Shown here: piece after piece, positions 1 through 64,000 of the stretch
How positions within the stretch are numbered: position 1 is the first letter of the stretch
Layout of the letters: each line of letters begins with the position of its first letter
Assembly: GCA_015066665.1 (NCBI GenBank)
Contig: SVNX01000002.1
Coordinates: forward strand, 1 to 64,000
DNA from: Ruminococcus sp.
GTDB lineage: Bacteria > Bacillota > Clostridia > Oscillospirales > Ruminococcaceae
DNA length: 64,000 nt
Direction: 5' to 3'
Program-made: the position numbers and the translations under genes
The notes under the pieces: model-generated
The model's database searches: none
What the model was told of the DNA's origin: nothing
The model's input: only the letters and a program-made list of their open reading frames with translations

Positions 1-72
1 TACAATCATCAGCGTGTTCAGTTAAAGACAAAACTGACTCCGCTTGAATTGCGAAGCCAGTTTGTTGCTTAA
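1..72 (+). CDS. IS3-family transposase (OrfB), C-terminal fragment
   Basis: Frame 1 is open from the window edge to a TAA at 70-72 and gives 23 residues beginning YNHQRVQLKTKLTP and ending SQFVA. The YNHxRxQ...K..TPxE pattern is the usual extreme C-terminus of IS3/IS150-group DDE transposases, just after the catalytic core. The rest of the gene lies outside the window, so intactness cannot be judged. It reads toward the following minus-strand gene and is followed by a plausible IS terminus. Confidence 0.65.
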   Translation, partial: YNHQRVQLKTKLTPLELRSQFVA

Positions 73-125
73 TTTTATTTGCCATAGGGGCTTTTTGTGC
101 TGTACGCACAAAATGGGGCGGTTCA
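1..125 (+). mobile_element. right end of an IS3-family insertion sequence
   Basis: After the transposase stop there is a 7-bp stem hairpin (94-112, TTTGTGC/GCACAAA). At 115-125 comes GGGGCGGTTCA, which on the minus strand reads TGAACCGCCCC, resembling the TGAAC-starting terminal inverted repeats of the IS150 group. The element would therefore end at about 125, some 30 bp downstream of the stop of the next gene. The left end and the target duplication are outside the window, so the boundary is an inference. Confidence 0.45.
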
Positions 126-155
126 GAGGGGACGGGCTTTCATTTCTTCATACGA

Positions 156-1757
156 TCACATCTCATCCTCACTGCCGTCAGGAATGTTGATGGGCATGTC
201 ACGGTTCACTCTTGCGGGACGCTCAGCACGCTCCGGACGATCGGGACGTACGGGACGGCCGGACTGGGGTCTTGCCGGACGCTGACTGCGCTGTGCAGGA
301 CGCTGGGATGTGCCGGAAGGACGGCGTCCCTGTGCGGACTGCGGCGGTCTCTTCTTGCGGGCAGCGTTGTTCGCTCTGCCGGCTTCACGCTTCACTGCGG
401 AGGCATTCGGACGGAGATGCACCGGCTCAATGGGCTTGAGACGCTGCTTGTGATAAATATGGGAGTAAATGCACAGTGCAATGTAAATCGCACACAGCAG
501 AAGGCTCACCAGAATTGCGGTCATCAGCCACGGGGTCTTCGGGAAATGCTGGATCACCGCAAGATAGTACTTGAATGTGGAAAGCTTGACATCCGAGGTC
601 GCCACGAGATCAATTGTCTCAATCACTTCGCCGGAGAATTTCAGTGTCACGGTACCGAGCTTTTCTCCTGCCTTGACGGGTGCGGAGACGCTCTCGGGCA
701 GTTCCACAACCGGTACCACCGATGCCGCATCCGCCATCTCGTACCAGAGTGTCATGTAAGCATGCTCGGGCTTGACGAGTACATAGTCACTGCCCTCACC
801 GTTTTCCACCTTGACCTGACCAAGCTCTGTGGTTTCGCTCAGGATCGTCTGATAGGTGAAATGCTCAAACACCCACTTGAAGAGTGCAGAAGCATCGTTC
901 AGATGGTAGTACATCAGCTCGCCTTCGCTGTTCTCAAAGGGTGCGGCAAGCAGAATGGCAAGGTAGGTGTTGCCGTCACGGGATGCCTGGCAGATGATGC
1001 TGCGGCCCTGATTGGAGAGATTTGCGGTCTTGATGCCGGATACGCCCTCCATGTAGAAGGAGCTGGATTCCTGCGTCATGGTGTTGGAATGCAGCCATGT
1101 CCAGTCCGCTTCGTGGCGGTCGGGATTGGGGGTGTAGGGGCTGAAGCTTGCGGATGTTGCGATCTGCTTGAAGCGGCCGACGCTCAGCGCATACTTTGTC
1201 ATGATGGCCAGATCCTGTGCGGTGGTTGTCTGGGCCGCACTGTGCATGCCGGTCACGTTTGTGAAATGGGTGTTGGTGCAGCCGATTTCTGTCGCCTTGT
1301 TGTTCATCATTTCAACGAAAGCCTCGATGCTGCCGCCGCCGAAGTGATTGGCCAGAAGTACGGATGCCTCACAGGACGAGGTCAGGAGCATGGCATAGAG
1401 CAGCTCTTCGACGCTCAGGACATCGCCGTCCTTGATATCGGCCAGACGGACATCATCGGCAAATTCCGTGTTGGTGAAGTAGGTATAGAGCGCGGAATCG
1501 GCAGTGATATTCGTGCGCAGATCGCTGCAGTTTTCGAGGACAACAATGGCTGCCATGATCTGAACGAGGGAACCGGGACCGTACTTTGCCTCGGCATTTT
1601 TCTGATAGAGCACGGTATCGGTGTCGAGATTGATGAGCATGGCCGCCTTACTGCGGATTTCGAAGTTCGGCGTAAAGCTGACGGCACGGGCAGGAATGCT
1701 TGTGAAGAAGCAGACGAGCACGAGCACGGACAGACAGGCCGATAGAATTCGTTTCAT
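156..1757 (-). CDS. S11-family D-Ala-D-Ala carboxypeptidase homologue with degenerate active site
   Basis: A 533-residue homologue of DacA/DacF penicillin-binding proteins. It has a signal peptide (about 1-26), an S11 domain (30-300), a C-terminal beta domain, a membrane segment near 425-450 and a long Arg/Pro-rich tail. The start at 1757 is chosen because GGAGGT lies 6 bp upstream. The family fold is clear (HFTNVTG, EELLYAMLL), but the catalytic motifs are altered: SxxK reads SLVQ (S63...Q66), SxN reads SSC (127-129), and KTG reads KTA (243-245). Without the lysine and asparagine it is unlikely to hydrolyse D-Ala-D-Ala; a binding or scaffolding role on peptidoglycan is inferred. Family membership is certain, activity doubtful. 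Confidence 0.85.
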   Translation of the reverse strand: MKRILSACLSVLVLVCFFTSIPARAVSFTPNFEIRSKAAMLINLDTDTVLYQKNAEAKYGPGSLVQIMAAIVVLENCSDLRTNITADSALYTYFTNTEFADDVRLADIKDGDVLSVEELLYAMLLTSSCEASVLLANHFGGGSIEAFVEMMNNKATEIGCTNTHFTNVTGMHSAAQTTTAQDLAIMTKYALSVGRFKQIATSASFSPYTPNPDRHEADWTWLHSNTMTQESSSFYMEGVSGIKTANLSNQGRSIICQASRDGNTYLAILLAAPFENSEGELMYYHLNDASALFKWVFEHFTYQTILSETTELGQVKVENGEGSDYVLVKPEHAYMTLWYEMADAASVVPVVELPESVSAPVKAGEKLGTVTLKFSGEVIETIDLVATSDVKLSTFKYYLAVIQHFPKTPWLMTAILVSLLLCAIYIALCIYSHIYHKQRLKPIEPVHLRPNASAVKREAGRANNAARKKRPPQSAQGRRPSGTSQRPAQRSQRPARPQSGRPVRPDRPERAERPARVNRDMPINIPDGSEDEM

Positions 1758-1795
1758 AACGGGGTACCTCCTGTTATTTTCAGTCACATACATTT

Positions 1796-1823
1796 ATTAT
1801 AACAAATATTTCTCGATATGCAA
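1796..1823 (-). promoter_or_regulatory. sigma-A promoter for the S11 homologue
   Basis: On the minus strand TTGCAT (1818-1823) and TATAAT (1796-1801) are separated by 16 bp, about 40 bp upstream of the chosen start codon. Confidence 0.7.
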
Positions 1824-1943
1824 AGAGTTTTTCGGAAAAATCATGAATATTCATAAAAACAGCCCTGAATTCCCGTGCAGATTGTAGAAGATATGTGAGA
1901 ATACGGAGCAAAACGAGGGAATCGGGACCGGAATCCGCCCCCC

Positions 1944-2343
1944 CCTTTCTCCCCCCTCTCCCCCGAGAGTGTGGGGAATCCGCCGTAAATGTACAGATCC
2001 CATAGGGTATGGGGGCGAGCGTAGCGTTGCCCCCATCGGGGCTGGGGGGGGGCAGCGCCCCCCCTTTCTCCCCCCTCTCCCCCGAGAGTGTGGGGAATCC
2101 GCCGTAAATGTACAGATCCCATGGGGTATGGGGGCGAGCGAAGCGTTGCCCCCATCGGGGCAGCGGGGCAGCGCCCCCCTTTCTCCCCCCCTCTCCCCCG
2201 AGAGTGTGGGGAATCCGCCGTAAATGTACAGATCCCATGGGGTATGGGGGCGAGCGAAGCGTTGCCCCCATCGGGGCTGGGGGGCAGCGCCCCCCTCTCT
2301 CCCCCCTCTCCCCCGAGGGGAGAGGGGGGCTGGGGGGGTGAGG
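1944..2343. repeat. GC-rich tandem repeat, about 3.2 copies of a 117-119 bp unit
   Basis: Units start near 1944, 2063, 2180 and 2297 (the last truncated). Each has a polypyrimidine block (C and T only, about 25 nt), then GAGAGTGTGGGGAATCCGCC, GTACAGATCCCATGGGG, and a hairpin-forming GGGGGCGAGCG...CGTTGCCCCC followed by further G/C blocks. It occupies the space between the divergent promoters of the S11 gene and rplU (1824-2403). The ORFs that can be translated through it are low-complexity and differ between copies, so no protein is called here. Confidence 0.85.
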
Positions 2344-2403
2344 GGGCATTCCTCTACATTATGGAGAATTCTTTTGAAATTTACAAAAAAATTGAAAAAA
2401 CCC

Positions 2404-2432
2404 TTGACAAGCCGTTTGAATTGTGATAAAAT
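2404..2432 (+). promoter_or_regulatory. sigma-A promoter of rplU-prp-rpmA
   Basis: TTGACA at 2404-2409 and TAAAAT at 2427-2432 with a 17-bp spacer, 90 bp before the rplU start codon. This is a near-consensus site. Confidence 0.85.
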
Positions 2433-2521
2433 AGAGTTGCCGCATGTGTTGGGCAAGGGAAAAGTGCGTCCATACGCCGCCTAATACAGCGAGTTTTAAT
2501 GAAAAGGCAGGTGCCAGAATC
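2433..2521 (+). ncRNA. candidate ribosomal protein L21 leader
   Basis: About 85 nt of untranslated leader separates the promoter from rplU and contains GC-rich complementary segments (GCCGC near 2440 and GCGTCCATACGCCGC near 2466). An autoregulatory L21 leader is known at this position in many Firmicutes. Position and size fit, but the consensus was not verified by a covariance model. Confidence 0.35.
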
Positions 2522-2833
2522 ATGTACGCAGTTATCGAAACAGGCGGAAAGCAGTATCAGGTTCGCGAAGGTGATGTAGTTTTCATCGAAAAGCTCAATG
2601 TTGAGGCTGATGAGACAGTGACTTTCGACAAGGTTGTTGCTGTGAATGCCGAGAACGGCCTCGCAGTTGGCGCTCCCTATGTTGAGGGTGCAGCTGTTAC
2701 CGCTAAGGTTCTCAAGAACGGCAAGGGTAAGAAGATCACAGTCTTCACTTACAAGCCCAAGAAGGGTGAAAAGCGTAAGATGGGTCACAGACAGCCCTAT
2801 ACTCAGGTTCAGATCGAATCCATCAAGGCATAA
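2522..2833 (+). CDS. rplU: 50S ribosomal protein L21
   Basis: The 103-residue product begins [14 protein letters not shown], the diagnostic L21 N-terminus, and contains [17 protein letters not shown] near residues 77-93, matching the conserved C-terminal 23S rRNA-binding segment. The length is normal for the family. The start at 2522 is used instead of an upstream in-frame start because the family begins at this Met. It is the first gene of the conserved rplU-prp-rpmA operon; prp starts only 2 bp after its stop, implying translational coupling. Confidence 0.97.
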
Positions 2834-2835
2834 GT

Positions 2836-3147
2836 ATGCTGAAAGCTGTTTTTGTCAAAAAAAACGGCAGGCTCTGCAGATGTACCATTAAGGGACATGC
2901 AGGCTACGCAGAACATGGACAGGATATTGTCTGTGCATCGGTCTCCTCCGCTGTGCAGCTCACCGCCAATCTCCTCACGGAAACGTTTCAGGAAGATGCC
3001 GCGGCAAGCGCTAAGGGCGATACCGTCAACATCCGGACAAATGGTTCAGAGCTTTCTGAAAGGCTCCTGAATGCACTCCTCGTTCATCTGCAATGTATCT
3101 CGGAAGAATTTCCGGGCACGATCAATTTCGAATTTACGGAGGTGTAA
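2836..3147 (+). CDS. prp: ribosomal-processing cysteine protease Prp
   Basis: A 103-residue YsxB/Prp family protein. The conserved [18 protein letters not shown] segment supplies the catalytic His (H21) and Cys (C33). In Firmicutes Prp removes the N-terminal extension of ribosomal protein L27 before it enters the 50S subunit. The gene sits exactly where expected, between rplU and rpmA, with rpmA starting 2 bp after its stop. The adjacent L27 carries the matching extension, which supports the assignment. Confidence 0.95.
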
Positions 3148-3149
3148 TT

Positions 3150-3428
3150 ATGCTTAGAATTAGTATGCAGTTTTTTGCACACAAGAAAGGTATGGGTTCC
3201 ACTAAGAACGGCCGTGACTCCGAGTCCAAGAGACTGGGTGTAAAGCGTGCTGACGGTCAGTTTGTAACTGCCGGCAACATCATCGTTCGCCAGCGTGGTA
3301 CACACATCCATCCCGGCACGGGCGTAGGCAAGGGCTCCGATGATACTCTGTTCGCAATGGTTGACGGCAGAGTGAAGTTCGAGCGCTGGGGTCGTGACCG
3401 CAAGCGCGTTTGCGTTTACGCTGACTAA
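3150..3428 (+). CDS. rpmA: 50S ribosomal protein L27 with Prp-cleavable N-terminus
   Basis: The 92-residue product begins [20 protein letters not shown]. The hydrophobic prefix ending in FF followed by AHKKG is the Gram-positive L27 extension that Prp cleaves after the second Phe, exposing the AHKKG N-terminus used near the peptidyl-transferase centre. Conserved [12 protein letters not shown] and [14 protein letters not shown] follow. The ribosome-binding site GGAGGTG lies 6 bp upstream, overlapping the end of prp. A terminator follows at 3451. Confidence 0.97.
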
Positions 3429-3450
3429 TCCCGCCCTTTAACACAACATG

Positions 3451-3487
3451 AATCCCGGGCTTTTTCCAAGGTCTGGGATTTTGTTTT
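3451..3487 (+). terminator. rho-independent terminator after rpmA
   Basis: AATCCCGGGCT and GGTCTGGGATT pair (11 bp with G-U pairs) around an 8-nt loop, followed by TTGTTTT. It lies only 30 bp before obgE, which has no obvious promoter of its own in the gap, so partial read-through is likely. Confidence 0.75.
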
Positions 3488-3516
3488 AACTCCCTATCAT
3501 AAGGAGGGAATCGATC

Positions 3517-4794
3517 ATGTTTGTCGATAAAGCCAAGATCAAAATCAAGGCCGGAAACGGCGGCGACGGCGCTGTTTCCTTCCATCGTGAAAAATATGTC
3601 GCAGCCGGCGGTCCCGATGGCGGTGACGGCGGCAACGGCGGCAATGTCGTATTCCAGGTGGATGACAATTTCTCCACCCTCATCGACTTCCGCTACAAGC
3701 GCAAGTATATCGCCGAAAACGGCGAAAACGGCGGCAAAAAACGCTGCACCGGCAAAAGTGCACCCGACCTTGTCATCAAGGTCCCCCGCGGCACACTCGT
3801 GCGTGAGGCCGAAACCGGCCGCATCATGGCCGATATGTCCGATGATGAGCCGAAGATCCTCGCCAAGGGCGGACGCGGCGGCAAGGGCAACTGCAATTTT
3901 GCCACCTCTACAAGACAGATCCCCAAATTCGCAAAGCCCGGCTTCCCCGGCGAGGAATTTGAGGTCACACTTGAGCTGAAGCTGCTCGCCGATGTCGGTC
4001 TCGTGGGCTTCCCCAATGTCGGAAAATCCACCCTGATTTCCGTGGTGAGCGCTGCAAAGCCCAAGATCGCCAACTACCACTTCACCACACTCACTCCCGT
4101 TCTGGGCGTGGTGCGGCTGGATGAGGAGCGTTCCTTCGTTATGGCCGATATTCCCGGCCTCATTGAAGGCGCAAGCGAAGGCATCGGACTCGGTCACGAG
4201 TTCCTGCGTCATGTGGAACGCTGCCGTCTCATCCTCCATGTGCTCGACGTCTCCGGCATCGAGGGACGTGATCCCATCGAGGATTTCGAAGCCATCAACA
4301 AGGAGCTGGCCAATTTCAGCGAGTCCCTCGCCGAATGCCCCCAGATCGTTGTTGCCAATAAATCCGATATGGCCACCGAGGAGCAGATTGAAACTCTGCG
4401 CAGCTATATCGAAGAGCAGGGCATGGCCTTCTTCACCATCTCCGCTGTGACCACACAGGGCACAAAGGAGCTGATGGATGCGGTCGGTCAGCGTCTTTCC
4501 GAGCTGCCGCCCGTCAAGATCTACGAGGCACAGCCCCTCTCCCCCGAGGATATGGAAGCCCGTCTCTCCTCCCACCGCGACTTCGAGATCGAGATCGAGG
4601 ACGGCATCTACTATGTGTCCGCTCCCTGGCTCGAGCCGATTCTCCGCACGGTCAATATGGACGACTACTCTTCCCTGCAGTATTTCCAGCGTGTGCTCCG
4701 CTCCAGCGGCATCATTGACAAGCTGGAAGAAATGGGCATCGAAGAGGGTGAAACCGTCAATATCTTCGGATTTGAGTTCGATTTCATCAGGTAA
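3517..4794 (+). CDS. obgE: GTPase ObgE/CgtA
   Basis: This 425-residue Obg-family GTPase acts in late 50S assembly and stress signalling. The glycine-rich Obg domain spans about 1-158 (repeated GGDGG motifs). The G domain follows with GFPNVGKST (G1, near 166), TTLTPVLG (G2), DIPGLIEGA (G3) and NKSD (G4). Residues from about 345 form the OCT domain typical of Gram-positive Obg. AAGGAGG lies 8 bp upstream of the ATG. It starts the obgE-mrnC-yebC run; mrnC begins 6 bp after its stop. Confidence 0.97.
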   Translation: MFVDKAKIKIKAGNGGDGAVSFHREKYVAAGGPDGGDGGNGGNVVFQVDDNFSTLIDFRYKRKYIAENGENGGKKRCTGKSAPDLVIKVPRGTLVREAETGRIMADMSDDEPKILAKGGRGGKGNCNFATSTRQIPKFAKPGFPGEEFEVTLELKLLADVGLVGFPNVGKSTLISVVSAAKPKIANYHFTTLTPVLGVVRLDEERSFVMADIPGLIEGASEGIGLGHEFLRHVERCRLILHVLDVSGIEGRDPIEDFEAINKELANFSESLAECPQIVVANKSDMATEEQIETLRSYIEEQGMAFFTISAVTTQGTKELMDAVGQRLSELPPVKIYEAQPLSPEDMEARLSSHRDFEIEIEDGIYYVSAPWLEPILRTVNMDDYSSLQYFQRVLRSSGIIDKLEEMGIEEGETVNIFGFEFDFIR

Positions 4795-4800
4795 CGCATC

Positions 4801-5217
4801 ATGGAACTGACAGAAAAGGACGCAAGACAATACAGCCCGCTGGCACTCGCCTTCCTCGGTGACAGTGTCTATGAGCTGAAAATCCGCTCCGCCATTGTGG
4901 AGCGTGCCAATATGGCTGTCAAAAATCTGCACGCCGCCAAAATCAAGCTGGTGTGCGCCCCGTTCCAGGCAAGGGCGGCCGAGCGTCTGCTCGAAACGCT
5001 GACGGAAGAAGAGCATGCTGTCTTCATGCGAGGCCGCAATGCGACCGGCGGCACGGTACCCCATAATGCCACCCCCGCTGAATACCGCAAGGCAACGGGA
5101 CTGGAAGCCGTGTTCGGATATCTCCATCTGACCGGCAATACAGAACGGCTGGAAACCCTGTTTTCTGCCATCTGGGACATGCAGGAGGAGATCCTGCAGA
5201 ATCTGAATAAGGAGTGA
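4801..5217 (+). CDS. mrnC: Mini-ribonuclease 3 (23S rRNA maturation)
   Basis: A 138-residue protein containing only the RNase III catalytic domain, without a dsRNA-binding domain, as in Firmicutes Mini-III. The signature LAFLGDSVYELKIR (residues 17-30) holds the metal-binding Asp/Glu; FMRGRNA and a C-terminal EAVFGYLHLTG complete the fold. Mini-III processes the ends of 23S rRNA, bound together with L3. Its location next to obgE fits a ribosome-assembly operon. Confidence 0.9.
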   Translation: MELTEKDARQYSPLALAFLGDSVYELKIRSAIVERANMAVKNLHAAKIKLVCAPFQARAAERLLETLTEEEHAVFMRGRNATGGTVPHNATPAEYRKATGLEAVFGYLHLTGNTERLETLFSAIWDMQEEILQNLNKE

Positions 5218-5223
5218 ATCAAC

Positions 5224-5961
5224 ATGTCAGGACATTCCAAATGGAATAATATCAAGCGCAAGAAGGAAGCCACTGACGCAGTCAAGGCCAAGATCTTCAC
5301 CAAAATCGGCCGTGAGATGATCGTCTGCATCAAGGAGGGCGGCCCCGATCCGAATAACAACGCAAAGCTCCGTGATCTGATCGCAAAGGCCAAGTCCAAC
5401 AATGTCCCCAACGACAACATCGACCGCATCATCAAGAAGGCCTCGGGCGAGGGCAACAAGAACAACTACGAATCCATGGTTTACGAGGGCTACGGCCCCA
5501 GCGGCGTGGCTGTCATTGTTGAGTGCCTGACCGATAACAAGAACCGCACCGCAGGTGATGTCCGCCACTACTTCGACAAGTACGGCGGCAATCTCGGCAC
5601 CATCGGCTGCGTTTCCTTCATGTTCTCCACCAAGGGCATCGTCGTTGTGGAAAACACCGGCATTGACGAGGACACCGCCATGGAGGACTGCTTCGACTGC
5701 GGCGGCGAAGATCTGACTGTCGAGGACGAGACCATCGTAATGGAGTGCGATCCCACTGCTGTTTCGGCAATGCGTGAGGCACTCGAAGCCAAGGGCTATA
5801 CGGTTCTTTCTGCGGAAGCAGAACAGGTACCGGCCACATATACCACCCTCACGGATGAGGATGACATCAAGAAGATGCAGCTTCTGCTGGATCATCTTGA
5901 GGAAAATGACGATGTACAGAATGTATATCACAACTGGGAGATGCCTGAAGACGAGGCATAA
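5224..5961 (+). CDS. YebC/PmpR family protein
   Basis: The 245-residue product opens with MSGHSKWNNIKRKKEATDA, the family's diagnostic N-terminus, and continues with GGPDPNNNAKLR and EGYGPSGVAVIVE. The length is normal. YebC proteins were annotated as DNA-binding regulators; recent work links the family to relief of ribosome stalling, so the exact role here is left open. It follows mrnC by 6 bp in the same transcription direction. Confidence 0.95.
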   Translation: MSGHSKWNNIKRKKEATDAVKAKIFTKIGREMIVCIKEGGPDPNNNAKLRDLIAKAKSNNVPNDNIDRIIKKASGEGNKNNYESMVYEGYGPSGVAVIVECLTDNKNRTAGDVRHYFDKYGGNLGTIGCVSFMFSTKGIVVVENTGIDEDTAMEDCFDCGGEDLTVEDETIVMECDPTAVSAMREALEAKGYTVLSAEAEQVPATYTTLTDEDDIKKMQLLLDHLEENDDVQNVYHNWEMPEDEA

Positions 5962-5998
5962 TCGACATCTTGCTCACGACACGAAAGGATGACATGTT

Positions 5999-6241
5999 AT
6001 GAGAAGCACAGGAATTTTCAGACGGATCGACTCTCTCGGCAGATTTGTACTGCCCAAGGAGCTTCGCAAGAATCTCGACATCAATCAGAATGATTACCTT
6101 CAGATCTTCACAGAAGGCGACACCATCATTCTCAAAAAGAGTCAGCTGAGCTGCGCACTCTGCGGAGGCACCGAGGATCTGACTGATCATCTCGACAAGA
6201 AGGTCTGCCAACACTGCATCGCACAGCTGACAGGGAAGTAA
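5999..6241 (+). CDS. AbrB/SpoVT-type regulator with C-terminal zinc-ribbon-like module
   Basis: The 80-residue product has an N-terminal swapped-hairpin AbrB domain: MRSTGIFRRIDSLGRFVLPK matches the AbrB MKSTGIVRKVDELGRVVIP pattern. The usual AbrB C-terminus is replaced by about 30 residues with CALC (near 52) and CQHC (near 71), two CxxC pairs that look like a small zinc ribbon. AbrB-type proteins are transition-state DNA-binding regulators. AAAGGATG precedes the ATG, and a strong terminator follows. Confidence 0.85.
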   Translation: MRSTGIFRRIDSLGRFVLPKELRKNLDINQNDYLQIFTEGDTIILKKSQLSCALCGGTEDLTDHLDKKVCQHCIAQLTGK

Positions 6242-6315
6242 AATCTCGGCTGCTTCTGCAGATATGGACTGTAAATCTCATCCATGATTTAGGTGATACG
6301 GATTGAAATGAAAAG

Positions 6316-6347
6316 AGCGTCTGACGGATTGTCGGACGCTTTTTTTG
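6316..6347 (+). terminator. rho-independent terminator
   Basis: AGCGTCTGAC (6316-6325) and GTCGGACGCT (6331-6340) form a stem, followed by seven T. It closes the obgE-abrB-like transcript. Confidence 0.9.
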
Positions 6348-6381
6348 CTGTGCCTGCGCAGACAAATTTTTTCTCTACCCC

Positions 6382-6410
6382 TTGCCTTTTCCGGCGAAAT
6401 TTGTTATAAT
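6382..6410 (+). promoter_or_regulatory. sigma-A promoter for the SpoVK-like ATPase
   Basis: TTGCCT at 6382-6387 and a perfect TATAAT at 6405-6410 with a 17-bp spacer. It lies 33 bp upstream of the proposed TTG start. Confidence 0.8.
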
Positions 6411-6443
6411 AGAGATATCACTGCAAGAAAGGTGCTGAATGCG

Positions 6444-7910
6444 TTGAATGCTTCCGTAAAGGATACACTCCGTTACATCTATAACCTGTGCGATGAGTAC
6501 GAGGGCCAGGGACTCCAGGTCAAAAACAGCAATATGTCCCTGCGTGACTACGCACAGTTTTCGATCATGAAATTCATGTTCTATATGGCCGACAGCGATC
6601 ATACCATCTCCGATTATGAGGTCGATCTGATCAACCGCACGCTTGGCTTTTCCATGACGACTGATTATGTCCAGAGATTTGTCCGTGAGCACCGGATCTC
6701 TGCCGATGCGATCTTCGACACCATGCTCTCGCTCCTGACAGTCTTCATTGTGGCCGACATCCAGAACGAGGCCAGACATGGCAGCACGGCACTCACACTG
6801 CTCGAATTCCTCGACAGAATGGGCCTGGAGTTCATCACATCGGATGGCCGCTGCGATGACAGCCAGACCCGTGCCATGGCACTGCTTATGCTGCGCCTGA
6901 AGAATTACCGCACGGCCTATCTGCGCAGCTGGAAGAAGCTCGGCCGGCCGCTGGCGCCTGCACTCGATCGTTCGATCGAATCCAGACCGCCCGTTTCCGG
7001 CATGGACAAGCCCGCACCGGTGCCCGTCTCCCCCCAGACGGAGCAGGCCGAAGAAGCGAAGCCTGAGCCGGAGCCGGAGGAAGACACCGCAACCCTCGAG
7101 GAGCTTCTGCAGGAGCTCAATGATCTCACGGGTCTGACAAAGGTCAAGGAGGATCTGAACAGCCTGATCAATCTGCTCAAGGTGCACAAGATGCGTGCTG
7201 ACCGTGGTCTGCCGCAGACGGAAGTTTCACTGCACATGGTCTTCTCGGGCAATCCCGGTACCGGCAAAACCACTGTGGCCCGCATGATGAGCCGCATCTA
7301 CCGCAAGCTCGGTGTGCTGGACAAGGGGCATCTGATCGAGGTGGATCGTTCCGGACTCGTCAGCGGCTATGTCGGCCAGACGGCCATCAAGACCAAGAAG
7401 GTCATCGACAGTGCCATTGGCGGCGTTCTCTTCATCGACGAGGCCTATTCCCTCACTGCGGCAAGCGGCTCGAATGACTTCGGCACGGAAGCCGTCAACA
7501 CCCTGCTCAAGGGCATGGAGGATCACCGTGACGATCTGGTTGTGATCGTGGCGGGTTATCCCGAGCTGATGCAGGATTTCCTCGATTCCAATCCCGGTCT
7601 GCGTTCTCGTTTCAACAAGCAGATCCTGTTCGAGGATTACACCCCCGAGGAACTGGCGGACATCTTCAGCGGCATCTGCGGCAAGTCCTTCTACGAGCAG
7701 ACGGAGGAAGCTGCGGCATGCGTGCTGGAATTCTTCAAACGCCGCACCGAACAGAAGCTGCCCGGCTTTGCCAACGGCCGTGACGTGCGCAATTTCTTTG
7801 AAAAGGCGCTGACGAATCAGGCCAATCGTCTGGCGACCCTGTCGGAAGTAACGGACAAGGATCTGGTGACCATCACACTGGACGATGTGAAGGATGTGGA
7901 GCTGTTCTGA
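6444..7910 (+). CDS. SpoVK/CbxX-type AAA+ ATPase
   Basis: A 488-residue protein. The TTG at 6444 is chosen because AAGAAAGGTG precedes it and the promoter at 6382-6410 excludes the longer frame. Residues 1-160 form an all-helical domain (MADSDHTISDYE resembles TerB-like helices); 160-215 is a Pro/Glu linker. The AAA+ domain of the SpoVK/CbbX family follows, with Walker A GNPGTGKTT, Walker B VLFIDEAYSL and the arginine-rich sensor segment PGLRSRFNK. CbxX ATPases remodel partner proteins. In Bacillus SpoVK acts in spore maturation, but the N-terminal domain suggests a different client. The substrate is unknown. Confidence 0.85.
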   Translation: MNASVKDTLRYIYNLCDEYEGQGLQVKNSNMSLRDYAQFSIMKFMFYMADSDHTISDYEVDLINRTLGFSMTTDYVQRFVREHRISADAIFDTMLSLLTVFIVADIQNEARHGSTALTLLEFLDRMGLEFITSDGRCDDSQTRAMALLMLRLKNYRTAYLRSWKKLGRPLAPALDRSIESRPPVSGMDKPAPVPVSPQTEQAEEAKPEPEPEEDTATLEELLQELNDLTGLTKVKEDLNSLINLLKVHKMRADRGLPQTEVSLHMVFSGNPGTGKTTVARMMSRIYRKLGVLDKGHLIEVDRSGLVSGYVGQTAIKTKKVIDSAIGGVLFIDEAYSLTAASGSNDFGTEAVNTLLKGMEDHRDDLVVIVAGYPELMQDFLDSNPGLRSRFNKQILFEDYTPEELADIFSGICGKSFYEQTEEAAACVLEFFKRRTEQKLPGFANGRDVRNFFEKALTNQANRLATLSEVTDKDLVTITLDDVKDVELF

Positions 7911-7938
7911 CGGCAGCGCTTCGCAGCATAAATCGTAC

Positions 7939-7958
7939 ATAACAGGCTTACCTGTTAT
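7939..7958. repeat. perfect 8-bp inverted repeat upstream of the cyclophilin gene
   Basis: ATAACAGG and CCTGTTAT flank a 4-nt loop, 45 bp before the cyclophilin start. No T run follows, so it may be an operator or mRNA hairpin, not a terminator. No function is assigned. Confidence 0.4.
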
Positions 7959-8002
7959 CATAACGGACGGATTTCGTCCATCAAATCAACTGGAGGTTTA
8001 TT

Positions 8003-8473
8003 ATGGTAGTCATTGAACTCGAAAACGGCAAGGAAATTGAGATTGAGCTGTATCCCGATATTGCGCCCATTTCCTGCGAAAATTTTGAGAAGCTTGTAAA
8101 GGACGGCTTCTATGACGGACTCACCTTCCACAGAGTGATTCCGGGCTTCATGATTCAGGGCGGCTGCCCGCTCGGCAACGGCACAGGCGGCCCCGGCTGG
8201 CACATCAAGGGTGAATTCCTCGCAAACGGCGTGGTAAACAACCTCAAGCACACCCGTGGTGTTCTCTCCATGGCGCGTGCACAGGCACCCGATTCCGCCG
8301 GTTCCCAGTTCTTCATCATGCATGACGATGCATCCTACCTCGACGGCCAGTATGCGGCCTTCGGCAAGGTCGTTTCCGGCATGGAGGCTGTGGATGAAAT
8401 TGCGGCTGTGGCAACAAACTACGCCGACAAGCCCCTGACACCTCAGGTCATGAAGAGAGTATACATCAAGTAA
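8003..8473 (+). CDS. peptidyl-prolyl cis-trans isomerase, cyclophilin type
   Basis: A 156-residue single-domain cyclophilin without a signal peptide, so it acts in the cytosol. Active-site motifs are intact: FHRVIPGFMIQGG (near 49-61, catalytic Arg), MARAQAPDSAGSQFFI (near 92-107) and the AAFGKV segment. It catalyses X-Pro bond isomerisation during folding. TGGAGGTT lies 8 bp upstream of the ATG. The gene is followed directly by a strong terminator. Confidence 0.93.
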   Translation: MVVIELENGKEIEIELYPDIAPISCENFEKLVKDGFYDGLTFHRVIPGFMIQGGCPLGNGTGGPGWHIKGEFLANGVVNNLKHTRGVLSMARAQAPDSAGSQFFIMHDDASYLDGQYAAFGKVVSGMEAVDEIAAVATNYADKPLTPQVMKRVYIK

Positions 8474-8476
8474 GAC

Positions 8477-8510
8477 AAAAATCCTGCATCGATCCGATGC
8501 AGGATTTTTC
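8477..8510 (+). terminator. rho-independent terminator after the cyclophilin gene
   Basis: AAAAATCCTGCATC pairs with GATGCAGGATTTTT around a short loop. The symmetric A/T flanks could make it work in both directions. It also cuts through the remnant reading frame on the minus strand. Confidence 0.9.
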
Positions 8511-8578
8511 ATTTTAATGGTCTCAGCAATCAGTGCTGCTACGTCTGCAGCATCATTTTCTTCAAATCGTCGAATCAT
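8511..8578 (-). pseudogene. remnant of a GNAT-type acetyltransferase gene (N-terminus only)
   Basis: On the minus strand an ATG at 8578 overlaps the stop of the XRE regulator and reads MIRRFEENDAADVAALIAET. This resembles the first beta strand and helix of GNAT acetyltransferases of the MIRxFEExDAxAVxxLI type. Similarity stops after about 22 codons, where the cyclophilin terminator begins. The overlapping start suggests an original XRE-GNAT two-gene operon whose second gene was deleted. Identification rests on a short segment. Confidence 0.45.
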
Positions 8579-9032
8579 CTTTATGTATCCTTTCCATGAT
8601 GGCGGCTGCTTTCTGATATGCATCACAGCGCATGATCTCCTCCCGCTGCACATCCGTCAGCCGGGCGAGAGCGGCTTCCAATGTAGCCGGTACATTTGTC
8701 CAGTCATCTGTCACGCAGTGGGGGATACCAACTGCATTCTGTGCCAGCTGCATAAGCTCTGCGGCCGCTCTGTCATAGGCACCCTGATCGGCATAGCACT
8801 TCGGGAAGAAACTGCGGATGAGGTTTTCGCAGAAGAGGACATCCGGCTGCAGTGACTCGGTCGTGATGCCGAAAATCTGTGCGAGCGGCATGATCTGCAT
8901 CAGATCCGGCAGTCCCCCACCATTTTCCCATTTCGATACGGCCTGCGGCGTGACGGACAGTTTTGCTGCCAGTGCCTCCTGCGTCAGTCCGCACCGGCGG
9001 CGCATCATTCTGATGTTTTCTCCGATTGTCAT
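8562..9032 (-). CDS. XRE-family HTH transcriptional regulator
   Basis: A 156-residue protein. The helix-turn-helix spans about residues 3-58 with the classic LTQEALAAKLSVTPQAVSKW recognition motif. The C-terminal part is helical, with two Cys (near 67 and 78), and has no recognised domain. The start at 9032 has AAAGGAG 8 bp upstream; the longer frame would run into the promoter. An inverted repeat around its own -10 box suggests autoregulation. The gene it may once have controlled, a GNAT gene immediately downstream, is now only a fragment. Confidence 0.9.
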   Translation of the reverse strand: MTIGENIRMMRRRCGLTQEALAAKLSVTPQAVSKWENGGGLPDLMQIMPLAQIFGITTESLQPDVLFCENLIRSFFPKCYADQGAYDRAAAELMQLAQNAVGIPHCVTDDWTNVPATLEAALARLTDVQREEIMRCDAYQKAAAIMERIHKDDSTI

Positions 9033-9051
9033 GTTATCACTCCTTTGTATT

Positions 9052-9097
9052 TGCGGTACCGTACTTGTATTATACCGCACACAGAAGCGGATGTCAA
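9052..9097 (-). promoter_or_regulatory. promoter and candidate operator of the XRE regulator
   Basis: On the minus strand TTGACA (9092-9097) and TATAAT (9069-9074) have a 17-bp spacer, a consensus promoter. A perfect inverted repeat, TGCGGTA (9052-9058) and TACCGCA (9073-9079), overlaps the -10 region with half-site centres 21 bp apart (two helical turns). Such placement suits a dimeric repressor. Confidence 0.65.
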
Positions 9098-9129
9098 ACA
9101 ACATTTTCTTTTGTCGGCATCAACGGCAC

Positions 9130-9163
9130 GTTGAAAAAGCCTGCACATTTCTGTGCAGGCTTT
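9130..9163 (-). terminator. distal terminator stem-loop of the dockerin gene (copy with U tract)
   Basis: The 28-nt hairpin at 9136-9163 (stem AAAGCCTGCAC) is followed on the minus strand by TTTTT. An exact 28-nt copy lies at 9327-9354, next to the gene's stop codon, but lacks the T run. The two copies bracket the small element at 9164-9326. Confidence 0.8.
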
Positions 9164-9326
9164 CAGCTTGTCAAAAAAGTCCTTTTTGGGGGTTAGAACC
9201 CCAAAGATTGCCCCCACCCCAACCCCTCCCCCAGAGGGGGAGGGGCTATATTGCGAGGGTACTGCGTACCCTCAACCCGCCAAAGGACTTCGTCCTTTGA
9301 ACCTAACAAGGTTTTTCGACAGACTG
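9164..9326 (-). mobile_element. terminator-associated small intergenic element, copy 1
   Basis: This 163-bp segment has related, inverted ends. Read on the minus strand it begins CAGTCTGTCGAAAAA and ends TTTTTTGACAAGCTG. Inside are a CAAAGGAC/GTCCTTTG hairpin, a GAGGGTAC/GTACCCTC hairpin, a G-rich block, and GGGGTTCTAACCCC. It is flanked by exact 28-nt copies of the terminator hairpin. The same ends and arrangement recur at 49965-50057, and in decayed form at 59105-59352. No coding capacity. Confidence 0.7.
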
Positions 9327-9360
9327 AAAGCCTGCACATTTCTGTGCAGGCTTTCTGTGA

Positions 9361-10833
9361 TTATTCTGCGGTTTCCACAAGCTGTACGGTATAAACAGTG
9401 GTCAGCGCGGCAGTGTCATAGGTCTCATCACCCTGACCATAATACCATGTATGAATCTGGAAGCTGGTCACGCCCTCCGGTACGGTCAAGTAAACGGTCA
9501 GCTCACCCTCTGCGTTGAAGGAACCGGCCCATGTGGGCATCGGATCCGTCCAGCCGGTCTCGGGATCGGTGTAGCCGTAGCCGCCGTTGATGTTCGCACC
9601 GGCAATGCCGCCTGTGATGTGAATCTCAACCTTGGAAGCACCAGATACATTCAGTGTGCCGTCCACCAGTTCTCTGACCTCGGTCTCACCCACGAGAATC
9701 GTCGCAGGATCACGCTCAATGGTGAAGGTAAATGTCAGATCGTCACTGGATGCACCGCTGTAATACCAAAGCTGGAACTGCAGGCTGGTCTGTCCCTCGG
9801 GAACTTCCACATAGGCAACGCCGGTACCGTCCTCATCGAGAACCATTTCCCACTTGAGGTTTGTCCACTCTTCACCCATGTAGCCAAAGCAGCCGTTTGC
9901 ACCGGCATTGGCCTCGCCGCCGGTCACAACGATCTCCACCTTTGTGGCATTGGAAACATCCAGAATTGCATTGCCGTTCGCATCCGTGCCGGTCTCTCTG
10001 ACCTCAGCATACTCGCTGACAATGCCCTCGGTTGTGGTCGCAGGGGCTTCTGTTGTAGTCTCGGGAGCCTCGGTTGTGGTCTCGGGAGCTTCTGTTGTGG
10101 TCTCGGGAGCCTCGGTTGTGGTCACGGGCGCCTCAGTTGTGGTTACAGGCGCCTCGGTTGTGGTCACAGGCGCCTCGGTTGTGGTCACAGGCGCCTCGGT
10201 TGTGGTTACAGGCGCCTCGGTTGTGGTCACGGGAGCCTCGGTTGTGGTCACGGGAGCCTCGGTTGTGGTCACAGGCGCCTCGGTTGTGGTCACAGGCGCC
10301 TCGGTTGTGGTCACGGGAGCCTCGGTTGTGGTCATTTCTGCGGTTGTAGTGGTTTCGGGGGCTTCTGTTGTCTCGGGCACTTCTGCTGTGGTGGTCTCCA
10401 CTGCTGTGGTTGTGGTCACAGGTGCTTCGGTCGTCTCAGGTTCAACAGGATCGGTCTCGGTGGCAGCTGTGGTTGCCGGCTCCGTTGTGGTCTCGGGAGC
10501 AGCAGTGGTGGTCGGTTCTGTCGGCACAGTGGTGTCGGGTGTCAGATCATCCACAAGGTCAACCAGGAACTTCAGGATCATCAGGCTGTCCTCGGCGGTG
10601 ACATCGCCGTTGCCGTCAACATCGGATACAGTACGCTGCTCAGCGGACAGTGTCTCTGCGCCCAGAACGGACTTATTGATCATGATAACGTCCACGATGG
10701 ACACCTTGCCATCGAGGTTGGCATCGCCATATTCAGCGGCGATGGCCGTTGCGGCGGGCATCAGGCCGAGCGTCAGTGCCAGTGCAGCGCTCGTCAGACC
10801 CGCTGTGATTCTTTTTGCCATTTTCATTTCCAT
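9361..10833 (-). CDS. secreted dockerin protein with Thr-rich linker and two C-terminal repeat modules
   Basis: A 490-residue protein with a signal peptide (1-33). A type I dockerin spans about 35-95 (DANLDGKVSIVD and DVDGNGDVTAED calcium loops). A Thr/Pro/Glu linker (100-270) contains about fourteen TEAPxTT heptads. Two homologous modules of about 95 residues follow (275-380, 381-490), each with VEI.(V/I)TGG, a GxxG(C/Y)xGY segment, VPEGxTSxQ and a WYY motif. The N-terminal dockerin would anchor it in a cellulosome. The modules look like beta-sandwich carbohydrate-binding domains, but I do not recognise the family. Three in-frame ATGs (10833, 10827, 10821) are possible starts. Confidence 0.85.
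   Translation of the reverse strand: MEMKMAKRITAGLTSAALALTLGLMPAATAIAAEYGDANLDGKVSIVDVIMINKSVLGAETLSAEQRTVSDVDGNGDVTAEDSLMILKFLVDLVDDLTPDTTVPTEPTTTAAPETTTEPATTAATETDPVEPETTEAPVTTTTAVETTTAEVPETTEAPETTTTAEMTTTEAPVTTTEAPVTTTEAPVTTTEAPVTTTEAPVTTTEAPVTTTEAPVTTTEAPVTTTEAPVTTTEAPVTTTEAPETTTEAPETTTEAPETTTEAPATTTEGIVSEYAEVRETGTDANGNAILDVSNATKVEIVVTGGEANAGANGCFGYMGEEWTNLKWEMVLDEDGTGVAYVEVPEGQTSLQFQLWYYSGASSDDLTFTFTIERDPATILVGETEVRELVDGTLNVSGASKVEIHITGGIAGANINGGYGYTDPETGWTDPMPTWAGSFNAEGELTVYLTVPEGVTSFQIHTWYYGQGDETYDTAALTTVYTVQLVETAE
10036..10335. repeat. 21-bp coding tandem repeat (Thr-rich linker)
   Basis: About 14 tandem 21-bp units encode TEAPVTT-type heptads on the minus strand; ten encode APV and the others APE or APA. 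Near-identical units (GGTCACAGGCGCCTCGGTTGT type) suggest copy number can change by slippage or recombination. It is part of the dockerin gene and not a CRISPR array. Confidence 0.85.
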
Positions 10834-10944
10834 TTCCTTCCTTTCATAGCGGCATATCGGTTTATGCTTCTTTACTATATCATATAATTCTTAAAATTAT
10901 CTTAAAGTGTTGTGAATTTTTATGCATTTTTCCTCTAAATTGCG

Positions 10945-10982
10945 AAAAAATATGCCCCGAATGAATCGGGGCATATCTGTTT
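10945..10982 (-). terminator. terminator of the LysR gene
   Basis: ATGCCCCGATT and AATCGGGGCAT flank a short loop just past the LysR stop codon; the minus strand continues with TTTTTT. The opposite flank is also T-rich, so it could act in both directions. Confidence 0.85.
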
Positions 10983-10984
10983 TT

Positions 10985-11875
10985 TTACTTTGCGAAGGTC
11001 TCCTTCCAGCGCTTGGTAAAATTCTCAAAGAACTGATGGAAGCCATCGGGGTACATGTTGTTCTTGAGATAGAAGAAGCAGATCTCTCTCTTCTCGTTCA
11101 GATCGGTCACATTGATCTTGACCACGTTTTCCGACTCTGTGCAGGATGCATAACCGAAGGTCACACCAACACCGGATGCCACGAGCTCTCTGATGATGGA
11201 GGGGGCATTGCACTCCATATGAGCATAGAAATCGTCGATATCACAGTTGCGGTTGTCGAGCACACGGTCGAGCAGCAGACGGCTGCCGGAGCCTTCCTCT
11301 CTGACAATCAGCTTCTCACGGAAGAGCTTCTTGAGGGTCACATTGCCAAGTGTTTCCGCAAGTTCGGGACAGGCCCATGCGCAGAACGCATCCTTTGTCA
11401 CGTCAACACAGCCAAATTCGGGCTTTGCAAAGTTCTTGTCCACCATAATGAAGTCCAACTTACCGCCCTCGAGCATCTCGAGCAGAGTCTTGGTATTCTC
11501 AATGCAGAAGCTCACTTCAAGATCCTCATCCTGATTCATCATCTTACCGAGCACCTGCGGCACCATGGTCTCACCATATGCCTTTGTGCAGCCGAAACGC
11601 AGCGGTCTGCGCTTTTCGGTCATGCGATGCAGATCTTCAAGCACCTTGGAGCTTGTCTTGGTCATGGCCACGGCCTGACGACGCAGATACTCACCCTCGG
11701 GCGTCAGACGCAGTGCCTTGCCTTCATAAGTGAAAAGAGTGCAGCGATATTTCTTCTGCAGATACTTAATGTGCTGAGTGACGGAAGGCTGAGTGATGTG
11801 CAGCATCTGTGCAGTGACGGTGTAGCTCCTTGTCTCGCAAAGCTTTAAAAAAGTAGCAATTCTGAAGTCTAACAT
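10985..11875 (-). CDS. LysR-family transcriptional regulator
   Basis: A 296-residue protein. The winged HTH is at residues 1-60 (FLKLCETRSYTVTAQMLHIT, QPSVTQHIKYLQ), followed by a substrate-binding domain from about 88. The start at 11875 has AAAGGAG 9 bp upstream. The promoter lies 148 bp upstream, giving a long leader. It is transcribed divergently from asnB, a common arrangement for a LysR protein and its target, but no target or effector can be read from the sequence. Confidence 0.92.
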   Translation of the reverse strand: MLDFRIATFLKLCETRSYTVTAQMLHITQPSVTQHIKYLQKKYRCTLFTYEGKALRLTPEGEYLRRQAVAMTKTSSKVLEDLHRMTEKRRPLRFGCTKAYGETMVPQVLGKMMNQDEDLEVSFCIENTKTLLEMLEGGKLDFIMVDKNFAKPEFGCVDVTKDAFCAWACPELAETLGNVTLKKLFREKLIVREEGSGSRLLLDRVLDNRNCDIDDFYAHMECNAPSIIRELVASGVGVTFGYASCTESENVVKINVTDLNEKREICFFYLKNNMYPDGFHQFFENFTKRWKETFAK

Positions 11876-12022
11876 AGTTGATTCTCCTTTGTTCAGTGAT
11901 AGTTTTTCCCACATAGGTTATCCGCCAAATCTCCGTAAACTACCCACTTTTTATCCGAAGTCCGCCGTTCCGCTAAATCGGGATACTGAGATTTTTACAA
12001 ACTCAGCATCCAATACATCTAT

Positions 12023-12051
12023 ATTTTACTACATTTTGCACTAATTGTCAA
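12023..12051 (-). promoter_or_regulatory. sigma-A promoter of the LysR gene, in the 303-bp LysR-asnB gap
   Basis: On the minus strand TTGACA (12046-12051) and TAAAAT (12023-12028) have a 17-bp spacer. The rest of the AT-rich gap (11876-12178) holds a 9-bp stem with one mismatch (GATACTGAG/CTCAGCATC, 11980-12010) inside the leader. No convincing asnB promoter was found on the plus strand. Confidence 0.75.
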
Positions 12052-12178
12052 GTGGTTTTGTCAATTTTCATAAAAAATTTAAGTTCAACTTTTTCAGAAT
12101 CATCCATTTCGGTCATGCACATAAGTTTGATTTCTGCATATCATGAAAAATAGAACGATACATAAAGGAGTGATTGCC

Positions 12179-14017
12179 ATGTGCGGCATTGCAGGAGTGA
12201 TTTCGTTCCGGGAGACGCTGACAGGCAGCGAACCGGTATACAGACAGATGCAGGCGGCCATCGGGAGACGAGGCCCCGATCAGCAGGGACTGCTTGTGAC
12301 GCCCCACGCTGCCCTCATCCACACGAGGCTCGCCGTGATCGATCCCGAAAACGGCCGGCAGCCCATGCAGTGTACCGATGAACGGGGCACCTGTACCATC
12401 ATCTATAATGGAGAGCTCTACAACACATCCGAGCTGCGGCGGCAGCTCATCCGGGAGGGCTGCACCTTCCGGACGCAGTCCGACACCGAGGTCGTGCTGC
12501 AGGCGTACATGGTCTATGGCGAGGACTGCGTGAAGCATCTCAACGGCATCTTTGCATTTGCGGTGTGGGAGCATGCGAGTGAACGGCTGTTTCTGGCACG
12601 GGACCGCATCGGCGTGAAGCCCCTGTTCTATTATCCCACGCCCGAAGGGCTGATTTTCGGCTCCGAGCTGAAGGCCATTCTCGCCCATCCTGCCGTCCCC
12701 CACGAGATTGATGCGGACGGCATCAGCCAGCTCATTCTCTTCGGCCCCGGACGTACGCCGGGCTGCGGCGTGTTCTCCGGCATCCGTGAGCTGCTGCCGG
12801 CACATACGGCCACGCTGACACAGGAAGAGGGCCTGCGGACTGCTGCCTACTGGTCGCTCACGCCCGAGACCCACCGTGACAGCCTCACGCAGACGATTGA
12901 GCATGTGCGGTGGCTTGTGACCGATGCCATCCGCCGGCAGCTTGTCTCGGATGTGCCGGTGGGAACATTTCTCTCAGGCGGCCTCGACTCAAGCCTGCTC
13001 TCATCCGTGGCAGCAAGGGAATTCGCCCGTGAAGGCAGACAGCTGCATACATTCTCCGTGGACTATCGGGACAATGACAAATATTTCAGGGCGAGCAAAT
13101 TCCAGCCGAACAGCGATCCTGCCTACATCCGGCAGATGGAGAACTATCTGGGGGCACAGCATCACTGGACGGTGATTGATACGCCGGCTCTCTGTGAGGC
13201 CCTTCTGCGGGCGGTGGAGGCACGGGATCTTCCGGGTATGGCGGATGTGGATGCTTCCCTTCTGCTGTTCTGCGGTGAAATCCGTGAGCATGTCACAGTA
13301 GCGCTCTCGGGTGAATGTGCCGACGAGCTGTTCGGCGGCTATCCATGGTACCGTGATCCCGAGATCCGTGCAGCCTATGGCTTCCCATGGTCGCAGAGTA
13401 CGGCCTACCGGATGCAGTTCCTGCGGCCGGAATTCGCCGAAATCCTCGAAAAACGAGGCGATGTCGATGCGGCCTATCAGAACACCCTCAGGCGGACAGC
13501 ACATCTTGCGGACGAATCGCCGACCGAGTACCGCATGCGTGAGATGATGCGGCTCAATCTCGAGTGGTTCATGCAGACGCTCCTCGACCGCAAGGATCGC
13601 ATGAGCATGTACAATGCACTTGAAGTCCGTGTGCCCTTCTGTGACTACCGCATTGCACAATATCTGTACAATGTACCGTGGGAAATGAAGGAATACCGTG
13701 GTTATGAGAAGGGACTGCTGCGTGAGGCCATGCGGGATTTCCTGCCCGATGAAGTGCTCTGGCGCAAGAAGAGCCCCTATCCCAAGACGCACAATCCCGC
13801 CTATCTTACAGCGGTTTCGGAGATGCTTGCGGAGCGTCTGCGGCGCCCCGATGCGCCGATTCTCCAGTTTGTGAGCCGTACGGCACTTGACCGGCTGCTC
13901 CATGGGGATGATGCCGTGCAGTGGTATGGCCAGCTCATGAACCGACCGCAGACCATCGCCTATTTCCTGCAGATGGACTACTGGATGGAGCATTATCATG
14001 TCCGGCTTGCGGTCTGA
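12179..14017 (+). CDS. asnB: asparagine synthetase (glutamine-hydrolysing)
   Basis: A 612-residue class II glutamine amidotransferase. The start at 12179 gives MCGIAGVISF, exposing the N-terminal catalytic Cys2 after Met removal; AAAGGAG lies 8 bp upstream. Glutaminase motifs are RRGPDQQG, YNGELYN and SDTEVV. The synthetase half has the PP-loop SGGLDSSLLSS near 265. It makes asparagine from aspartate with ATP and glutamine. It stands alone between divergent lysR and a promoter-driven esterase gene. Cell-wall or capsule-linked AsnB paralogues are known, but the standard role is most likely. Confidence 0.93.
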   Translation: MCGIAGVISFRETLTGSEPVYRQMQAAIGRRGPDQQGLLVTPHAALIHTRLAVIDPENGRQPMQCTDERGTCTIIYNGELYNTSELRRQLIREGCTFRTQSDTEVVLQAYMVYGEDCVKHLNGIFAFAVWEHASERLFLARDRIGVKPLFYYPTPEGLIFGSELKAILAHPAVPHEIDADGISQLILFGPGRTPGCGVFSGIRELLPAHTATLTQEEGLRTAAYWSLTPETHRDSLTQTIEHVRWLVTDAIRRQLVSDVPVGTFLSGGLDSSLLSSVAAREFAREGRQLHTFSVDYRDNDKYFRASKFQPNSDPAYIRQMENYLGAQHHWTVIDTPALCEALLRAVEARDLPGMADVDASLLLFCGEIREHVTVALSGECADELFGGYPWYRDPEIRAAYGFPWSQSTAYRMQFLRPEFAEILEKRGDVDAAYQNTLRRTAHLADESPTEYRMREMMRLNLEWFMQTLLDRKDRMSMYNALEVRVPFCDYRIAQYLYNVPWEMKEYRGYEKGLLREAMRDFLPDEVLWRKKSPYPKTHNPAYLTAVSEMLAERLRRPDAPILQFVSRTALDRLLHGDDAVQWYGQLMNRPQTIAYFLQMDYWMEHYHVRLAV

Positions 14018-14109
14018 ATGCCGGATGGCGGGCAGATATCTTTTCAGTCGAAAAGCTAAGCGATCGTATGCAAATGTCGTACAATCCGCATAAATCCATA
14101 GAAATTCAA

Positions 14110-14138
14110 TTGACATCCTCCGCTGTATTTGATATAAT
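14110..14138 (+). promoter_or_regulatory. sigma-A promoter of the esterase pair
   Basis: TTGACA at 14110-14115 and TATAAT at 14133-14138 with a 17-bp spacer; the first start codon lies 55 bp downstream. This is a consensus promoter and suggests strong expression. Confidence 0.88.
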
Positions 14139-14193
14139 GAAGTCAATTACAAGCCGTTCTGTACAGGCAGAACGGCAGCGGAAGGTGAAAAAA

Positions 14194-15387
14194 ATGAAGA
14201 ATGGCAGAGTGCTTGCGCTCTGTGCGGCGGCCATGCTGCTCACCGGGTGCAGCGCACAGAAGGAACCGCCGAAGCCCCCGACGCCGTTTGATGATTATCC
14301 CTCAAACACGGTGATTTCGTCGGGCAGCAACACGATCGTACAGGAAGCGGAAAACGTGACCTACCGTGCCTATTTCCCCGTGGAAGAATACGGCACGCTC
14401 CCCTACCGGTTCTACTTCTCGAACACGGTGGATTCGACGTGGAATTACGGCGAATTCTCCCAGGGCGGCATGGAGGGCGGCAGCTATACCATCGCATCCG
14501 CGCGCATTGCGGACGGCGGTACCGGCCCTGACGACCCGATCACGGGCTACACGGACATCACATTTGACGGACAGACAAGCCGTGAGGCAGCACCGGGTGA
14601 GACCTTCTGGAGCGATCCGGTGGAATTCACGGTGCCGGAGGGACATTATCTTGTCTGGGAATGGACGCTCACGGGGACAAGCATTCCGGCACTGAGCATG
14701 TCGAACCGGCTCTACTCGTACTCCGACAGGGGCACGGGTGACGGCAATTTCATTTATGCCGGTGAAATCCCCCTCCCCCAGCTTGTGGGTGCAAAGCGGG
14801 ATGTATCTCTGAAAATTGCGACCCTTGGCGATTCGATCACACAGGGCTCGATGACAACTGATTATGAGACCAACTACTGGGCGGCTGAGATCTATGAACA
14901 GCTCGGCGACGGGTGCAGCCTGTGGAATCTGGGACTTGGCCATGCAAGGGCGAGTGATGCGGCACTGTGCGGCGACTGGCTCGAGCGGGCAAAGAGTGCG
15001 GACATTGTTACGATTGCATTCGGCACGAACGACATCCTTTCCGGTGTGCCCGGTACGGGACGCGGCAGTACAGCCGAGGAGATCGACGGCTGGCTGCGTA
15101 CACTCACGACGGAGCTGCAGAATGCCGGCTGCAAGGTGATCCTCTTCAGTGCACCGCCCTTTGATTTCGAGGGCGTCGCCGAAGAGATCCGTTGCGATCT
15201 GAATACAAGAATCCCCGTCATCGCTGAGGAGCTTGGCGCTGAATACTTCGATTTTGCGTCGGTTCTTGCAGATCCTGCAAATCCCGCACATGCTGTGTAC
15301 GGCGGTCATCCGAACGATGAGGGCAGCCGTCATGCGGCGGACAAATTCATGGAAACCTATGCAGAACTGCTGCATACGGAAGATTAG
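14194..15387 (+). CDS. SGNH-hydrolase lipoprotein
   Basis: A 397-residue protein. The lipoprotein signal is MKNGRVLALCAAAMLLTGC, with lipobox LTGC and lipidated Cys19. An N-terminal beta-rich domain (about 45-205) precedes an SGNH hydrolase domain with block I LGDSITQG, block III GTND and block V GGHPNDEG. The Asp usually three residues before the catalytic His is Tyr here, so a Ser-His dyad is possible, as in some CE2-type esterases. It is probably a membrane-anchored carbohydrate esterase removing acyl groups from plant polysaccharide. It sits 19 bp upstream of a dockerin-bearing SGNH esterase in the same transcript. Confidence 0.85.
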   Translation: MKNGRVLALCAAAMLLTGCSAQKEPPKPPTPFDDYPSNTVISSGSNTIVQEAENVTYRAYFPVEEYGTLPYRFYFSNTVDSTWNYGEFSQGGMEGGSYTIASARIADGGTGPDDPITGYTDITFDGQTSREAAPGETFWSDPVEFTVPEGHYLVWEWTLTGTSIPALSMSNRLYSYSDRGTGDGNFIYAGEIPLPQLVGAKRDVSLKIATLGDSITQGSMTTDYETNYWAAEIYEQLGDGCSLWNLGLGHARASDAALCGDWLERAKSADIVTIAFGTNDILSGVPGTGRGSTAEEIDGWLRTLTTELQNAGCKVILFSAPPFDFEGVAEEIRCDLNTRIPVIAEELGAEYFDFASVLADPANPAHAVYGGHPNDEGSRHAADKFMETYAELLHTED

Positions 15388-15406
15388 GAAAAGGAAGGCT
15401 TGAAGT

Positions 15407-16708
15407 ATGAAAATGAAAATGATTCTGCCGGCACTGACGGCCGGTGCACTCTGTCTGGGTATGGCGGCGGCACTGCCGGCACCCACGACCGCAGCGGATG
15501 AGACCTACAAAATCATGTGCGTAGGCGATTCCATCACCCATGGCTACATCAACGGCGACAACGGCTACCGCAAATATCTGTGCTACTACCTCCAGCAGAA
15601 GGGCATCGGCTATGACATGGTCGGCCCCGAGAACGGCTGGACAAACGAGGCCACCTACAGCTGGAACGGCACCACCATCACCTACGATCCCCAGCACTGC
15701 GGCTACAGCGGCTACTCGACCATGAGCTATTCCGGCCGTACGGGCATCTACGAGACCCTCTTCGGCGGCAGCAACCTGATGCAGACATATGATCCGGACA
15801 TGGTGCTGCTGCAGATCGGCACAAATGACCTTCTCGATGCAAGCCTTGACATCCGCACGGGTGTGGGTGACATCCGTGAAACAACCACGGCACTCGACCG
15901 CCTTGAAACCGTTGTGGACAAGATTCTGGAGAATATGGACAGCACGGATGTCCTCTTTGTGACGACTGTGCCCGATATCGATGCAAACACCTGTGCAAGC
16001 TGGGTATCCTCCTATCAGTGGACGTTTGGCATCACGGCCGAGGAAATCCCTGCAAAGGTGCAGGCATGCGTGGATTCCTACAACAGCGGTGTCAGAGCAC
16101 TTGTTGCAGAAAAGCAGGCAGCCGGCAAGAATGTGCAGCTTGGTGATGTGAACAGCGTGGTGGATTACACCGCAGGCGATCTTGAGGACGGCTGCCATCC
16201 GAGCGAACAGGGCTATGCGAAGATGGGTGCGCACTGGGCGGATACCATTGCCTCCTATCTGAGCGGCGGTACTGTGATACCGCCTTCCACCGAACCGACC
16301 ACAGAGCCGACCACGGAGACCACAACAGAAGCGACAACGACTGAAACTACGACAACAACCGAGGCCACCACGACCGAAACGACAACCACGACCGAAGCCA
16401 CGACAACTGAGGCTGCAACCACAACCGAGGCCACCACTACAGTCATGACGACCACGACAGAGTCCACAACCACAACAGAAGCCGCTACGCAGGCACCGAC
16501 AGCTGCGTTTCTCTGGGGCGATGTGAACGGCGATGAGGAAGTCGGCGTGCTGGATATTGTGATGCTTCAGAAGTATCTGCTCGGCTGCACAGCGCTGACG
16601 GCTGATGAGGCCGTGCGTGCGGACTGCGATTATAACGGCAGGATCAACGGCTTTGATCTCGGCCTGCTCAAGAAGTATGTGCTGAGCATCACACCGATGC
16701 CGTGGTAA
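15407..16708 (+). CDS. cellulosomal SGNH esterase with dockerin (CE3-like)
   Basis: A 433-residue protein with a signal peptide (1-29). The SGNH/CE3-type catalytic domain (about 33-285) has VGDSITHGY, GYSGYS, GTNDL and DGCHPSEQG, so the Ser, Asp and His residues are complete. A Thr/Glu linker of TTTEATTTE type (290-365) leads to a type I dockerin (about 370-430: DVNGDEEVGVLD and DCDYNGRINGFD). CE3 enzymes are acetylxylan esterases. The dockerin would attach it to scaffoldin cohesins. AAGGAAGG lies upstream, and it is the second gene of the esterase operon. Confidence 0.92.
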   Translation: MKMKMILPALTAGALCLGMAAALPAPTTAADETYKIMCVGDSITHGYINGDNGYRKYLCYYLQQKGIGYDMVGPENGWTNEATYSWNGTTITYDPQHCGYSGYSTMSYSGRTGIYETLFGGSNLMQTYDPDMVLLQIGTNDLLDASLDIRTGVGDIRETTTALDRLETVVDKILENMDSTDVLFVTTVPDIDANTCASWVSSYQWTFGITAEEIPAKVQACVDSYNSGVRALVAEKQAAGKNVQLGDVNSVVDYTAGDLEDGCHPSEQGYAKMGAHWADTIASYLSGGTVIPPSTEPTTEPTTETTTEATTTETTTTTEATTTETTTTTEATTTEAATTTEATTTVMTTTTESTTTTEAATQAPTAAFLWGDVNGDEEVGVLDIVMLQKYLLGCTALTADEAVRADCDYNGRINGFDLGLLKKYVLSITPMPW

Positions 16709-16721
16709 TGTACAACGAACA

Positions 16722-16753
16722 AAACCCCCGATTTCTCTGAGAAATCGGGGGTT
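16722..16753. terminator. bidirectional terminator between the dockerin esterase and aspS
   Basis: AACCCCCGATTTC and GAAATCGGGGGTT form a 13-bp perfect stem with a short loop between convergent genes. Flanking A and T stretches serve both strands. Confidence 0.9.
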
Positions 16754-16757
16754 ATTC

Positions 16758-18539
16758 TTATTCTTCTTCCTTTTCGATCACGGCAATGCCCAGCACATCG
16801 AGGTTTTCCTTCTCGACAACGGACGGGCAGGCGCTCATGATTTCGGAGGCATCCTTTACCTTCGGGAATGCTACCACATCACGCAGGCTCTCGGCCTTGC
16901 ACAGAACCATTGCCAGTCTGTCCAGACCAATGCCCAGACCGCCGTGGGGCGGTGCGCCGTAGTGATAGGCTTCTACGAGGAAGCCGAACTTCGCTTCGAT
17001 CTCTTCATCAGTGAGACCCAGTGCACGGAACATCTTCTGCTGCAGCTCGTAGTCGGTGATACGCATCGAACCGGAGCACAGCTCTACGCCGTTGAGAACG
17101 AGGTCGTATGCCTTTGCCGTCACCTTGCCCGGATCGGATTCGAGGTAGGGCAGGCATTCATCCTCGGGCATGGTAAAGGGATGGTGCATCGCAAGCCAAG
17201 TCTTAGAATCCTCATCCCACTCGAAGAACGGGAACTGTGTGATCCACAGGAAATTCAGCTTGTCCTCGGGGATGATGTCGAGCTTCTTTGCCACATGCAG
17301 ACGCAGTGCACCCAGAACAGGCAGTGTCACGCTGTTCTTGTCAGCAATGAACAGGGCAACGTCACCCTTTTCACAGCCGATGGTGGAGAGGATGTTCTGC
17401 ATTTCTTCTTCACTGAAGAACTTGGAGAATGCGCAGGTCGGTGCTTCATCGGCCCAGCGGATGAAGGCAAGGCCCTTGGCACCGATGCCGCGTACCATTT
17501 CGGTGAGCTTGTCGATCTCCTTGCGGGTCAGGATCTTTGCCGCATCCTTTGCCACGATGCAGCGCACGCTGCCGCCGGACTGGACTGCACCGGAGAATAC
17601 GCCGAAGCCGCAATCCTTCACAAGCTCGGAAATATCGCAGATTTCCATGCCAAAGCGGGTGTCGGGCTTATCGGAACCATAGCGGTTCATGGCATCCGCA
17701 TAGGACAGACGGGGCAGGGGCAGGGAAACCTCCTGACCGAGCACATCGGACATGAGCTTTGCGAGGAAGCCCTCGGTCATGTCGAGGATGTCCTCCACAT
17801 CGACATAGGACATCTCGAGGTCAATCTGTGTGAATTCCGGCTGACGATCCGCACGCAGATCCTCATCACGGAAGCATCTTGCAATCTGGATATAACGCTC
17901 CATGCCGGCCACCATCAGCAGCTGCTTGTAGATCTGCGGGGACTGGGGCAGGGCGTAGAATTTGCCGTTGTGCACACGGGAAGGAATCAGATAGTCTCTG
18001 GCGCCCTCGGGTGTGGACTTCATCATCATGGGTGTTTCGATCTCAATGAAGTCGTTGGCATAGTAATATTCTCTTGCGCACTTTGCAATCTTGTGACGCA
18101 TGATGAGATTCTGCTGGAGGGGTGTTCTTCTCAGATCGAGATAACGATACTGCAGACGCAGTTCCTCGTTGACATTGGTCTCATCGCTGATGACGAACGG
18201 CAGCGGCTCAGCCTTGGAGAGGATGCGCAGATCCTCGGCCACGATCTCAACCATGCCGGTCTTCATGTTGGGGTTCACATCCTGACGCTGCACAGCGGTA
18301 CCCTTGACCATCAGGACATATTCATTCTTGACGGATGCGGCCTTCTCAAAGATGGCACGATCGGTCTCGTCATTGAACACAAGCTGCACCTCACCGCTTC
18401 TGTCACGCAGAACGATGAAAATGACCTTGTTCTTGTTTCTCATATACTGTACAAAGCCGCCGACAGTCACCTGCATGCCCGGCTCTGTTACCTCACCGCA
18501 GCCATGTGTGCGGCGCAGATTTCCCATAGATTCAACCAT
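16758..18539 (-). CDS. aspS: aspartate-tRNA ligase
   Basis: The 593-residue bacterial-type AspRS charges tRNA-Asp. It has an N-terminal OB-fold anticodon domain (to about 110), class II motifs FIEIETPMM, FRDEDLRADRQPEFTQIDLEMSY and GLGIGLDRLAM, and the bacterial GAD insertion domain (about 290-410). AAGGAGG lies 7 bp before the ATG. It follows hisS with 11 bp between the coding regions, the usual hisS-aspS operon of Firmicutes. Confidence 0.97.
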   Translation of the reverse strand: MVESMGNLRRTHGCGEVTEPGMQVTVGGFVQYMRNKNKVIFIVLRDRSGEVQLVFNDETDRAIFEKAASVKNEYVLMVKGTAVQRQDVNPNMKTGMVEIVAEDLRILSKAEPLPFVISDETNVNEELRLQYRYLDLRRTPLQQNLIMRHKIAKCAREYYYANDFIEIETPMMMKSTPEGARDYLIPSRVHNGKFYALPQSPQIYKQLLMVAGMERYIQIARCFRDEDLRADRQPEFTQIDLEMSYVDVEDILDMTEGFLAKLMSDVLGQEVSLPLPRLSYADAMNRYGSDKPDTRFGMEICDISELVKDCGFGVFSGAVQSGGSVRCIVAKDAAKILTRKEIDKLTEMVRGIGAKGLAFIRWADEAPTCAFSKFFSEEEMQNILSTIGCEKGDVALFIADKNSVTLPVLGALRLHVAKKLDIIPEDKLNFLWITQFPFFEWDEDSKTWLAMHHPFTMPEDECLPYLESDPGKVTAKAYDLVLNGVELCSGSMRITDYELQQKMFRALGLTDEEIEAKFGFLVEAYHYGAPPHGGLGIGLDRLAMVLCKAESLRDVVAFPKVKDASEIMSACPSVVEKENLDVLGIAVIEKEEE

Positions 18540-18550
18540 AATTTGCCTCC

Positions 18551-19861
18551 TTATTTCATCAGTGCTTCCAGTCCCTCACCCGTACTGAAGAGGGAGTCGA
18601 GCAGGATGGCGGAAAAATCCTCAGCAAAAGCATCATCAAGACGCACCTTGGACTTGTCGCCGGACTGCATATTCTTGACATCCGCCGTGCCCTCTGCGAT
18701 CTCATTGTCACCGAGCACGAGGGTGAACTTTGCATTCATCTTGTCCGCATACTTCATCTGGGCACGCAGACTTCTGCCCATCACATCGGTCTGTGCGGCA
18801 ATGCCTTCACGGCGCAGCACAGCAGTCATGGCGAAGGCCTTCTCTGCGGCGGCCTCGCCCATGGGGGCAATGTACAGGTCGCAGCTGTCCGGCTCGGAGA
18901 GGGTCACGCCCTGATTGCGCAGTGTGAGCAGCAGACGCTCAAGACCCATGCCAAAGCCGAGGGCAGGCGTTTCCGGCCCGCCGAGCTGGCCGATCAGACC
19001 GTCATAACGGCCGCCGCCGCAGACGGTGCCCTGTGCACCGATATCGGTGGTCACGAACTCGAACACGGTCTTGGTATAGTAATCCAGACCACGCACGATC
19101 TTGGGGTTTACCTGATAGTCAATGGAGAGCTGTGCAAGGTGCTTCTTGAGCTGCTCAAAATGCGTGCTGCAATCATCGCACAGGTAGTCAAGAATCACGG
19201 GTGCATCCTTTGCAATTTCGCCGCAGATGGGGCTCTTGCAGTCGAGGATACGCATGGGGTTCTTCTCAAGACGGGACAGGCAGGTCTCACAGAGCTGATC
19301 CTTGGAGGCAGCAAAGTAATCCTGCAGTGCCTTATGATAGGCCTTGCGGCAGGTGGGACAGCCGATGGAGTTGATATACAGCTGGATGCCCTTGATGCCG
19401 AGCATATCGATGATGTTCTTGGCAAGGCTGATGACCTCAGCATCCGCGGAGGCATGCGGAGAACCCGCCATTTCCACACCGAACTGGTGGAATTCACGCA
19501 GTCTGCCCGCCTGCGGACGCTCGTGGCGGAAGCAGGACAGGATGTAGTAAACACGCTGCGGGAGTGCTTCGTTCAGAAGGCCGTTCTGCAGCATGGCACG
19601 GATGGTGCCGGCAGTGCCCTCGGGACGCAGTGTGAATGTGGATTCCTTTGCGGTGACGGTATACATTTCCTTCTGCACGACATCGGTCGTTTCGCCGACG
19701 CTGCGGCAGAACAGATCGGTCTGTTCAAAGGTGGGGACACGGATCTCACGGAAGCCATACACATCCGCAGTCTCACGCAGCATGCGTTCGAGCACCTGCC
19801 AGTCCCGGCTTGCAGAAGGGAGGATGTCCTCCGTACCGTTGGGTCTCTTGATATTTGCCAT
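18551..19861 (-). CDS. hisS: histidine-tRNA ligase
   Basis: This 436-residue class IIa synthetase begins MANIKRPNGTEDILP. Motif 2 is RHERPQAGRLREFHQFG, the histidine-A motif VRGLDYYTKTVFEF, and the C-terminal anticodon-binding domain starts near 335. The start at 19861 is used because GGAGGT precedes it; a TTG 12 bp upstream overlaps that site. Upstream lies a hairpin closing the mgsA transcript. No T-box leader fits in the 100-bp gap. Confidence 0.97.
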   Translation of the reverse strand: MANIKRPNGTEDILPSASRDWQVLERMLRETADVYGFREIRVPTFEQTDLFCRSVGETTDVVQKEMYTVTAKESTFTLRPEGTAGTIRAMLQNGLLNEALPQRVYYILSCFRHERPQAGRLREFHQFGVEMAGSPHASADAEVISLAKNIIDMLGIKGIQLYINSIGCPTCRKAYHKALQDYFAASKDQLCETCLSRLEKNPMRILDCKSPICGEIAKDAPVILDYLCDDCSTHFEQLKKHLAQLSIDYQVNPKIVRGLDYYTKTVFEFVTTDIGAQGTVCGGGRYDGLIGQLGGPETPALGFGMGLERLLLTLRNQGVTLSEPDSCDLYIAPMGEAAAEKAFAMTAVLRREGIAAQTDVMGRSLRAQMKYADKMNAKFTLVLGDNEIAEGTADVKNMQSGDKSKVRLDDAFAEDFSAILLDSLFSTGEGLEALMK

Positions 19862-19900
19862 ATTTACCTCCAAATTGCGGATTGCCCTATGTGGGCATCA

Positions 19901-19932
19901 AGGCAACACCGTACGGATGCACGGTGTTGCCT
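19901..19932 (-). terminator. hairpin between mgsA-like gene and hisS
   Basis: AGGCAACACCGT and ACGGTGTTGCCT form a perfect 12-bp stem with an 8-nt loop. Only a short T-containing tail follows on the minus strand, so it may be a weak terminator or a processing site, allowing read-through into hisS-aspS. Confidence 0.6.
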
Positions 19933-19961
19933 CATTGTTGACTGTTCATTTCAGGCCACAA

Positions 19962-20366
19962 TCAGATTGTGGGATTGCCGATCTCTCTCCAGTCGAGGTC
20001 GCCGCGCTCGAGCGCCATGATGAGCGCTTCGCCGGTGGCGATGTTGGTGGCAACGGGCACATTGTGCACGTCACACAGACGGAGCAGATTGATGTCATTC
20101 GGCTCGGACGCCTTGGGCGTAATGGGATCGCGGAAGAAAAGCAGGACATCGATCTCGTTGCAGGAGATTCTTGCGCCGATCTGCTGGCCGCCGCCCTGGG
20201 AGCCGCTTAAATATTTCTGAATGGTAAGTCCTGTGGCCTCGCTCACCAGCTTACCTGTTGTGCCGGTCGCACACAGATTATATCTTGACAGGATGCCGCA
20301 ATAGGCAATGCAGAACTGCACCATCAGTTCCTTCTTGGCATCATGAGCGATCAATGCGATTGTCAT
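19962..20366 (-). CDS. methylglyoxal synthase homologue with altered catalytic residues
   Basis: A 134-residue MGS-fold protein (MTIALIAHDAKK, ATGTTGKL, LLRLCDVHNVPVATN). MgsA converts dihydroxyacetone phosphate to methylglyoxal. Compared with E. coli MgsA, His19-Asp20 are kept (H8-D9), but catalytic Asp71 in GGDQQ is Gly60 (GGGQQ), His98 is Ser87 and Asp101 is Asn90. Normal activity is therefore doubtful. The start at 20366 puts AGGAAAGG 9 bp upstream. It lies 50 bp after minD, the position mgsA holds in many Clostridia, so it is the orthologue by context. Confidence 0.85.
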   Translation of the reverse strand: MTIALIAHDAKKELMVQFCIAYCGILSRYNLCATGTTGKLVSEATGLTIQKYLSGSQGGGQQIGARISCNEIDVLLFFRDPITPKASEPNDINLLRLCDVHNVPVATNIATGEALIMALERGDLDWREIGNPTI

Positions 20367-20416
20367 ACTTCTCATTCCTTTCCTGCCGCCGGAGCGGCTT
20401 TTCAAACTATCAGTAA

Positions 20417-21160
20417 TTACTTGATCACAAGCGGAATCTGTTCGCCGTTGAGGCGCTTGGCAATGGCGTCAAATGCCATCAGACAGGGTGCACTGGTCGG
20501 AATCGGTGTGCCCTTTCCGGTGGCCTCTGTGAGGGCAAAATCCTCAGGAATGACGCCCAGAAGCTGAATGCCGACAGTATCGATGATCTCATCGAGATGG
20601 GCAATCAGCTGGCTGGAAATGCTCTTCTTGCTCAGCTTGTTGATGATCAGACGCTGACGCTTGTTGCCGCGTCTGTAGAATTCATCGGACATCATCGTTG
20701 CATCACGGATGCAGATCGGGTCGGGTGTGGTCACAACCAGAATGAGGTTGGCCTGCTCCACGATGTCGAATACATGGGAGCTGATGCCGGCACCGGTATC
20801 GATGATGATGAAGTCAAAATATTTACGGATGCGCTTACAGATATCTACAATCTGCTCAGCAGTAACCGTCATAAACGGATCCTTGGGGGCACACAGGATG
20901 TTCAGGTTGCTTGCAGACGGTACATGTACCACGGCATCGAGGATCTCCTTCTTACCGGAGAGCACATCGCCGAGGTCATAGTCCACCTTGCCCTTCATGC
21001 CGAACATAATATCCAGACAACGCAGACCGAAGTCCAGCTCAATGATCAGGGTACGATTGCCCTGCTTTGCGAGTGTGTAGCCCAGTCCATAACAAATTGA
21101 GGACTTGCCCGTACCTCCCTTACCAGAAGTAACTGCAATCAGCTTGGGGTTTTTTGCCAT
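20417..21160 (-). CDS. minD: septum-site determining ATPase MinD
   Basis: A 247-residue ParA/MinD ATPase with deviant Walker A KGGTGKSS (residues 14-21), switch I ELDFGLRCLD and Walker B FIIIDTGAG. MinD normally recruits MinC to poles to block FtsZ. Neither minC nor minE is found beside it, although Clostridia often carry minC-minD-minE in this mre/PBP2 cluster. The C-terminal membrane-targeting helix is short (AIAKRLNGEQIPLVIK). It has its own promoter, 96 bp upstream. Confidence 0.88.
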   Translation of the reverse strand: MAKNPKLIAVTSGKGGTGKSSICYGLGYTLAKQGNRTLIIELDFGLRCLDIMFGMKGKVDYDLGDVLSGKKEILDAVVHVPSASNLNILCAPKDPFMTVTAEQIVDICKRIRKYFDFIIIDTGAGISSHVFDIVEQANLILVVTTPDPICIRDATMMSDEFYRRGNKRQRLIINKLSKKSISSQLIAHLDEIIDTVGIQLLGVIPEDFALTEATGKGTPIPTSAPCLMAFDAIAKRLNGEQIPLVIK

Positions 21161-21255
21161 TTAGATTTACTCCTTTCCAAAGTTGCACTGACTTCCCTCA
21201 ATTTGCTTTTCTCATCAGCAAATTTCAATCACTTTGTACAACATGCCTACTTAAT

Positions 21256-21283
21256 ATTATACCACAAATCTGTATTTTGTCAA
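21256..21283 (-). promoter_or_regulatory. sigma-A promoter of minD-mgsA
   Basis: On the minus strand TTGACA (21278-21283) and TATAAT (21256-21261) have a 16-bp spacer. It lies in the 231-bp gap after the PBP2 gene, separating minD from the mre operon. Confidence 0.82.
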
Positions 21284-21391
21284 ATTCTTTATGACAAAAA
21301 TAGAATTTTTGTGAAATATACTGTGTTTTAGAATTTGATTTTTGTATACAATGACGATTCATTTTCACAAAAACGAACGTCATTTTGCCCA

Positions 21392-23377
21392 TTACATGCC
21401 GCCGTAGACCTCTTCATAGAGTTTGAGGATGGAGCGGATCATATACTTGGAGTATTCGCCGCCCTCAACAATGCCGGCAAAGGCAATCTGGGGGTCATGT
21501 GCGGGGGCATAGCCGATGAAGACGGAGTCCTGCACACGGCTTGCCCACTGGGGGGTACCGGTCTTGATGGCGACATTGTAGCCGAGGTTCTGGAGCGAAT
21601 ACTTTGCGGGCATATTGTTGCGGGATGCGAGGATCATGCCCTCCTCGACATAGTCATAGACGTAGCTGTAATTGCTGTCGATGCGTGCCATGACGGTCGG
21701 TTCGGTTTCCTTGATGCAGTTTTCCATATTGTAGTCCCAGATGCTGTCCACGAGGTAGGGCTTGTAACGCACGCCCTCATTGGCAATGGTGCAGGCCACA
21801 TTGGCCAGCTGCAGGGGGGAGACCATGGTTTCACCGTTGCCGATACCTGCCTGCAGCACCTGACCGACAGTCCACATCAGACCCAGCTCCTCGTACTTTT
21901 CGGGAGAAGCCATATAGCCGGCAGCATCACGGGTTTCGAGACCGGTATTCTGTCCGACGCCGTAGAGTGCGGCATACTTCACGAGGTTATCGATCGTCAG
22001 ATTACGGGACAGCTCATAGAAATAGGAGTTGCAGGACACCATCAGCGCACGGGACACGGAGATATAATCATGCTTGCCTGTACAGCTGTAGGGGGTGTCG
22101 ATGAAGAAATACTTCCGGTTACAGAAGTAGGACGTATGTCCGTCCACGATGCCCTCATTGAGACCAGCCGTTGCGGTGATGGTCTTGAAGGTGGAACCGG
22201 GACGATAGAGGCCCTGTGTGGCACGGTTGAAGAGCGGCGAGCCTTTGGCCTCGAGCAGCTCATCGTACTTCTCCTCATATTCGAGCAGGTTATAGGTCGG
22301 GCAGGTGGCCTCACCGAGCACGGCACCGGTCTTGGCATCGAGCACAACGAGCGCACCGCTGGTCACGCCGCCCAGCTCACCCTTGGTATTGATGGCGGGG
22401 AAGTCACGGATGAAGTCCTCGAGGATCTTCTGGAGTCCGCGCTGGAAATCGCTGTTGACGGTCAGCTTGACGGTACAGCCGGGGGTAGCGGGGGTGGTGA
22501 TCTCATCGGAGACGGGCACGCCGTCCTCGAAGGTAATGGTACGCACGCCCTCCTTGCCCTGCAGTGCTTCTTCCATGGCCTTTTCAATGCCGCTGATGCC
22601 GACGATGGCATCGAGGTCATAGCCCTTGTCGAGGTATTCCTGCGCCGTATCGGCATAAATCGGGCCGACAGTGCCGATCTCATGGGGGATGACATCGCCG
22701 ATCTCAATCACACGTTCGGCATTCTGTGCAATCGTTACACCACGCAGGAGAAGCTCCAGCTCGGAGATCTCAGCGACAGTGTCCAGTTCAAGGCCGCTTG
22801 CGATCTCGAAGCGGTTGCTGATGGAGAAATCCTGCTTGAGCATGGAATAGCGGATGCCGGCGAGCGTCCGCTGCTGTTCGGGAGTATAGGCATCGGTAAT
22901 GGCAAAATCCGCAAGGAGGATATCCATGCAGTTTTCCGCCGTGGCATAGGCGTTGACACCGATGGTGGATTTCATGGCATTGAGGCTTTCCTCGGACGCC
23001 TCAGGAGCAAAGCTGTAGGGCATCTCACGGGAGATGGGCAGCACATCCGTCCATTCGACGCCGGCATCGGACAGAATCTCTGTCACACGCAGCAGAATGG
23101 CGTTGCCGAGGGCAGGATCCGTGGGGAAATTCTTGTCATCGATCACGACGGCATAGCACACCTCATTGCTGACGATGGCATTGCCCTCGGCATCGACAAT
23201 GATGCCTCGAGTGGCGGGAATTTCCTGCGTATAGGTGCTGGTGATGATTTTTTTGCTGGTATAATGATCGGACTCCACGACCTGAATCTTCAGAAGCCGC
23301 ATCGCACAGAAAATGGCTGCTGCCAGCACAAGCAGCACTGAAAGGGATATTTTCACATAATCGGAAACAGTTCTCAT
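21392..23377 (-). CDS. mrdA: penicillin-binding protein 2 (elongation transpeptidase)
   Basis: A 661-residue class B PBP with one N-terminal membrane helix (about 9-28), a PBP dimer domain, and a transpeptidase domain from about 300. The active site is complete: SxxK in RPGSTFKTITA, SxN in SCNSYFY, KTG in IKTGTPQWA. It cross-links lateral-wall peptidoglycan in the Rod complex. It follows mreD by 24 bp in the mreBCD-mrdA order. No rodA is seen next to it. Confidence 0.93.
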   Translation of the reverse strand: MRTVSDYVKISLSVLLVLAAAIFCAMRLLKIQVVESDHYTSKKIITSTYTQEIPATRGIIVDAEGNAIVSNEVCYAVVIDDKNFPTDPALGNAILLRVTEILSDAGVEWTDVLPISREMPYSFAPEASEESLNAMKSTIGVNAYATAENCMDILLADFAITDAYTPEQQRTLAGIRYSMLKQDFSISNRFEIASGLELDTVAEISELELLLRGVTIAQNAERVIEIGDVIPHEIGTVGPIYADTAQEYLDKGYDLDAIVGISGIEKAMEEALQGKEGVRTITFEDGVPVSDEITTPATPGCTVKLTVNSDFQRGLQKILEDFIRDFPAINTKGELGGVTSGALVVLDAKTGAVLGEATCPTYNLLEYEEKYDELLEAKGSPLFNRATQGLYRPGSTFKTITATAGLNEGIVDGHTSYFCNRKYFFIDTPYSCTGKHDYISVSRALMVSCNSYFYELSRNLTIDNLVKYAALYGVGQNTGLETRDAAGYMASPEKYEELGLMWTVGQVLQAGIGNGETMVSPLQLANVACTIANEGVRYKPYLVDSIWDYNMENCIKETEPTVMARIDSNYSYVYDYVEEGMILASRNNMPAKYSLQNLGYNVAIKTGTPQWASRVQDSVFIGYAPAHDPQIAFAGIVEGGEYSKYMIRSILKLYEEVYGGM

Positions 23378-23401
23378 CCGTTTGACTCCTCATCCGACAG
23401 C

Positions 23402-23974
23402 TCAGTCACGATAGGCCGCACCAAGCATGGTCTTTTCCAGTTCATGCGTCCGGCGGTTGCCGCATTTTTCGGCGAGCCACTTGATCGGCGCATACAGAAG
23501 CAGCGTCGAAGCGACCGTCATGGCACCGCTCGGCAGGATGACACCCGTATAAATCAGGCCGACATCCTCATGACCCCAGATGGAATAATAGAAGGTATAA
23601 TCCAGATAACCCTGCACCAATGTGCAGACCGCCGTCAGAAGCAGGATATTGAACAGCTTCTGGCGGAGAATATAGTTGTACAGAAGCGACACAGCCACGC
23701 AGCATACGACAAGCAGCACGGCATTGTAGCCCAGCAGCTTTCCGCAGGAAATATCCAGCAGCAGGCCGCTGATGGTACCCACGGCCATGGCCTGAATTTC
23801 GCCCGTATGCGAGGAAATGCACAAAGAAAGCGGAATCAGCAGCAGGGGCTTGAGCATACTGCCGGCGGTGGATGTCAGAAAAGCCAGCGCAATGAGCAGC
23901 CCGAAAATCACCCACTGCAGTGTCTGAAGGAAATAATAGCGTCTGCGCTCCTGACGGGTACTGCGGCGGATCAT
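23402..23974 (-). CDS. mreD: rod shape-determining protein MreD
   Basis: A 190-residue polytopic membrane protein with about five hydrophobic segments and the MreD-like GTISGLLLDI segment. Its start codon overlaps the mreC stop by 4 bp (ATGA). MreD joins MreC and PBP2 in the elongation machinery. Sequence conservation in this family is low, so the call rests partly on position between mreC and mrdA. Confidence 0.9.
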   Translation of the reverse strand: MIRRSTRQERRRYYFLQTLQWVIFGLLIALAFLTSTAGSMLKPLLLIPLSLCISSHTGEIQAMAVGTISGLLLDISCGKLLGYNAVLLVVCCVAVSLLYNYILRQKLFNILLLTAVCTLVQGYLDYTFYYSIWGHEDVGLIYTGVILPSGAMTVASTLLLYAPIKWLAEKCGNRRTHELEKTMLGAAYRD

Positions 23975-24822
23975 TTCTTACCACCCTTTCCGTCGAAATC
24001 GGTGACCACCACGACCATGCGGAGGTTTTCCACATTGACGGCCGGTTCCACAACGGCATAGGAGGTCATACCGGCTTCATCCGTGCGGGTTTCCTTGACA
24101 TAGCCGATGACATAGCCATTCGGGAACAGACCGCTGTCCCCTCTTGTGATGATGACATTATCCTTGACGACTCTGGTCTCAAGATTGAGGTAGGACATGC
24201 GGCACAGACCATCCTTTGCAAGGGAGATGGTGCCGCTCAGCACGCCGTTTTCGCCGCTCCTGACGCAGATGGCGGAGACAGAGACATCGGGGGACAGAAT
24301 GGTGGTGACGGTGGAGATCTCCTCGCCCACCTCGGTGATGATGCCCACCAGACCCTGCTCGGTCACAACCGGATCGTGCAGGCTGATGCCGTCCTTGCTG
24401 CCGCCGTCGATCTGGAAGGCATGATAGGGATCATTGGTCACATAGCCGATGACCTCGCAGGGGGATGACAATGTGAAATCCGTATGCGCTTCCTTGATGC
24501 CGACAAACTCCTGCAGATCGGCGAGTTTTTCCTTGGTTTCCTGATAATCGGCCAGTTCACGGTTCAGCTCGGCGACTTCCTTTTTGAGTGCCTGGTTCTC
24601 CTGATAGTATGCATCGGCATTTGTGTACATATCCAGAACATGCTCCACACTTGCCGAAATGGCATTGGACGCCTTCTGCAGAGGCGCTGTGAGACTTTTG
24701 AAAATGCCGATACCGGAAATGGTATAGCCGCCCTTGGATACGGCATAAATCATGATGCCGATCAGAAGAGCCAGCACAAAGAGAATGATTTTGCACTTTG
24801 TGCTCTGGAGAAATTTGCCCAT
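23971..24822 (-). CDS. mreC: rod shape-determining protein MreC
   Basis: A 283-residue protein with one N-terminal membrane helix (8-28), a coiled coil (about 55-100, YYQENQALKKEVAELNREL) and two beta-barrel domains from about 110. It is extracytoplasmic and links MreB/MreD to PBP2. It lies 78 bp after mreB and overlaps mreD by 4 bp. The gap with mreB contains complementary GAGTCTG/CAGACTC segments. Confidence 0.94.
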   Translation of the reverse strand: MGKFLQSTKCKIILFVLALLIGIMIYAVSKGGYTISGIGIFKSLTAPLQKASNAISASVEHVLDMYTNADAYYQENQALKKEVAELNRELADYQETKEKLADLQEFVGIKEAHTDFTLSSPCEVIGYVTNDPYHAFQIDGGSKDGISLHDPVVTEQGLVGIITEVGEEISTVTTILSPDVSVSAICVRSGENGVLSGTISLAKDGLCRMSYLNLETRVVKDNVIITRGDSGLFPNGYVIGYVKETRTDEAGMTSYAVVEPAVNVENLRMVVVVTDFDGKGGKK

Positions 24823-24900
24823 CCGTCCTCTCCTTTCTAATACAACAGAAACAGAGTCTGCCGGCTTCTCTCTGCTGTTCCGTCAGACTCCCGTCCTGCA

Positions 24901-25923
24901 TTATTTCTCGTAATACTTCATGTATTCGACCAGTGTATCCTGGTACTTGTCCATATTCTCGAGCACCTTGCCCGCACCCTCTGCAACGCAGTCGAGGGGA
25001 TATTCGGCGATGTACACGGGAATGCCCGTCTCACGGTTGATGAGCTTGTCCATGCCGCGCAGCAGTGCGCCGCCGCCGGCCAGAGTGATGCCCTGATCGA
25101 TGATGTCCGCAGACAGCTCGGGCGGAGTTTCCTCGAGGGTGGACTTGATGGCGTCGATGACTCTGGAGAGCGGCTCAACCATGGCGTCACGGATCTCGGC
25201 GGAGGAAACATTCACATTCTCGGGCAGGCCGTTAAGGAGGTTTCTGCCCTTGACCTCCATGCTTTCCTCGTTTTCGCTGGGGAAAGCGGAACCGATGGTG
25301 AGCTTGATCTGCTCGGCAGTGCGTTCACCGATGAGCAGATTATATTTCTTCTTGATGAAGCTGATGATGGCTGCATCAAAGGCATCGCCTGCGCAGCGCA
25401 CGGAACGGGATGCCACCACGCCGCCGAGGGACACCACGGCCACTTCGCTTGTGCCGCCGCCGATGTCGACGATCATGCTGCCGGTGGGTTCCGTTGTCGG
25501 GAGGCCTGCACCGATGGCCGCTGCCATGGGCTCTTCGATGATGAAGACATGGCGTGCACCGGCCTTTTCCGTCACTTCCTTTACGGCACGGCGTTCAACC
25601 GCAGTGACGCCCGAGGGGATGCAGATGATGACACGGGCACGGGTAAAGATTGTACCCTTGAGGGCTTTATGTATGAATTCCTGAAGCATGGTTGTGGTCA
25701 GGTCAAAGTCGGCGATGACGCCTTCCTTCAGCGGACGCACAGCCACGATGGATCCGGGCGTACGGCCGATGACCTGCTTTGCTTCCTTACCGACATATCT
25801 TGCCTTTTCGGTTCTTGTATTGACAGCCACAACGGAAGGCTCACGCAGAATGATGCCCTTGCCCCGCATATACACCAATGTATTGGCGGTACCCAGATCG
25901 ATACCGATATCCTTCGTAAACAT
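24901..25923 (-). CDS. mreB: rod shape-determining actin homologue MreB
   Basis: A 340-residue actin-fold ATPase. It has phosphate 1 motif DIGIDLGTANTLVY, phosphate 2 IVDIGGGTSEVAVVSLGG and adenosine motif ITLAGGGALLRG. It polymerises under the membrane and directs lateral wall synthesis. AGAAGGAG precedes the ATG. It is first in mreB-mreC-mreD-mrdA and has its own promoter 66 bp upstream. Confidence 0.96.
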   Translation of the reverse strand: MFTKDIGIDLGTANTLVYMRGKGIILREPSVVAVNTRTEKARYVGKEAKQVIGRTPGSIVAVRPLKEGVIADFDLTTTMLQEFIHKALKGTIFTRARVIICIPSGVTAVERRAVKEVTEKAGARHVFIIEEPMAAAIGAGLPTTEPTGSMIVDIGGGTSEVAVVSLGGVVASRSVRCAGDAFDAAIISFIKKKYNLLIGERTAEQIKLTIGSAFPSENEESMEVKGRNLLNGLPENVNVSSAEIRDAMVEPLSRVIDAIKSTLEETPPELSADIIDQGITLAGGGALLRGMDKLINRETGIPVYIAEYPLDCVAEGAGKVLENMDKYQDTLVEYMKYYEK

Positions 25924-25988
25924 GCCTTGGTACTCCTTCTTGTTCTATTTCTTCGCCGTGCGGCATCTCCGCCCGGCACTCATCTTCT

Positions 25989-26017
25989 ATTATAACATCA
26001 TTTCAGACAGGAAACAA
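25989..26017 (-). promoter_or_regulatory. promoter of the mreBCD-mrdA operon
   Basis: TATAAT (25989-25994) with a weaker -35, TTGTTT (26012-26017), and a 17-bp spacer on the minus strand. Confidence 0.7.
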
Positions 26018-26077
26018 GAGATTTTGCATAATTTTCAAAATTTGTGTATTTTGCCGGATGCATCCTGTCCCTATGTA

Positions 26078-26338
26078 TCAGGAGAAGAACAGCGAGGAGA
26101 GCTTCGGGAAAGCCAGGAGCGAAATCAGTACCAGCAGCACCTCGGCAATGCACACCTGAAAATGGCAGCCGAAGGTCAGGGTCATCAGCTTCAGATTGAG
26201 GTCGAAGGTCGAGATACCGATCTCATAGCTCTTGCCGAGCCACGCCAGACTTTCAACGCCAAGCGTCAGTTCGCCGATCATGCTGCCCAGAAAAACCGAT
26301 GCCAGAATCAGGGCAATCATCAGTAGTGCACGTTTCAT
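26078..26338 (-). CDS. DUF4321-type small membrane protein
   Basis: An 86-residue protein with two membrane segments (about 4-24 and 62-82). The pattern LGSMIGEL, then TFDLNLKLMTLTFG and a terminal helix matches the DUF4321 family of Clostridia, whose function is unknown. It is the last gene of the murC-lexA-zapA-U32-dut run, 46 bp after dut. The start at 26338 is preferred because AAAGGAG lies 11 bp upstream; an ATG 9 bp earlier is too close to it. Confidence 0.75.
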   Translation of the reverse strand: MKRALLMIALILASVFLGSMIGELTLGVESLAWLGKSYEIGISTFDLNLKLMTLTFGCHFQVCIAEVLLVLISLLAFPKLSSLFFS

Positions 26339-26384
26339 GTTTTGCATATCTCCTTTATCTGTAAAATTCTCCTAAAACAGACAT

Positions 26385-26822
26385 TTATAAGCCGCTCGAG
26401 CCAAATCCCCCCGCACCTCGCAGGGTATCGTCGAGCACATCCGCCTCCGCCGTCTCCGGAAAAAGCACGGGCGTCACCACAAGCTGTGCAATGCGCATGC
26501 CCGGCTCCACGGTAAACGGGGTCGTGCTGAGATTGTGGAGCGGTACGCAGAGCTCGCCGCGGTAATCGCTGTCGACCACGCCCACGGCATTGGCGAGCGT
26601 GATGCCATGCTTGGAAGCAAGGCCCGAGCGGGGATAAATCAGCATCGCACAGGCCGGATCCGATGGCTGCACTGCCAGTCCCGTCGGGATCAGGCAGGTG
26701 GCATGCGGTGCAATGGTAACGGGTGCTGCCAGACAGGCCGCAAGATCGAGGCCTGCGCTGTGAGGTGTGGCACGCTGCGGAAGCACCGCATTTTCGGATA
26801 ATTTCTTGAAAAACAGGGTCAT
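26385..26822 (-). CDS. dut: dUTP diphosphatase
   Basis: The 145-residue trimeric-type dUTPase has all five motifs: SAGLDLAA, PRSGLASKHG, GVVDSDYRGEL, GMRIAQLVV and the C-terminal arm RGAGGFGSSG. It hydrolyses dUTP to dUMP, the substrate of the ThyX encoded at 54.8 kb, and keeps uracil out of DNA. Its start overlaps the U32 peptidase stop by 4 bp (ATGA). Confidence 0.95.
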   Translation of the reverse strand: MTLFFKKLSENAVLPQRATPHSAGLDLAACLAAPVTIAPHATCLIPTGLAVQPSDPACAMLIYPRSGLASKHGITLANAVGVVDSDYRGELCVPLHNLSTTPFTVEPGMRIAQLVVTPVLFPETAEADVLDDTLRGAGGFGSSGL

Positions 26823-28855
26823 ACAAGACCTCCCTTGTAGTACAGTCCATGGGTTCTGTCGGCGGGTACCATCTCGCTGCCGCTGCGGTAGGCTTCGATC
26901 ACCTCACGCATTTCGTCAGCGGATTCCTCCGCAAAATAGAGATCCCAGTAATGCAGCCCCGCAAGATGCCGGCGCTTGTCGGCGAGCCAGAGCCGCTTGG
27001 CATTGCACAGCTCCGTGTAAGTGCCGCTGCAGAGGAGCGGGAACTTCTGACCGGTGCGATCCTGCAGATAGCAGCGGCCCTTCCGGCAGCCGTCCTGTGC
27101 ACGGATCGGGCACAGACGCAGCAGCATCATCGGCAGTCTGCCATAGACAAATGCGCCGCAGGGCAGCTGTCTGCCGAGATTTGTAAGAGCAGAAAGCCGC
27201 ATTTCATACGATCCTGTCACATCCGCAAGGCCCTCTTCTGCAAGGGATTGCACGGTGCAGCGGTTCGTGCAGCAGAGTCCATAGCCGCCGTGCAGCGAAA
27301 AGCCCAGTTCCCTGCCGAGCCGGATATCCGCAAGATTGTGGCAGAGAAGATGCGAAAAGCCATTTTCTCGGAGCGCACGCAGCGTTTTCTGCCATTCTGC
27401 CTCGTCCGCAATGATGCGGGGCGATTCGATCCAGAGCTTCTCATCCGGTGTGCACTGCGGTGCGAGAGAAGGCGGAATGCAGACAATCATCCCCTGCTTT
27501 CCGGCCTCCGCCAGCTGCTTTGCCGTCCGCACATGCAGACGCATCAAGGGGGTATGGGAATTCTGCGCAGTTTCCGGCAGATTGCTGAGATGACCGGCGG
27601 ACTGCTTCCGCTGATTGTGTTCGGCACGGACATGATAGAGTGCCTGTACCGCATCACGGCGTGCCGCATTGCACTGTGCCGCCGACAGCGTCAGGCCGTC
27701 GGGGTTGGAAAGTGCCGCATCGCCGCCGGTGAAAATCGTATCACCGAGCTTTTGCAGATGGCGTTCAAGTGTCGTCTGCTCAAGCGGGACTTTGAGTGCG
27801 GGCTGGGGCACTTCGGTTTCGACCGTGACAGAAAAGCCATCGCTGTCCGTGGCGGTGAGCTGACCGGGTTTTCCGGACTGAAGTGCCATGGAAAAGTGCA
27901 GTTCTGCGGCTTTTCGGGGCTTTCTGTAGGTGTTTTGCAGATCCTGCAGGACACGCTGTGCAGCCACGACATCGTCCTTAGTACGGTAGCCGAACATGTC
28001 CTTTTTCCGGCCGGTGAAATAGCCGTCGGTGAAGCCGCTCCGGGCAAATACCGCACGCAGGGTATCCAGATCGGGCTGCGCGCCGTCCAGTGCCGTCCGC
28101 AGTGCCGTCACGGCCGCAGCGACATATTCGGGACGCTTCATGCGGCCCTCGATCTTGAGGGAGGTCACGCCCATTTCACGCAGTGTTCTGATATGCTGCA
28201 CAAGGGACAGATCCTTCAGAGAAAGTGCTGCCGGATTGCTGCCGGAGGGCGTCCGCCACGGCAGCCGGCAGGCCTGTGCACAGCGGCCGCGGTTGGCACT
28301 TCTGCCGCCCACAATCGCCGAAAAAGCGCACTGACCCGAAACGGACATGCACAGTGCGCCATGCACAAACACCTCGATTTCGAGCGGCAGCGCACAGAGC
28401 TTTCTCAGATCATCCGCTGACATTTCTCTGGCAGCCACCACACGGCTGCAGCCGAGTGCCTGCGCTTCAAGCGCACCGGCGGGGCTGTGAATGCTCATCT
28501 GCGTGGACGCATGCAGGGGCATATCGGGGAGAATTTCCCGGATGCATTTCAGTACGCCCAGATCCTGCACGATGCAGGCATCCACGCCGCAGATGGCGGC
28601 CTCACGGACGAATTCCAGAAAGCCCGGCAGTTCACTGTCCGTGATGAGCGTATTCACCGCAAGATAGAGCTTTGCGCCGTAAATATGGCAGAGTCTGGCG
28701 GCCTTGGCCAGCTGCGGCAGATCGAAATTCGCTGCACTGCTGCGGGCGGAATAGGCAGTACCGCCCACATAGACCGCATCCGCACCGCACCGGAGCGCCG
28801 CAATCAGCGACTCCATACTGCCGGCGGGTGCCAGGATCTCCATTGCCCTTTGCAT
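26819..28855 (-). CDS. U32-family peptidase-like protein with DUF3656 region
   Basis: A 678-residue protein. The N-terminal U32 domain (about 3-270) has ILAPAGSMESLIAALRCGADAVYVGG, VHGALCMSVSGQC and the Cys-rich RGRCAQACRLPW iron-sulfur motif. A DUF3656-like region follows (about 290-430), then a second divergent half. Long bacterial U32 proteins such as RlhA hydroxylate a 23S rRNA cytidine; this is the likeliest role, not proteolysis. The start overlaps the zapA stop as TGATG, so the genes are probably translationally coupled. Confidence 0.85.
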   Translation of the reverse strand: MQRAMEILAPAGSMESLIAALRCGADAVYVGGTAYSARSSAANFDLPQLAKAARLCHIYGAKLYLAVNTLITDSELPGFLEFVREAAICGVDACIVQDLGVLKCIREILPDMPLHASTQMSIHSPAGALEAQALGCSRVVAAREMSADDLRKLCALPLEIEVFVHGALCMSVSGQCAFSAIVGGRSANRGRCAQACRLPWRTPSGSNPAALSLKDLSLVQHIRTLREMGVTSLKIEGRMKRPEYVAAAVTALRTALDGAQPDLDTLRAVFARSGFTDGYFTGRKKDMFGYRTKDDVVAAQRVLQDLQNTYRKPRKAAELHFSMALQSGKPGQLTATDSDGFSVTVETEVPQPALKVPLEQTTLERHLQKLGDTIFTGGDAALSNPDGLTLSAAQCNAARRDAVQALYHVRAEHNQRKQSAGHLSNLPETAQNSHTPLMRLHVRTAKQLAEAGKQGMIVCIPPSLAPQCTPDEKLWIESPRIIADEAEWQKTLRALRENGFSHLLCHNLADIRLGRELGFSLHGGYGLCCTNRCTVQSLAEEGLADVTGSYEMRLSALTNLGRQLPCGAFVYGRLPMMLLRLCPIRAQDGCRKGRCYLQDRTGQKFPLLCSGTYTELCNAKRLWLADKRRHLAGLHYWDLYFAEESADEMREVIEAYRSGSEMVPADRTHGLYYKGGLV

Positions 28856-29217
28856 CAGATTGTATCCTTCAGCTTCTTGAGCTTGAGTGTATTTTCGAGC
28901 TGTGCCACCTTGGACTTGAGCATCTCCACTTCCTTAAGGGCAGCGTCACGCTCAATGCGGGCACGGCCGGCATCGTCCACATATTCCTTGCTCTGGTCGC
29001 AGATCTGATCGAGGCGGGCATTGGCCTTGCTGAGGTCATCCATTGTGGAAAGTGCCACCATGATGGCCGCAGAATACTGGGACACACCAAGATTATCTGT
29101 CATGTCGTTGATTTTTCCCTCAAGCTTGCGGGCGAGACCATATACATAGTTCGGTGCCTCCGCTGTCTGCATGACATAATCCTTACCGCAAATTACAACC
29201 TTTACTTTGTTCAGCAT
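28855..29217 (-). CDS. zapA: cell division protein ZapA
   Basis: The 120-residue product has the ZapA N-terminal beta-sheet part (MLNKVKVVICGKDYVMQT) and a long C-terminal coiled coil (about 65-118). ZapA bundles FtsZ filaments at the division ring. The start at 29217 is used because AAGGAT precedes it; the nominal longer start is a TTG. It lies 34 bp after lexA and is coupled to the U32 gene. Confidence 0.88.
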   Translation of the reverse strand: MLNKVKVVICGKDYVMQTAEAPNYVYGLARKLEGKINDMTDNLGVSQYSAAIMVALSTMDDLSKANARLDQICDQSKEYVDDAGRARIERDAALKEVEMLKSKVAQLENTLKLKKLKDTI

Positions 29218-29250
29218 ACAAAACAATCCTTTCTTTTATGTACCGTTTTT

Positions 29251-29847
29251 TTAGAAGTAGCGAATCAGTGAAACAACTTTTCCCAGAATATCGACCTCGT
29301 CGACGATGATGGGATCCATATAATCATTTTCGGGCTGGAGTCGGTAATGCCCGTTTTCTTTGTAGAATGTCTTGACTGTGGCCTCGGCGTGATCGACCAT
29401 GGCAACCACGATCTCTCCGTTCTCGGCATAGGGTGTCTGCTCCACGATGACGATGTCTCCGTCGAAAATCCCCGCATTGATCATGCTCTCGCCCCGCACA
29501 CGCAGCGCAAAGAGCTGACCTGCATAATTCCGCAGCGGTTCGAAAACCACATAATCCGTGATGTTCTCCACCGCCGTGATCGGCACGCCGGCCGCCACTG
29601 TTCCCACGAGGGGGATGCCGGGCTGCTCCGGCTCATCCTCCAGATCCGTCACCACAATGGCACGGTTCTTCCCGTCTGCCATATGCAGATAGCCCTCCTC
29701 CTCAAGCCGGTGCAGATACCGGTGAACGGTGGATGTGGAGCGGATGCCCACGCCCTCGCAGATCTCACGGACGGAGGGTGACAGGTTCTCCGTGCGGATG
29801 AAATCCTTGATGAACGCCAGAATCTCTTCAGCTCTCTGTGTACTCAT
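29251..29847 (-). CDS. lexA: SOS repressor LexA
   Basis: A 198-residue repressor with an N-terminal winged HTH (STSTVHRYLHRLEEEGY, about 37-53) and a C-terminal S24 peptidase domain. The self-cleavage site is the Ala-Gly in GTVAAGVP, and the catalytic residues are Ser in RGESM and Lys in ATVKTF. Its start overlaps the murC stop by 4 bp, and no separate promoter or LexA-type operator was recognised close by, so autoregulation would have to act elsewhere. Confidence 0.95.
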   Translation of the reverse strand: MSTQRAEEILAFIKDFIRTENLSPSVREICEGVGIRSTSTVHRYLHRLEEEGYLHMADGKNRAIVVTDLEDEPEQPGIPLVGTVAAGVPITAVENITDYVVFEPLRNYAGQLFALRVRGESMINAGIFDGDIVIVEQTPYAENGEIVVAMVDHAEATVKTFYKENGHYRLQPENDYMDPIIVDEVDILGKVVSLIRYF

Positions 29848-31268
29848 GCATCGGCCTCCTCATGCAGACGGCGGAGGATCATCTTGGCTACCTTGTATAC
29901 ATCGCCGCAGCCCATGGTCAGCACCAGATCACCGGGCTGCACATGCTCGCAGACGTAATTGCATACGTCCTCGAAGTTGCTGTACTTGCGTTCATCCGTA
30001 TACTCGGCGGCTTCATCCTGCGGGAAATACACGCAGGACTCCATCTTTTCGGCCAGATGGCGTGTGAAAATGCCATAGGTGTTCTTCTCACGGGAGCCCA
30101 TGATGTCCGTCAGCACGGCCACATCGGCAATGGCAAGGGACTGTGCAAATTCATCCAGATGCTGTGCGGTACGGGAGAATGTGAACGGCTGGAACACCGC
30201 CCACACACGCTTGTAATCCATACCCTTGGCGGCCTTCAGTGTGGCAGTCAGCTCCGTGGGATGGTGCGCATAGTCATCGGCAACGGTGATGTCGTTCACT
30301 TCGCCGAGCACCTCAAAACGGCGGCCGGCACCGCAGAATTCAGCCAGACCCTGTGCGATCGCCTCGAACGGAATGCCGAGGTTGTCGCAGGCGGCTGCCG
30401 CTGCCAGAGAATTGAGCACATTGTGCGCACCAGGCACACGCAGGGTAATGCGGCCGAGGGTCTCGCCGTTCTTCACGAGGGTATAAGCAGTGCGGGAGCC
30501 GGTCAGGACTTCCACATCCACGGCACGGTAGGTGTTGCCCTCGCCGCAGCCGAAGGAGATCAGCTTCTTGCCGGTGATGCCCTCCACGGCCTTGCAGGTG
30601 TTGGCATCATCGCCGTTGTAGATGATGCTGCCGGTGGTCAGCTCGCAGAACTTGTGGAAGGAACGGATGATGTTGTCAACTGTCTTGAAATAGTCAAGAT
30701 GGTCGGCATCGATGTTGAGGATCACAGCCGTATCGGGGTAGAGCTTGAGGAAGGTATCCACAAATTCACAGGCCTCGCAGACAAATACATCGCTTGTGCC
30801 GGAGCAGCCGCTGCCGCCGATGCACGGGAGCTTGCCGCCGATGAATGCGGACAGGTCAACCTTTGCGGTGTACAGAATCTGAGCAAGCATGGAGGTAGTG
30901 GTTGTCTTGCCGTGGGTACCGGATACGCAGACGGCCTCACTGTACCAGCTGCTGACGATGCCGAGCAGCTCACTGCGCTCAAGCACCGGCACGCCGGATG
31001 CCTTGGCGGCAATCAGCTCCGGATTGTCGGCCATGATGGCTGCGGTGTGGACAATGAGATCGGCACCTTCAATGTTTTCGGCACGCTGTCCGAGCATCAC
31101 GGGGATACCCATATCACGCACAGCCTGCAGCGTATCCGTCTCGTTATTGTCGGAGCCTGTGAGATAGAAACCCTTCGCATGCAGGATCTGCGCAAGCGGA
31201 TACATGCCCGAACCGCCGATTCCGATGAAGTGAACGTGCTTCTTTCCGTCTAAAATGGTTTTATTCAT
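29844..31268 (-). CDS. murC: UDP-N-acetylmuramate-L-alanine ligase
   Basis: This 474-residue Mur ligase adds L-Ala to UDP-MurNAc. The Rossmann motif is HFIGIGGSGMYPLA, the ATP-binding P-loop GTHGKTTTTSML, with DADHLDY and DDYAHHPTE further on. The start at 31268 is the ATG before NKTILDG; an upstream GTG in frame overlaps the AGGTG ribosome-binding site. It heads the operon murC-lexA-zapA-U32-dut-DUF4321. Confidence 0.96.
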   Translation of the reverse strand: MNKTILDGKKHVHFIGIGGSGMYPLAQILHAKGFYLTGSDNNETDTLQAVRDMGIPVMLGQRAENIEGADLIVHTAAIMADNPELIAAKASGVPVLERSELLGIVSSWYSEAVCVSGTHGKTTTTSMLAQILYTAKVDLSAFIGGKLPCIGGSGCSGTSDVFVCEACEFVDTFLKLYPDTAVILNIDADHLDYFKTVDNIIRSFHKFCELTTGSIIYNGDDANTCKAVEGITGKKLISFGCGEGNTYRAVDVEVLTGSRTAYTLVKNGETLGRITLRVPGAHNVLNSLAAAAACDNLGIPFEAIAQGLAEFCGAGRRFEVLGEVNDITVADDYAHHPTELTATLKAAKGMDYKRVWAVFQPFTFSRTAQHLDEFAQSLAIADVAVLTDIMGSREKNTYGIFTRHLAEKMESCVYFPQDEAAEYTDERKYSNFEDVCNYVCEHVQPGDLVLTMGCGDVYKVAKMILRRLHEEADA

Positions 31269-31465
31269 AAAATACACCTAATTTCTTATTATTGTTTACA
31301 TATTTTACCAGTATACTAATAGATGAGCCGGTTTTATGTCCGAACGGATGCAAAAATACAAAATCCGCATTCTGCTCTCACTGTATATTCTGCCCATTTT
31401 GCGGCACACTATCCATTGAGGCGCAGAACCGTTCCGCCGGATGAGCAACACAAGGAGGTCAAACC

Positions 31466-31783
31466 ATGGAAATCACAGACATTAAAATCCGCAAGATCAT
31501 CACCGAAGGCCGTCTTCGTGCTGTTGTGTCCATGACAGTGGATCACATGCTCGCTGTACACGACATCAAGGTCGTGCAGGGCGACGAGAGATTGTTCATT
31601 GCCATGCCCAGCCGAAAGGATGAGAACGGCGTTTTCCGTGACATCGTGCACCCGATTCTTCCGGATGCAAGAAAGATGATCGAGGAAAGCATTCTGGATG
31701 CTTACCAGAAGCACCTTGCTCTTGCTGAAGTGGAGGCACAGGAAGCAGCGGCACAGGAAAAATCCGAAAGCTCTGAAGCTTAA
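31466..31783 (+). CDS. spoVG: SpoVG family RNA/DNA-binding regulator
   Basis: The 105-residue product begins MEITDIKIRKI and has RAVVSMTVDHMLAVHDIKVV and MPSRKDENGVFRDIVHPI, the SpoVG core. A Glu/Ala/Ser-rich tail (about 88-105) is variable in the family. SpoVG affects septation, sporulation and virulence gene expression as a nucleic-acid-binding protein. CAAGGAGG lies 8 bp upstream. It is divergent from murC, and no confident promoter was found in the 197-bp gap. A terminator follows. Confidence 0.95.
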   Translation: MEITDIKIRKIITEGRLRAVVSMTVDHMLAVHDIKVVQGDERLFIAMPSRKDENGVFRDIVHPILPDARKMIEESILDAYQKHLALAEVEAQEAAAQEKSESSEA

Positions 31784-31806
31784 TTTTACATGAAATGGAT
31801 TTTCGG

Positions 31807-31834
31807 GGAACGGTTTACACCGTTCCTTTTTTTT
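31807..31834 (+). terminator. spoVG terminator
   Basis: GGAACGGT and ACCGTTCC form a perfect 8-bp stem with loop TTAC, followed by eight T. It overlaps the last codons and stop of the convergent NUDIX gene. Confidence 0.92.
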
Positions 31835-32369
31835 GCATTCTCATCGCATAGTACTTGAGGATGGCCACCTGTGTCTTCGCATCGGGATAGCCATCGGCAA
31901 GGACGGTGCGTACAGCTTCTTCGAGCGGGATGCGTTCCACATCGAGGAACTCATCCTCATCGAGGCTCTGCTTGTCATACACCAGTTCTTCTGCGAGGTA
32001 CATATGAATGACCTCGGCATCATAGGCGGGTGTGGGGAAGAGCTTGCCGAGGTAAGTGAAGCGGCTTGCTGTACAGCCGCATTCCTCAAGCAGCTCCCTG
32101 CGTCCGCAGGTCTCGGGATCCTCGCCGTACTCCAGCTTGCCGGCGGGGATCTCTGCGGTTACGGTGCTGTGGGGGTAGCGGAACTGTCTGACGAACAGCA
32201 CCTCATCCTGATCGGTCAGTGCCAGAATGCACACGCCGCCGGGGTGTCTGACCACCTCACGGACGGCTTCTGCGCCGTTCTCAAGCCGGACGATGTCCTT
32301 TTCCACACGGATGATCTTTCCGTCATAGATCACGCTGCTCTGCAGTGTGGTTTCATTCAGATGTGCCAT
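31815..32369 (-). CDS. NUDIX hydrolase, ADP-ribose pyrophosphatase type
   Basis: A 184-residue NUDIX protein. The Nudix box is GKLEYGEDPETCGRRELLEE (about 88-107), and the upstream FVRQFRYPHSTVTAEIPAGK is typical of ADP-ribose pyrophosphatases (NudF). It splits ADP-ribose to AMP and ribose 5-phosphate. The start at 32369 has GAGGAGA 7 bp upstream and overlaps the end of the YfhO gene by 17 bp. Confidence 0.9.
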   Translation of the reverse strand: MAHLNETTLQSSVIYDGKIIRVEKDIVRLENGAEAVREVVRHPGGVCILALTDQDEVLFVRQFRYPHSTVTAEIPAGKLEYGEDPETCGRRELLEECGCTASRFTYLGKLFPTPAYDAEVIHMYLAEELVYDKQSLDEDEFLDVERIPLEEAVRTVLADGYPDAKTQVAILKYYAMRMQKKGTV

Positions 32370-34851
32370 TTGCGTTCTCCTCTCCCATTTCTGATTTCGG
32401 TTCCGATGTACCCATAGCCATTGTGAGGCTGTGGGTATATTCTTTTGCGGCACGCACGCCCGTGACGGGCAGGTAGTCATAGCTGTGCGTATGGCAGCGC
32501 ACCTTGGCAGCGGTCAGCTTCTTTCCGAGAAGCAGATAGGCCGCCAGCAGCAGGATGCCGCCGAAGGTGATGATGGCGCCTGCACGCAGACCCGGTGTCT
32601 CGTAGGCAAATTCGATGGTGTTCTCCCCTGCCTCGGCACGCACGGCCATGAAGCCGTTGCTGACACGCTCAACATCAACGGGATTACCGTTGACGGTGGC
32701 TGTCCAGCCCTTGTCATAGGGCACGCTGAAGAAGACGAGCTTGGGCGTCTCAAGGGTGATCTCACCGGAGAAGCCGGACGAATCGTACCGGAAGTTCCGG
32801 CAGGATTCTTCTGCATGCGCCTTGCACAGCTCCAGATAGCGTGCTTCGCTCAGGTTGAGCACGGCAGTATTGTCGACCTCCTCGATAATGTCGGCATACT
32901 TTGCCCCCTGCTCTTCTTCGAGCACGAGTGCCTGAATGAGCACCTTTTCCTTGGTGGCATCGGTTCTGTCCTCGAGCGTCACATTGGTCACGAACTTATC
33001 ATAGGTAAAGCCCATGGGGATGAAATAGTCATTCCTGTAAATGTTGAAGCCATTCTCCTGCTTGTAGAAGGTGAAGCCCGGCATCTCGAACTCGTTTTCC
33101 TCCTCGGCATTCTCATCGACACGGTCGAAATAGTACTTTACGGAGAACAGGCCGCGGAGGGTGTAGTACTTCGGCTCGGCACGGGATGCCACGTCCCTTG
33201 TGATGCCGATGCTGTCATAGAACTCCATGATGGAGGGGCTGACGGTGCTGTGGAAGGTACGCATGCTCGACAGACCCCAGAACATGGGATAGTTATCGTA
33301 ATCCTCGGACATATCCACACGGAAATAGTCCGCATCGTCATTTTCATAGGAAATGGAGAGATTGTCCTCGCCATGGATGGCCATTTCGGTGTAGTCCTTT
33401 GCGTTGACGCCGAGGTATTTGCCGAAGTACACAACCGCACCCGTGCAGACAGTGCAGGCGATGGTCGTGAGAATGATGGCCTTATGCAGGAAGGGCTTGC
33501 GGCGCTCACGGAGGCTGCACACATAATATAGCCCGATCCAGCAGAGCACGCAGATCACAAGGATCACATAGAAATACTGCGGGATATTGGCGAAGGCATA
33601 GGTCACGGTCTCGTCGTTCTCGTTCTTCTTCGGGAACATGGAGATGGCTGCGGCAAGTGTCAGCACCACAGCGCAGACCGTCACACCACGCTTCCAGTTG
33701 ATTTCCGCATTATCAAGGGCATACGCCGTCATCATCGCCATGATGAGGATGGGCATATAGAACCATCTTGCATAATACGAACCGTTGAACATGTAGAAAG
33801 CGCTGTTGAGGAAGGGCACGAACGCACACAGGATGCAGATCCATGTGAGGATGGTGGCCCAGTGTTTTTTCTTCTGTCCCATGAAGGCGATGACGCCGGC
33901 CATGGAGAAGAGGGGCAGATAGCCGCCGATGGAGGCCCATTTGCCGGAATTCGTCGAGAAGAGATTCGGACGGGCGGGGGCATCGGGGATCATAAAGAAG
34001 CTCTGGATGATGCGGATGATGCGGGTCTTGTCGCCGTAGAGGATGATGTCCTGACCGAAGAGACCCTGCGATACACGGGAATTCTCCACCACAGCAAGGG
34101 CAGCCGGCAGAATCACAATGCAGGCAATGCACACACCGAGCACGGCTTCGATGGCAAGGGCGATCAGCTTCTTCATGTCGATATGGAAATCACGGCAGTG
34201 ACACCGCACGAAGAAGTAGAGGATCAGGAAGGTCACCTGACCGGCAAAGAAGAAGTAGTTGATCATCGCCATAAGCGCAACGATCGCAGCAAACCAGCCG
34301 CGTCGCTTGTTGTTGACCAGCTCTTCCATTGCGATAAGCATCAGCGGGAAGAAGGCGGTGACATCCTGAAAATGGTTGAAGAAAATATTGAAGGCCTGGA
34401 AGCCCGAGAAGGCATAGAGCAGACCGCCGATGACTGCGGCATTCTTATTCTGGACGAAGCGTCGGATGTAGCAGTAGGCCGTCAGGGCGGCGGTGGCATG
34501 CTTGAGGCACAGAAGCCATGGAATCGCATACAGCACCAGTCCCCTTGGCAGGATGACCGAGAGCCAGAAAAAGGGGCTGGCAAAGAGATAGAACGTATAC
34601 GAGCCGATGAAGCTCGAGCCGAGGTCGGTGTACCAGTTCCAGCCGAACTGCCCCTCACGGACGGCATCGTTGGCCAGTTCATAGAACGGAAGCTGCTGGG
34701 AGACGAAGTCGCCGTAGTAGATGAAGTAGCCCCGATCGATGATCACCAGCGGCAGAAGCACGATCATCAGCGACAGAAAGCCAAGTCCGAAGACCAGACC
34801 ATATTTCTCGCTGCTTTGTTTACCGAATGAAATGGGTGCACGTTTTCCCAT
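32353..34851 (-). CDS. YfhO-family polytopic membrane protein
   Basis: An 832-residue protein with about a dozen membrane segments in the first 480 residues, a large extracytoplasmic domain (about 490-740) and a last membrane helix near 775. The N-terminal GDFVSQQLPFYE and LGSSFIGSYTFY segments match YfhO, a GT-C-like family involved in glycosylation of lipoteichoic acid. A glycosyltransferase role is inferred. GGAGG lies 8 bp upstream. It overlaps the NUDIX gene. Confidence 0.85.
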   Translation of the reverse strand: MGKRAPISFGKQSSEKYGLVFGLGFLSLMIVLLPLVIIDRGYFIYYGDFVSQQLPFYELANDAVREGQFGWNWYTDLGSSFIGSYTFYLFASPFFWLSVILPRGLVLYAIPWLLCLKHATAALTAYCYIRRFVQNKNAAVIGGLLYAFSGFQAFNIFFNHFQDVTAFFPLMLIAMEELVNNKRRGWFAAIVALMAMINYFFFAGQVTFLILYFFVRCHCRDFHIDMKKLIALAIEAVLGVCIACIVILPAALAVVENSRVSQGLFGQDIILYGDKTRIIRIIQSFFMIPDAPARPNLFSTNSGKWASIGGYLPLFSMAGVIAFMGQKKKHWATILTWICILCAFVPFLNSAFYMFNGSYYARWFYMPILIMAMMTAYALDNAEINWKRGVTVCAVVLTLAAAISMFPKKNENDETVTYAFANIPQYFYVILVICVLCWIGLYYVCSLRERRKPFLHKAIILTTIACTVCTGAVVYFGKYLGVNAKDYTEMAIHGEDNLSISYENDDADYFRVDMSEDYDNYPMFWGLSSMRTFHSTVSPSIMEFYDSIGITRDVASRAEPKYYTLRGLFSVKYYFDRVDENAEEENEFEMPGFTFYKQENGFNIYRNDYFIPMGFTYDKFVTNVTLEDRTDATKEKVLIQALVLEEEQGAKYADIIEEVDNTAVLNLSEARYLELCKAHAEESCRNFRYDSSGFSGEITLETPKLVFFSVPYDKGWTATVNGNPVDVERVSNGFMAVRAEAGENTIEFAYETPGLRAGAIITFGGILLLAAYLLLGKKLTAAKVRCHTHSYDYLPVTGVRAAKEYTHSLTMAMGTSEPKSEMGEENANGTSE

Positions 34852-34911
34852 GTATTACCTCCAGACCGGCAACTTTTGTCACGCTGCCGCATAGTATAGT
34901 AAGGGTGTCAC

Positions 34912-35406
34912 TCAGAGGAAGATGCGGTTGGGCAGCACGCCCTGCTCGGATACATCCATAAGCACATAGCTCGGCGGCTTGCCGTCACGGGGGCAGCCAA
35001 GACTGCCGGGATTGATGATGTATCTGCCGTTTTCATAGCGGCAGTCGCCGACATGGGTATGTCCGTAGAGGACAATGTCAGCACCGCATTCCGAGGCCTC
35101 GTGCTCGATGCGCCGGGTACTGAATTTCACCTGGAAGGCATCGCCGTGTGCAGCGAAGATCTTATGTCCGCAGGGCAGAGCCAGCGGCAGACGCAGCTCA
35201 GTACGGAAGATCAGGGCACCGCTGTCGCAGTTGCCCTTGAGGTAGTACAGCTTCTCCTGAAGCGCAGGATCACTGCGCAGGATTGCGGCCATCTCACGCT
35301 CGCCGTCACCGAGATGAATCACAAGATCGGCATCCCGATGCTTTTCGAGCACCGCCCGCAATGTGCGTGCTGCACCATGCGAATCGGACATGACAAGGAT
35401 TTTCAT
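34912..35406 (-). CDS. YfcE/MJ0936-type metallophosphoesterase
   Basis: A 164-residue calcineurin-like phosphoesterase with the metal-binding motifs SDSHGAA, HLGDGE, GNCD, AAHGD and GHTHVG all present. Family members hydrolyse phosphodiesters; the physiological substrate is unknown. The start at 35406 is the family Met before KILVMSDSHG, with GGGAGG 10 bp upstream. The frame continues far upstream but runs antisense to two real genes. Confidence 0.9.
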   Translation of the reverse strand: MKILVMSDSHGAARTLRAVLEKHRDADLVIHLGDGEREMAAILRSDPALQEKLYYLKGNCDSGALIFRTELRLPLALPCGHKIFAAHGDAFQVKFSTRRIEHEASECGADIVLYGHTHVGDCRYENGRYIINPGSLGCPRDGKPPSYVLMDVSEQGVLPNRIFL

Positions 35407-35440
35407 TGCACAAGCGCCTCCCAAACGTCTAATCCTTACT

Positions 35441-35469
35441 ATTATATCATAAACTGTAAAAAAATACAA
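35441..35469 (-). promoter_or_regulatory. promoter of the phosphoesterase gene
   Basis: TTGTAT (35464-35469) and TATAAT (35441-35446) with a 17-bp spacer on the minus strand, in the gap divergent from the small-gene cluster. Confidence 0.7.
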
Positions 35470-35500
35470 TACAATTTCAATGAAAGAAAGGTGTTTTTTT

Positions 35501-35761
35501 ATGAACGGGAACAAAAATACCCATCCAGATGCCAATGAACTGAACGGACTGCTCTCCGCCGTCAGCAAAAAGCTCGGCATTCCGCCGGAACAGCTGCGGC
35601 ATGATCTTGAGTCTGGCCGGTTTGACAGTGCCATGAAGGGCATGAATCCGAAGCAGGCTGCGACATTCCGTGCAGCAGTGCAGAACCCAAAGCTCGTCGA
35701 CCAGCTGATGAGCACGCCGCAGGCAAAGGCACTGTATGAAAAGCTGACAGGGGGCAAATAA
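35501..35761 (+). CDS. hypothetical protein, small-gene cluster (1 of 4)
   Basis: An 86-residue soluble protein of unknown function. GAAAGGTG precedes the ATG at 35501. It is helical with the segment GLLSAVSKKLGIPPEQLRHD, then GRFDSAMKGMNPKQAATF and PKLVDQLMSTPQAKALYEKL, which reads like a small degenerate helical repeat. It is the first of four compact genes on the plus strand that end in a BofA-like protein. The next gene starts 4 to 16 bp after its stop. Confidence 0.75.
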   Translation: MNGNKNTHPDANELNGLLSAVSKKLGIPPEQLRHDLESGRFDSAMKGMNPKQAATFRAAVQNPKLVDQLMSTPQAKALYEKLTGGK

Positions 35762-35764
35762 TGT

Positions 35765-36127
35765 ATGGAGGATCTGATGGAGAAAATGCAGTCGCTTCTG
35801 TCGGATCCGGAGAGCATGCAGCAGATTGCAGAGCTTGCCAGAATGATGCAGTCGGAAACGGGGACGGATGCGGTGAATCCCTCCCCTGCCCCGTCTGCGG
35901 AACCGGCGGACAGCGGTTTTTCCTTTGATCCGATGCTGCTGCTGAAGATCGGTGAGCTGATGCAGACGGCGCAGACTCCGGACAAAAACACGGCGCTGCT
36001 GCGTGCGCTGCGGCCGCATCTGCGGGAAGAGCGGCAGGAAAAGGTGGACAGGGCGATCAAGCTTCTGCAGCTGCTGGCGGTCTGGGGGACGCTCCGTGAC
36101 AGCGGCCTTCTGCAGCAGCTGTTATAA
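35765..36127 (+). CDS. hypothetical protein, small-gene cluster (2 of 4)
   Basis: A 120-residue protein of unknown function; the ATG at 35777 (116 residues) is an alternative because GGAGG lies 5 bp before it. An N-terminal helix (LMEKMQSLLSDPESMQQI) is followed by a Pro/Ala linker (about 38-53) and a helical C-terminus with ALLRALRPHLREERQEKVDR AIKLLQLL near 80-107. That segment is typical of an uncharacterised protein conserved in Clostridia. No membrane segment. Confidence 0.75.
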   Translation: MEDLMEKMQSLLSDPESMQQIAELARMMQSETGTDAVNPSPAPSAEPADSGFSFDPMLLLKIGELMQTAQTPDKNTALLRALRPHLREERQEKVDRAIKLLQLLAVWGTLRDSGLLQQLL

Positions 36128-36142
36128 CGAGAGGAGGAGACC

Positions 36143-36427
36143 ATGGCACAGTATGGAAATCCGGACAGCATGCGGCAGGATGCACTGCGCCGCTCCCGTG
36201 AGATGCAGCGCAGAACGCCTGTGCCGGAGCCAAAGCCTGCTGCACCTGTCAGGGGAGATTTTCCGCCGCCCGCACAGCCCGCAGTCCCGCCCTTTCCGAA
36301 GGAACTGCAGGGACTGCTGCAGGGATGGGACGGTGAGCGGCTTGCACTGCTGGCTCTGCTGTATCTTTTATATCGTGAGGGCGCGGATCCCAGACTGCTT
36401 CTGGCGATCGGTTATGTGCTGCTATAG
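36143..36427 (+). CDS. hypothetical protein, small-gene cluster (3 of 4)
   Basis: A 94-residue protein of unknown function. A basic N-terminus (MRQDALRRSREMQRR) and a Pro-rich linker (about 26-52) precede a hydrophobic C-terminal half (LQGWDGERLALLALLYLLY) that could lie at the membrane. GAGAGGAG lies 5 bp upstream. It is 15 bp after gene 2 and 12 bp before the BofA-like gene, so co-transcription is likely. Confidence 0.7.
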   Translation: MAQYGNPDSMRQDALRRSREMQRRTPVPEPKPAAPVRGDFPPPAQPAVPPFPKELQGLLQGWDGERLALLALLYLLYREGADPRLLLAIGYVLL

Positions 36428-36439
36428 CAAGGAGGGTAT

Positions 36440-36706
36440 ATGGACTGGATGAAGGAAAATGGCTGCATGCTGCTGCTTGCAGCGATCGGTGTATGTCTTC
36501 TGGTGTTCTATCTGCTGCGGAAACGCCGTGTCCGGACGTTTCTGCTGGGCGGCACGACGGGACTCGGGTCGCTCATTCTGCTGCACATCTACGGGGGCAT
36601 CATTGGCTTTACCCCGACGCTGAGTGTGATGAACATCGCCGTCTCGGTGTTTCTGGGTGTGCCGGGCGTGGTGCTTCTGTATGTGATGGAGCGTTTGTTC
36701 CAATAA
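36440..36706 (+). CDS. BofA-like membrane protein (pro-sigma-K processing inhibitor family)
   Basis: An 88-residue protein with three hydrophobic segments (about 7-26, 34-55, 62-84). The C-terminal GGIIGFTPTLSVMNIAVSVF and LGVPGVVLLYVM match the BofA family, although the usual polar GxNxxT stretch is partly changed. In Bacillus, BofA inhibits SpoIVFB cleavage of pro-sigma-K in the mother cell. GGAGGG lies 5 bp upstream. It closes the four-gene cluster before a terminator. Confidence 0.82.
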   Translation: MDWMKENGCMLLLAAIGVCLLVFYLLRKRRVRTFLLGGTTGLGSLILLHIYGGIIGFTPTLSVMNIAVSVFLGVPGVVLLYVMERLFQ

Positions 36707-36736
36707 AAAAAGCGGAGGACAAGTCCTCCGCTTTTG
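36705..36736. terminator. bidirectional terminator between the BofA cluster and rplL
   Basis: AAAAGCGGAGGAC pairs with GTCCTCCGCTTTT around a 2-4 nt loop. A-rich and T-rich flanks serve both convergent transcripts. Confidence 0.9.
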
Positions 36737-36752
36737 TATTTGTAAGTAAAAC

Positions 36753-37124
36753 TTACTTGAGCTCGATGGTAGCGCCAGCTTCTTCCAGCTTAGCCTTCAG
36801 CTCTTCAGCCTCTGCCTTGGAAACGCCTTCCTTCAGAGTCTTGGGAGCGCCCTCTACAGCTTCCTTAGCTTCCTTCAGGCCGAGACCCAGAATGTCCTTA
36901 ACAGCCTTGATAACGCCCATCTTCTTGTCACCGAAGGATGCCAGAACTACGTCGAATTCTGTCTTCTCCTCAGCTGCTGCTGCTGCGCCGCCTGCTGCGG
37001 GAGCTGCTGCTACTGCTGCAGTTACGCCGAATTCTTCCTGAATTGCTTCTACCAGCTCAGCCAGTTCCAGAACTGTGAGAGCCTTGATATCTTCAATAAA
37101 CTTCATTGTCTTCTCAGATGCCAT
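36753..37124 (-). CDS. rplL: 50S ribosomal protein L7/L12
   Basis: The 123-residue product has an N-terminal dimerisation domain ([21 protein letters not shown]), an Ala-rich hinge (about 37-55) and a C-terminal factor-binding domain ([30 protein letters not shown]). It forms the L12 stalk that recruits translation factors. It follows rplJ by 103 bp and shares its leader. Confidence 0.97.
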
Positions 37125-37227
37125 GATAATAATCTCCTTTTAAAATAATTTTCCGATGCATTACGCTGCATACGATGCGGGCAGTCGGGACTGCCAGTCC
37201 GTTCTTATGCTGCAACTGATTTCAGGC

Positions 37228-37731
37228 TTATGCAGCTTCGCCATTCTTGTCCACAACAGCCTGCAGCAGAGCAGCGAGCTTCTGAATGGGACCCTGCAGG
37301 GAACCAACGAGCTGTGCCAGCAGAACATCTCTGGACGGAATCTTGGACAGAGCCATGATCTTTGCAGTATCAAAGTACTCGCCCTCAACGCAACCTGCCT
37401 TCAGAACGAAGTTGTCATGCTTCTCAGCATATTCGCCCAGAATTCTTGCAGGTGCTGTCTGGTCATCGTTGGAGATTGCGATAGCAGTTGTACCGTTCAG
37501 TACATCATCAAAGCACTCCATACCGATGTTGTGGAACGCAAACTTCAGCATAGAATTCTTCTCTACGAAGTAGTTCACATTTGCTTCACGCAGCTCCTTA
37601 CGCAGCTTTGTATCGTCAGCAACGGTGATACCCTTGTAGTCAACCAGAACGACGGATACGCTGTTCTTCAGCATCTCTGTCAGCTCATCAACTCTTGCCT
37701 TCTTGGATTCCAGAACCTTTGCACTCGGCAT
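37228..37731 (-). CDS. rplJ: 50S ribosomal protein L10
   Basis: The 167-residue product begins MPSAKVLESKKARVDELTEM and has VVLVDYKGITVADDTKLRKE and a C-terminal helix that carries L12 dimers. It is the stalk base and the known autorepressor that binds the L10 leader upstream. A 5' leader of about 170 nt with a terminator precedes it. Confidence 0.96.
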   Translation of the reverse strand: MPSAKVLESKKARVDELTEMLKNSVSVVLVDYKGITVADDTKLRKELREANVNYFVEKNSMLKFAFHNIGMECFDDVLNGTTAIAISNDDQTAPARILGEYAEKHDNFVLKAGCVEGEYFDTAKIMALSKIPSRDVLLAQLVGSLQGPIQKLAALLQAVVDKNGEAA

Positions 37732-37787
37732 TTACATTCACCTCCGATTTGAAAATCAGCTTTCGCTGTTCATCGTATCGGGAATAC

Positions 37788-37829
37788 AAAAAACTCCCTT
37801 TGTGATTCTAAAACACACAAAGAGAGGGG
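37788..37829 (-). terminator. attenuator in the L10 leader
   Basis: CTCTCTTTGTG (minus strand, 37826-37816) and CACAAAGGGAG (37804-37794) form an 11-bp stem with one mismatch and an 11-nt loop, followed by TTTTTT. It lies 56 bp upstream of the rplJ start. Confidence 0.85.
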
Positions 37830-37899
37830 GTAAACTTTACCACTTGCACTCCTCGGTTGGATTTACGGCCGCAGCCACCAACTGTCTTTAGAATACGAC
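37788..37899 (-). ncRNA. L10 leader (rplJL attenuation leader)
   Basis: Read on the minus strand, the leader contains AAAGACAGTTGGTGGC, a short hairpin, and TAAATCCAACCGAGG (37851-37890), the conserved L10-binding kink-turn pattern (AAGACAG...CCGAGG) of Firmicutes L10 leaders. It ends in a terminator hairpin before rplJ. Binding of L10(L12)4 is expected to favour termination. Confidence 0.82.
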
Positions 37900-37905
37900 T
37901 CTAAT

Positions 37906-37934
37906 AGTATAGCATACTTCCGATTGTTTGTCAA
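37906..37934 (-). promoter_or_regulatory. sigma-A promoter of rplJL
   Basis: TTGACA (37929-37934) and TATACT (37906-37911) with a 17-bp spacer on the minus strand, just upstream of the L10 leader. Confidence 0.85.
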
Positions 37935-38009
37935 GTGGTTTTTTCAATTTTTTTTTTTTCAAAACGATCGTTTTGTCTCCCCAAAAAGGGGCGAGGGGGA
38001 CATCTCCCC

Positions 38010-39074
38010 TCACACCTTCTCCACCTCGAAAAGTTCGGGCGGATAGAGGTAGTCCTCACCGCTGTCATCAACAATCCGGAACCAGCCCCGCTCAATCGAC
38101 AGCACTTTATACCGGCTGCCGGCTGTCAGGGTCAGAATGCTTGTGGAGCCCGTGTAGCGCACCCACATATCCCCCGTATCCATGGCCTTTTCGCTCGGTC
38201 CGTCATACTGGGTGAGGTCAATCACAGAGGGGGCATTGCGGCGTCTCTGGAGGTTCTCTTCCTTGCGTCTGCGTCCGTCTGCGATCAGCTCATGGAGCGT
38301 TTCTTCATCGCTGCGGTCGAGCACATCACGATAGGCCTGCAGATGGCCGATGAGCACATCCAGCTCCCCAAGCAGACTCTCACGGTTTTCGAGGAAGAGC
38401 ATGGTCCACATGTCTTCATTCATCGTAGCGATGCGGGTCATATCGTGGAAGCTGCCGCCGGAAAAACCGCTTTCCAGCTCGATCACGGGGCTTTTCACAT
38501 AGGCACTCGACACCACATGTGCAAGCTGAGAGGTATAGGCGATCATGCGGTCGTGGAGCGCGGGCGTCGTCACAACAAATCTGCGGAAGCCGATCTGATG
38601 GGCAAAATTCTTCACCTGTGCGGTCACAGCCTTCGGGGTATCCGGCAGCGGTGTCAGGATGAAGTTGGCGCCCTGGAACAGGTTCTCATCCGATGCACCG
38701 AAGCCAAAGCGTTCCTTGCCGGCCATGGGATGGGTGCTGAGGTAGTGCACGCCGTGTGCGGCGCAGATTTTTCCCATAGTTTCGGGGATATCCGATTTGA
38801 CACCGGCCACATCGATCACGATCGTACCAGGGGTCATGGTATGCACATGCTCCGTCACCCATGTGCGGAGGATCTCGGGATAGAGCGACACCACGATCAG
38901 ATCAAATCCGGTACAGTCATCTGTCACAACGCCCTCGATCGCATGCTGATCCAAAGCCTGTGCAATGACCTGCGGATTACGGTCACAGCCATACACACTG
39001 TGCTCGGTGAAAGTATGAATCGCCTTGCAGACCGATCCGCCGATCAGACCGAGTCCCACAACCAGAATCTTCAT
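38010..39074 (-). CDS. tyrA: prephenate dehydrogenase with C-terminal SH3-like extension
   Basis: A 354-residue protein. The NAD-binding motif VVGLGLIGGS is at 5-14, and the catalytic region has STHPMAGKE and GFSGGSFHDMTRIA. It oxidises prephenate to 4-hydroxyphenylpyruvate in tyrosine synthesis. After about residue 275 there is a linker and a roughly 50-residue beta-rich segment (YTGSTSILTLTAGSRYKVL, GWFRIVDDSGEDYLYPP) that looks like an SH3 fold in place of the ACT domain often found in TyrA. It lies 115 bp downstream of the repeat-protein gene. Confidence 0.9.
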   Translation of the reverse strand: MKILVVGLGLIGGSVCKAIHTFTEHSVYGCDRNPQVIAQALDQHAIEGVVTDDCTGFDLIVVSLYPEILRTWVTEHVHTMTPGTIVIDVAGVKSDIPETMGKICAAHGVHYLSTHPMAGKERFGFGASDENLFQGANFILTPLPDTPKAVTAQVKNFAHQIGFRRFVVTTPALHDRMIAYTSQLAHVVSSAYVKSPVIELESGFSGGSFHDMTRIATMNEDMWTMLFLENRESLLGELDVLIGHLQAYRDVLDRSDEETLHELIADGRRRKEENLQRRRNAPSVIDLTQYDGPSEKAMDTGDMWVRYTGSTSILTLTAGSRYKVLSIERGWFRIVDDSGEDYLYPPELFEVEKV

Positions 39075-39188
39075 TGTATTACCCTTCTTTCTTGTGCGGA
39101 CATGCCACCCGCATACAGAGAGAGCAGGACAGCCGGCAATCCGGCAGTCCTGCTGTCATATTCATCATCCTGTGCAGCGCACAGCCGA

Positions 39189-40304
39189 TTACAGTCCGCC
39201 GCTCTGCACGGAGACATTCCGGATCCGCACGAACTGATAGTCATCCCCCTCGGGATGGAGTGTGATTTCCATGGTTTTCTTCTGTGCGCCATCCGCACCG
39301 ACCTTCTCCTGCCAGCCGGCCACATCGCCGATGTAGTCGACCATCACGACATAATCGCCGCTGCCGTCACGCTGAATATCCTGCACGGACGGACTATAGG
39401 AAAAGATGACGGGCGAAGCGGGCACATTGAATGTATCCGTCACTTCGTCATAGAAGAACAGCTCACCGGCCGCACGCAGGGTCATCATCCCGCCGTCGGG
39501 CACAGTGCCGAACATCTCCCCCGCTTTGCTGCGGACATCCGCTGCGGGGATGGTCAGCATATCGAAGCTCTCGGGATAGGCAGACAGATCCTCATACATA
39601 ATGATGCTGATGACGGCTGCTGCAAGCATGCCTTCGGCATCGGCTTCCGCTGTAGTTTCAAACGGCGCCAGATCGACCACGGCAGCCGGATACAGTGCCG
39701 TTTCAAGCTTGGTGCTGAGTGATGAGCCGTCTGCGAAACGCTTCACGGCACGCACGCCGTAGATCGTGCAGGTGACCACACCCACACCGGCAAGCACTGT
39801 ACAGAGCACGCCGACGGTGAAGTAACGATTGCGCTTCCAGAACTGTTTTCTTCTGCGGGGCGGTGCAGGTTCCGGCTGGGGTTCAGCCTTGATGTCAGCC
39901 AGTGCGTCCGCATCCTCATCGAATGCTTCCCGCATGGCGGACAGGAAATTCTGCGGTGTCCCCCCCTGTGCGGCATCCGACTGCATCCGGCCGCTCACAA
40001 CGGCCGCACCCTCGGATTCCATATAGCTTTCAAACTGTGCGAGGACATTTTCCGGAATGGCAGATTCTTTCTTTTTCCCGAATTTCTTCCGTTTTCCGTC
40101 CTGTTTCGACACTTCCGGCGCAGGCGGTTCCGCACACGGCGGCTCGGGTTCGGGAATCTCCTCTTCGTACAGCTCCTGTGCAAAGCGCTCTACGATATCA
40201 TCGGGGATCTCATCATCCGCTTCGTCTTCGAATGCGTCTTCATCATACGAATCATCCGCATCCCAGTCGTCGTCATCCCCGGTCAGTTCCGCATCAGTCA
40301 GTCT
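39189..40304 (-). CDS. C-terminal half of a repeat-rich membrane protein (in -1 frame)
   Basis: An open frame of 371 codons from the A10 tract (40304-40313) to the stop at 39189. It holds an acidic stretch (DDDDWDADDSYDEDAFEDE, about 10-28), a basic patch (KRKKFGKKK), one membrane helix (about 160-182, RYFTVGVLCTVLAGVGVV) and an extracytoplasmic domain of about 190 residues with no family I recognise. The only possible initiator is a GTG at 40112, without a good ribosome-binding site. The codons between it and the tract still read as sensible acidic protein, which suggests this is the continuation of the upstream ORF. The domain's function is unknown. Confidence 0.7.
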   Translation of the reverse strand, partial: RLTDAELTGDDDDWDADDSYDEDAFEDEADDEIPDDIVERFAQELYEEEIPEPEPPCAEPPAPEVSKQDGKRKKFGKKKESAIPENVLAQFESYMESEGAAVVSGRMQSDAAQGGTPQNFLSAMREAFDEDADALADIKAEPQPEPAPPRRRKQFWKRNRYFTVGVLCTVLAGVGVVTCTIYGVRAVKRFADGSSLSTKLETALYPAAVVDLAPFETTAEADAEGMLAAAVISIIMYEDLSAYPESFDMLTIPAADVRSKAGEMFGTVPDGGMMTLRAAGELFFYDEVTDTFNVPASPVIFSYSPSVQDIQRDGSGDYVVMVDYIGDVAGWQEKVGADGAQKKTMEITLHPEGDDYQFVRIRNVSVQSGGL

Positions 40305-41941
40305 TTTTTTTTTCGTGAGAAGAGTCCACGCAGGCCGCCCTTCTCTTTTTTCGGTTCTTCCGCCGGTACGCTCAAATGACGCAGGCGTGCCTTGCGGGGC
40401 TTGGGGGCCTCCTCTTCGGCATATTCCTCTGCCTCTTCGGCATCATCATAGGATTCATCGTATGCTTCCTCATAGGATGCATCGGCGGACTCATCATAGG
40501 GTTCCGCATATGCTTCCTCATAAGCCTCTTCCTCCGGCTCTGCGGGGGCTTCCTCATAGGTCTCGGGGGCCTCATACACCGGTTCGGCTTCCTTAGCAGC
40601 TGCGGCTTCACGCTTCTTGCGGATGGCATCGGCGATGGACGTATCACGGGGAATATCCGGCGGCAGCTCATCCGGCACGTTAATGTGCATGATCTTGCGC
40701 TTCTTCGGAGCGGGAGCAGGCTCAGGTGCGGGCGGTGCCGGTTCCTCGGGGGGGGCCGGCTCTTCCATCACAGGCGGCTCCGGCTCAAGGCCGATCAGTT
40801 CCTCAAAGGGCACGGGCGGTGTGAGGTCGATATCCTGCAGATCCTCCGGCAGCAGTGACTCATCCGGTACGGGCAGTTCCGGCTCTTCCATCTCAGGCGG
40901 TGCGGGAATATCATCCTCCGGCGGCAGCTCAATTTCCTGCGGCTCCTGTACAACCGGTGCCGGCTTCGGGCGGCGCTTGCGCTTACGCTTCGGACGGGGT
41001 GCGGGAGCAGGCTCTGCATCCATGAGATCAGGATCCGGCGGCAGTTCATCCGGTACTTCAATATGCATGATCCTGCGGCGGGGCTTCTCCTCCGTCACAG
41101 GCTCCGGATCCATGAGATCGGGATCCGGCGGCAGCTCATCCGGCACTTCAATATGCATGATCCTGCGGCGGGGCTTCTCCTCCGTCACAGGCTCCGGATC
41201 CATAAGATCGGGATCCGGCGGCAGTTCATCCGGTACTTCAATATGCATGATCCTGCGGCGGGGCTTCTCCTCTGTCACAGGCTCTGCATCCATAAGATCG
41301 GGATCCGGCGGCAGTTCATCCGGCACTTCAATGTGCATGATCTTGCGGCGGGGCTTCTCCTCCGTCACAGGCTCTGCATCCATGAGATCGGGATCCGGCG
41401 GCAGTTCATCCGGCACTTCAATGTGCATGATTTTGCGCTTGGGACGCTCGGGCTGTACCGGTGCTTCCTTCTCGCCGACATGGAAGGTCTTGGTGCGTTC
41501 CGGATCGACCGGACGCTTCTTGCGCTTCTTTCTGGGGCGATCGGAGACCGGACGGGGTTTCGGCTCGATGATCTGGTTTGGCTTGCGCTCCGCATCGAGC
41601 ATGGGCAGGGACTCCTCATCAAGCCGCTCATGCATCCGCACGGCGGGTGACAGGGAAGGCTCCTCAGAGAAATGGCTCACCGGCTCCGGAGGCGGAATGG
41701 GTTCGCGTCTCGGCGGAGGCGGGGGCGGTGCCGGTCTCTGCGGCGGTTCTTCTGCCTGCTTCTGAATGGTTTCCAATTCTACGCTGCGCAGGATCTCGTC
41801 CACACGGCGGCGGGAGGCTTCACTGGCAACTGGTTTTTTCGGTTCCTCGGGCGGCTGCGGTGCGGGAGCGGCTTTCCGGGTACGGAATCCCGGTGTCTCC
41901 AGCAGGCCGTTCAGCAGCTGATCAATATCGTTTGACTTCAT
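40298..41941 (-). CDS. Pro/Glu-rich cytoplasmic repeat protein (N-terminal half of a frameshifted gene)
   Basis: A 547-codon frame starting MKSNDIDQLLNGLLETPGF with GGAG 9 bp upstream. Residues about 30-160 are Pro/Arg/Glu-rich. At about 160-308 lie five 30-residue repeats built on IMHIEVPDELPPDPDLMD followed by EPVTEEKPR. A diverged copy (KIMHINVPDELPPDI) is near 413. The end is very acidic (YEEAYDESYDDAEEAEEYAEE) and stops two codons after a 10-A tract. There is no membrane segment in this half. The gene lies 19 bp after proA. No known family was recognised. Confidence 0.8.
   Translation of the reverse strand: MKSNDIDQLLNGLLETPGFRTRKAAPAPQPPEEPKKPVASEASRRRVDEILRSVELETIQKQAEEPPQRPAPPPPPPRREPIPPPEPVSHFSEEPSLSPAVRMHERLDEESLPMLDAERKPNQIIEPKPRPVSDRPRKKRKKRPVDPERTKTFHVGEKEAPVQPERPKRKIMHIEVPDELPPDPDLMDAEPVTEEKPRRKIMHIEVPDELPPDPDLMDAEPVTEEKPRRRIMHIEVPDELPPDPDLMDPEPVTEEKPRRRIMHIEVPDELPPDPDLMDPEPVTEEKPRRRIMHIEVPDELPPDPDLMDAEPAPAPRPKRKRKRRPKPAPVVQEPQEIELPPEDDIPAPPEMEEPELPVPDESLLPEDLQDIDLTPPVPFEELIGLEPEPPVMEEPAPPEEPAPPAPEPAPAPKKRKIMHINVPDELPPDIPRDTSIADAIRKKREAAAAKEAEPVYEAPETYEEAPAEPEEEAYEEAYAEPYDESADASYEEAYDESYDDAEEAEEYAEEEAPKPRKARLRHLSVPAEEPKKEKGGLRGLFSRKKKD
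41016..41460. repeat. 90-bp coding tandem repeat, five copies
   Basis: Five units with an exact 90-bp period (landmark GGATCCGGCGGCAG near 41030, 41121, 41211, 41301, 41391) encode 30-residue repeats in the minus-strand gene. Adjacent copies differ by only a few bases, implying recent duplication or homogenisation. The period and coding frame rule out CRISPR. Confidence 0.92.
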
Positions 41942-41960
41942 ATTGCAACTCCGCTCTGTA

Positions 41961-43211
41961 TTATCGGATCTGTCCGTTTCCGGTAATACGGTATTGAATC
42001 GTGGTCAGTGCCTGCAGACCCATGGGGCCTCTTGCATGCAGCTTCTGGGTGGAAATACCGATCTCTGCACCGAAGCCGAATTCCTCGCCGTCGGTGAATC
42101 GGGTGGAGGCGTTGACGTAAACAGCGGCAGAATCCACGCTGTTCTGGAAATATTCCGCATTGGCCATGGACTGGGTCACAATGCACTCGGAATGACGGGT
42201 GCTGTATCTGAGAATATGATCGACGGCTTCCTCAACGGAATCCACCACACGAATGGCGATCTTATAATCGAGGTACTCGGTTGCATAGTCCTCTTCCGTG
42301 GCGGGAATCACGCTCTCGCCGAGGATCTTCTGCACGGTCTCGCAGCCGTGGATTTCCACATTGTGTGCGGCAAATGCCGTCTTGATATGGGGCAGGAATG
42401 CGGGGGCAATGTCCTTATGTACAAGCAGCGTTTCAATGGCGTTGCACACGGAGGGACGCTGGGTCTTGGCGTTGTTGGCGATCTCCACAGCCATAGCGAG
42501 GTCTGCGGAAGCATCGACATAGACATGGCAGTTGCCGGCACCGGTTTCGATCACGGGCACGGTGGCCTGCTTCACGACGGCCTGAATGAGACCAGCACCG
42601 CCTCTGGGAATGAGGACATCGAGATAGCCGTTGAGCTTCATCATTTCGGCAGCGGTCTCACGGTCGGTCTTTTCCACAAGCTGCACAAGATCTGCGGGCA
42701 GGCCTGCGGATGTGAGTGCTTCACGCATCACGGACACAAGGCAGGTATTCGAGTGAATGGCTTCCTTGCCGCCGCGGAGAATGACCGCATTGCCGGCCTT
42801 GAGGCACAGGGCAGCCGCATCGACCGTCACGTTCGGACGGGATTCGAAAATAATGCCGATGACACCCAGCGGCACACGCACCTGACGGATGCGAAGGCCA
42901 TTCGGGCGGATCCACCCGCGGTCCTCGGTACCGATGGGATCCTCCAGTGCAATGAGCTTGCACACGGCATTTGCAATGCTCTGAATGCGGGATGCATCCA
43001 GACGCAGACGATCCTGCATGGCGGCACTCATGCCGTTCTCCACCGCTGCATCCAGATCCTTCCGGTTCTCAGCGATGATGAGATCGGTATTGGCCACGAG
43101 CGCATCGGAAATGGCCTGCAGTGCCTGATTCTTCAGGACGGTTCCTGCCTTTGCAGCGGCAGGCGCAGCGGCCTTTGCCTTGGCGCCAAGGGTTTCCATA
43201 TAGCTTGCCAT
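41961..43211 (-). CDS. proA: glutamate-5-semialdehyde dehydrogenase
   Basis: A 416-residue ProA that reduces gamma-glutamyl phosphate in proline synthesis. It has ESRPNVTVDAAALCLKAGNA and the aldehyde-dehydrogenase-like PVIETGAGNCHVYVD with the catalytic Cys near 257 (VCNAIETLLVH). GAGGAGG lies 6 bp upstream. It follows proB by 15 bp. The gene for the final step, proC, is at 60.4 kb. Confidence 0.95.
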   Translation of the reverse strand: MASYMETLGAKAKAAAPAAAKAGTVLKNQALQAISDALVANTDLIIAENRKDLDAAVENGMSAAMQDRLRLDASRIQSIANAVCKLIALEDPIGTEDRGWIRPNGLRIRQVRVPLGVIGIIFESRPNVTVDAAALCLKAGNAVILRGGKEAIHSNTCLVSVMREALTSAGLPADLVQLVEKTDRETAAEMMKLNGYLDVLIPRGGAGLIQAVVKQATVPVIETGAGNCHVYVDASADLAMAVEIANNAKTQRPSVCNAIETLLVHKDIAPAFLPHIKTAFAAHNVEIHGCETVQKILGESVIPATEEDYATEYLDYKIAIRVVDSVEEAVDHILRYSTRHSECIVTQSMANAEYFQNSVDSAAVYVNASTRFTDGEEFGFGAEIGISTQKLHARGPMGLQALTTIQYRITGNGQIR

Positions 43212-43226
43212 AATCTTCCTCCTCTG

Positions 43227-44027
43227 TTATGACAGGCTGCCCTGTGCGGGGAACAATGTGCCCAGGGGCTTGCCGTCAAATAAATCATATAAATCATCGG
43301 GATTTTTACCGTTCATGATGATCATATCCACACCGGCTGCGGTGGCGATTTTTGCTGCATTGATCTTGGTGGCCATGCCGCCCGAACCAAGGCTGCTGCC
43401 CGCACCGCCGGCAATTTCCTCGATATGCTGGTCAATTTCCTCGACCACATGGATGATCTGTGCATTTTCGTTCTTATGCGGATCCTCGGAATAGAGTCCA
43501 TCGATATCGGACATGATGATGAGCAGATCCGCACCGGCAATGGATGCCACAACGGCGGAGAGCGAGTCATTCTCACCGATCTCCAGCTCCAGCTCATCGA
43601 TGGCAACGGTATCATTCTCATTCACGATCGGAATGACGCCCATTGCGGTCAGTTCGTCAATGGCATTGCGCACATTATCCACACGGTCGGGGGTGCTGAT
43701 GATGGTCTTGGTCAGCAGAATCTGTGCGACCGTAACAGTATATTTTGAGAACATTTCATCGTAGATGTGCATCAGCTCGCACTGTCCGACAGCGGCAGCG
43801 GCCTGCTTGCCGGGGGTGGTCTTCGGACGCTCACGCAGTCCGAGCTTGCCGACACCCAGACCCACTGCGCCGGAGGAAACAAGAATCAGTTCCCTGCCGG
43901 AATTCTGCAGATCTGCCAGCACGCGCACAAGATTGGTCATGCGGCGGATGTTGAGCTTGCCGGTCTTGTGGGCAAGGGTCGAAGTACCGAGCTTGATGAC
44001 GATTCGCTTTTTATTTGAAAGATCCAT
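43227..44027 (-). CDS. proB: glutamate 5-kinase, short form without PUA domain
   Basis: A 266-residue amino-acid-kinase protein with VIKLGTSTLAHKTG, SSGAVGLGVGKL, NENDTVAIDEL and GSGGMATKINAA. It phosphorylates glutamate and is the usual point of proline feedback. E. coli ProB (367 residues) has a C-terminal PUA domain that is missing here, as in many Clostridia. It is 19 bp downstream of the hydroxyacid dehydrogenase gene. Confidence 0.94.
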   Translation of the reverse strand: MDLSNKKRIVIKLGTSTLAHKTGKLNIRRMTNLVRVLADLQNSGRELILVSSGAVGLGVGKLGLRERPKTTPGKQAAAAVGQCELMHIYDEMFSKYTVTVAQILLTKTIISTPDRVDNVRNAIDELTAMGVIPIVNENDTVAIDELELEIGENDSLSAVVASIAGADLLIIMSDIDGLYSEDPHKNENAQIIHVVEEIDQHIEEIAGGAGSSLGSGGMATKINAAKIATAAGVDMIIMNGKNPDDLYDLFDGKPLGTLFPAQGSLS

Positions 44028-44046
44028 GGTTGATTCCTTCCCTGAT

Positions 44047-44994
44047 TTAGTTCACCTGATTTTTGGGGGTGCCTGCGAGGAAGCACTCCAGATTCTCCGC
44101 AACGATCTGCACAAGGCGTTCCCTGGTCTCGAGGGGCGACCATGCAATATGCGGCGTAATGATGCAGTTTTTCGCTGTTTTCAGCGGTGTATCCGGAGAC
44201 ATCGGCTCCTTGTCGAGCACATCGAGACCGGCACCGGCGAGTCTGCCTTCGTTGAGCGCATCGGCCAGATCCTGCTCTTTCACAATGCCGCCTCTTGCGG
44301 TATTGATGAGGAACGCCGATGGCTTCATGAGGGCAAGCGTCTCCTGACAGACCATATGTGCGGTCTGTTCATTGAGCGGGCAGTGCACGGAGAGGACATC
44401 CGCCTGACGGAAGGCCTCTTCCCGGCTCACGACGGGATAGGGGCAGTCCTTTGGGGTCGAGCGTGTGGAGACGATGACCTTCATGCCGAAGGCCTCGGCC
44501 ACTCTGGCCACGCCTCGTCCGATGCTGCCATAGCCGATGATGGCCATGGTCTTGCCGCTGATTTCATGCACGGGATGCAGAAACCACGAAAACGTCGGGC
44601 TCATCTCCCATGCGCCCTCACGCACGGAACGCTCATAGGCATGGAGATTGCCGGCAAGCGACAGCAGCAGTGCAAAGGTATGCTGCACGACAGCCTGTGT
44701 GGAATATTCACCCGCATTGCTCACCACAATGCCCCGTTCACTGGCTGCGGCGAGATCGATATTGTTGAAGCCCGTGGCAAACAGGCCGATATATCGCAGA
44801 TTGGGACATTTTGCGATGACATCCCGTGTGATGGGCGTTTTGTTGCACAGCACGATCTCCGCATCGCCGATTTTATCGGCGGCTTCCTCCGGCAGAGTCG
44901 GGCCGCAGCAGATCACCTCGCCATAACGGGAAAAGACGTCGAAACCGACATCACGGGCAGAGACGGTATCCCAGTCGGGCAGTACGATTTTCAT
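44047..44994 (-). CDS. D-2-hydroxyacid dehydrogenase (NAD-dependent)
   Basis: A 315-residue protein with NAD-binding GYGSIGRGVARV (about 152-163) and catalytic Arg, Glu and His in INTARGGIV, GLDVLDKEP and TPHIAWS. The sequence resembles glycerate/hydroxypyruvate-type dehydrogenases more than lactate dehydrogenase, but the substrate cannot be fixed from the sequence. It overlaps the small membrane protein gene by 4 bp and precedes proB. Confidence 0.9.
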   Translation of the reverse strand: MKIVLPDWDTVSARDVGFDVFSRYGEVICCGPTLPEEAADKIGDAEIVLCNKTPITRDVIAKCPNLRYIGLFATGFNNIDLAAASERGIVVSNAGEYSTQAVVQHTFALLLSLAGNLHAYERSVREGAWEMSPTFSWFLHPVHEISGKTMAIIGYGSIGRGVARVAEAFGMKVIVSTRSTPKDCPYPVVSREEAFRQADVLSVHCPLNEQTAHMVCQETLALMKPSAFLINTARGGIVKEQDLADALNEGRLAGAGLDVLDKEPMSPDTPLKTAKNCIITPHIAWSPLETRERLVQIVAENLECFLAGTPKNQVN

Positions 44995-45287
44995 TCCGCA
45001 GCCGCCTCCTGTGCAGGTGCTTCCTCAGCCGGTGCTTCCTTGTCACGGTCGATTGTTTTCGCCAGAATCAGGCACACGATCAGCAGCACAGCCTCTGCAA
45101 TGCCAACACCATAGAACAGCGCCTTGCTTTCAACGACATACGGCAGCAGCGAGCAGGGAATGCCCACCGCCAGCAGGAGATGATATTTCTTCCGGTAGCG
45201 GAAAAACTGGATGCCGAACACGATCAGCGAGGCCACTGCCAGAATGATATGCATTTCAGGACGGATGGGAAACAGGGTACTTTCCAT
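44991..45287 (-). CDS. small membrane protein, unknown function
   Basis: A 98-residue protein with about three hydrophobic segments (10-26, 35-50, 56-76) and an acidic Ala/Glu tail (APAEEAPAQEAAAE). No family was recognised. It is the first gene after the promoter at 45344-45372 and overlaps the dehydrogenase start by 4 bp, so it heads the run dehydrogenase-proB-proA-repeat protein. Confidence 0.75.
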   Translation of the reverse strand: MESTLFPIRPEMHIILAVASLIVFGIQFFRYRKKYHLLLAVGIPCSLLPYVVESKALFYGVGIAEAVLLIVCLILAKTIDRDKEAPAEEAPAQEAAAE

Positions 45288-45343
45288 GGTAAAAAACTCC
45301 TTTTCTGATTACAGGATTGTCAATCGATAAATACTCAATTTAT

Positions 45344-45372
45344 ATTATAACACACTCCCCTGGCAAATGCAA
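45344..45372 (-). promoter_or_regulatory. sigma-A promoter of the proBA-containing operon
   Basis: TTGCAT (45367-45372) and TATAAT (45344-45349) with a 17-bp spacer on the minus strand. Confidence 0.78.
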
Positions 45373-45463
45373 GAGAAACGGGAATTTTTTTCAAATATCC
45401 TTTCAATAAAAATGGCTGTCACCCGAAACAGGGCACGGATCCGAAAATAAAAATGCTGGTTTT

Positions 45464-45498
45464 CAAAAAACAAACCGCCGCAGAAACCTGCGGCGGCG
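45464..45498 (-). terminator. terminator of the ABC exporter operon
   Basis: CCGCCGCAG (45475-45483) and CTGCGGCGG (45488-45496) form a 9-bp perfect stem with a 4-nt loop. On the minus strand it is followed by TTTGTTTTTT. Confidence 0.9.
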
Positions 45499-45502
45499 AA
45501 AT

Positions 45503-47242
45503 TCAGTTTGCAAACTGACTGCGGTAAAGCTGTGCATAGAAGCCGTTTTCCTTCATCAGGACATCGTGGCTGCCCTGCTCGACAATATTGCCGTCCCGCA
45601 TCACGAGAATGTGATCCGCACTGCGGATGGTGGAGAGACGATGTGCAATGATGAAGCTCGTTCTGCCCTGCATCAGCTTCTCAAAGGCACGCTGGATGCG
45701 GTGCTCGGTGCGCAGGTCGATGCTGCTGGTCGCTTCGTCCAGAATCAGCATCGGGGGGCTTGTCAGCATGATGCGTGCAATGCACAGCAGCTGCTTCTGC
45801 CCCTGCGAGAGGCCGCTCGTGTCGGAAATGACCGTATCGTAGCCATTGGGGAGACGCTTGATGAAGCCGTGGGCATAGACGGCCCTGGCGGCAGCTTCGA
45901 TCTCCTCACGGGTGGCATCGGGCTTGCCATAGGCGATATTTTCCGCCACGGTGCCGGTGAAGATCCACGTCTCCTGCAGCACCATGCCGAACTGACTGCG
46001 CAGACTGTCACGGGTCAGTTCCGTGGTCGGGATGCCGTCGAGGGTGATCTCACCCTGATTCAGCTCGTAGAAGCGCAGCAGCAGATTGATGATGGTTGAT
46101 TTGCCGCAGCCCGTCGGGCCGACAATGGCCGTGCGCTGGCCGGCTGCCGCATGCATGCTGAAGTCCTCGATGAGACGGCGCTCGGGGGTGTAGGAGAAAT
46201 GCACATGGGAGAAGCTCAGCTCGCCCCGGCAATTTTCCACGGCTGCAAGATGGCTGTCATCCGGCTCGGAGGGCGTATCGAGCACAGCAAACACACGCTG
46301 TGCACAGGAAACGGCATTCTGCAGCTCGGCCACAACGCCGGAAATCTCATTGAAGGGCTTGGTATACTGGTTCGAATAGGCCAGAAAGCTGGCAAGACGG
46401 CCGACGCTCATGACGCCGATCCAGGAAATGGCACCGATCGAACCGAGTGCACCCACGGTACCGACGGCCGCATAGATCAGGCCGTTGACGAATCGGGTGG
46501 TGGGGTTGGTCATGGACGAGAAGAAGGTGGCTCTGACGCCCGCCTGTCCCAGCTCACGGTTGAGCTTTGCAAAACGCTCCATGGCACGGTCTTCGTAGGC
46601 AAAGGCACTGACGACCTTCTGGCTGCCGATCATTTCTTCCGTCAGACCGCCCATCTCGCCTCGCAGTACGGACTGCTTCTGGAAGGAGCTGTGCGACATC
46701 GAAGTGATCTTGGCGGCGGCAAAGAGGGAGAGCGGGGTCATCAGCACGACGAGGACGGCGATCTTCACATTCAGCGTCAGCATGAAAGCAAGCGTCCCGA
46801 TGATGGTCACAACGCCTGTGAAGAGCTGTGCAAAGCCCTGCAGGAGGCCGTCGGAGATGGTCTCGATATCGGGGATGACACGGGCGATGAGATCGCCGCG
46901 GGCATTGCCGTCGATATAACGAAGCGGCACTTTCCCAAGCTTTGCGGTCAGTTCCGCACGCAGATCACGCACGGTACCGAAGGCAAGGCGGTTGATGCAA
47001 AGCCCCGCAAGCCACTGGAAGAGGCCGCTCACGAGAACCGTCACCGCAAGGATGAGGGCGATCCGGCCAAGGGCGGCAAAATCCACATTTCCCTGTCCTA
47101 CGGCCGCATCGACGGCCTCGCCGATCAGGATGGGCGCAGCGAGGGAGAGCGATGTCCCGACGAGTGTGCAGAGTATGGTCAGAACCAGATAGCCGGCATA
47201 GGGGCGGCAGTAACTGAGGATGCGTATCAATGTTTTCTTCAT
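45503..47242 (-). CDS. ABC exporter half-transporter with canonical ATP site
   Basis: A 579-residue fusion of six membrane helices (about 1-310) and an ATP-binding domain. Walker A is GPTGCGKST, signature LSQGQKQ, Walker B MLILDEATSSID with the catalytic Glu, and the H-loop IIAHRLSTI. AAGGAGG lies 5 bp before the start at 47242. It is 10 bp after a partner half-transporter with a degenerate site, so the two form a heterodimeric exporter of the multidrug/lipid type. The substrate is unknown. Confidence 0.92.
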   Translation of the reverse strand: MKKTLIRILSYCRPYAGYLVLTILCTLVGTSLSLAAPILIGEAVDAAVGQGNVDFAALGRIALILAVTVLVSGLFQWLAGLCINRLAFGTVRDLRAELTAKLGKVPLRYIDGNARGDLIARVIPDIETISDGLLQGFAQLFTGVVTIIGTLAFMLTLNVKIAVLVVLMTPLSLFAAAKITSMSHSSFQKQSVLRGEMGGLTEEMIGSQKVVSAFAYEDRAMERFAKLNRELGQAGVRATFFSSMTNPTTRFVNGLIYAAVGTVGALGSIGAISWIGVMSVGRLASFLAYSNQYTKPFNEISGVVAELQNAVSCAQRVFAVLDTPSEPDDSHLAAVENCRGELSFSHVHFSYTPERRLIEDFSMHAAAGQRTAIVGPTGCGKSTIINLLLRFYELNQGEITLDGIPTTELTRDSLRSQFGMVLQETWIFTGTVAENIAYGKPDATREEIEAAARAVYAHGFIKRLPNGYDTVISDTSGLSQGQKQLLCIARIMLTSPPMLILDEATSSIDLRTEHRIQRAFEKLMQGRTSFIIAHRLSTIRSADHILVMRDGNIVEQGSHDVLMKENGFYAQLYRSQFAN

Positions 47243-47252
47243 ATGTGCCTCC

Positions 47253-48962
47253 TTACTGCATCTGGGAATTGTAGATTTCACGATATTCCTCGCAGTTTTC
47301 GAGGAGCTCTTCATGGGTGCCCTGCCCCACGCACTGACCGTCATCCAGCACAAGGATGAGGTCGGCATCCTGAAGCGAAGTCGCACGCTGGGAGATCATG
47401 ATCACGGTCATGTCGCCGCAGCGTTCCCGCAGTGCTGTACGGAGTGCAAGGTCGGTGGCATAGTCGAGCGCACTCATGCTGTCATCGAGAATCAGGATAT
47501 CGGGCTTGCCGGCAATGGCACGGGCAATGGTCAGACGCTGCTTCTGTCCGCCGGACAGATTGCGGCCGCCCTGTACAAGATGGGTCTGGGTGCCGTACTG
47601 CATCTTCTCGACAAAATCCCATGCCTGTGCGATTTCAAGTGCCTCACGCATACCGGTCTCATCAAGTCCGAGATCCGCCCAGCGGAGGTTTTCGGCAATG
47701 GTGCCGGTAAACAGCACGGCCTTCTGCGGCACGATGCCGATGCACCTGCGCAGTGCCTTGTAATCATATGCCTTCACATCCTGCCCGAAGACACGCACCT
47801 GTCCGCTGCCTGCATCGTAAAAGCGGGGAATGAGACTGGCGAGGGTCGATTTACCGCAGCCCGTACTGCCGATAATGCCGAGTGTCTGTCCTTTTTTCAG
47901 CGTGAAGCTGATGTCCTCGAGGGACTTGTCGCCCGCACCCTTGTAGGAGAAATCCACATGGTCAAAGGCGATGGCTTCTGTGGACGAGGCATCGGGCACG
48001 GCAGTGCCGTTTTCCATCGAGGAAGGGGTGGAGAGCACCTCATGCACACGGACGGCGGAGGCCTGCGCCTTGGTAAGAATGACGATGAGATTGGCCATTA
48101 CGACCATCGCCAGAAGGATCTGGGTCATGTAATTGGTGAAGGCGGTGAGGTCGCCCTGACTGAGTGCACCGCTGTCGATCTGCACGCCGCCGAACCAGAG
48201 CACGGCAACGATGCCGAGATTCATGATCATGAAGGTCAGGGGGTTGAGGATGGAGGAGATGCGGCCGACGGCGATCATGCTCTTTTCGAGGTCGTCGCAC
48301 TGCCGGGCAAACTCGTCCTTCTCCTGCTTCTGACGGCTGAAGGCACGGATGTGACGCTGGCCGTCGAGATTTTCGCCCGTACGGCGGGCAATGGCATCGA
48401 GCTGCTTCTGATTGCGGCCGTACATGGGAATGGTTTTCGTCATGACGGCATAGAGCAGCAGTCCGACAATGGGGGCGATGATGAGGAAGATGAGCGAGAG
48501 CTTCACGTCGATCATGAGGGACATGACAATGGCACCGATGATGAGGAAGGGCGCACGCACGGCAAGACGGATGAACATGTTCACGCCAGTCTGTGCGGCG
48601 GTGGCATCGGTGGTGATGCGGTTGATGAGGGTGGAGGTACCGAGGCTGTCAAGCTCCGTGTGGGAGAGTGCATTGATGTGGCGGTAGAGTGCCTCACGCA
48701 GATCGGTACCGAAGCCGAAGGCACAGCGCGCGGCAAAATACTGACAGGTCAGGGCAAAGCCGAGACCGCACACACCGAGGAGTACGATCAGTCCGCACAT
48801 CTTCCAGATGTAGCCCGCATCGCCCAGGGCAATGCCGTTGTCGATGATTTTAGCCATCACTACGGGCACGATCAGCTCGAAAATGGCCTCAAGGAGCTTG
48901 AAGGTCGGGCCGAGGATCAGCTCCTTGCGATAGGGTTTCAAAAAACGTAACAAATGCTGCAT
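47253..48962 (-). CDS. ABC exporter half-transporter with degenerate ATP site
   Basis: A 569-residue partner of the next gene with six membrane helices and an ATP-binding domain. Walker A is GSTGCGKST and the signature LSGGQKQ. The Walker B catalytic Glu is replaced by Asp (ILILDDSMSALD) and the H-loop His by Gln (MISQRATSL). Such paired degeneracy is typical of one subunit in heterodimeric exporters of the TM287/288 or BmrCD kind. AGGAAAGG is the likely ribosome-binding site. Confidence 0.92.
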   Translation of the reverse strand: MQHLLRFLKPYRKELILGPTFKLLEAIFELIVPVVMAKIIDNGIALGDAGYIWKMCGLIVLLGVCGLGFALTCQYFAARCAFGFGTDLREALYRHINALSHTELDSLGTSTLINRITTDATAAQTGVNMFIRLAVRAPFLIIGAIVMSLMIDVKLSLIFLIIAPIVGLLLYAVMTKTIPMYGRNQKQLDAIARRTGENLDGQRHIRAFSRQKQEKDEFARQCDDLEKSMIAVGRISSILNPLTFMIMNLGIVAVLWFGGVQIDSGALSQGDLTAFTNYMTQILLAMVVMANLIVILTKAQASAVRVHEVLSTPSSMENGTAVPDASSTEAIAFDHVDFSYKGAGDKSLEDISFTLKKGQTLGIIGSTGCGKSTLASLIPRFYDAGSGQVRVFGQDVKAYDYKALRRCIGIVPQKAVLFTGTIAENLRWADLGLDETGMREALEIAQAWDFVEKMQYGTQTHLVQGGRNLSGGQKQRLTIARAIAGKPDILILDDSMSALDYATDLALRTALRERCGDMTVIMISQRATSLQDADLILVLDDGQCVGQGTHEELLENCEEYREIYNSQMQ

Positions 48963-49012
48963 AAACCGGATACGCCTTTCCTGAAATTTTCTTTACTGGA
49001 CATACTTTATTT

Positions 49013-49041
49013 ATTATACCCCTTTTTTTTGGTTTTGGCAA
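49013..49041 (-). promoter_or_regulatory. sigma-A promoter of the ABC exporter operon
   Basis: TTGCCA (49036-49041) and TATAAT (49013-49018) with a 17-bp, A-rich spacer on the minus strand. Confidence 0.8.
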
Positions 49042-49121
49042 TAGGTGGACGGAGAAAAATCGGGGATTATACATGAAATATCAATAGGACTTGCGGCATG
49101 TGGTCTTGCATTCCACATATT

Positions 49122-49150
49122 TTTCTGCAAATGTGAAAAAGGGGTATAAT
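49122..49150 (+). promoter_or_regulatory. promoter of the LytM-domain gene
   Basis: A perfect TATAAT at 49145-49150 with a poor -35 (TTTCTG at 49122-49127). It lies 40 bp before the GTG start. A forespore sigma-factor match was looked for and not found. Confidence 0.55.
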
Positions 49151-49190
49151 TACGATATTTTGGACAAAACTATGAGCGGAGGTGTTATTC

Positions 49191-49937
49191 GTGAACAATC
49201 AAACAAACAATGAAACACAGAGAAAACGATATGGCCAGCTCGGCTTCTATGCCGTACTGGCACTGTGCAGTGCCATGATTGCGGCAGCCTGCTGGTTTGC
49301 CTGCACGCAGACCACGGACGATCTGTCCATGCAGCTCGAATCCGCACTGGATTCCGCACAGCAGTTCACTGCAGCTGAGCTGCAGCCGACAGAGTCCCCT
49401 ACTGAACGCATCCGGGAGACCACCGCACGGGAAGCCGCTGTGCCCGTTATGCCGGAAGCATCCGCAGAATCCACGCTCCCCCCAACACAGCCTGCCACGG
49501 AGCCTGCTGCTGTGGTCACCGCAGCAAAGCTGCCCGTCTTCCCTGTCAAGGGCGAGCAGATTGCCGCATTCAGCGGCGGCGAGCTTGTGAAATCCGCAAC
49601 CACGGGTGTCTGGCAGACACACAACGGCATGGACATTGCCTGTGAAGCCGGCACCGAGATCCGTGCGATGGATGCGGGTGTGGTCTCCGCTGTGGAGGAA
49701 GATCCACTCTGGGGCGTCTGTGTGACGATCGACCATCAGAACGGCGTATTCAGCCGCTATTGCAGTCTGGATGCGGATGTGGCCGTCAACACCGGCGACA
49801 GTGTGAGCCATGGCATGGTCATCGGCAAGGCCGGCGGTACGGCGGACATTGAAAGTGCAATGGACAGCCATATTCACTTTGAAGTGATGCAGGGCGAGAC
49901 CTATATCGATCCTGCGGCGTATATTGCCGGTGAATAA
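49191..49937 (+). CDS. membrane-anchored LytM/M23 peptidase, SpoIIQ-like
   Basis: A 248-residue protein starting at a GTG with GGAGGTG 7 bp upstream. One membrane helix is at about 18-36, followed by a Thr/Pro/Ala-rich linker (60-115) and a C-terminal M23 domain. The zinc ligands are complete: HNGMDIA gives His and Asp, SHIHFEV gives the HxH. The architecture (short cytoplasmic tail, one helix, linker, LytM domain) resembles SpoIIQ of the engulfment complex. A general cell-wall endopeptidase is the alternative. Confidence 0.88.
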   Translation: MNNQTNNETQRKRYGQLGFYAVLALCSAMIAAACWFACTQTTDDLSMQLESALDSAQQFTAAELQPTESPTERIRETTAREAAVPVMPEASAESTLPPTQPATEPAAVVTAAKLPVFPVKGEQIAAFSGGELVKSATTGVWQTHNGMDIACEAGTEIRAMDAGVVSAVEEDPLWGVCVTIDHQNGVFSRYCSLDADVAVNTGDSVSHGMVIGKAGGTADIESAMDSHIHFEVMQGETYIDPAAYIAGE

Positions 49938-49940
49938 AGA

Positions 49941-49964
49941 AAGAGGATGCCGCAGGGCATCCTC
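49941..49964 (+). terminator. proximal terminator stem-loop copy (no U tract)
   Basis: AGAGGATGC and GCATCCTCT flank a 6-nt loop, 3 bp after the LytM stop. The T run expected after the stem is replaced by the start of the small element (CAGTCTGTCG). An exact 24-nt copy with a T run is at 50058-50081. Confidence 0.6.
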
Positions 49965-50057
49965 TCAGTCTGTCGCAAAACTTCATGGATCCAAAGGGCT
50001 ATGCCCTTTGGGGGGTGGGGGCAGTTTTTTGAAAAAGCCCCCTTTTTCGACAAGCTC
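49965..50057 (+). mobile_element. terminator-associated small intergenic element, copy 2
   Basis: This 93-bp segment begins CAGTCTGTCGCAAAAC and ends CTTTTTCGACAAGCTC, so its ends are imperfect inverted repeats matching copy 1. Inside is a CCAAAGGGC/GCCCTTTGG hairpin and a G-rich block, also as in copy 1. Exact 24-nt terminator hairpins flank it. Orientation relative to the upstream gene is the same as at 9164-9326. No coding capacity. Confidence 0.72.
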
Positions 50058-50086
50058 AGAGGATGCCGCAGGGCATCCTCTTTTTG
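50058..50086 (+). terminator. distal terminator of the LytM gene (with U tract)
   Basis: AGAGGATGC and GCATCCTCT flank a 6-nt loop and are followed by TTTTTG. It ends exactly at the stop codon of the convergent U32 gene. Confidence 0.85.
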
Positions 50087-51328
50087 TTACGGAATCATCT
50101 TGTCCGCCGTATCCTCCATCGGCAGGCGGATAATACTGTTTTCGGGGAAGGTCAGCGCACAGGGGAAGCTGAAATCCATCATCGCATGGTTCACAGTCGT
50201 GATGCGTTCGCCCTCTCCGTTGTAGATCTCGTCAAGCTTCAGCACGGCAGGTTCCCTGCCCGGCGCCAGAATTTCCACCGTATCACCGGCAAAAAAACGG
50301 TTGCGCTGCGTTGCATAGACCCGTCCGCCCCCGCAATGGGAAATGATGCCCACCACGTCATAGGTGCGGATGTAGCCGCCGGATTCATAATACTGGCAGG
50401 CATTGGGATGCCCGAAGAAGAAGCCCGTGCAGTACTTGCGGTGGCTTACCTTGAACACCTCGTTCCGGATCCATTCGGGCAGCTGAAAATGCTGCGGATC
50501 GGCAAGATAGCAGTCCATCGCCATGCGGTAGGCATTGGTGATGACGGAAACATAATAAGCGGATTTGGCACGTCCCTCGATCTTGAAGGACGAAACACCC
50601 GCCTCAACAAGCTTGTCGATATGATCGATCATGCACATATCACGGGCATTCAGGATGTAGGTGCCCTCCGGTGCTTCCACAATGGGCATGGGGCTTTCGG
50701 GGCGTTTTTCCTCCACAAGGCTGTACTTCCAGCGGCAGGGCTGGGCACAGGCACCGCGGTTGGCGTCACGGTCTGTGAAGTACGCAGACAGCAGGCATCG
50801 TCCGGAGAAGGACACGCACATGGCACCATGAACGAAGACCTCGATCTCCAGATCCTCCGGAATATGGCGGCGGATCTCAAAAATCTCCTCAAGGGACAGC
50901 TCTCTTGCCAGCACCACACGTCTTGCGCCCATCTTATAGAGGGCGTTGGCGGAGGCGTAATTCACAATGCCCGTCTGGGTGGACATATGCAGGGGCATTG
51001 CGGGTGCCAGCTCACGGATCATCGTCATCAGACCGATATCGGCCACGATCATGGCGTCCACGCCGGCACTGACGGCCTCGGAGACAAACTGCGGAAACAG
51101 TGCAAGTTCATTGCTCCTCGGCAGTGTATTGCAGGTGAGATAAACCTTTACGCCGCGTGCATGGGCCTTGGCAACGGCCTCATGCAGCCCTGCGGCATCG
51201 AAATTGGCGGGGCCTGCACGCATGCCGAACATGGTGCCGCCGAGATAGACGGCGTCGGCACCGTAATCAAGGGCTGCCTGCAGGCGTTCGGCATCGCCGG
51301 CAGGAGCCAGCACCTCGGGGCGCATCAT
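50087..51328 (-). CDS. U32-family tRNA hydroxylation protein (TrhP/YrrO-like)
   Basis: A 413-residue protein with EVLAPAGDAERLQAALDYGA, FVHGAMCVSFSGRC and the Cys-containing NRGACAQPCRWKY, followed by a C-terminal beta domain (about 330-405). Shorter U32 proteins of this type (TrhP, YrrO) hydroxylate U34 of tRNAs. In Bacillus, yrrO lies just downstream of yrrL (mltG), as here. Its start overlaps the mltG stop by 4 bp. Confidence 0.88.
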   Translation of the reverse strand: MMRPEVLAPAGDAERLQAALDYGADAVYLGGTMFGMRAGPANFDAAGLHEAVAKAHARGVKVYLTCNTLPRSNELALFPQFVSEAVSAGVDAMIVADIGLMTMIRELAPAMPLHMSTQTGIVNYASANALYKMGARRVVLARELSLEEIFEIRRHIPEDLEIEVFVHGAMCVSFSGRCLLSAYFTDRDANRGACAQPCRWKYSLVEEKRPESPMPIVEAPEGTYILNARDMCMIDHIDKLVEAGVSSFKIEGRAKSAYYVSVITNAYRMAMDCYLADPQHFQLPEWIRNEVFKVSHRKYCTGFFFGHPNACQYYESGGYIRTYDVVGIISHCGGGRVYATQRNRFFAGDTVEILAPGREPAVLKLDEIYNGEGERITTVNHAMMDFSFPCALTFPENSIIRLPMEDTADKMIP

Positions 51329-52773
51329 TCTTCGCCCTCTCCGGCTGCGGCGGCAGCCTGCTGATCCTTGATCATCTGCTCGTTCTCGTAATGCTCCTCG
51401 AGGGTCTCGGCAAAATAGGTGATGCCGGTTTCCACGTTCGCATAGAAGTAATAGTAGTTCGTATCGTTCGGATAGAGCACAGCGTCAATGGCGTCCATGC
51501 CGGGATTGCCGATGGCACCGGCGGGCAGACCGCTGCAGATGTATGTATCATAGGCATTGAACACCAGCTCGTCCTGCAGTGCAATGTTGGGCTTGATGAT
51601 CTCCTCCACATACTTGGAAGTGGGGTCGGACTGGAGCATGGGGAAGGTATCGGGATCGTTCAGACGATTCCAGAAAACGGACGAAACGTCCTTCATGACA
51701 GCCTTGCTGCCGGCCTCGGCCTGTACGATGGAGGCGAGGGTCACCAGCTCGTCGAGTGTCAGACCCAGCTCGTTCATGCGGGCGTACTTCTCATCGGTCA
51801 TCTTGACATTGAAGTTCATGTAGATCTTGCGGCAGACATCGGCCGGTTCCATTTCCTCATAGAAGGTGTAGGTATCGGGGAAGAGATAGCCCTCCATGCG
51901 GTTGAACTTCAGCTTACTGAGGGTGGTGGGCAGGCGGCTTTCGAAATCATAGCCGTAGCTGCCGGTGTTGAAGAAGTAGATGAAGCGGTCAGCCTCGCAG
52001 ACACCAGCCTCCTCAAGCTTCTTGGCAGCCTCATGGAGCGTGATGCCCTCGGGGAACATGACGTTCACGGAGACACGGTCATCCTCGGCAAGACCCGTCA
52101 GCTCGTTGATGATGGTCTCGTACGCCATGATGCTGCTGACCTCATGGTCACCGGCAACATAGCCCGTATCCGAGCCGCTCAGACGAGAGAAATAGACAAA
52201 GGCCTTGGGATATTCGATGATGCCGGCCTCGTAGAGATCCTCAGCGATTTCGGCTGTGGTGGCACCCTCGGGGATGTTGAAGGGCACGAGCGTCTCGGTG
52301 CCGTTAACGCCGAGCAGATCCTTGCCGACCTCAATGATACCGATGGACAGCGTGATGGAAATCACAAAAATCAGCGTCAGCATGATCAGCACGCCGAAGA
52401 TACGGCCGCTGCTGTGCTTCTTCTTTTTCTTCTTTTTCTTGGCAGCCGCCTTGGGCGCGGGGCGTTCCGGCGCACTTCTGCGGGGAGCGGGACGCTGTGT
52501 GCGCTGCTGCTGTGCAGCTTCACGGCGCTGTTCCCTTCCCTCCTCGGAAAATTCACGCACAGCCTCCTCCAGCTCCTCATCCGAATAGGCCTCCTCGGGG
52601 AGATTCACCTCGGCGGTGGATTCCTCACGGGCATAGCGGGGCTGATAGGGCTCCTGCCGCACGGGACGGGGAGCGGGCGCTTCCGGACGGCGTGCCGGAC
52701 GCTTGGGGGCGCCGGATGCCGTTTCATTCAGGATCTCGTCAAGCAGACGATCGTTATCGGATTTGGGTGCCAT
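51325..52773 (-). CDS. mltG: endolytic murein transglycosylase MltG
   Basis: A 482-residue YceG-family protein. An N-terminal cytoplasmic region rich in Arg/Pro/Glu (1-110) is longer than in E. coli MltG. One membrane helix lies at about 127-150, and the catalytic domain has the active-site Glu in ASIVQAEAGSK and LQSDPTSKY. It cuts nascent glycan strands and so sets their length. GGAGG lies 6 bp upstream. It overlaps the cyclo-ligase gene by 20 bp. Confidence 0.94.
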   Translation of the reverse strand: MAPKSDNDRLLDEILNETASGAPKRPARRPEAPAPRPVRQEPYQPRYAREESTAEVNLPEEAYSDEELEEAVREFSEEGREQRREAAQQQRTQRPAPRRSAPERPAPKAAAKKKKKKKKHSSGRIFGVLIMLTLIFVISITLSIGIIEVGKDLLGVNGTETLVPFNIPEGATTAEIAEDLYEAGIIEYPKAFVYFSRLSGSDTGYVAGDHEVSSIMAYETIINELTGLAEDDRVSVNVMFPEGITLHEAAKKLEEAGVCEADRFIYFFNTGSYGYDFESRLPTTLSKLKFNRMEGYLFPDTYTFYEEMEPADVCRKIYMNFNVKMTDEKYARMNELGLTLDELVTLASIVQAEAGSKAVMKDVSSVFWNRLNDPDTFPMLQSDPTSKYVEEIIKPNIALQDELVFNAYDTYICSGLPAGAIGNPGMDAIDAVLYPNDTNYYYFYANVETGITYFAETLEEHYENEQMIKDQQAAAAAGEGEE

Positions 52774-53338
52774 GACATACCTCCACTGTTTGTTCAGTAA
52801 TGATTGCCTCCATCACCCTGTCATGGGGTGCATGGGGCAGCGAATCCGTCAGCTGCAGCGCATAGCACACGCCGGCTGTCCGGATGAACGGATTTTGTGC
52901 AAGAAACCGGTCATAATAACCGCCCCCCTGCCCGAGACGATGACCATCGGATGTAAATGCCACACCGGGCACAAGGCAGAATGTCCGGGATGTGAGCACG
53001 GGCATTTCCCGTCCTGTCGGCTCGGGGATGCCATAGGCACCGCTGGTCAGTTCATCCATCGAATTGACGAGGAAAAAACGCATCTCACCGGGGCCTTCAC
53101 ATTTTGGCAGTGCAACCTTGCGGCCGCAAGCCAGTGCCGATTCCAGCAGCGCGCGGGTATCGGCCTCGCCGCCCGCAGAGACATAGAGCAGCAGGACATC
53201 AGCCTGTGCATAGGGCGGATGAGCCAGGATATTCTGCAAAAGCGCCGCATCCATCCGTGCACGCTCCTGCGGCGGAATGGCCTTGCGAGCCGCACGCATC
53301 TGACGGCGCAGCTGCTGCTTTTCCGTAAGCAGTTCCAT
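52754..53338 (-). CDS. 5-formyltetrahydrofolate cyclo-ligase
   Basis: The 194-residue product has KQQLRRQMRAARKAIP at the N-terminus and the ATP-binding VPGVAFTSDGHRLGQGGGYYDRFL motif. It converts 5-formyl-THF to 5,10-methenyl-THF. The ATG at 53338 lies 1 bp after the DJ-1 stop (TGAGATG). It sits in the thyX operon, so two folate-dependent enzymes are co-transcribed. It overlaps mltG by 20 bp. Confidence 0.93.
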   Translation of the reverse strand: MELLTEKQQLRRQMRAARKAIPPQERARMDAALLQNILAHPPYAQADVLLLYVSAGGEADTRALLESALACGRKVALPKCEGPGEMRFFLVNSMDELTSGAYGIPEPTGREMPVLTSRTFCLVPGVAFTSDGHRLGQGGGYYDRFLAQNPFIRTAGVCYALQLTDSLPHAPHDRVMEAIITEQTVEVCHGTQIR

Positions 53339-53339
53339 C

Positions 53340-53888
53340 TCAGTGCTCGGGATAGCAGATGGCATTGGCCTGACGGCGTGCCTCACCGACTCCGGCTACC
53401 GCTTCTGCAAGCTTCAGTGCAAAGGGCACGGCAACGCCTGCACCCTGAGCGGTGATGATCTTGCCGTCCTGTGCAACGGAATGACTGCTGATGACCGCAC
53501 CGGGCATCTGGGTCTCAAAGCCGGGATAGGCAATGGCCTCTTTGCCCTCGAGCAGGCCCTTGTGTCCGAGGATGGAGGGGGCTGCACAGATGGCACCGAT
53601 GAAGATGCCGCGCATATCACAGAAATCCACTGCAGCCTGTACGGCCTCGGACTTCTCGAGATTGAGTGTACCGGGCATGCCGCCGGGCAGAACGATCATT
53701 TCGAGATCAGCACCGAGCACCATTTCCTCTGTGGTGATGTCGGTCTTCACGGTGATGCCGTGTGCACCGGTGATCTCCCTGCCGCCGACACCGACGGTCA
53801 CGACCTGCTTTTCGCAGCGGCGGAGAATGTCAATGGGGGTGAGGGCTTCCATTTCCTCGAAGCCATTGGCCAGAAATACATAAATCAT
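53340..53888 (-). CDS. DJ-1/PfpI family protein
   Basis: A 182-residue protein with the nucleophile-elbow Cys in GAICAAPSILG (about residue 99) and the conserved Glu in NGFEEMEA. It resembles the DJ-1/YajL/ThiJ branch, whose proposed roles (chaperone, deglycase, redox sensing) are debated. AGGAAG precedes the ATG. It is followed without a gap by the cyclo-ligase gene. Confidence 0.92.
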   Translation of the reverse strand: MIYVFLANGFEEMEALTPIDILRRCEKQVVTVGVGGREITGAHGITVKTDITTEEMVLGADLEMIVLPGGMPGTLNLEKSEAVQAAVDFCDMRGIFIGAICAAPSILGHKGLLEGKEAIAYPGFETQMPGAVISSHSVAQDGKIITAQGAGVAVPFALKLAEAVAGVGEARRQANAICYPEH

Positions 53889-53924
53889 ATGTCATCTTCC
53901 TTTCAGAATCAATTCATCGCAGAA

Positions 53925-54812
53925 TTATTTGAAGGTCACGCAGTATTTTTCCTGCATGAAGGCGGGCCGGTAAGAGAGCTTGGCTTTGCGCAGGCCCTCC
54001 AGTCCGAGATCCTCCTCACGGTTGATATAGGGAAAGCGTGCGGAAACGGCTGCGGCAAATGCCTGATTGACTGCGGCATAGGCTCCCTGCAGCGTGGTAT
54101 CCGCCTTTTCGATGTGGACGCAGAATGTGTCCGAGGAGAGCGGCTCGCCGATGGCAAATGCTGCCAGACGACCATCCAGCCGGAGCACGGTGCCCTCAAG
54201 TCCGAGCGCATCAAAATGCCGGAAATATGTGTCAATGGCAAACTGCTCGGAGATGCCGGAGCGATCCCCCTCGAGCTTATCCGCATAGCTCTGTGCGGCA
54301 AAGGTGATGCAGTCATCAAAATCCCGTTCGGTCAGGGGGGCAGAGACCGCACCGTATTCGGCAAAGCGATGGAGAAAATTACGCTTCTGGTGGTACTTGC
54401 GTCCACGGAGATGATGAAGATCCTCGCTGTTGTAGATATAGTCCCAGCTGTCACGTTCGGCTTCGGCCGTGAAGGCATCGGGATAGGTCTCCTCCATCCA
54501 CGCAAGGCGTGCGGGGGAAAGATTCCAGATGCGAAGCGGCTTGCCCATAGCTTCAGAAAACCGCTTCATTTCGGCAATCAGTTCCCTATGGTCACCTTCT
54601 CCTGCGGGATAGACAAAGGAAGGCACGCCATCCTCCGTATCGAACGCACAGCAGAGGTAGAAGCCGGCGAACTGTGCGATCTTAGATTCATGCAGACGGC
54701 GCCAGGCCATATTATTGGCGAAGCTGTACTCACAGCCACGGTAATCGGACGCCCGCAGACAGGCGGTCACCCACTGCTGATCGTCCATGGAAATATCGTA
54801 GAATTCGAGCAT
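53925..54812 (-). CDS. DUF2156 (phosphatidylglycerol lysyltransferase C-domain-like) protein
   Basis: A 295-residue protein with the duplicated GNAT fold of DUF2156: DYRGCEYSFANNMAWRR, GRKYHQKRNFLHRF and LGLEGLRKAKLSYRP. It lacks the membrane half of MprF, so it is a soluble aminoacyltransferase-like protein of unknown substrate. The start at 54812 has AAAAGGAG 6 bp upstream. It lies 11 bp after thyX. Confidence 0.88.
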   Translation of the reverse strand: MLEFYDISMDDQQWVTACLRASDYRGCEYSFANNMAWRRLHESKIAQFAGFYLCCAFDTEDGVPSFVYPAGEGDHRELIAEMKRFSEAMGKPLRIWNLSPARLAWMEETYPDAFTAEAERDSWDYIYNSEDLHHLRGRKYHQKRNFLHRFAEYGAVSAPLTERDFDDCITFAAQSYADKLEGDRSGISEQFAIDTYFRHFDALGLEGTVLRLDGRLAAFAIGEPLSSDTFCVHIEKADTTLQGAYAAVNQAFAAAVSARFPYINREEDLGLEGLRKAKLSYRPAFMQEKYCVTFK

Positions 54813-54823
54813 AGGTCTCCTTT

Positions 54824-55624
54824 TCAGACAGATGCATCCTGCAGCCATTCCTTCTTTTTCTCTTCATAGCTGCGGCGCACAGCGTCACAGCGTCCGCAGG
54901 TCATCTTGCCCTCGGGGCAGGGACCGGCGCAGCAGGAAGGGCCGGCCTTTGCAAAGATCGTGGGCGCCTTGGCATAGCAGAGCCGGAGCATTTCCTCAGC
55001 GAGGGCACGGATCTCCCACTGTGCCCGGCTGCAGCAGCGCATGCGGAAGAAATTCAGCAGGCTGCGGGCATTCATGGTCACGACCATCTTGGTTTCACAA
55101 GCATTGGGGAGCACAAAGCGTGCATCCTCAATGGCTTTCTTTTCGGCCTTGCTGCGTGCTTCCTTCTCGGAGAGCCCCTGTGCAAGGAAGTCCTCATAAT
55201 GCCTTGCCTCAAGCTTATCGCAAAGGGCACGGTAGGCATCAAGGGACGCCTGCATGGAAGCCTCGTACAGTGCAAGTGCCTCGGGATCTCCGGCGATTTC
55301 AGGCGGTGTGATGTAGACAAAGTCGGTCTGCTTCACATAGCGCTGGCTCTGCACGGAATAGCTCGCAATGCGGTGCCGTGTGATCTGGGCAAGCAGTGCA
55401 CGGGATACGCCCTCAATCGCAAAGGTAAAGCTGACGTGCTCGATGGGACTTTCATGTCCGAGGGATGCAAGCATCTTCACGAAATTCTCTGCTGCGGCAT
55501 CATCCATGCCGTCCATCAGATCCATGGCACCCGTATCGGAATAGCAGAGCTTTGCAGCCGCCGCAACGGTTTTCTCCGGAACCGGCGTACAGGCGATCAG
55601 GGTGACCTTCAGTTTTCCTTCCAT
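54824..55624 (-). CDS. thyX: flavin-dependent thymidylate synthase
   Basis: A 266-residue ThyX. The signature RHRIASYSVQSQRY (about 84-97) holds the RHRxxxxxxxS motif, and GHESPIEHVSFTF precedes it. It makes dTMP from dUMP with methylene-THF and FAD. The C-terminus carries a Cys-rich CCAGPCPEGKMTCGRC tail seen in some Firmicutes. It is first in an operon with a folate enzyme; dut at 26.4 kb supplies dUMP. Confidence 0.95.
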   Translation of the reverse strand: MEGKLKVTLIACTPVPEKTVAAAAKLCYSDTGAMDLMDGMDDAAAENFVKMLASLGHESPIEHVSFTFAIEGVSRALLAQITRHRIASYSVQSQRYVKQTDFVYITPPEIAGDPEALALYEASMQASLDAYRALCDKLEARHYEDFLAQGLSEKEARSKAEKKAIEDARFVLPNACETKMVVTMNARSLLNFFRMRCCSRAQWEIRALAEEMLRLCYAKAPTIFAKAGPSCCAGPCPEGKMTCGRCDAVRRSYEEKKKEWLQDASV

Positions 55625-55724
55625 ATGGCGTTTCTCTCCTTATCATACCCGATTTTTACTGCAATACACAGCAAACGGGCATTCCTTACAAGTACAGTGA
55701 ATGCAGCTGGGCACTCACTCTTTT

Positions 55725-55753
55725 ATTATATCACATCCGTCTGCGATAGTCAA
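55725..55753 (-). promoter_or_regulatory. sigma-A promoter of the thyX operon
   Basis: TTGACT (55748-55753) and TATAAT (55725-55730) with a 17-bp spacer on the minus strand. The -35 box overlaps the stop codon of the upstream kinase gene. The leader is about 95 nt. Confidence 0.82.
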
Positions 55754-56277
55754 GATAAGATATTTTCCGAATGAAATCTTGCGGTGCAGGCATCCAGCTC
55801 ATGCTGATTCCGCACGACAATGACCTTCTGCGGATAGGACTCCATCACCCGTCGGTAGCGTGTCCTTGCTTCCTTTGTTCTGCCATCGTGCAGAATCCAT
55901 CTGACGAATGCCCAGTCGAGTTTTTCCTTGCAGCCCGCTACCATATCCGGCCGTGTGGTGTTCCTGTAGCGGCGGTATCTCTTTGCGGCTCGGCTGAGGC
56001 ATGCAAAACGGTTGAACAGAAGCAGGATGATCAGGTCCGCTTCCTTGAGTCGGCGTTCGTAGTATAATTTCGAATAATTCCCATCCATCACCCAGCCATC
56101 GTGGGTGTCCATGAATGTTCTTGTCAGCCGTTCCTTCTCCTCCCTGCTGCGGATTTCCCAGTCCGGCAGGAAGTGCACGGTATCAAAATGAAAGACCTCC
56201 ACACCGTAGATTCCCCCCAGTTTCCGGGCCAGTGTGGATTTCCCCGAACCGCTGTATCCCATGATGACGATTTTCAT
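55750..56277 (-). CDS. small P-loop kinase (adenylate-kinase/topology-modulation type)
   Basis: A 175-residue P-loop protein with Walker A GYSGSGKST (8-16), FDTVHFLPDW and the LID-like RYRRYRNTTRPDM. This matches the FlaR/'DNA topology modulation' group of adenylate-kinase-like proteins, whose substrate is not settled. The start at 56277 has GGGAGG 5 bp upstream. It lies behind the pnp terminator hairpin. Confidence 0.85.
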   Translation of the reverse strand: MKIVIMGYSGSGKSTLARKLGGIYGVEVFHFDTVHFLPDWEIRSREEKERLTRTFMDTHDGWVMDGNYSKLYYERRLKEADLIILLLFNRFACLSRAAKRYRRYRNTTRPDMVAGCKEKLDWAFVRWILHDGRTKEARTRYRRVMESYPQKVIVVRNQHELDACTARFHSENILS

Positions 56278-56298
56278 GCATGCCTCCCATAGAATCAA

Positions 56299-56328
56299 GA
56301 AGCCGCTGTTCACACGGAACAGCGGCTT
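56299..56328 (-). terminator. hairpin after pnp
   Basis: AAGCCGCTGTTC and GAACAGCGGCTT form a 12-bp stem with a 5-nt loop. The following minus-strand sequence (CTTGATTC) has only a weak T content, so some read-through into the kinase gene is likely. Confidence 0.65.
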
Positions 56329-56335
56329 TACGCTT

Positions 56336-58453
56336 TTAGTTATTGTTCTTCTTTGCGGCAATGTCTGCCAGTGCTTCCTTGCGGGAGAGATTGATTCTGC
56401 CCTGCTTGTCGATCTCGACAACCTTGACAACGATCTCATCGCCGATGGCAACCACATCTTCCACACGCTCAACACGATGGTTGTCCAGCTGGGAAATGTG
56501 TACCAGACCGTCCTTGCCGGGAGCGATTTCTACGAATGCACCGAAGTTCATCAGACGAACGACCTTGCCCTTGTAGATGGCGCCGACCTCGGGATCGTTG
56601 GCGATGGTCTCCACGATCTGGATGGCCTTTCTTGCATTGTCCATATCGATGCCGCTGACAAATACCAGACCCTCTTCGTTGATGTCGATCTTTACATCGC
56701 ACTCAGCGCAGATCTTCTGGATCACCTTGCCGCCCTGACCGATTACCTCGCGGATCTTGTCCACCGGTACCTTGGTCTGGAGCATCTTGGGTGCATAAGC
56801 ATTTACAGTCTCTCTGGGAGCCGGAATGGCCTTCAGCATGATCTCATCGAGGATGTAGAGACGAGCCTTTCTGGTCTTCTCGAATGCCTCTTCGATGATG
56901 GCCGGTGTCAGACCGTCCACCTTGATGTCCACCTGAATGGCAGTGATACCCTTATGTGTACCGCCCACCTTGAAGTCCATATCGCCGAAGAAGTCCTCCA
57001 GACCCTGAATGTCAACCATGGTCATGAAGTCGTCGCTGTCGGGCAGCGTGATCAGACCGCAGGAAATGCCTGCTACGGGTGCCTTGATCGGCACGCCGGC
57101 ATCCATCAGCGCCAGTGTGGAGCCGCAGATGGAACCCTGGGAAGTGGAGCCGTTGGAGGACAGCACCTCAGAAACCAGACGCAGTGCATAGGGGAATTCT
57201 TCTACGGACGGCAGTACGGGCACGAGTGCCTTTTCAGCCAGTGCACCATGACCGATCTCACGGCGTCCGGGGCCTCTGCTGGGCTTTGTCTCACCAACGG
57301 AGTAGGACGGGAAATTGTACTGGTGCATATAACGCTTGGAAACCTCTTCATCGAGGCCGTCGATCTTCTGGGAATCGCTCACAGGGCCGAGTGTGGCAAT
57401 GGTCAGAACCTGTGTCTGGCCTCTTGTGAACATACCGGAGCCATGCACTCTGGGGAGCATGCCAACCTCAGCAGCCAGCGGACGGATCTCATCGATGCCG
57501 CGGCCGTCCACACGCTTGCCCTCATAGAGCCATGCACGGACGATCTTCTTCTGGAGCTTGTACATGCACTCGTCGAGCTTTGCGATCTCCTCGGGATACT
57601 GCTCATCAAATGCAGCGTGTACCTCATCCACGATGGGCTTGAGTCTCTCATCACGAACGGTCTTATCATCGGTATCGAGTGCGAGCTTCACCTTTTCGCC
57701 AACCAGTGCCTCTACAGCATCGAACATTTCGTGCGGTACTTCCTGGGACTCGAATGCAAACTTCTTCTTGCCGATCTGTGCCTGAATGTCGCTGATGAAA
57801 GCAACCATCTTCTTGATCTCTTCGTGACCGGTCAGGATGGCCTGCAGCATGGTCTTCTCGTCCACCTCGTTGGCACCGGCCTCGATCATAACGATCTTGT
57901 TGGCGCTGCCGGCAACGGTCAGGTTCAGGTCGTTCTTGCCTCTCTGCTCGAGGGTGGGATTGAGGACGATCTCGCCGTCAACCAGACCCACGCTGATGCC
58001 GGCGATGGGGCCATTCCACGGAATATCGGAAATGGAGATGGCGATGGAAGTTGCGATCATGCCTGCAATCTCGGGAGAGCAGTCAGGATCCACTGCGAGA
58101 ACGGTCATCACAACGGAAACGTCGTTGCGCATATCCTTGGGGAACAGAGGACGGATGGGTCTGTCGACCATTCTGGAAGTCAGGATTGCCTTCTCAGAGG
58201 GCTTGCCCTCACGCTTTGTGAAGGAGCCGGGGATTCTGCCGACGGAGTAGAGTCTCTCCTCGTAGTCAACGGACAGCGGGAAGAAATCGATGCCGTCACG
58301 GGGCTTTGCGCTTGCGGTTACGTTCGCCATAACAACGGTCTCACCATAGCGCACCCAGCAGGAGCCGTTGGACAGCCCGCAGGTCTTGCCGGTTTCCACG
58401 ATCAGCGGACGGCCGGCGTAGGTTGTTTCAAACTTTCTGTAGTTTTCAAACAT
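56336..58453 (-). CDS. pnp: polyribonucleotide nucleotidyltransferase
   Basis: A 705-residue PNPase with two RNase PH domains (about 10-230 and 310-550), the linker helix domain, a KH domain (about 553-620, VIGQGGKVIQKI) and an S1 domain (about 620-695). The second RNase PH core contains the phosphate-site SSNGSTSQGS and MDFKVGGTHKGITAIQ. It degrades RNA 3' to 5' with phosphate. GGAGG lies 8 bp upstream. It follows rpsO, as in most bacteria. Confidence 0.97.
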   Translation of the reverse strand: MFENYRKFETTYAGRPLIVETGKTCGLSNGSCWVRYGETVVMANVTASAKPRDGIDFFPLSVDYEERLYSVGRIPGSFTKREGKPSEKAILTSRMVDRPIRPLFPKDMRNDVSVVMTVLAVDPDCSPEIAGMIATSIAISISDIPWNGPIAGISVGLVDGEIVLNPTLEQRGKNDLNLTVAGSANKIVMIEAGANEVDEKTMLQAILTGHEEIKKMVAFISDIQAQIGKKKFAFESQEVPHEMFDAVEALVGEKVKLALDTDDKTVRDERLKPIVDEVHAAFDEQYPEEIAKLDECMYKLQKKIVRAWLYEGKRVDGRGIDEIRPLAAEVGMLPRVHGSGMFTRGQTQVLTIATLGPVSDSQKIDGLDEEVSKRYMHQYNFPSYSVGETKPSRGPGRREIGHGALAEKALVPVLPSVEEFPYALRLVSEVLSSNGSTSQGSICGSTLALMDAGVPIKAPVAGISCGLITLPDSDDFMTMVDIQGLEDFFGDMDFKVGGTHKGITAIQVDIKVDGLTPAIIEEAFEKTRKARLYILDEIMLKAIPAPRETVNAYAPKMLQTKVPVDKIREVIGQGGKVIQKICAECDVKIDINEEGLVFVSGIDMDNARKAIQIVETIANDPEVGAIYKGKVVRLMNFGAFVEIAPGKDGLVHISQLDNHRVERVEDVVAIGDEIVVKVVEIDKQGRINLSRKEALADIAAKKNNN

Positions 58454-58490
58454 AGATAAACCTCCTTAATGTGCCAGACAGCGTTTTAGC

Positions 58491-58519
58491 AAAAAACCCT
58501 GCCTCTGCACTGCAGAGGT
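58491..58519 (-). terminator. hairpin with U tract between rpsO and pnp
   Basis: CCTCTGC and GCAGAGG form a 7-bp stem (58502-58517) with a 3-nt loop, then CAGGGTTTTTT on the minus strand. It lies 40 bp upstream of pnp and could terminate rpsO transcripts or attenuate pnp. Confidence 0.65.
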
Positions 58520-58583
58520 ACGGTCAGATGCTAATATGCCGCTGCCCACGCAACTGATTGAATGTTTTTTCGGTAAACACACG

Positions 58584-58616
58584 GAAAAGGCAGACGGGAT
58601 ACCCCGCTGCCTTTCC
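58584..58616 (-). terminator. rpsO terminator-like hairpin
   Basis: AAAGGCAG and CTGCCTTT flank an inner CGGG/CCCG pairing, about 10 bp past the rpsO stop; the minus strand continues with TTTTCC. With the hairpin at 58491 it makes two successive barriers before pnp. Confidence 0.65.
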
Positions 58617-58625
58617 TTTCCGGGA

Positions 58626-58892
58626 TTACTTACGAATACCCAGCTTCTCGATGATGGCACGATATCTGTTGATATCCTTCTTCTTCAGATAAGCGAGCAG
58701 GTTTCTTCTGTGACCTACCATCTTCAGAAGGCCTCTTCTGGAGTGATGATCCTTCTTGTGCACCTTCAGGTGTTCTGTCAGATCATTGATACGACGGGTC
58801 AGAATCGCAATCTGTACCTCGGGAGAACCTGTATCAGTCTCATGAGTACGGTTGTTTACGATAACCTCTGTCTTCTCTTCCTTACGCAGCAT
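58626..58892 (-). CDS. rpsO: 30S ribosomal protein S15
   Basis: The 88-residue product begins [11 protein letters not shown] and has [32 protein letters not shown] and [12 protein letters not shown], the S15 core that binds 16S rRNA helices 20-22. The start at 58892 has AGAGGTG 6 bp upstream; the longer frame runs into the leader. The rpsO-pnp order is conserved in bacteria. Confidence 0.97.
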
Positions 58893-58990
58893 GTGATTCA
58901 CCTCTTTGATCAAATATTTCCCGATAACATAGAGAGGGGCAGGTAAAGATCCCACTTTCGGGCGTATCCCCCGGTCCAAGTACACGGAAC
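58893..58990 (-). promoter_or_regulatory. candidate rpsO autoregulatory leader
   Basis: The roughly 98-nt leader contains GGACCGGGGGATACGCCCG, which can fold into a G/C-rich stem, and a second stem near the ribosome-binding site. S15 is known to repress its own mRNA through such leaders in several phyla. The fold was not modelled, so this is tentative. Confidence 0.3.
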
Positions 58991-58996
58991 ATTGCT

Positions 58997-59025
58997 ATTA
59001 TACCACATTTTCCTTCGTTTGTAAA
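58997..59025 (-). promoter_or_regulatory. sigma-A promoter of rpsO
   Basis: TTTACA (59020-59025) and TATAAT (58997-59002) with a 17-bp spacer on the minus strand. Confidence 0.8.
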
Positions 59026-59104
59026 GTCTTTTTTCAAAAAAAATGTGAATTTTTTTCAGAATGTGAAAGGCTGATCCGTTATTCCGTTATGAAGGAAGCG
59101 GCTT

Positions 59105-59352
59105 CAGTCTGTCGAAAAAGTCGCTTTCTGTTAAGGGGTAATGGGGCAGTGCGTCTGCTCGCTCACGCATCGCAGAGGAAAGAAAAAATAAGACTAAAGG
59201 AAAAACACACATTTCGGCTAAATTATGCTATATTTGAAGCACAACTATGCAAGGGGGTCTCTGTCCCCCTTCCCCCCCTGCCAAAGGGAATGATTCCCTT
59301 TGGAATCCTCAGGCTGCTCCGCAGTATCTTTTAAAGGTTATACGGCAGACTA
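59105..59352 (-). mobile_element. terminator-associated small intergenic element, copy 3 (decayed)
   Basis: Read on the minus strand this 248-bp segment begins TAGTCTGCCG, directly after a terminator stem of the DUF624 gene, and ends GACTTTTTCGACAGACTG. It contains CCAAAGGGAATCATTCCCTTTGG in two halves (hairpin near 59279-59301) and a G-rich block, as in copies 1 and 2, plus an AT-rich insert (59170-59245). Only a diverged trace of the second terminator copy (AAGCCGCTT) remains at the far side. No gene was recognised in the 59026-59387 stretch. Confidence 0.6.
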
Positions 59353-59379
59353 AAGGCCGCCCTTAAAGAGAGCGGCCTT
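59353..59379 (-). terminator. terminator stem of the DUF624 gene (U tract lost)
   Basis: AAGGCCGC and GCGGCCTT form an 8-bp stem with an 11-nt loop, 9 bp past the stop codon. As at the other element sites, the sequence after the stem is an element end (TAGTCTG) and not a T run. Confidence 0.6.
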
Positions 59380-59387
59380 GTATTCAA

Positions 59388-60320
59388 TCAGGAAATCACC
59401 TTTCCCTTGGTTTTCTTCTGCTTCTTCGGGGCCTCGATGGGCTTTTCTTTGCCGCCCTGATCCTCAAAGACATTCTCGCCGCCCGTCTGGGTGCTGAGAT
59501 ATTCGGGGTTCACCTCGCCGCGCTGTGCGTAGTAGGGGTTGATGACGTACTTCTGGATCACCGGATAGCTGTTGAATACAATAATAAGTCCGGCGAATGC
59601 AGCCGGCATGAACGGCCATACCATTGCCATGATGAACGGATACATCACCGTCACCAATGCAAACACACCGAAGATCAGCACAAGCCAGCCGAGTGTAATG
59701 AGGTTCGTCTTCAGTGCAATGCAGCTGAGGGCAAACGAATTCTTCAGGATATTCTTCATACTCAGATCGGTCGATACGATCATCAGGTAGGCATAGAAGC
59801 TCATCATCAGCACAGCGATCGCCACGCTCAGGCCTGCCACGAACATCACATAGTAGATCGTCGCATCACCGCTTGCGGCGATGAGCTTGGGATAGACATA
59901 GCAGCCGGCCGAAACCGACAGCACGATCATCAGATCGAGCAGACCCATCACGCACGCCTGCTTGAAGCAGCTGCGGAAGGTCTTGATAAACACATCCATC
60001 ATGAAGAAGGGCTTTTCCAGCGTGAAATTGCGAAGAATCTTGGTACAGGCCGCTGTCACAGGGCCGAAGATCACCGCAAACACCAGAACCAGTGCCGCCA
60101 CGAGCACCATCGTCAGCGTCTGATTCACATGGAAGAAGAAATACAGCGACAATGCCGCTGCCACAAGCGGAATGAACGCCGACATAAACAGCAGATTCAC
60201 TTCAAACAATTTCCAGAACTTCCGGAATGCAATCTCCCAGAACCGGAAGAATGGTTTCTTTTTCGGGGCATCCTTGGCAATACCGGCGCCCGCCTTTTCA
60301 TAACCTCCGAACAGACCCAT
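59388..60320 (-). CDS. YesL/DUF624-family membrane protein
   Basis: A 310-residue protein with about six membrane segments between 38 and 255 and a charged Lys/Glu-rich tail. The N-terminal FFRFWEIAFRKFWKLFEVNLLF matches the start of DUF624 (YesL) proteins, often found with sugar-transport genes in Firmicutes; function unknown. It follows proC by 69 bp on the same strand. Confidence 0.82.
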   Translation of the reverse strand: MGLFGGYEKAGAGIAKDAPKKKPFFRFWEIAFRKFWKLFEVNLLFMSAFIPLVAAALSLYFFFHVNQTLTMVLVAALVLVFAVIFGPVTAACTKILRNFTLEKPFFMMDVFIKTFRSCFKQACVMGLLDLMIVLSVSAGCYVYPKLIAASGDATIYYVMFVAGLSVAIAVLMMSFYAYLMIVSTDLSMKNILKNSFALSCIALKTNLITLGWLVLIFGVFALVTVMYPFIMAMVWPFMPAAFAGLIIVFNSYPVIQKYVINPYYAQRGEVNPEYLSTQTGGENVFEDQGGKEKPIEAPKKQKKTKGKVIS

Positions 60321-60389
60321 GTTTCACATCATCCTTTTCCTTATTGATTCGGCCGCAGCCGTGTCTCCTATCTTCCCGTATCCTTGCTG

Positions 60390-61190
60390 TCAGCGGGACA
60401 GCTCATAAGCTCTCTTTGTGCAGGCCGTGCAGGCTGCATCGACCGTTGCCTCCAGACCGCCTGCATAGAGCTGGTCGAGGCCGGCCAGTGTTGTACCGCC
60501 GGGAGAAGAGACCATACGGATGAGCTCCTCGATGGAATAGCCGGAATCCGTCAGCATTCTGGCAGAGCCGATCAGGCTCTGGGCAAAGAGGGGCAGTGCG
60601 GTTTCCTTGGCGATGCCCTCCTTCTCCGCATAATCCACGAATGCCTTGGCAAACAGATAGATGAATGCGGGACTGGAGCCATTGATGGCGATGATCTCCT
60701 TCATCTTATTCTCGGCAACGACCGCAATCTTTCCGCATGCTTCAAACATACGGCAGACAACGTCAAACTCCTCATCCGTGGTCGGAGCACATTTGGCAAG
60801 TGCAGAGGCGCCCTCACCGAGCAGCAGGGGTGTATTGGGCATTACGAGAATGACTCTGGCATCGGGGCGGGTCTTACTGCGGATGTATTCGGCAGTGATG
60901 CCGGCTGCGATGGAAACGAGGACGGTATCCTCCTTCACTGCGGGGGCAATCTCCTCAAGCACGACATCGAACATCTGGGGCTTGACGGCGAGGAAAACAT
61001 ACTTGCAGTTTTCAAGCACTTCCCTGCCCGAAGCACATGCCGTCACGCCGAATTCTGCGAGACGTGCGCACTTTTCCGCATCCGGATCAAATGCAGAAAT
61101 TGACATATTCGCAGCCAGAGGACTCTCCGCTGCACCTTTCATAATCGCATAGCCCATATTGCCTGCGCCGATAAAACCAACTGTGATCAT
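60390..61190 (-). CDS. proC: pyrroline-5-carboxylate reductase
   Basis: The 266-residue product has the NADPH-binding VGFIGAGNMGYAIMKG, VFLAVKPQMFDVVL, VMPNTPLLLGEGASAL and the C-terminal dimer helix GGTTLAGLDQLYAGG. It reduces pyrroline-5-carboxylate to proline, completing the pathway whose first two enzymes are encoded at 42-44 kb. It has its own promoter. Confidence 0.96.
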   Translation of the reverse strand: MITVGFIGAGNMGYAIMKGAAESPLAANMSISAFDPDAEKCARLAEFGVTACASGREVLENCKYVFLAVKPQMFDVVLEEIAPAVKEDTVLVSIAAGITAEYIRSKTRPDARVILVMPNTPLLLGEGASALAKCAPTTDEEFDVVCRMFEACGKIAVVAENKMKEIIAINGSSPAFIYLFAKAFVDYAEKEGIAKETALPLFAQSLIGSARMLTDSGYSIEELIRMVSSPGGTTLAGLDQLYAGGLEATVDAACTACTKRAYELSR

Positions 61191-61226
61191 AGATCTCCAT
61201 TCCTTTCAAAGAGTATATCAACTTAT

Positions 61227-61255
61227 ATTATACAACAAACTGCACAAAAATGCAA
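61227..61255 (-). promoter_or_regulatory. sigma-A promoter of proC
   Basis: TTGCAT (61250-61255) and TATAAT (61227-61232) with a 17-bp spacer on the minus strand. Confidence 0.8.
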
Positions 61256-61273
61256 GAAAAATCTCTACGTTTC

Positions 61274-61313
61274 AAAAAAATCCGCGGCAACACAGTTTCC
61301 TGCATCGCCGCGG
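61274..61313 (-). terminator. folT terminator
   Basis: CCGCGGC and GCCGCGG form a 7-bp GC stem around an 18-nt loop and are followed by ATTTTTTT on the minus strand. Confidence 0.85.
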
Positions 61314-61321
61314 CGTGTGAA

Positions 61322-61948
61322 TCAGATTCGTTTTGTACGCATTCTGGTGCTGCGGTAGGTCGCCATTGCCAGCGGCAGAACGATGATCAGCAGCGGAATA
61401 TCCACCAGAAGCTCAAGCATGTTCATGGACAGGCGTCCGGCCACAGCCACATGGAACGCTTCCTTCGGGATGAAGCCGTAGTGCATGTTCAGTGCGGTAT
61501 TGAGCACCAGATTGATGATGACCACATCGAGCAGTCTTGCAGCAACCACACGCACAAGGAACAGGATGTCCCCCTCCCATTTCTTCTTGGTGAAGGGATT
61601 GGTGAAGGATACGGTCACCGGTGTACCCTTCGGATAGAGGCAGATGCCGTAGATCATGCCCTGCAGTCCTGCCACGATCGTATAGATCGGCAGGAAGGAA
61701 CCGCTCGGGTGCACCATAAAGCCGACCAGATCACAAACGAGACCCGCCACAAATCCGACGCTCGGGCCGAACAGCATGCCGATGACGGCAATGGCAAGGA
61801 ATGCGAAATTGATCTTCTTGAAGCCCACATCGACCGACAGCATCTCCAGTCCCATGGAGACGGCGATGAACACGGCGGTCAGGCAGAGCGAGAAGACGTT
61901 CCCGAATTCCTTGGCGGAATCCGAAAACATAGCTGCGATTTTCTTCAT
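61322..61948 (-). CDS. folT: folate-specific ECF transporter S component
   Basis: A 208-residue integral membrane protein with about six helices and the S-component pattern FGPSVGFVAGLVCDLVGFMVHPSG. FolT binds folate and works with a shared ECF energising module, which is not encoded nearby. The THF riboswitch directly upstream confirms the folate assignment. Its ribosome-binding site is part of a hairpin at 61958-61990. Confidence 0.9.
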   Translation of the reverse strand: MKKIAAMFSDSAKEFGNVFSLCLTAVFIAVSMGLEMLSVDVGFKKINFAFLAIAVIGMLFGPSVGFVAGLVCDLVGFMVHPSGSFLPIYTIVAGLQGMIYGICLYPKGTPVTVSFTNPFTKKKWEGDILFLVRVVAARLLDVVIINLVLNTALNMHYGFIPKEAFHVAVAGRLSMNMLELLVDIPLLIIVLPLAMATYRSTRMRTKRI

Positions 61949-61957
61949 AAAAAAAAT

Positions 61958-61990
61958 ACCTCCTATGTGTGCTTTTGCACAAAAGGAGGC
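61958..61990 (-). promoter_or_regulatory. Shine-Dalgarno-sequestering hairpin of folT
   Basis: CCTCC (minus strand, 61989-61985) can pair with the folT ribosome-binding site GGAGG (61963-61959), stacked on an inner TGTGC/GCACA stem. This is the expected translational switch of the THF riboswitch. Confidence 0.7.
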
Positions 61991-62020
61991 GTATGTCGAG
62001 GGATCGCTTCCACTTATGCA

Positions 62021-62116
62021 TCAGCGGGATGCGAAGCCTGTACCGCAAGGAATCCTTTTCGTCCGGCTGACAACTCCCCGTTCACCCGGCACTTAACGCA
62101 CAAGCCTCTACTCTGT
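62021..62116 (-). ncRNA. tetrahydrofolate (THF) riboswitch
   Basis: The minus strand reads CAGAGTAGAGGCTTGTGCG, then TTAAGTGCCGGGTGAACGGG, and ends with TACAGGCTTCGCATCCCGC. The GAGTAGA, GCGTTAAGTG and GCATCC(C)GCT segments match the conserved core of folT-linked THF riboswitches. It lies between pfkA and folT; no separate promoter was identified. Confidence 0.88.
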
Positions 62117-62124
62117 ATGATAAG

Positions 62125-62154
62125 CAGCTGACGATGCATTCACATCGTCAGCTG
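62125..62154 (-). terminator. strong hairpin after pfkA
   Basis: CAGCTGACGATG and CATCGTCAGCTG form a perfect 12-bp stem with a 6-nt loop, 15 bp after the pfkA stop. The downstream minus-strand sequence (CTTATC) lacks a full T tract, so pfkA transcripts may read into the folT riboswitch. Confidence 0.6.
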
Positions 62155-62168
62155 GAATATCCTTAAAA

Positions 62169-63131
62169 TCAATAAGCAGTTTCAGTCAGGATGTCGTATC
62201 TTGCATCATCGAAATCCTTCTTCATTGCAAGACCTTCATGCAGGTCGATGTCATAAACCTTGCCATCCTTGAAGCCAACGATTCTGTTGCCGATGCCCTG
62301 ATCGAGCAGCTCAACTGCATGGTAACCCAGCTCTGTTGCTGCTACACGGTCACGAACGGTCGGAGAACCGCCGCGCTGTACATGACCCAGAACAGTTGCT
62401 CTGGACTCAATGCCGGTCATCTCCTGGATGGTTCTGGCAATATTCTCTACCTGACCAACGCCCTCGGATACAACGATGATGAAGTGGTTCTTGCCCTTGG
62501 AATCACGGGTGCGAACCATCTTGGCAGCCAGCTGATCGAGATCGTAGGGACGCTCAAGTGTCAGCGCAGCCTCTGCACCGACAGCCATTGCAACATTCAC
62601 TGCAATGAAGCCTGCACGTCTGCCCATTACCTCAACAACGGAGCAGCGGGCGTGGGACTGTGTGGTATCACGCAGCTTGTCGATCATTTCCATAGCTGTA
62701 TTCATGGCTGTATCATAGCCGATGGTATACTCTGTGCACTGGATGTCATTGTCGATTGTGCCGGGAATACCGATGCAGGGAATGCCCACAGAGGACAGGT
62801 CACCTGCGCCGCGGAAGGAACCGTCGCCGCCGATGACAACGAGACCCTCAATACCGATCTCCTCGCACACTTCCTTTGCCTTCAGAACGCCTTCCATATT
62901 GCGGAATTCAGGGCAGCGGGCTGTATACAGACAAGTACCGCCTCTCTGGATGATACCGGAAACGCTTCTTGCTGTCATATCAAAAAATTCACGGTTCAGA
63001 AGACCCACATAGCCCTTCTGAATACCAACAACCTCCATACCCTTGGCGAGTGCTGCTCTTGTCACTGCTCTGACAGCAGCATTCATACCCGGCGCATCGC
63101 CGCCGCTGGTTAAAACACCGATCTTTTTCAT
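62169..63131 (-). CDS. pfkA: ATP-dependent 6-phosphofructokinase
   Basis: A 320-residue PfkA with GVLTSGGDAPGMNAAVRAV, GGDGSFRGA (Gly after GGD, the ATP-type pattern), PGTIDNDI and the fructose-6-phosphate-binding MGRRAGFIA. It catalyses the committed step of glycolysis. The start at 63131 gives the standard length with GGAG 9 bp upstream. It sits downstream of dnaE, a common order in Clostridia. Confidence 0.97.
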   Translation of the reverse strand: MKKIGVLTSGGDAPGMNAAVRAVTRAALAKGMEVVGIQKGYVGLLNREFFDMTARSVSGIIQRGGTCLYTARCPEFRNMEGVLKAKEVCEEIGIEGLVVIGGDGSFRGAGDLSSVGIPCIGIPGTIDNDIQCTEYTIGYDTAMNTAMEMIDKLRDTTQSHARCSVVEVMGRRAGFIAVNVAMAVGAEAALTLERPYDLDQLAAKMVRTRDSKGKNHFIIVVSEGVGQVENIARTIQEMTGIESRATVLGHVQRGGSPTVRDRVAATELGYHAVELLDQGIGNRIVGFKDGKVYDIDLHEGLAMKKDFDDARYDILTETAY

Positions 63132-63179
63132 AGATTCATTCTCCATTCTGCATACGCAAAAATTTCTTCTTACCTTCTT

Positions 63180-63208
63180 ATTTTACAACATTTGCCCCGT
63201 TCTGTCAA
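63180..63208 (-). promoter_or_regulatory. sigma-A promoter of pfkA
   Basis: TTGACA (63203-63208) and TAAAAT (63180-63185) with a 17-bp spacer on the minus strand. Confidence 0.85.
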
Positions 63209-63281
63209 GTCCTTTTTGATTTTTCCTTGTCGGTTTGCGAAATAGAGCATTTCCGACAAAAGAAGACGGGGTTTTCACGCT

Positions 63282-64000
63282 TTATTTTGTATTTCCGCCC
63301 GTAATTCTGTGGATGCATCCGATGCGTCCGGCAGGAACGGTCTCGGTGAGCGTCTTGTAGAACGCTTCGCTGACGGACACAGCAAGCCGTCTGCGGGGGC
63401 GGACATAGCGTCCGGCATCGGTCAGGAACAGAATGCACTCGGTATCGCCCGGATGGGCCGAGCAGACCGCTTCAAATGCGGCAAGGAGTGCGGTTTCCCT
63501 GCTGCTGAGCTTGAGACACAGCTGCATCTGACTGAGCATGAGGGGGAAATCCTGCTCCTCCCGTATGCTGTCGCAAAGCACTGTAACAGCGTCATCCTTG
63601 AGGGAGATCTTGCCGGTGACATAGAGGAGCTTTTCCGGCACGAGGCGGTGTTTTGTCACAGCATAGAGCCTCGGGAACACCACGGCATCAAGGGAGCCTG
63701 CAGCATCCTCCGCCTCGAAAAAGCACATCTCCTCCCCGCTCTTGGTGCGGTGCTTCTTCACCGTATGCACCATGCAGAAGAAGCTTACGGGCATGCCGTC
63801 CTTTACGGCGGCACCCTCGGCTGTCAGCTCTGCCACACTGCGGCACCGGAGCAGATCACGCAGATAATGATAGCTGTCCATGGGATGGCCGGAGAGGTAC
63901 ATGCCGGCGGCCTCCTTTTCAAGATGGAGCTTATGCATGAGATCAAAGTCCTCCGCCGGCGGGATGCGCAGATCGGAAGCGGCCGATTCTGCTTCGCCGA
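63282..64000 (-). CDS. dnaE: DNA polymerase III subunit alpha, C-terminal part
   Basis: The frame is open from the window edge to the stop at 63282, giving about 239 residues. The segment KEAAGMYLSGHPMDSY and an OB-fold region (VSFFCMVHTVKKHRTKSGEEMCFFEAEDAAG) match the end of DnaE after the helix-hairpin-helix motifs; the OB fold may bind single-stranded DNA. The polymerase core lies outside the window. It precedes pfkA by 150 bp. Confidence 0.9.
   Translation of the reverse strand, partial: GEAESAASDLRIPPAEDFDLMHKLHLEKEAAGMYLSGHPMDSYHYLRDLLRCRSVAELTAEGAAVKDGMPVSFFCMVHTVKKHRTKSGEEMCFFEAEDAAGSLDAVVFPRLYAVTKHRLVPEKLLYVTGKISLKDDAVTVLCDSIREEQDFPLMLSQMQLCLKLSSRETALLAAFEAVCSAHPGDTECILFLTDAGRYVRPRRRLAVSVSEAFYKTLTETVPAGRIGCIHRITGGNTK

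What the first reader, a model, noticed from the sequence alone, without database searches (positions are those of the whole stretch)
39189..41941. One gene split by a 10-A tract: candidate programmed -1 frameshift, slippage or phase variation
The upstream ORF (41941-40298) stops two codons after a run of ten A (minus strand, 40313-40304). In the -1 frame the coding stretch continues without a stop through an acidic linker, a membrane helix and an extracytoplasmic domain to 39189. The downstream part has no ATG and no credible ribosome-binding site; its first possible initiator is a GTG at 40112, leaving 64 in-frame, protein-like codons unexplained. The tract offers A AAA AAA, a good slippery heptamer; adding one A by RNA polymerase slippage would have the same effect. 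The result would be two products: a soluble repeat-rich protein and a fused membrane-anchored form. A homopolymer sequencing error is the main competing explanation.
Basis: partly seen in the sequence, partly recalled or inferred. Interest (0 to 1): 0.72.

Follow-up and report, generated by a model that had tools for sequence, protein, structure and literature searches.

The report
One gene broken at an A-run
In a gut-type bacterium a membrane-protein gene that relatives encode in one piece is cut in two by a run of ten A's, probably bridged some of the time by slipping of the copying enzyme; a known kind of event that still needs RNA or protein proof here.

Summary
The upstream ORF (41941-40298, minus) ends one codon after ten A (40313-40304). 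The -1 frame then runs 370 codons to 39189 without a stop, and its first ATG/GTG/TTG is at 40112. This is one gene: of 19 genus genomes with the C-terminal domain, 14 keep it in one open frame, 3 are cut by contig ends, and 2 are split, this one and G002. None of 65 judgeable wider relatives is split. Both split genes break at their longest A-run (A10, A11), at different places, both need a -1 shift, and both would lose the membrane helix and outer domain. I favour RNA-polymerase slippage at a hypermutable A-tract giving a soluble short form and a minority membrane form, as measured for tssM1 (A11) and IS1447 (A9). Programmed ribosomal frameshifting is poorly supported. A consensus error or phase variation cannot be excluded without reads. 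Against me: G002 has another likely A9-broken gene (L315, by eye), and the hairpin 5' of the window tract is not significant.

The parts
40298..41941 (-). Upstream ORF, 547 aa: Pro/Glu/Lys-rich cytoplasmic region with conserved motifs and a 90-bp tandem repeat; ends FSRKKKD*
   Evidence: homologous to the N-terminal part of 12 single-ORF orthologues
40304..40313 (-). A10 tract (CGA AAA AAA AAA GAC), the slip site
   Evidence: CGA is used 0 times among 60 other Arg codons of the gene
40298..40300 (-). 0-frame stop TGA, one codon after the tract
40317..40345 (-). Predicted hairpin GAGAAGGGC...GACTCTTCTC ending 3 nt before the tract, -12.5 kcal/mol; not significant against synonymous shuffles
39189..40301 (-). 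-1 frame continuation, 370 codons plus stop: acidic linker, membrane helix, outer domain; no ATG/GTG/TTG before 40112
39192..39941 (-). Conserved 250-aa part: long helix (residues 39-88 of the model, holding the membrane span) and an alpha+beta outer domain
41961..43211 (-). proA (aldehyde dehydrogenase family by Pfam; the name proA is recalled, from family, sequence and the adjacent amino-acid kinase), conserved 5' neighbour
   Evidence: its C-terminus lies upstream of many relatives and of G002
38010..39074 (-). Prephenate dehydrogenase (tyrA), 3' neighbour; a similar protein start also follows the gene in G002 (by eye)

Best explanation
The two ORFs are one gene of an uncharacterised Ruminococcaceae-type membrane protein: low-complexity cytoplasmic region, membrane helix, outer alpha+beta domain. 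In this species its Lys patch has become a hypermutable A10 tract whose length puts the second half in the -1 frame. Most likely RNA polymerase slips on the tract, so a minority of transcripts carry a restored frame. Cells would then make mainly a 547-aa soluble protein plus some full-length membrane-anchored protein. Shown: the sequence, the single-gene ancestry, the retained coding of both halves, and a second split orthologue in G002. Inferred: slippage, its rate, and any use of the two products.
For: 14 of the 16 genus orthologues not cut by contig ends are one open frame, the window's own and G002 being the other two. Of 73 distinct wider relatives, 65 can be judged and none is split. The downstream 370 codons and conserved residues are intact despite lacking a start. 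G002, the row least like the window (37% identity), is split at A11 in the same direction with both halves otherwise open, after the same 5' neighbour. In the own genome none of the other 54 A>=8 runs clearly breaks a gene. Measured precedents: tssM1 A11, 20-25% (PMC4256274, passages); IS1447 A9 in Clostridium thermocellum, about 16% in each direction (PMC6211511, passages).
Against: No RNA, read or peptide data. The A10 tract is not conserved in position or length, so it may be a young accident. The assembly is a draft (77% complete, 40 contigs), and an A10 homopolymer is where consensus errors fall. In G002 a recombinase-like C-terminus (L315) also looks broken at an A9 in the -1 direction (by eye, resemblance recalled; Pfam did not settle it), so the G002 case may reflect that assembly or a general tolerance rather than this gene. 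The 5' hairpin is not significant in the window (546 of 3000 synonymous shuffles as stable), and two A8 runs of the same genome in open frames have hairpins of -13.4 and -13.5. In G002 a TTG overlapping the stop could allow re-initiation instead.
Confidence: 0.48

Rival explanations
1. Assembly or sequencing error: the true tract has another length and the gene is an ordinary single ORF.
For: 14 genus orthologues are single frames; neither half shows any other lesion; the tract is the longest intragenic A-run of a draft assembly; the other split genome has a second likely A-run break, L315.
Against: In the own genome no other A>=8 run clearly breaks a gene. Eight of nine neighbouring ORFs scanned on this strand give a family match in one frame. 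In-frame intragenic A10 runs are assembled in three other genus genomes (L138, L153, L145), and an A11 near the start of another G002 gene is in frame (L277).
Confidence: 0.27
2. DNA-level phase variation: cells differ in tract length and switch the membrane form on and off; the assembly shows an off allele.
For: An A10 tract in a gene with intact halves; a poly(A) tract in inlA is reported to vary about 1000-fold above the average point mutation frequency (PMC2831843, abstract). A C8 run lies in the same gene (40748-40755).
Against: No population data; tract not conserved among species. It can coexist with transcriptional slippage.
Confidence: 0.15
3. Programmed -1 ribosomal frameshifting on A AAA AAA.
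For: Heptamer in the right register; -1 direction in both split genes.
Against: No SD-like element in reach of the slip site and no unusually stable downstream structure. Long A-runs alone suffice for polymerase slippage.
Confidence: 0.05
4. Recent loss of function: the gene is becoming a pseudogene and only the short protein is made.
For: 19 of 38 genus genomes have no detectable homologue, so it may be dispensable, though many of these genomes are incomplete.
Against: No further stop in either half of either split gene; conserved residues kept.
Confidence: 0.05

Closest known systems
Citrobacter rodentium tssM1 (A11; PMC4256274, passages read)
   Same: Membrane-protein gene stopped shortly after a poly-A tract; an added A in the transcript restores the frame; a short and a full-length form; homologues elsewhere carry the missing domain.
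   Different: Unrelated protein family; slippage and the need for both forms were shown there, nothing is shown here; there the short form lacks only a C-terminal domain, here it would lack any membrane helix.
IS1447 transposase of Clostridium thermocellum (A9 after a stem-loop; PMC6211511, passages read)
   Same: A-run following a predicted mRNA stem-loop in a Clostridia genome; slippage fuses two frames.
   Different: Mobile element with two ORFs; here a chromosomal gene that relatives encode as one ORF. The hairpin here is not statistically supported.
Endosymbiont genes rescued at poly(A) tracts (seen only as a passage in the review PMC5009743; original PMC2567471 not held)
   Same: Frameshift at a poly-A run; slippage yields corrected transcripts.
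   Different: Those genomes are reduced and AT-rich; this window is 55% G+C and its assembly has only four A>=10 runs.

Membership tests
Genes decoded by transcriptional slippage at A-tracts (tssM1 kind) | A-run of 9 or more inside the gene, followed by an early stop in the 0 frame | tested here: met
   A10 and TGA one codon later
Genes decoded by transcriptional slippage at A-tracts (tssM1 kind) | Product of both frames is homologous to a single-ORF protein elsewhere | tested here: met
   12 genus orthologues match both halves in one ORF; 2 more are long single frames in which only the downstream half was matched
[quoted passage not shown]
   Window and G002 share gene, direction and domain split, but the tracts are not at homologous positions
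Genes decoded by transcriptional slippage at A-tracts (tssM1 kind) | Transcripts with altered A number, or two protein products | not testable with these tools
   No RNA or protein data
Programmed -1 ribosomal frameshift | Slippery heptamer X XXY YYZ in the 0 frame | tested here: met
   A AAA AAA in CGA AAA AAA AAA
Programmed -1 ribosomal frameshift | Stimulator: downstream structure or upstream SD-like element | tested here: not met
   Downstream z -0.83 (74 nt) and -1.55 (104 nt); no SD-like element by eye in the bases just 5' of the site. Pseudoknots were not tested
Phase-variable (contingency) gene | Tract length varies within the species | not testable with these tools
   One genome per species is held; no reads
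NTF2-like / VirB8-like bitopic membrane proteins | NTF2-like outer domain after one membrane helix | tested here: inconclusive

The most novel reading that the evidence does not exclude
An uncharacterised Ruminococcaceae membrane-protein family has twice, independently and at different points of its linker, acquired a poly-A slip cassette (hairpin plus A10 or A11, both -1). The cassette sets a ratio of soluble cytoplasmic form to membrane-anchored form: convergent evolution of transcriptional slippage as a topology switch in a conserved-locus gene of gut Clostridia.
Probability: 0.17. Interest if true: 0.65.

Novelty: new member of a known kind. Interest (0 to 1): 0.4.

Why it matters
If the tract slips in vivo, this is a chromosomal, non-mobile example in gut Clostridia of one gene giving a soluble and a membrane-anchored protein by RNA-polymerase slippage. 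Gene-calling pipelines would wrongly report it as two genes or a pseudogene. The second split orthologue makes convergence directly testable with metagenomic and metatranscriptomic reads. If it is an error or plain phase variation, it is a caution about homopolymers in metagenome assemblies.

Tried and rejected
A 5' hairpin as proof of a programmed cassette. Both tracts follow a hairpin (window -12.5 kcal/mol, gap 3; G002 -15.5, gap 1), and 12 other A8-A11 runs that I picked reached at best -5.9. But 8.65% of positions in the window gene are as good, and 0.37% in the G002 stretch. Synonymous shuffles match it in 546 of 3000 (window) and 27 of 3000 (G002). Two A8 runs of the own genome in open frames have -13.4 and -13.5 (one is clearly in a gene by eye, the other may be an antisense frame). 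The idea came after seeing the data, so it is kept only as a weak lead.

'No other A-run breaks a gene' was my first wording. On rechecking it holds for the own genome by eye, but not for G002, where L315 looks like a recombinase C-terminus broken at A9 (the resemblance is recalled; Pfam on the two pieces gave nothing above a cut-off). L279 turned out to have its own in-frame ATG. For this I lowered the best explanation from 0.50 to 0.48 and the novel case from 0.20 to 0.17, and raised the error rival from 0.25 to 0.27.

Close relatives with the same tract: none held; identities to the window in the domain are at most 52%. The first genome-contig scan with the single protein found nothing. The alignment scan gave 17 loci, all of contig lengths already seen among the G-handle loci: it adds names but no new gene.

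Function by family: no Pfam or NCBIfam match at its cut-off, no PDB sequence match up to E = 1, no convincing fold match. NTF2-like is a tentative label.

Census of A>=10 runs in the genus: 60 runs fetched out of a listing that itself was cut short. Three lie in frame well inside open frames (L138, L153, L145), two a few codons before a stop (L129, L133), one is unclear (L140); the others failed my length criterion, which misses runs near gene starts (for example L125, the same place as L277). Two out of two broken in this gene is too small for a firm statistic. Most T-sense frames of the own-genome runs were judged only from the length tables, five by eye (L239, L245, L296, L306, L308).

Print searches: 'transcriptional slippage' with 'Ruminococcus' gave 0 papers. 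Two broader searches listed nothing on this gene; only 10 of 91 papers were listed. Seen of papers: passages (PMC5009743, PMC4256274, PMC6211511), outline and the Results section (PMC1088944), abstract and outline (PMC2831843).

Full report
What is there. On the minus strand the ORF 41941-40298 encodes 547 aa and ends ...FSR KKK D stop. The codons are CGA AAA AAA AAA GAC TGA, with ten A at 40313-40304. The -1 frame reads on as KKK R LTDAEL... and gives 370 codons from 40301 to the stop at 39189. It has no ATG, GTG or TTG until GTG 40112; stop to stop it is 417 codons. The finding's description is right, except that the stop follows after one codon rather than two.

One gene. The downstream protein was found in 19 of 38 genomes of the genus, the window's own included (the profile search gave the same 19). 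Twelve orthologues carry both halves in one ORF. Two more (L018, L020) are long single frames of 935 and 967 aa, in which only the downstream half was matched within the fetched stretch. Three (L005, L015, L017) begin at a contig end and say nothing. The remaining two are the window and L022 (genome G002). Beyond the genus, 271 of 396 family genomes have the domain at E <= 1e-5. I examined 24 loci and 50 more (49 distinct genes, since L184 and L214 are the same place). Of these 73, six reach a locus edge and two (L203, L224) have masked bases across which the frame cannot be followed. None of the other 65 is split. No A-run longer than 8 was listed upstream of the domain's end in any of them. 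In many of them the ORF starts just after the proA-like gene, as here. So the family is a single gene with an N-terminal region of very variable length.

The second case. It is split at GTA AAA AAA AAA ACG ..., an A11 run (L022:1474-1484, L040:3697-3707). The continuation is again in the -1 frame and nothing else is broken. The tract is not at the homologous place. In the window it is in the basic patch after the LRHLS motif; in G002 it is further on, just before the FDASPDELAEM stretch. In both, the short product lacks the membrane helix and outer domain. G002 is the row least like the window (37% identity), so the two events are probably independent. A TTG overlapping the G002 stop, behind GAGGAAGAGG, makes re-initiation possible there (read); the window has nothing like it.

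How unusual. The own assembly has four A-runs of 10 or more. Three lie between genes by ORF inspection and this is the only intragenic one. All 55 A>=8 runs of the own genome were fetched (30 loci, 23 regions, two); 53 of them were put through a frame table and the two were judged from ORF lists. Those with a long frame on the A-sense side were read by eye. Besides the window tract none clearly splits a gene (a few, such as L231, L292 and L311, are unclear because I could not tell whether the frame is a gene). In G002 all 36 A>=9 runs were fetched (30 loci, five regions, one). By eye about eleven lie in frame inside or at the start of a plausible gene, one of them an A11 (L277) and one running into masked bases (L268). 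Two break a frame: the A11 of this gene and, probably, an A9 in a recombinase-like C-terminus, L315, also towards -1 (not settled by Pfam). So G002 may have a general problem or tolerance at A-runs, which weakens it as an independent witness. In the window gene, Lys is AAA 15 times and AAG 36 times elsewhere, and CGA is used in 0 of 60 other Arg codons. The tract is therefore not what this gene's codon use would give, but this was noticed after the fact.

Mechanism. An A-run of this length is expected to make RNA polymerase slip. A9 in IS1447 gave about 16% in each direction in Clostridium thermocellum (PMC6211511, passages), and A11 in tssM1 gave 20-25% with both products needed (PMC4256274, passages). 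[quoted passage not shown] The window and G002 meet that loosely. For ribosomal frameshifting the heptamer is present but stimulators are not evident. A hairpin 5' of the slip site, shown to promote slippage in a Roseiflexus IS (review PMC5009743, passages; the original paper was not held), is present in both. It is not significant in the window (546 of 3000 synonymous shuffles) and only moderately so in G002 (27 of 3000). Two A8 runs of the own genome in open frames have hairpins of -13.4 and -13.5.

Verdict. Single gene, real split in the assembly, slippage the most likely way both halves are still used, not proven. Sequencing or consensus error is the leading rival. Bench and read tests are listed. 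The kind of system is known, and this would be a new member in an uncharacterised family.

Noticed in passing
41008-41431 (-): 90-bp tandem repeat, 4.7 copies at 95% match, coding PRRRIMHIEVPDELPPDPDLMD(A/P)EPVTEEK; several relatives show the motif once, and some have other repeats (EEPVYA, EEPIA) in the same region.
   Followed up: partly
40748-40755: A C8 run (minus strand) inside the same upstream ORF: a second homopolymer in this gene.
   Followed up: no
genus genomes: The gene is undetected in 19 of 38 genus genomes (6 of 12 good-quality ones have it) although 271 of 396 family genomes do: a patchy distribution.
   Followed up: no
L315 near base 1293 (G002:C246): A second likely A-run break in G002: a site-specific-recombinase-like C-terminus (by eye, recalled) continues in the -1 frame after an A9.
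   Followed up: partly
L040:3697-3735: In G002 the 0-frame stop overlaps a TTG in the downstream frame, with GAGGAAGAGG a few bases 5': possible coupled re-initiation.
   Followed up: partly
37948-37959 (-): A12 run between the prephenate dehydrogenase gene and the L10 gene, just 5' of a strong promoter-like match (37934-37906, 11 of 12).
   Followed up: no
1938-1945 and 2044-2052: C8 and G9 runs on the plus strand close together, inside a 201-aa minus-strand ORF (1851-2456) without a Pfam match at E <= 0.001: possible phase-variable locus.
   Followed up: no
L138 and L153 (minus strand, near base 1155 and 1167 of the reverse complement): Polysaccharide-deacetylase-like genes (by eye, no family search) in two genomes share an in-frame A10 just after a dockerin-like segment.
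   Followed up: no
L129 (minus strand) and L133 (plus strand), near base 1195 and 1182: Related genes in two genomes have A10/A11 a few codons before their stop, next to the start of another gene.
   Followed up: no
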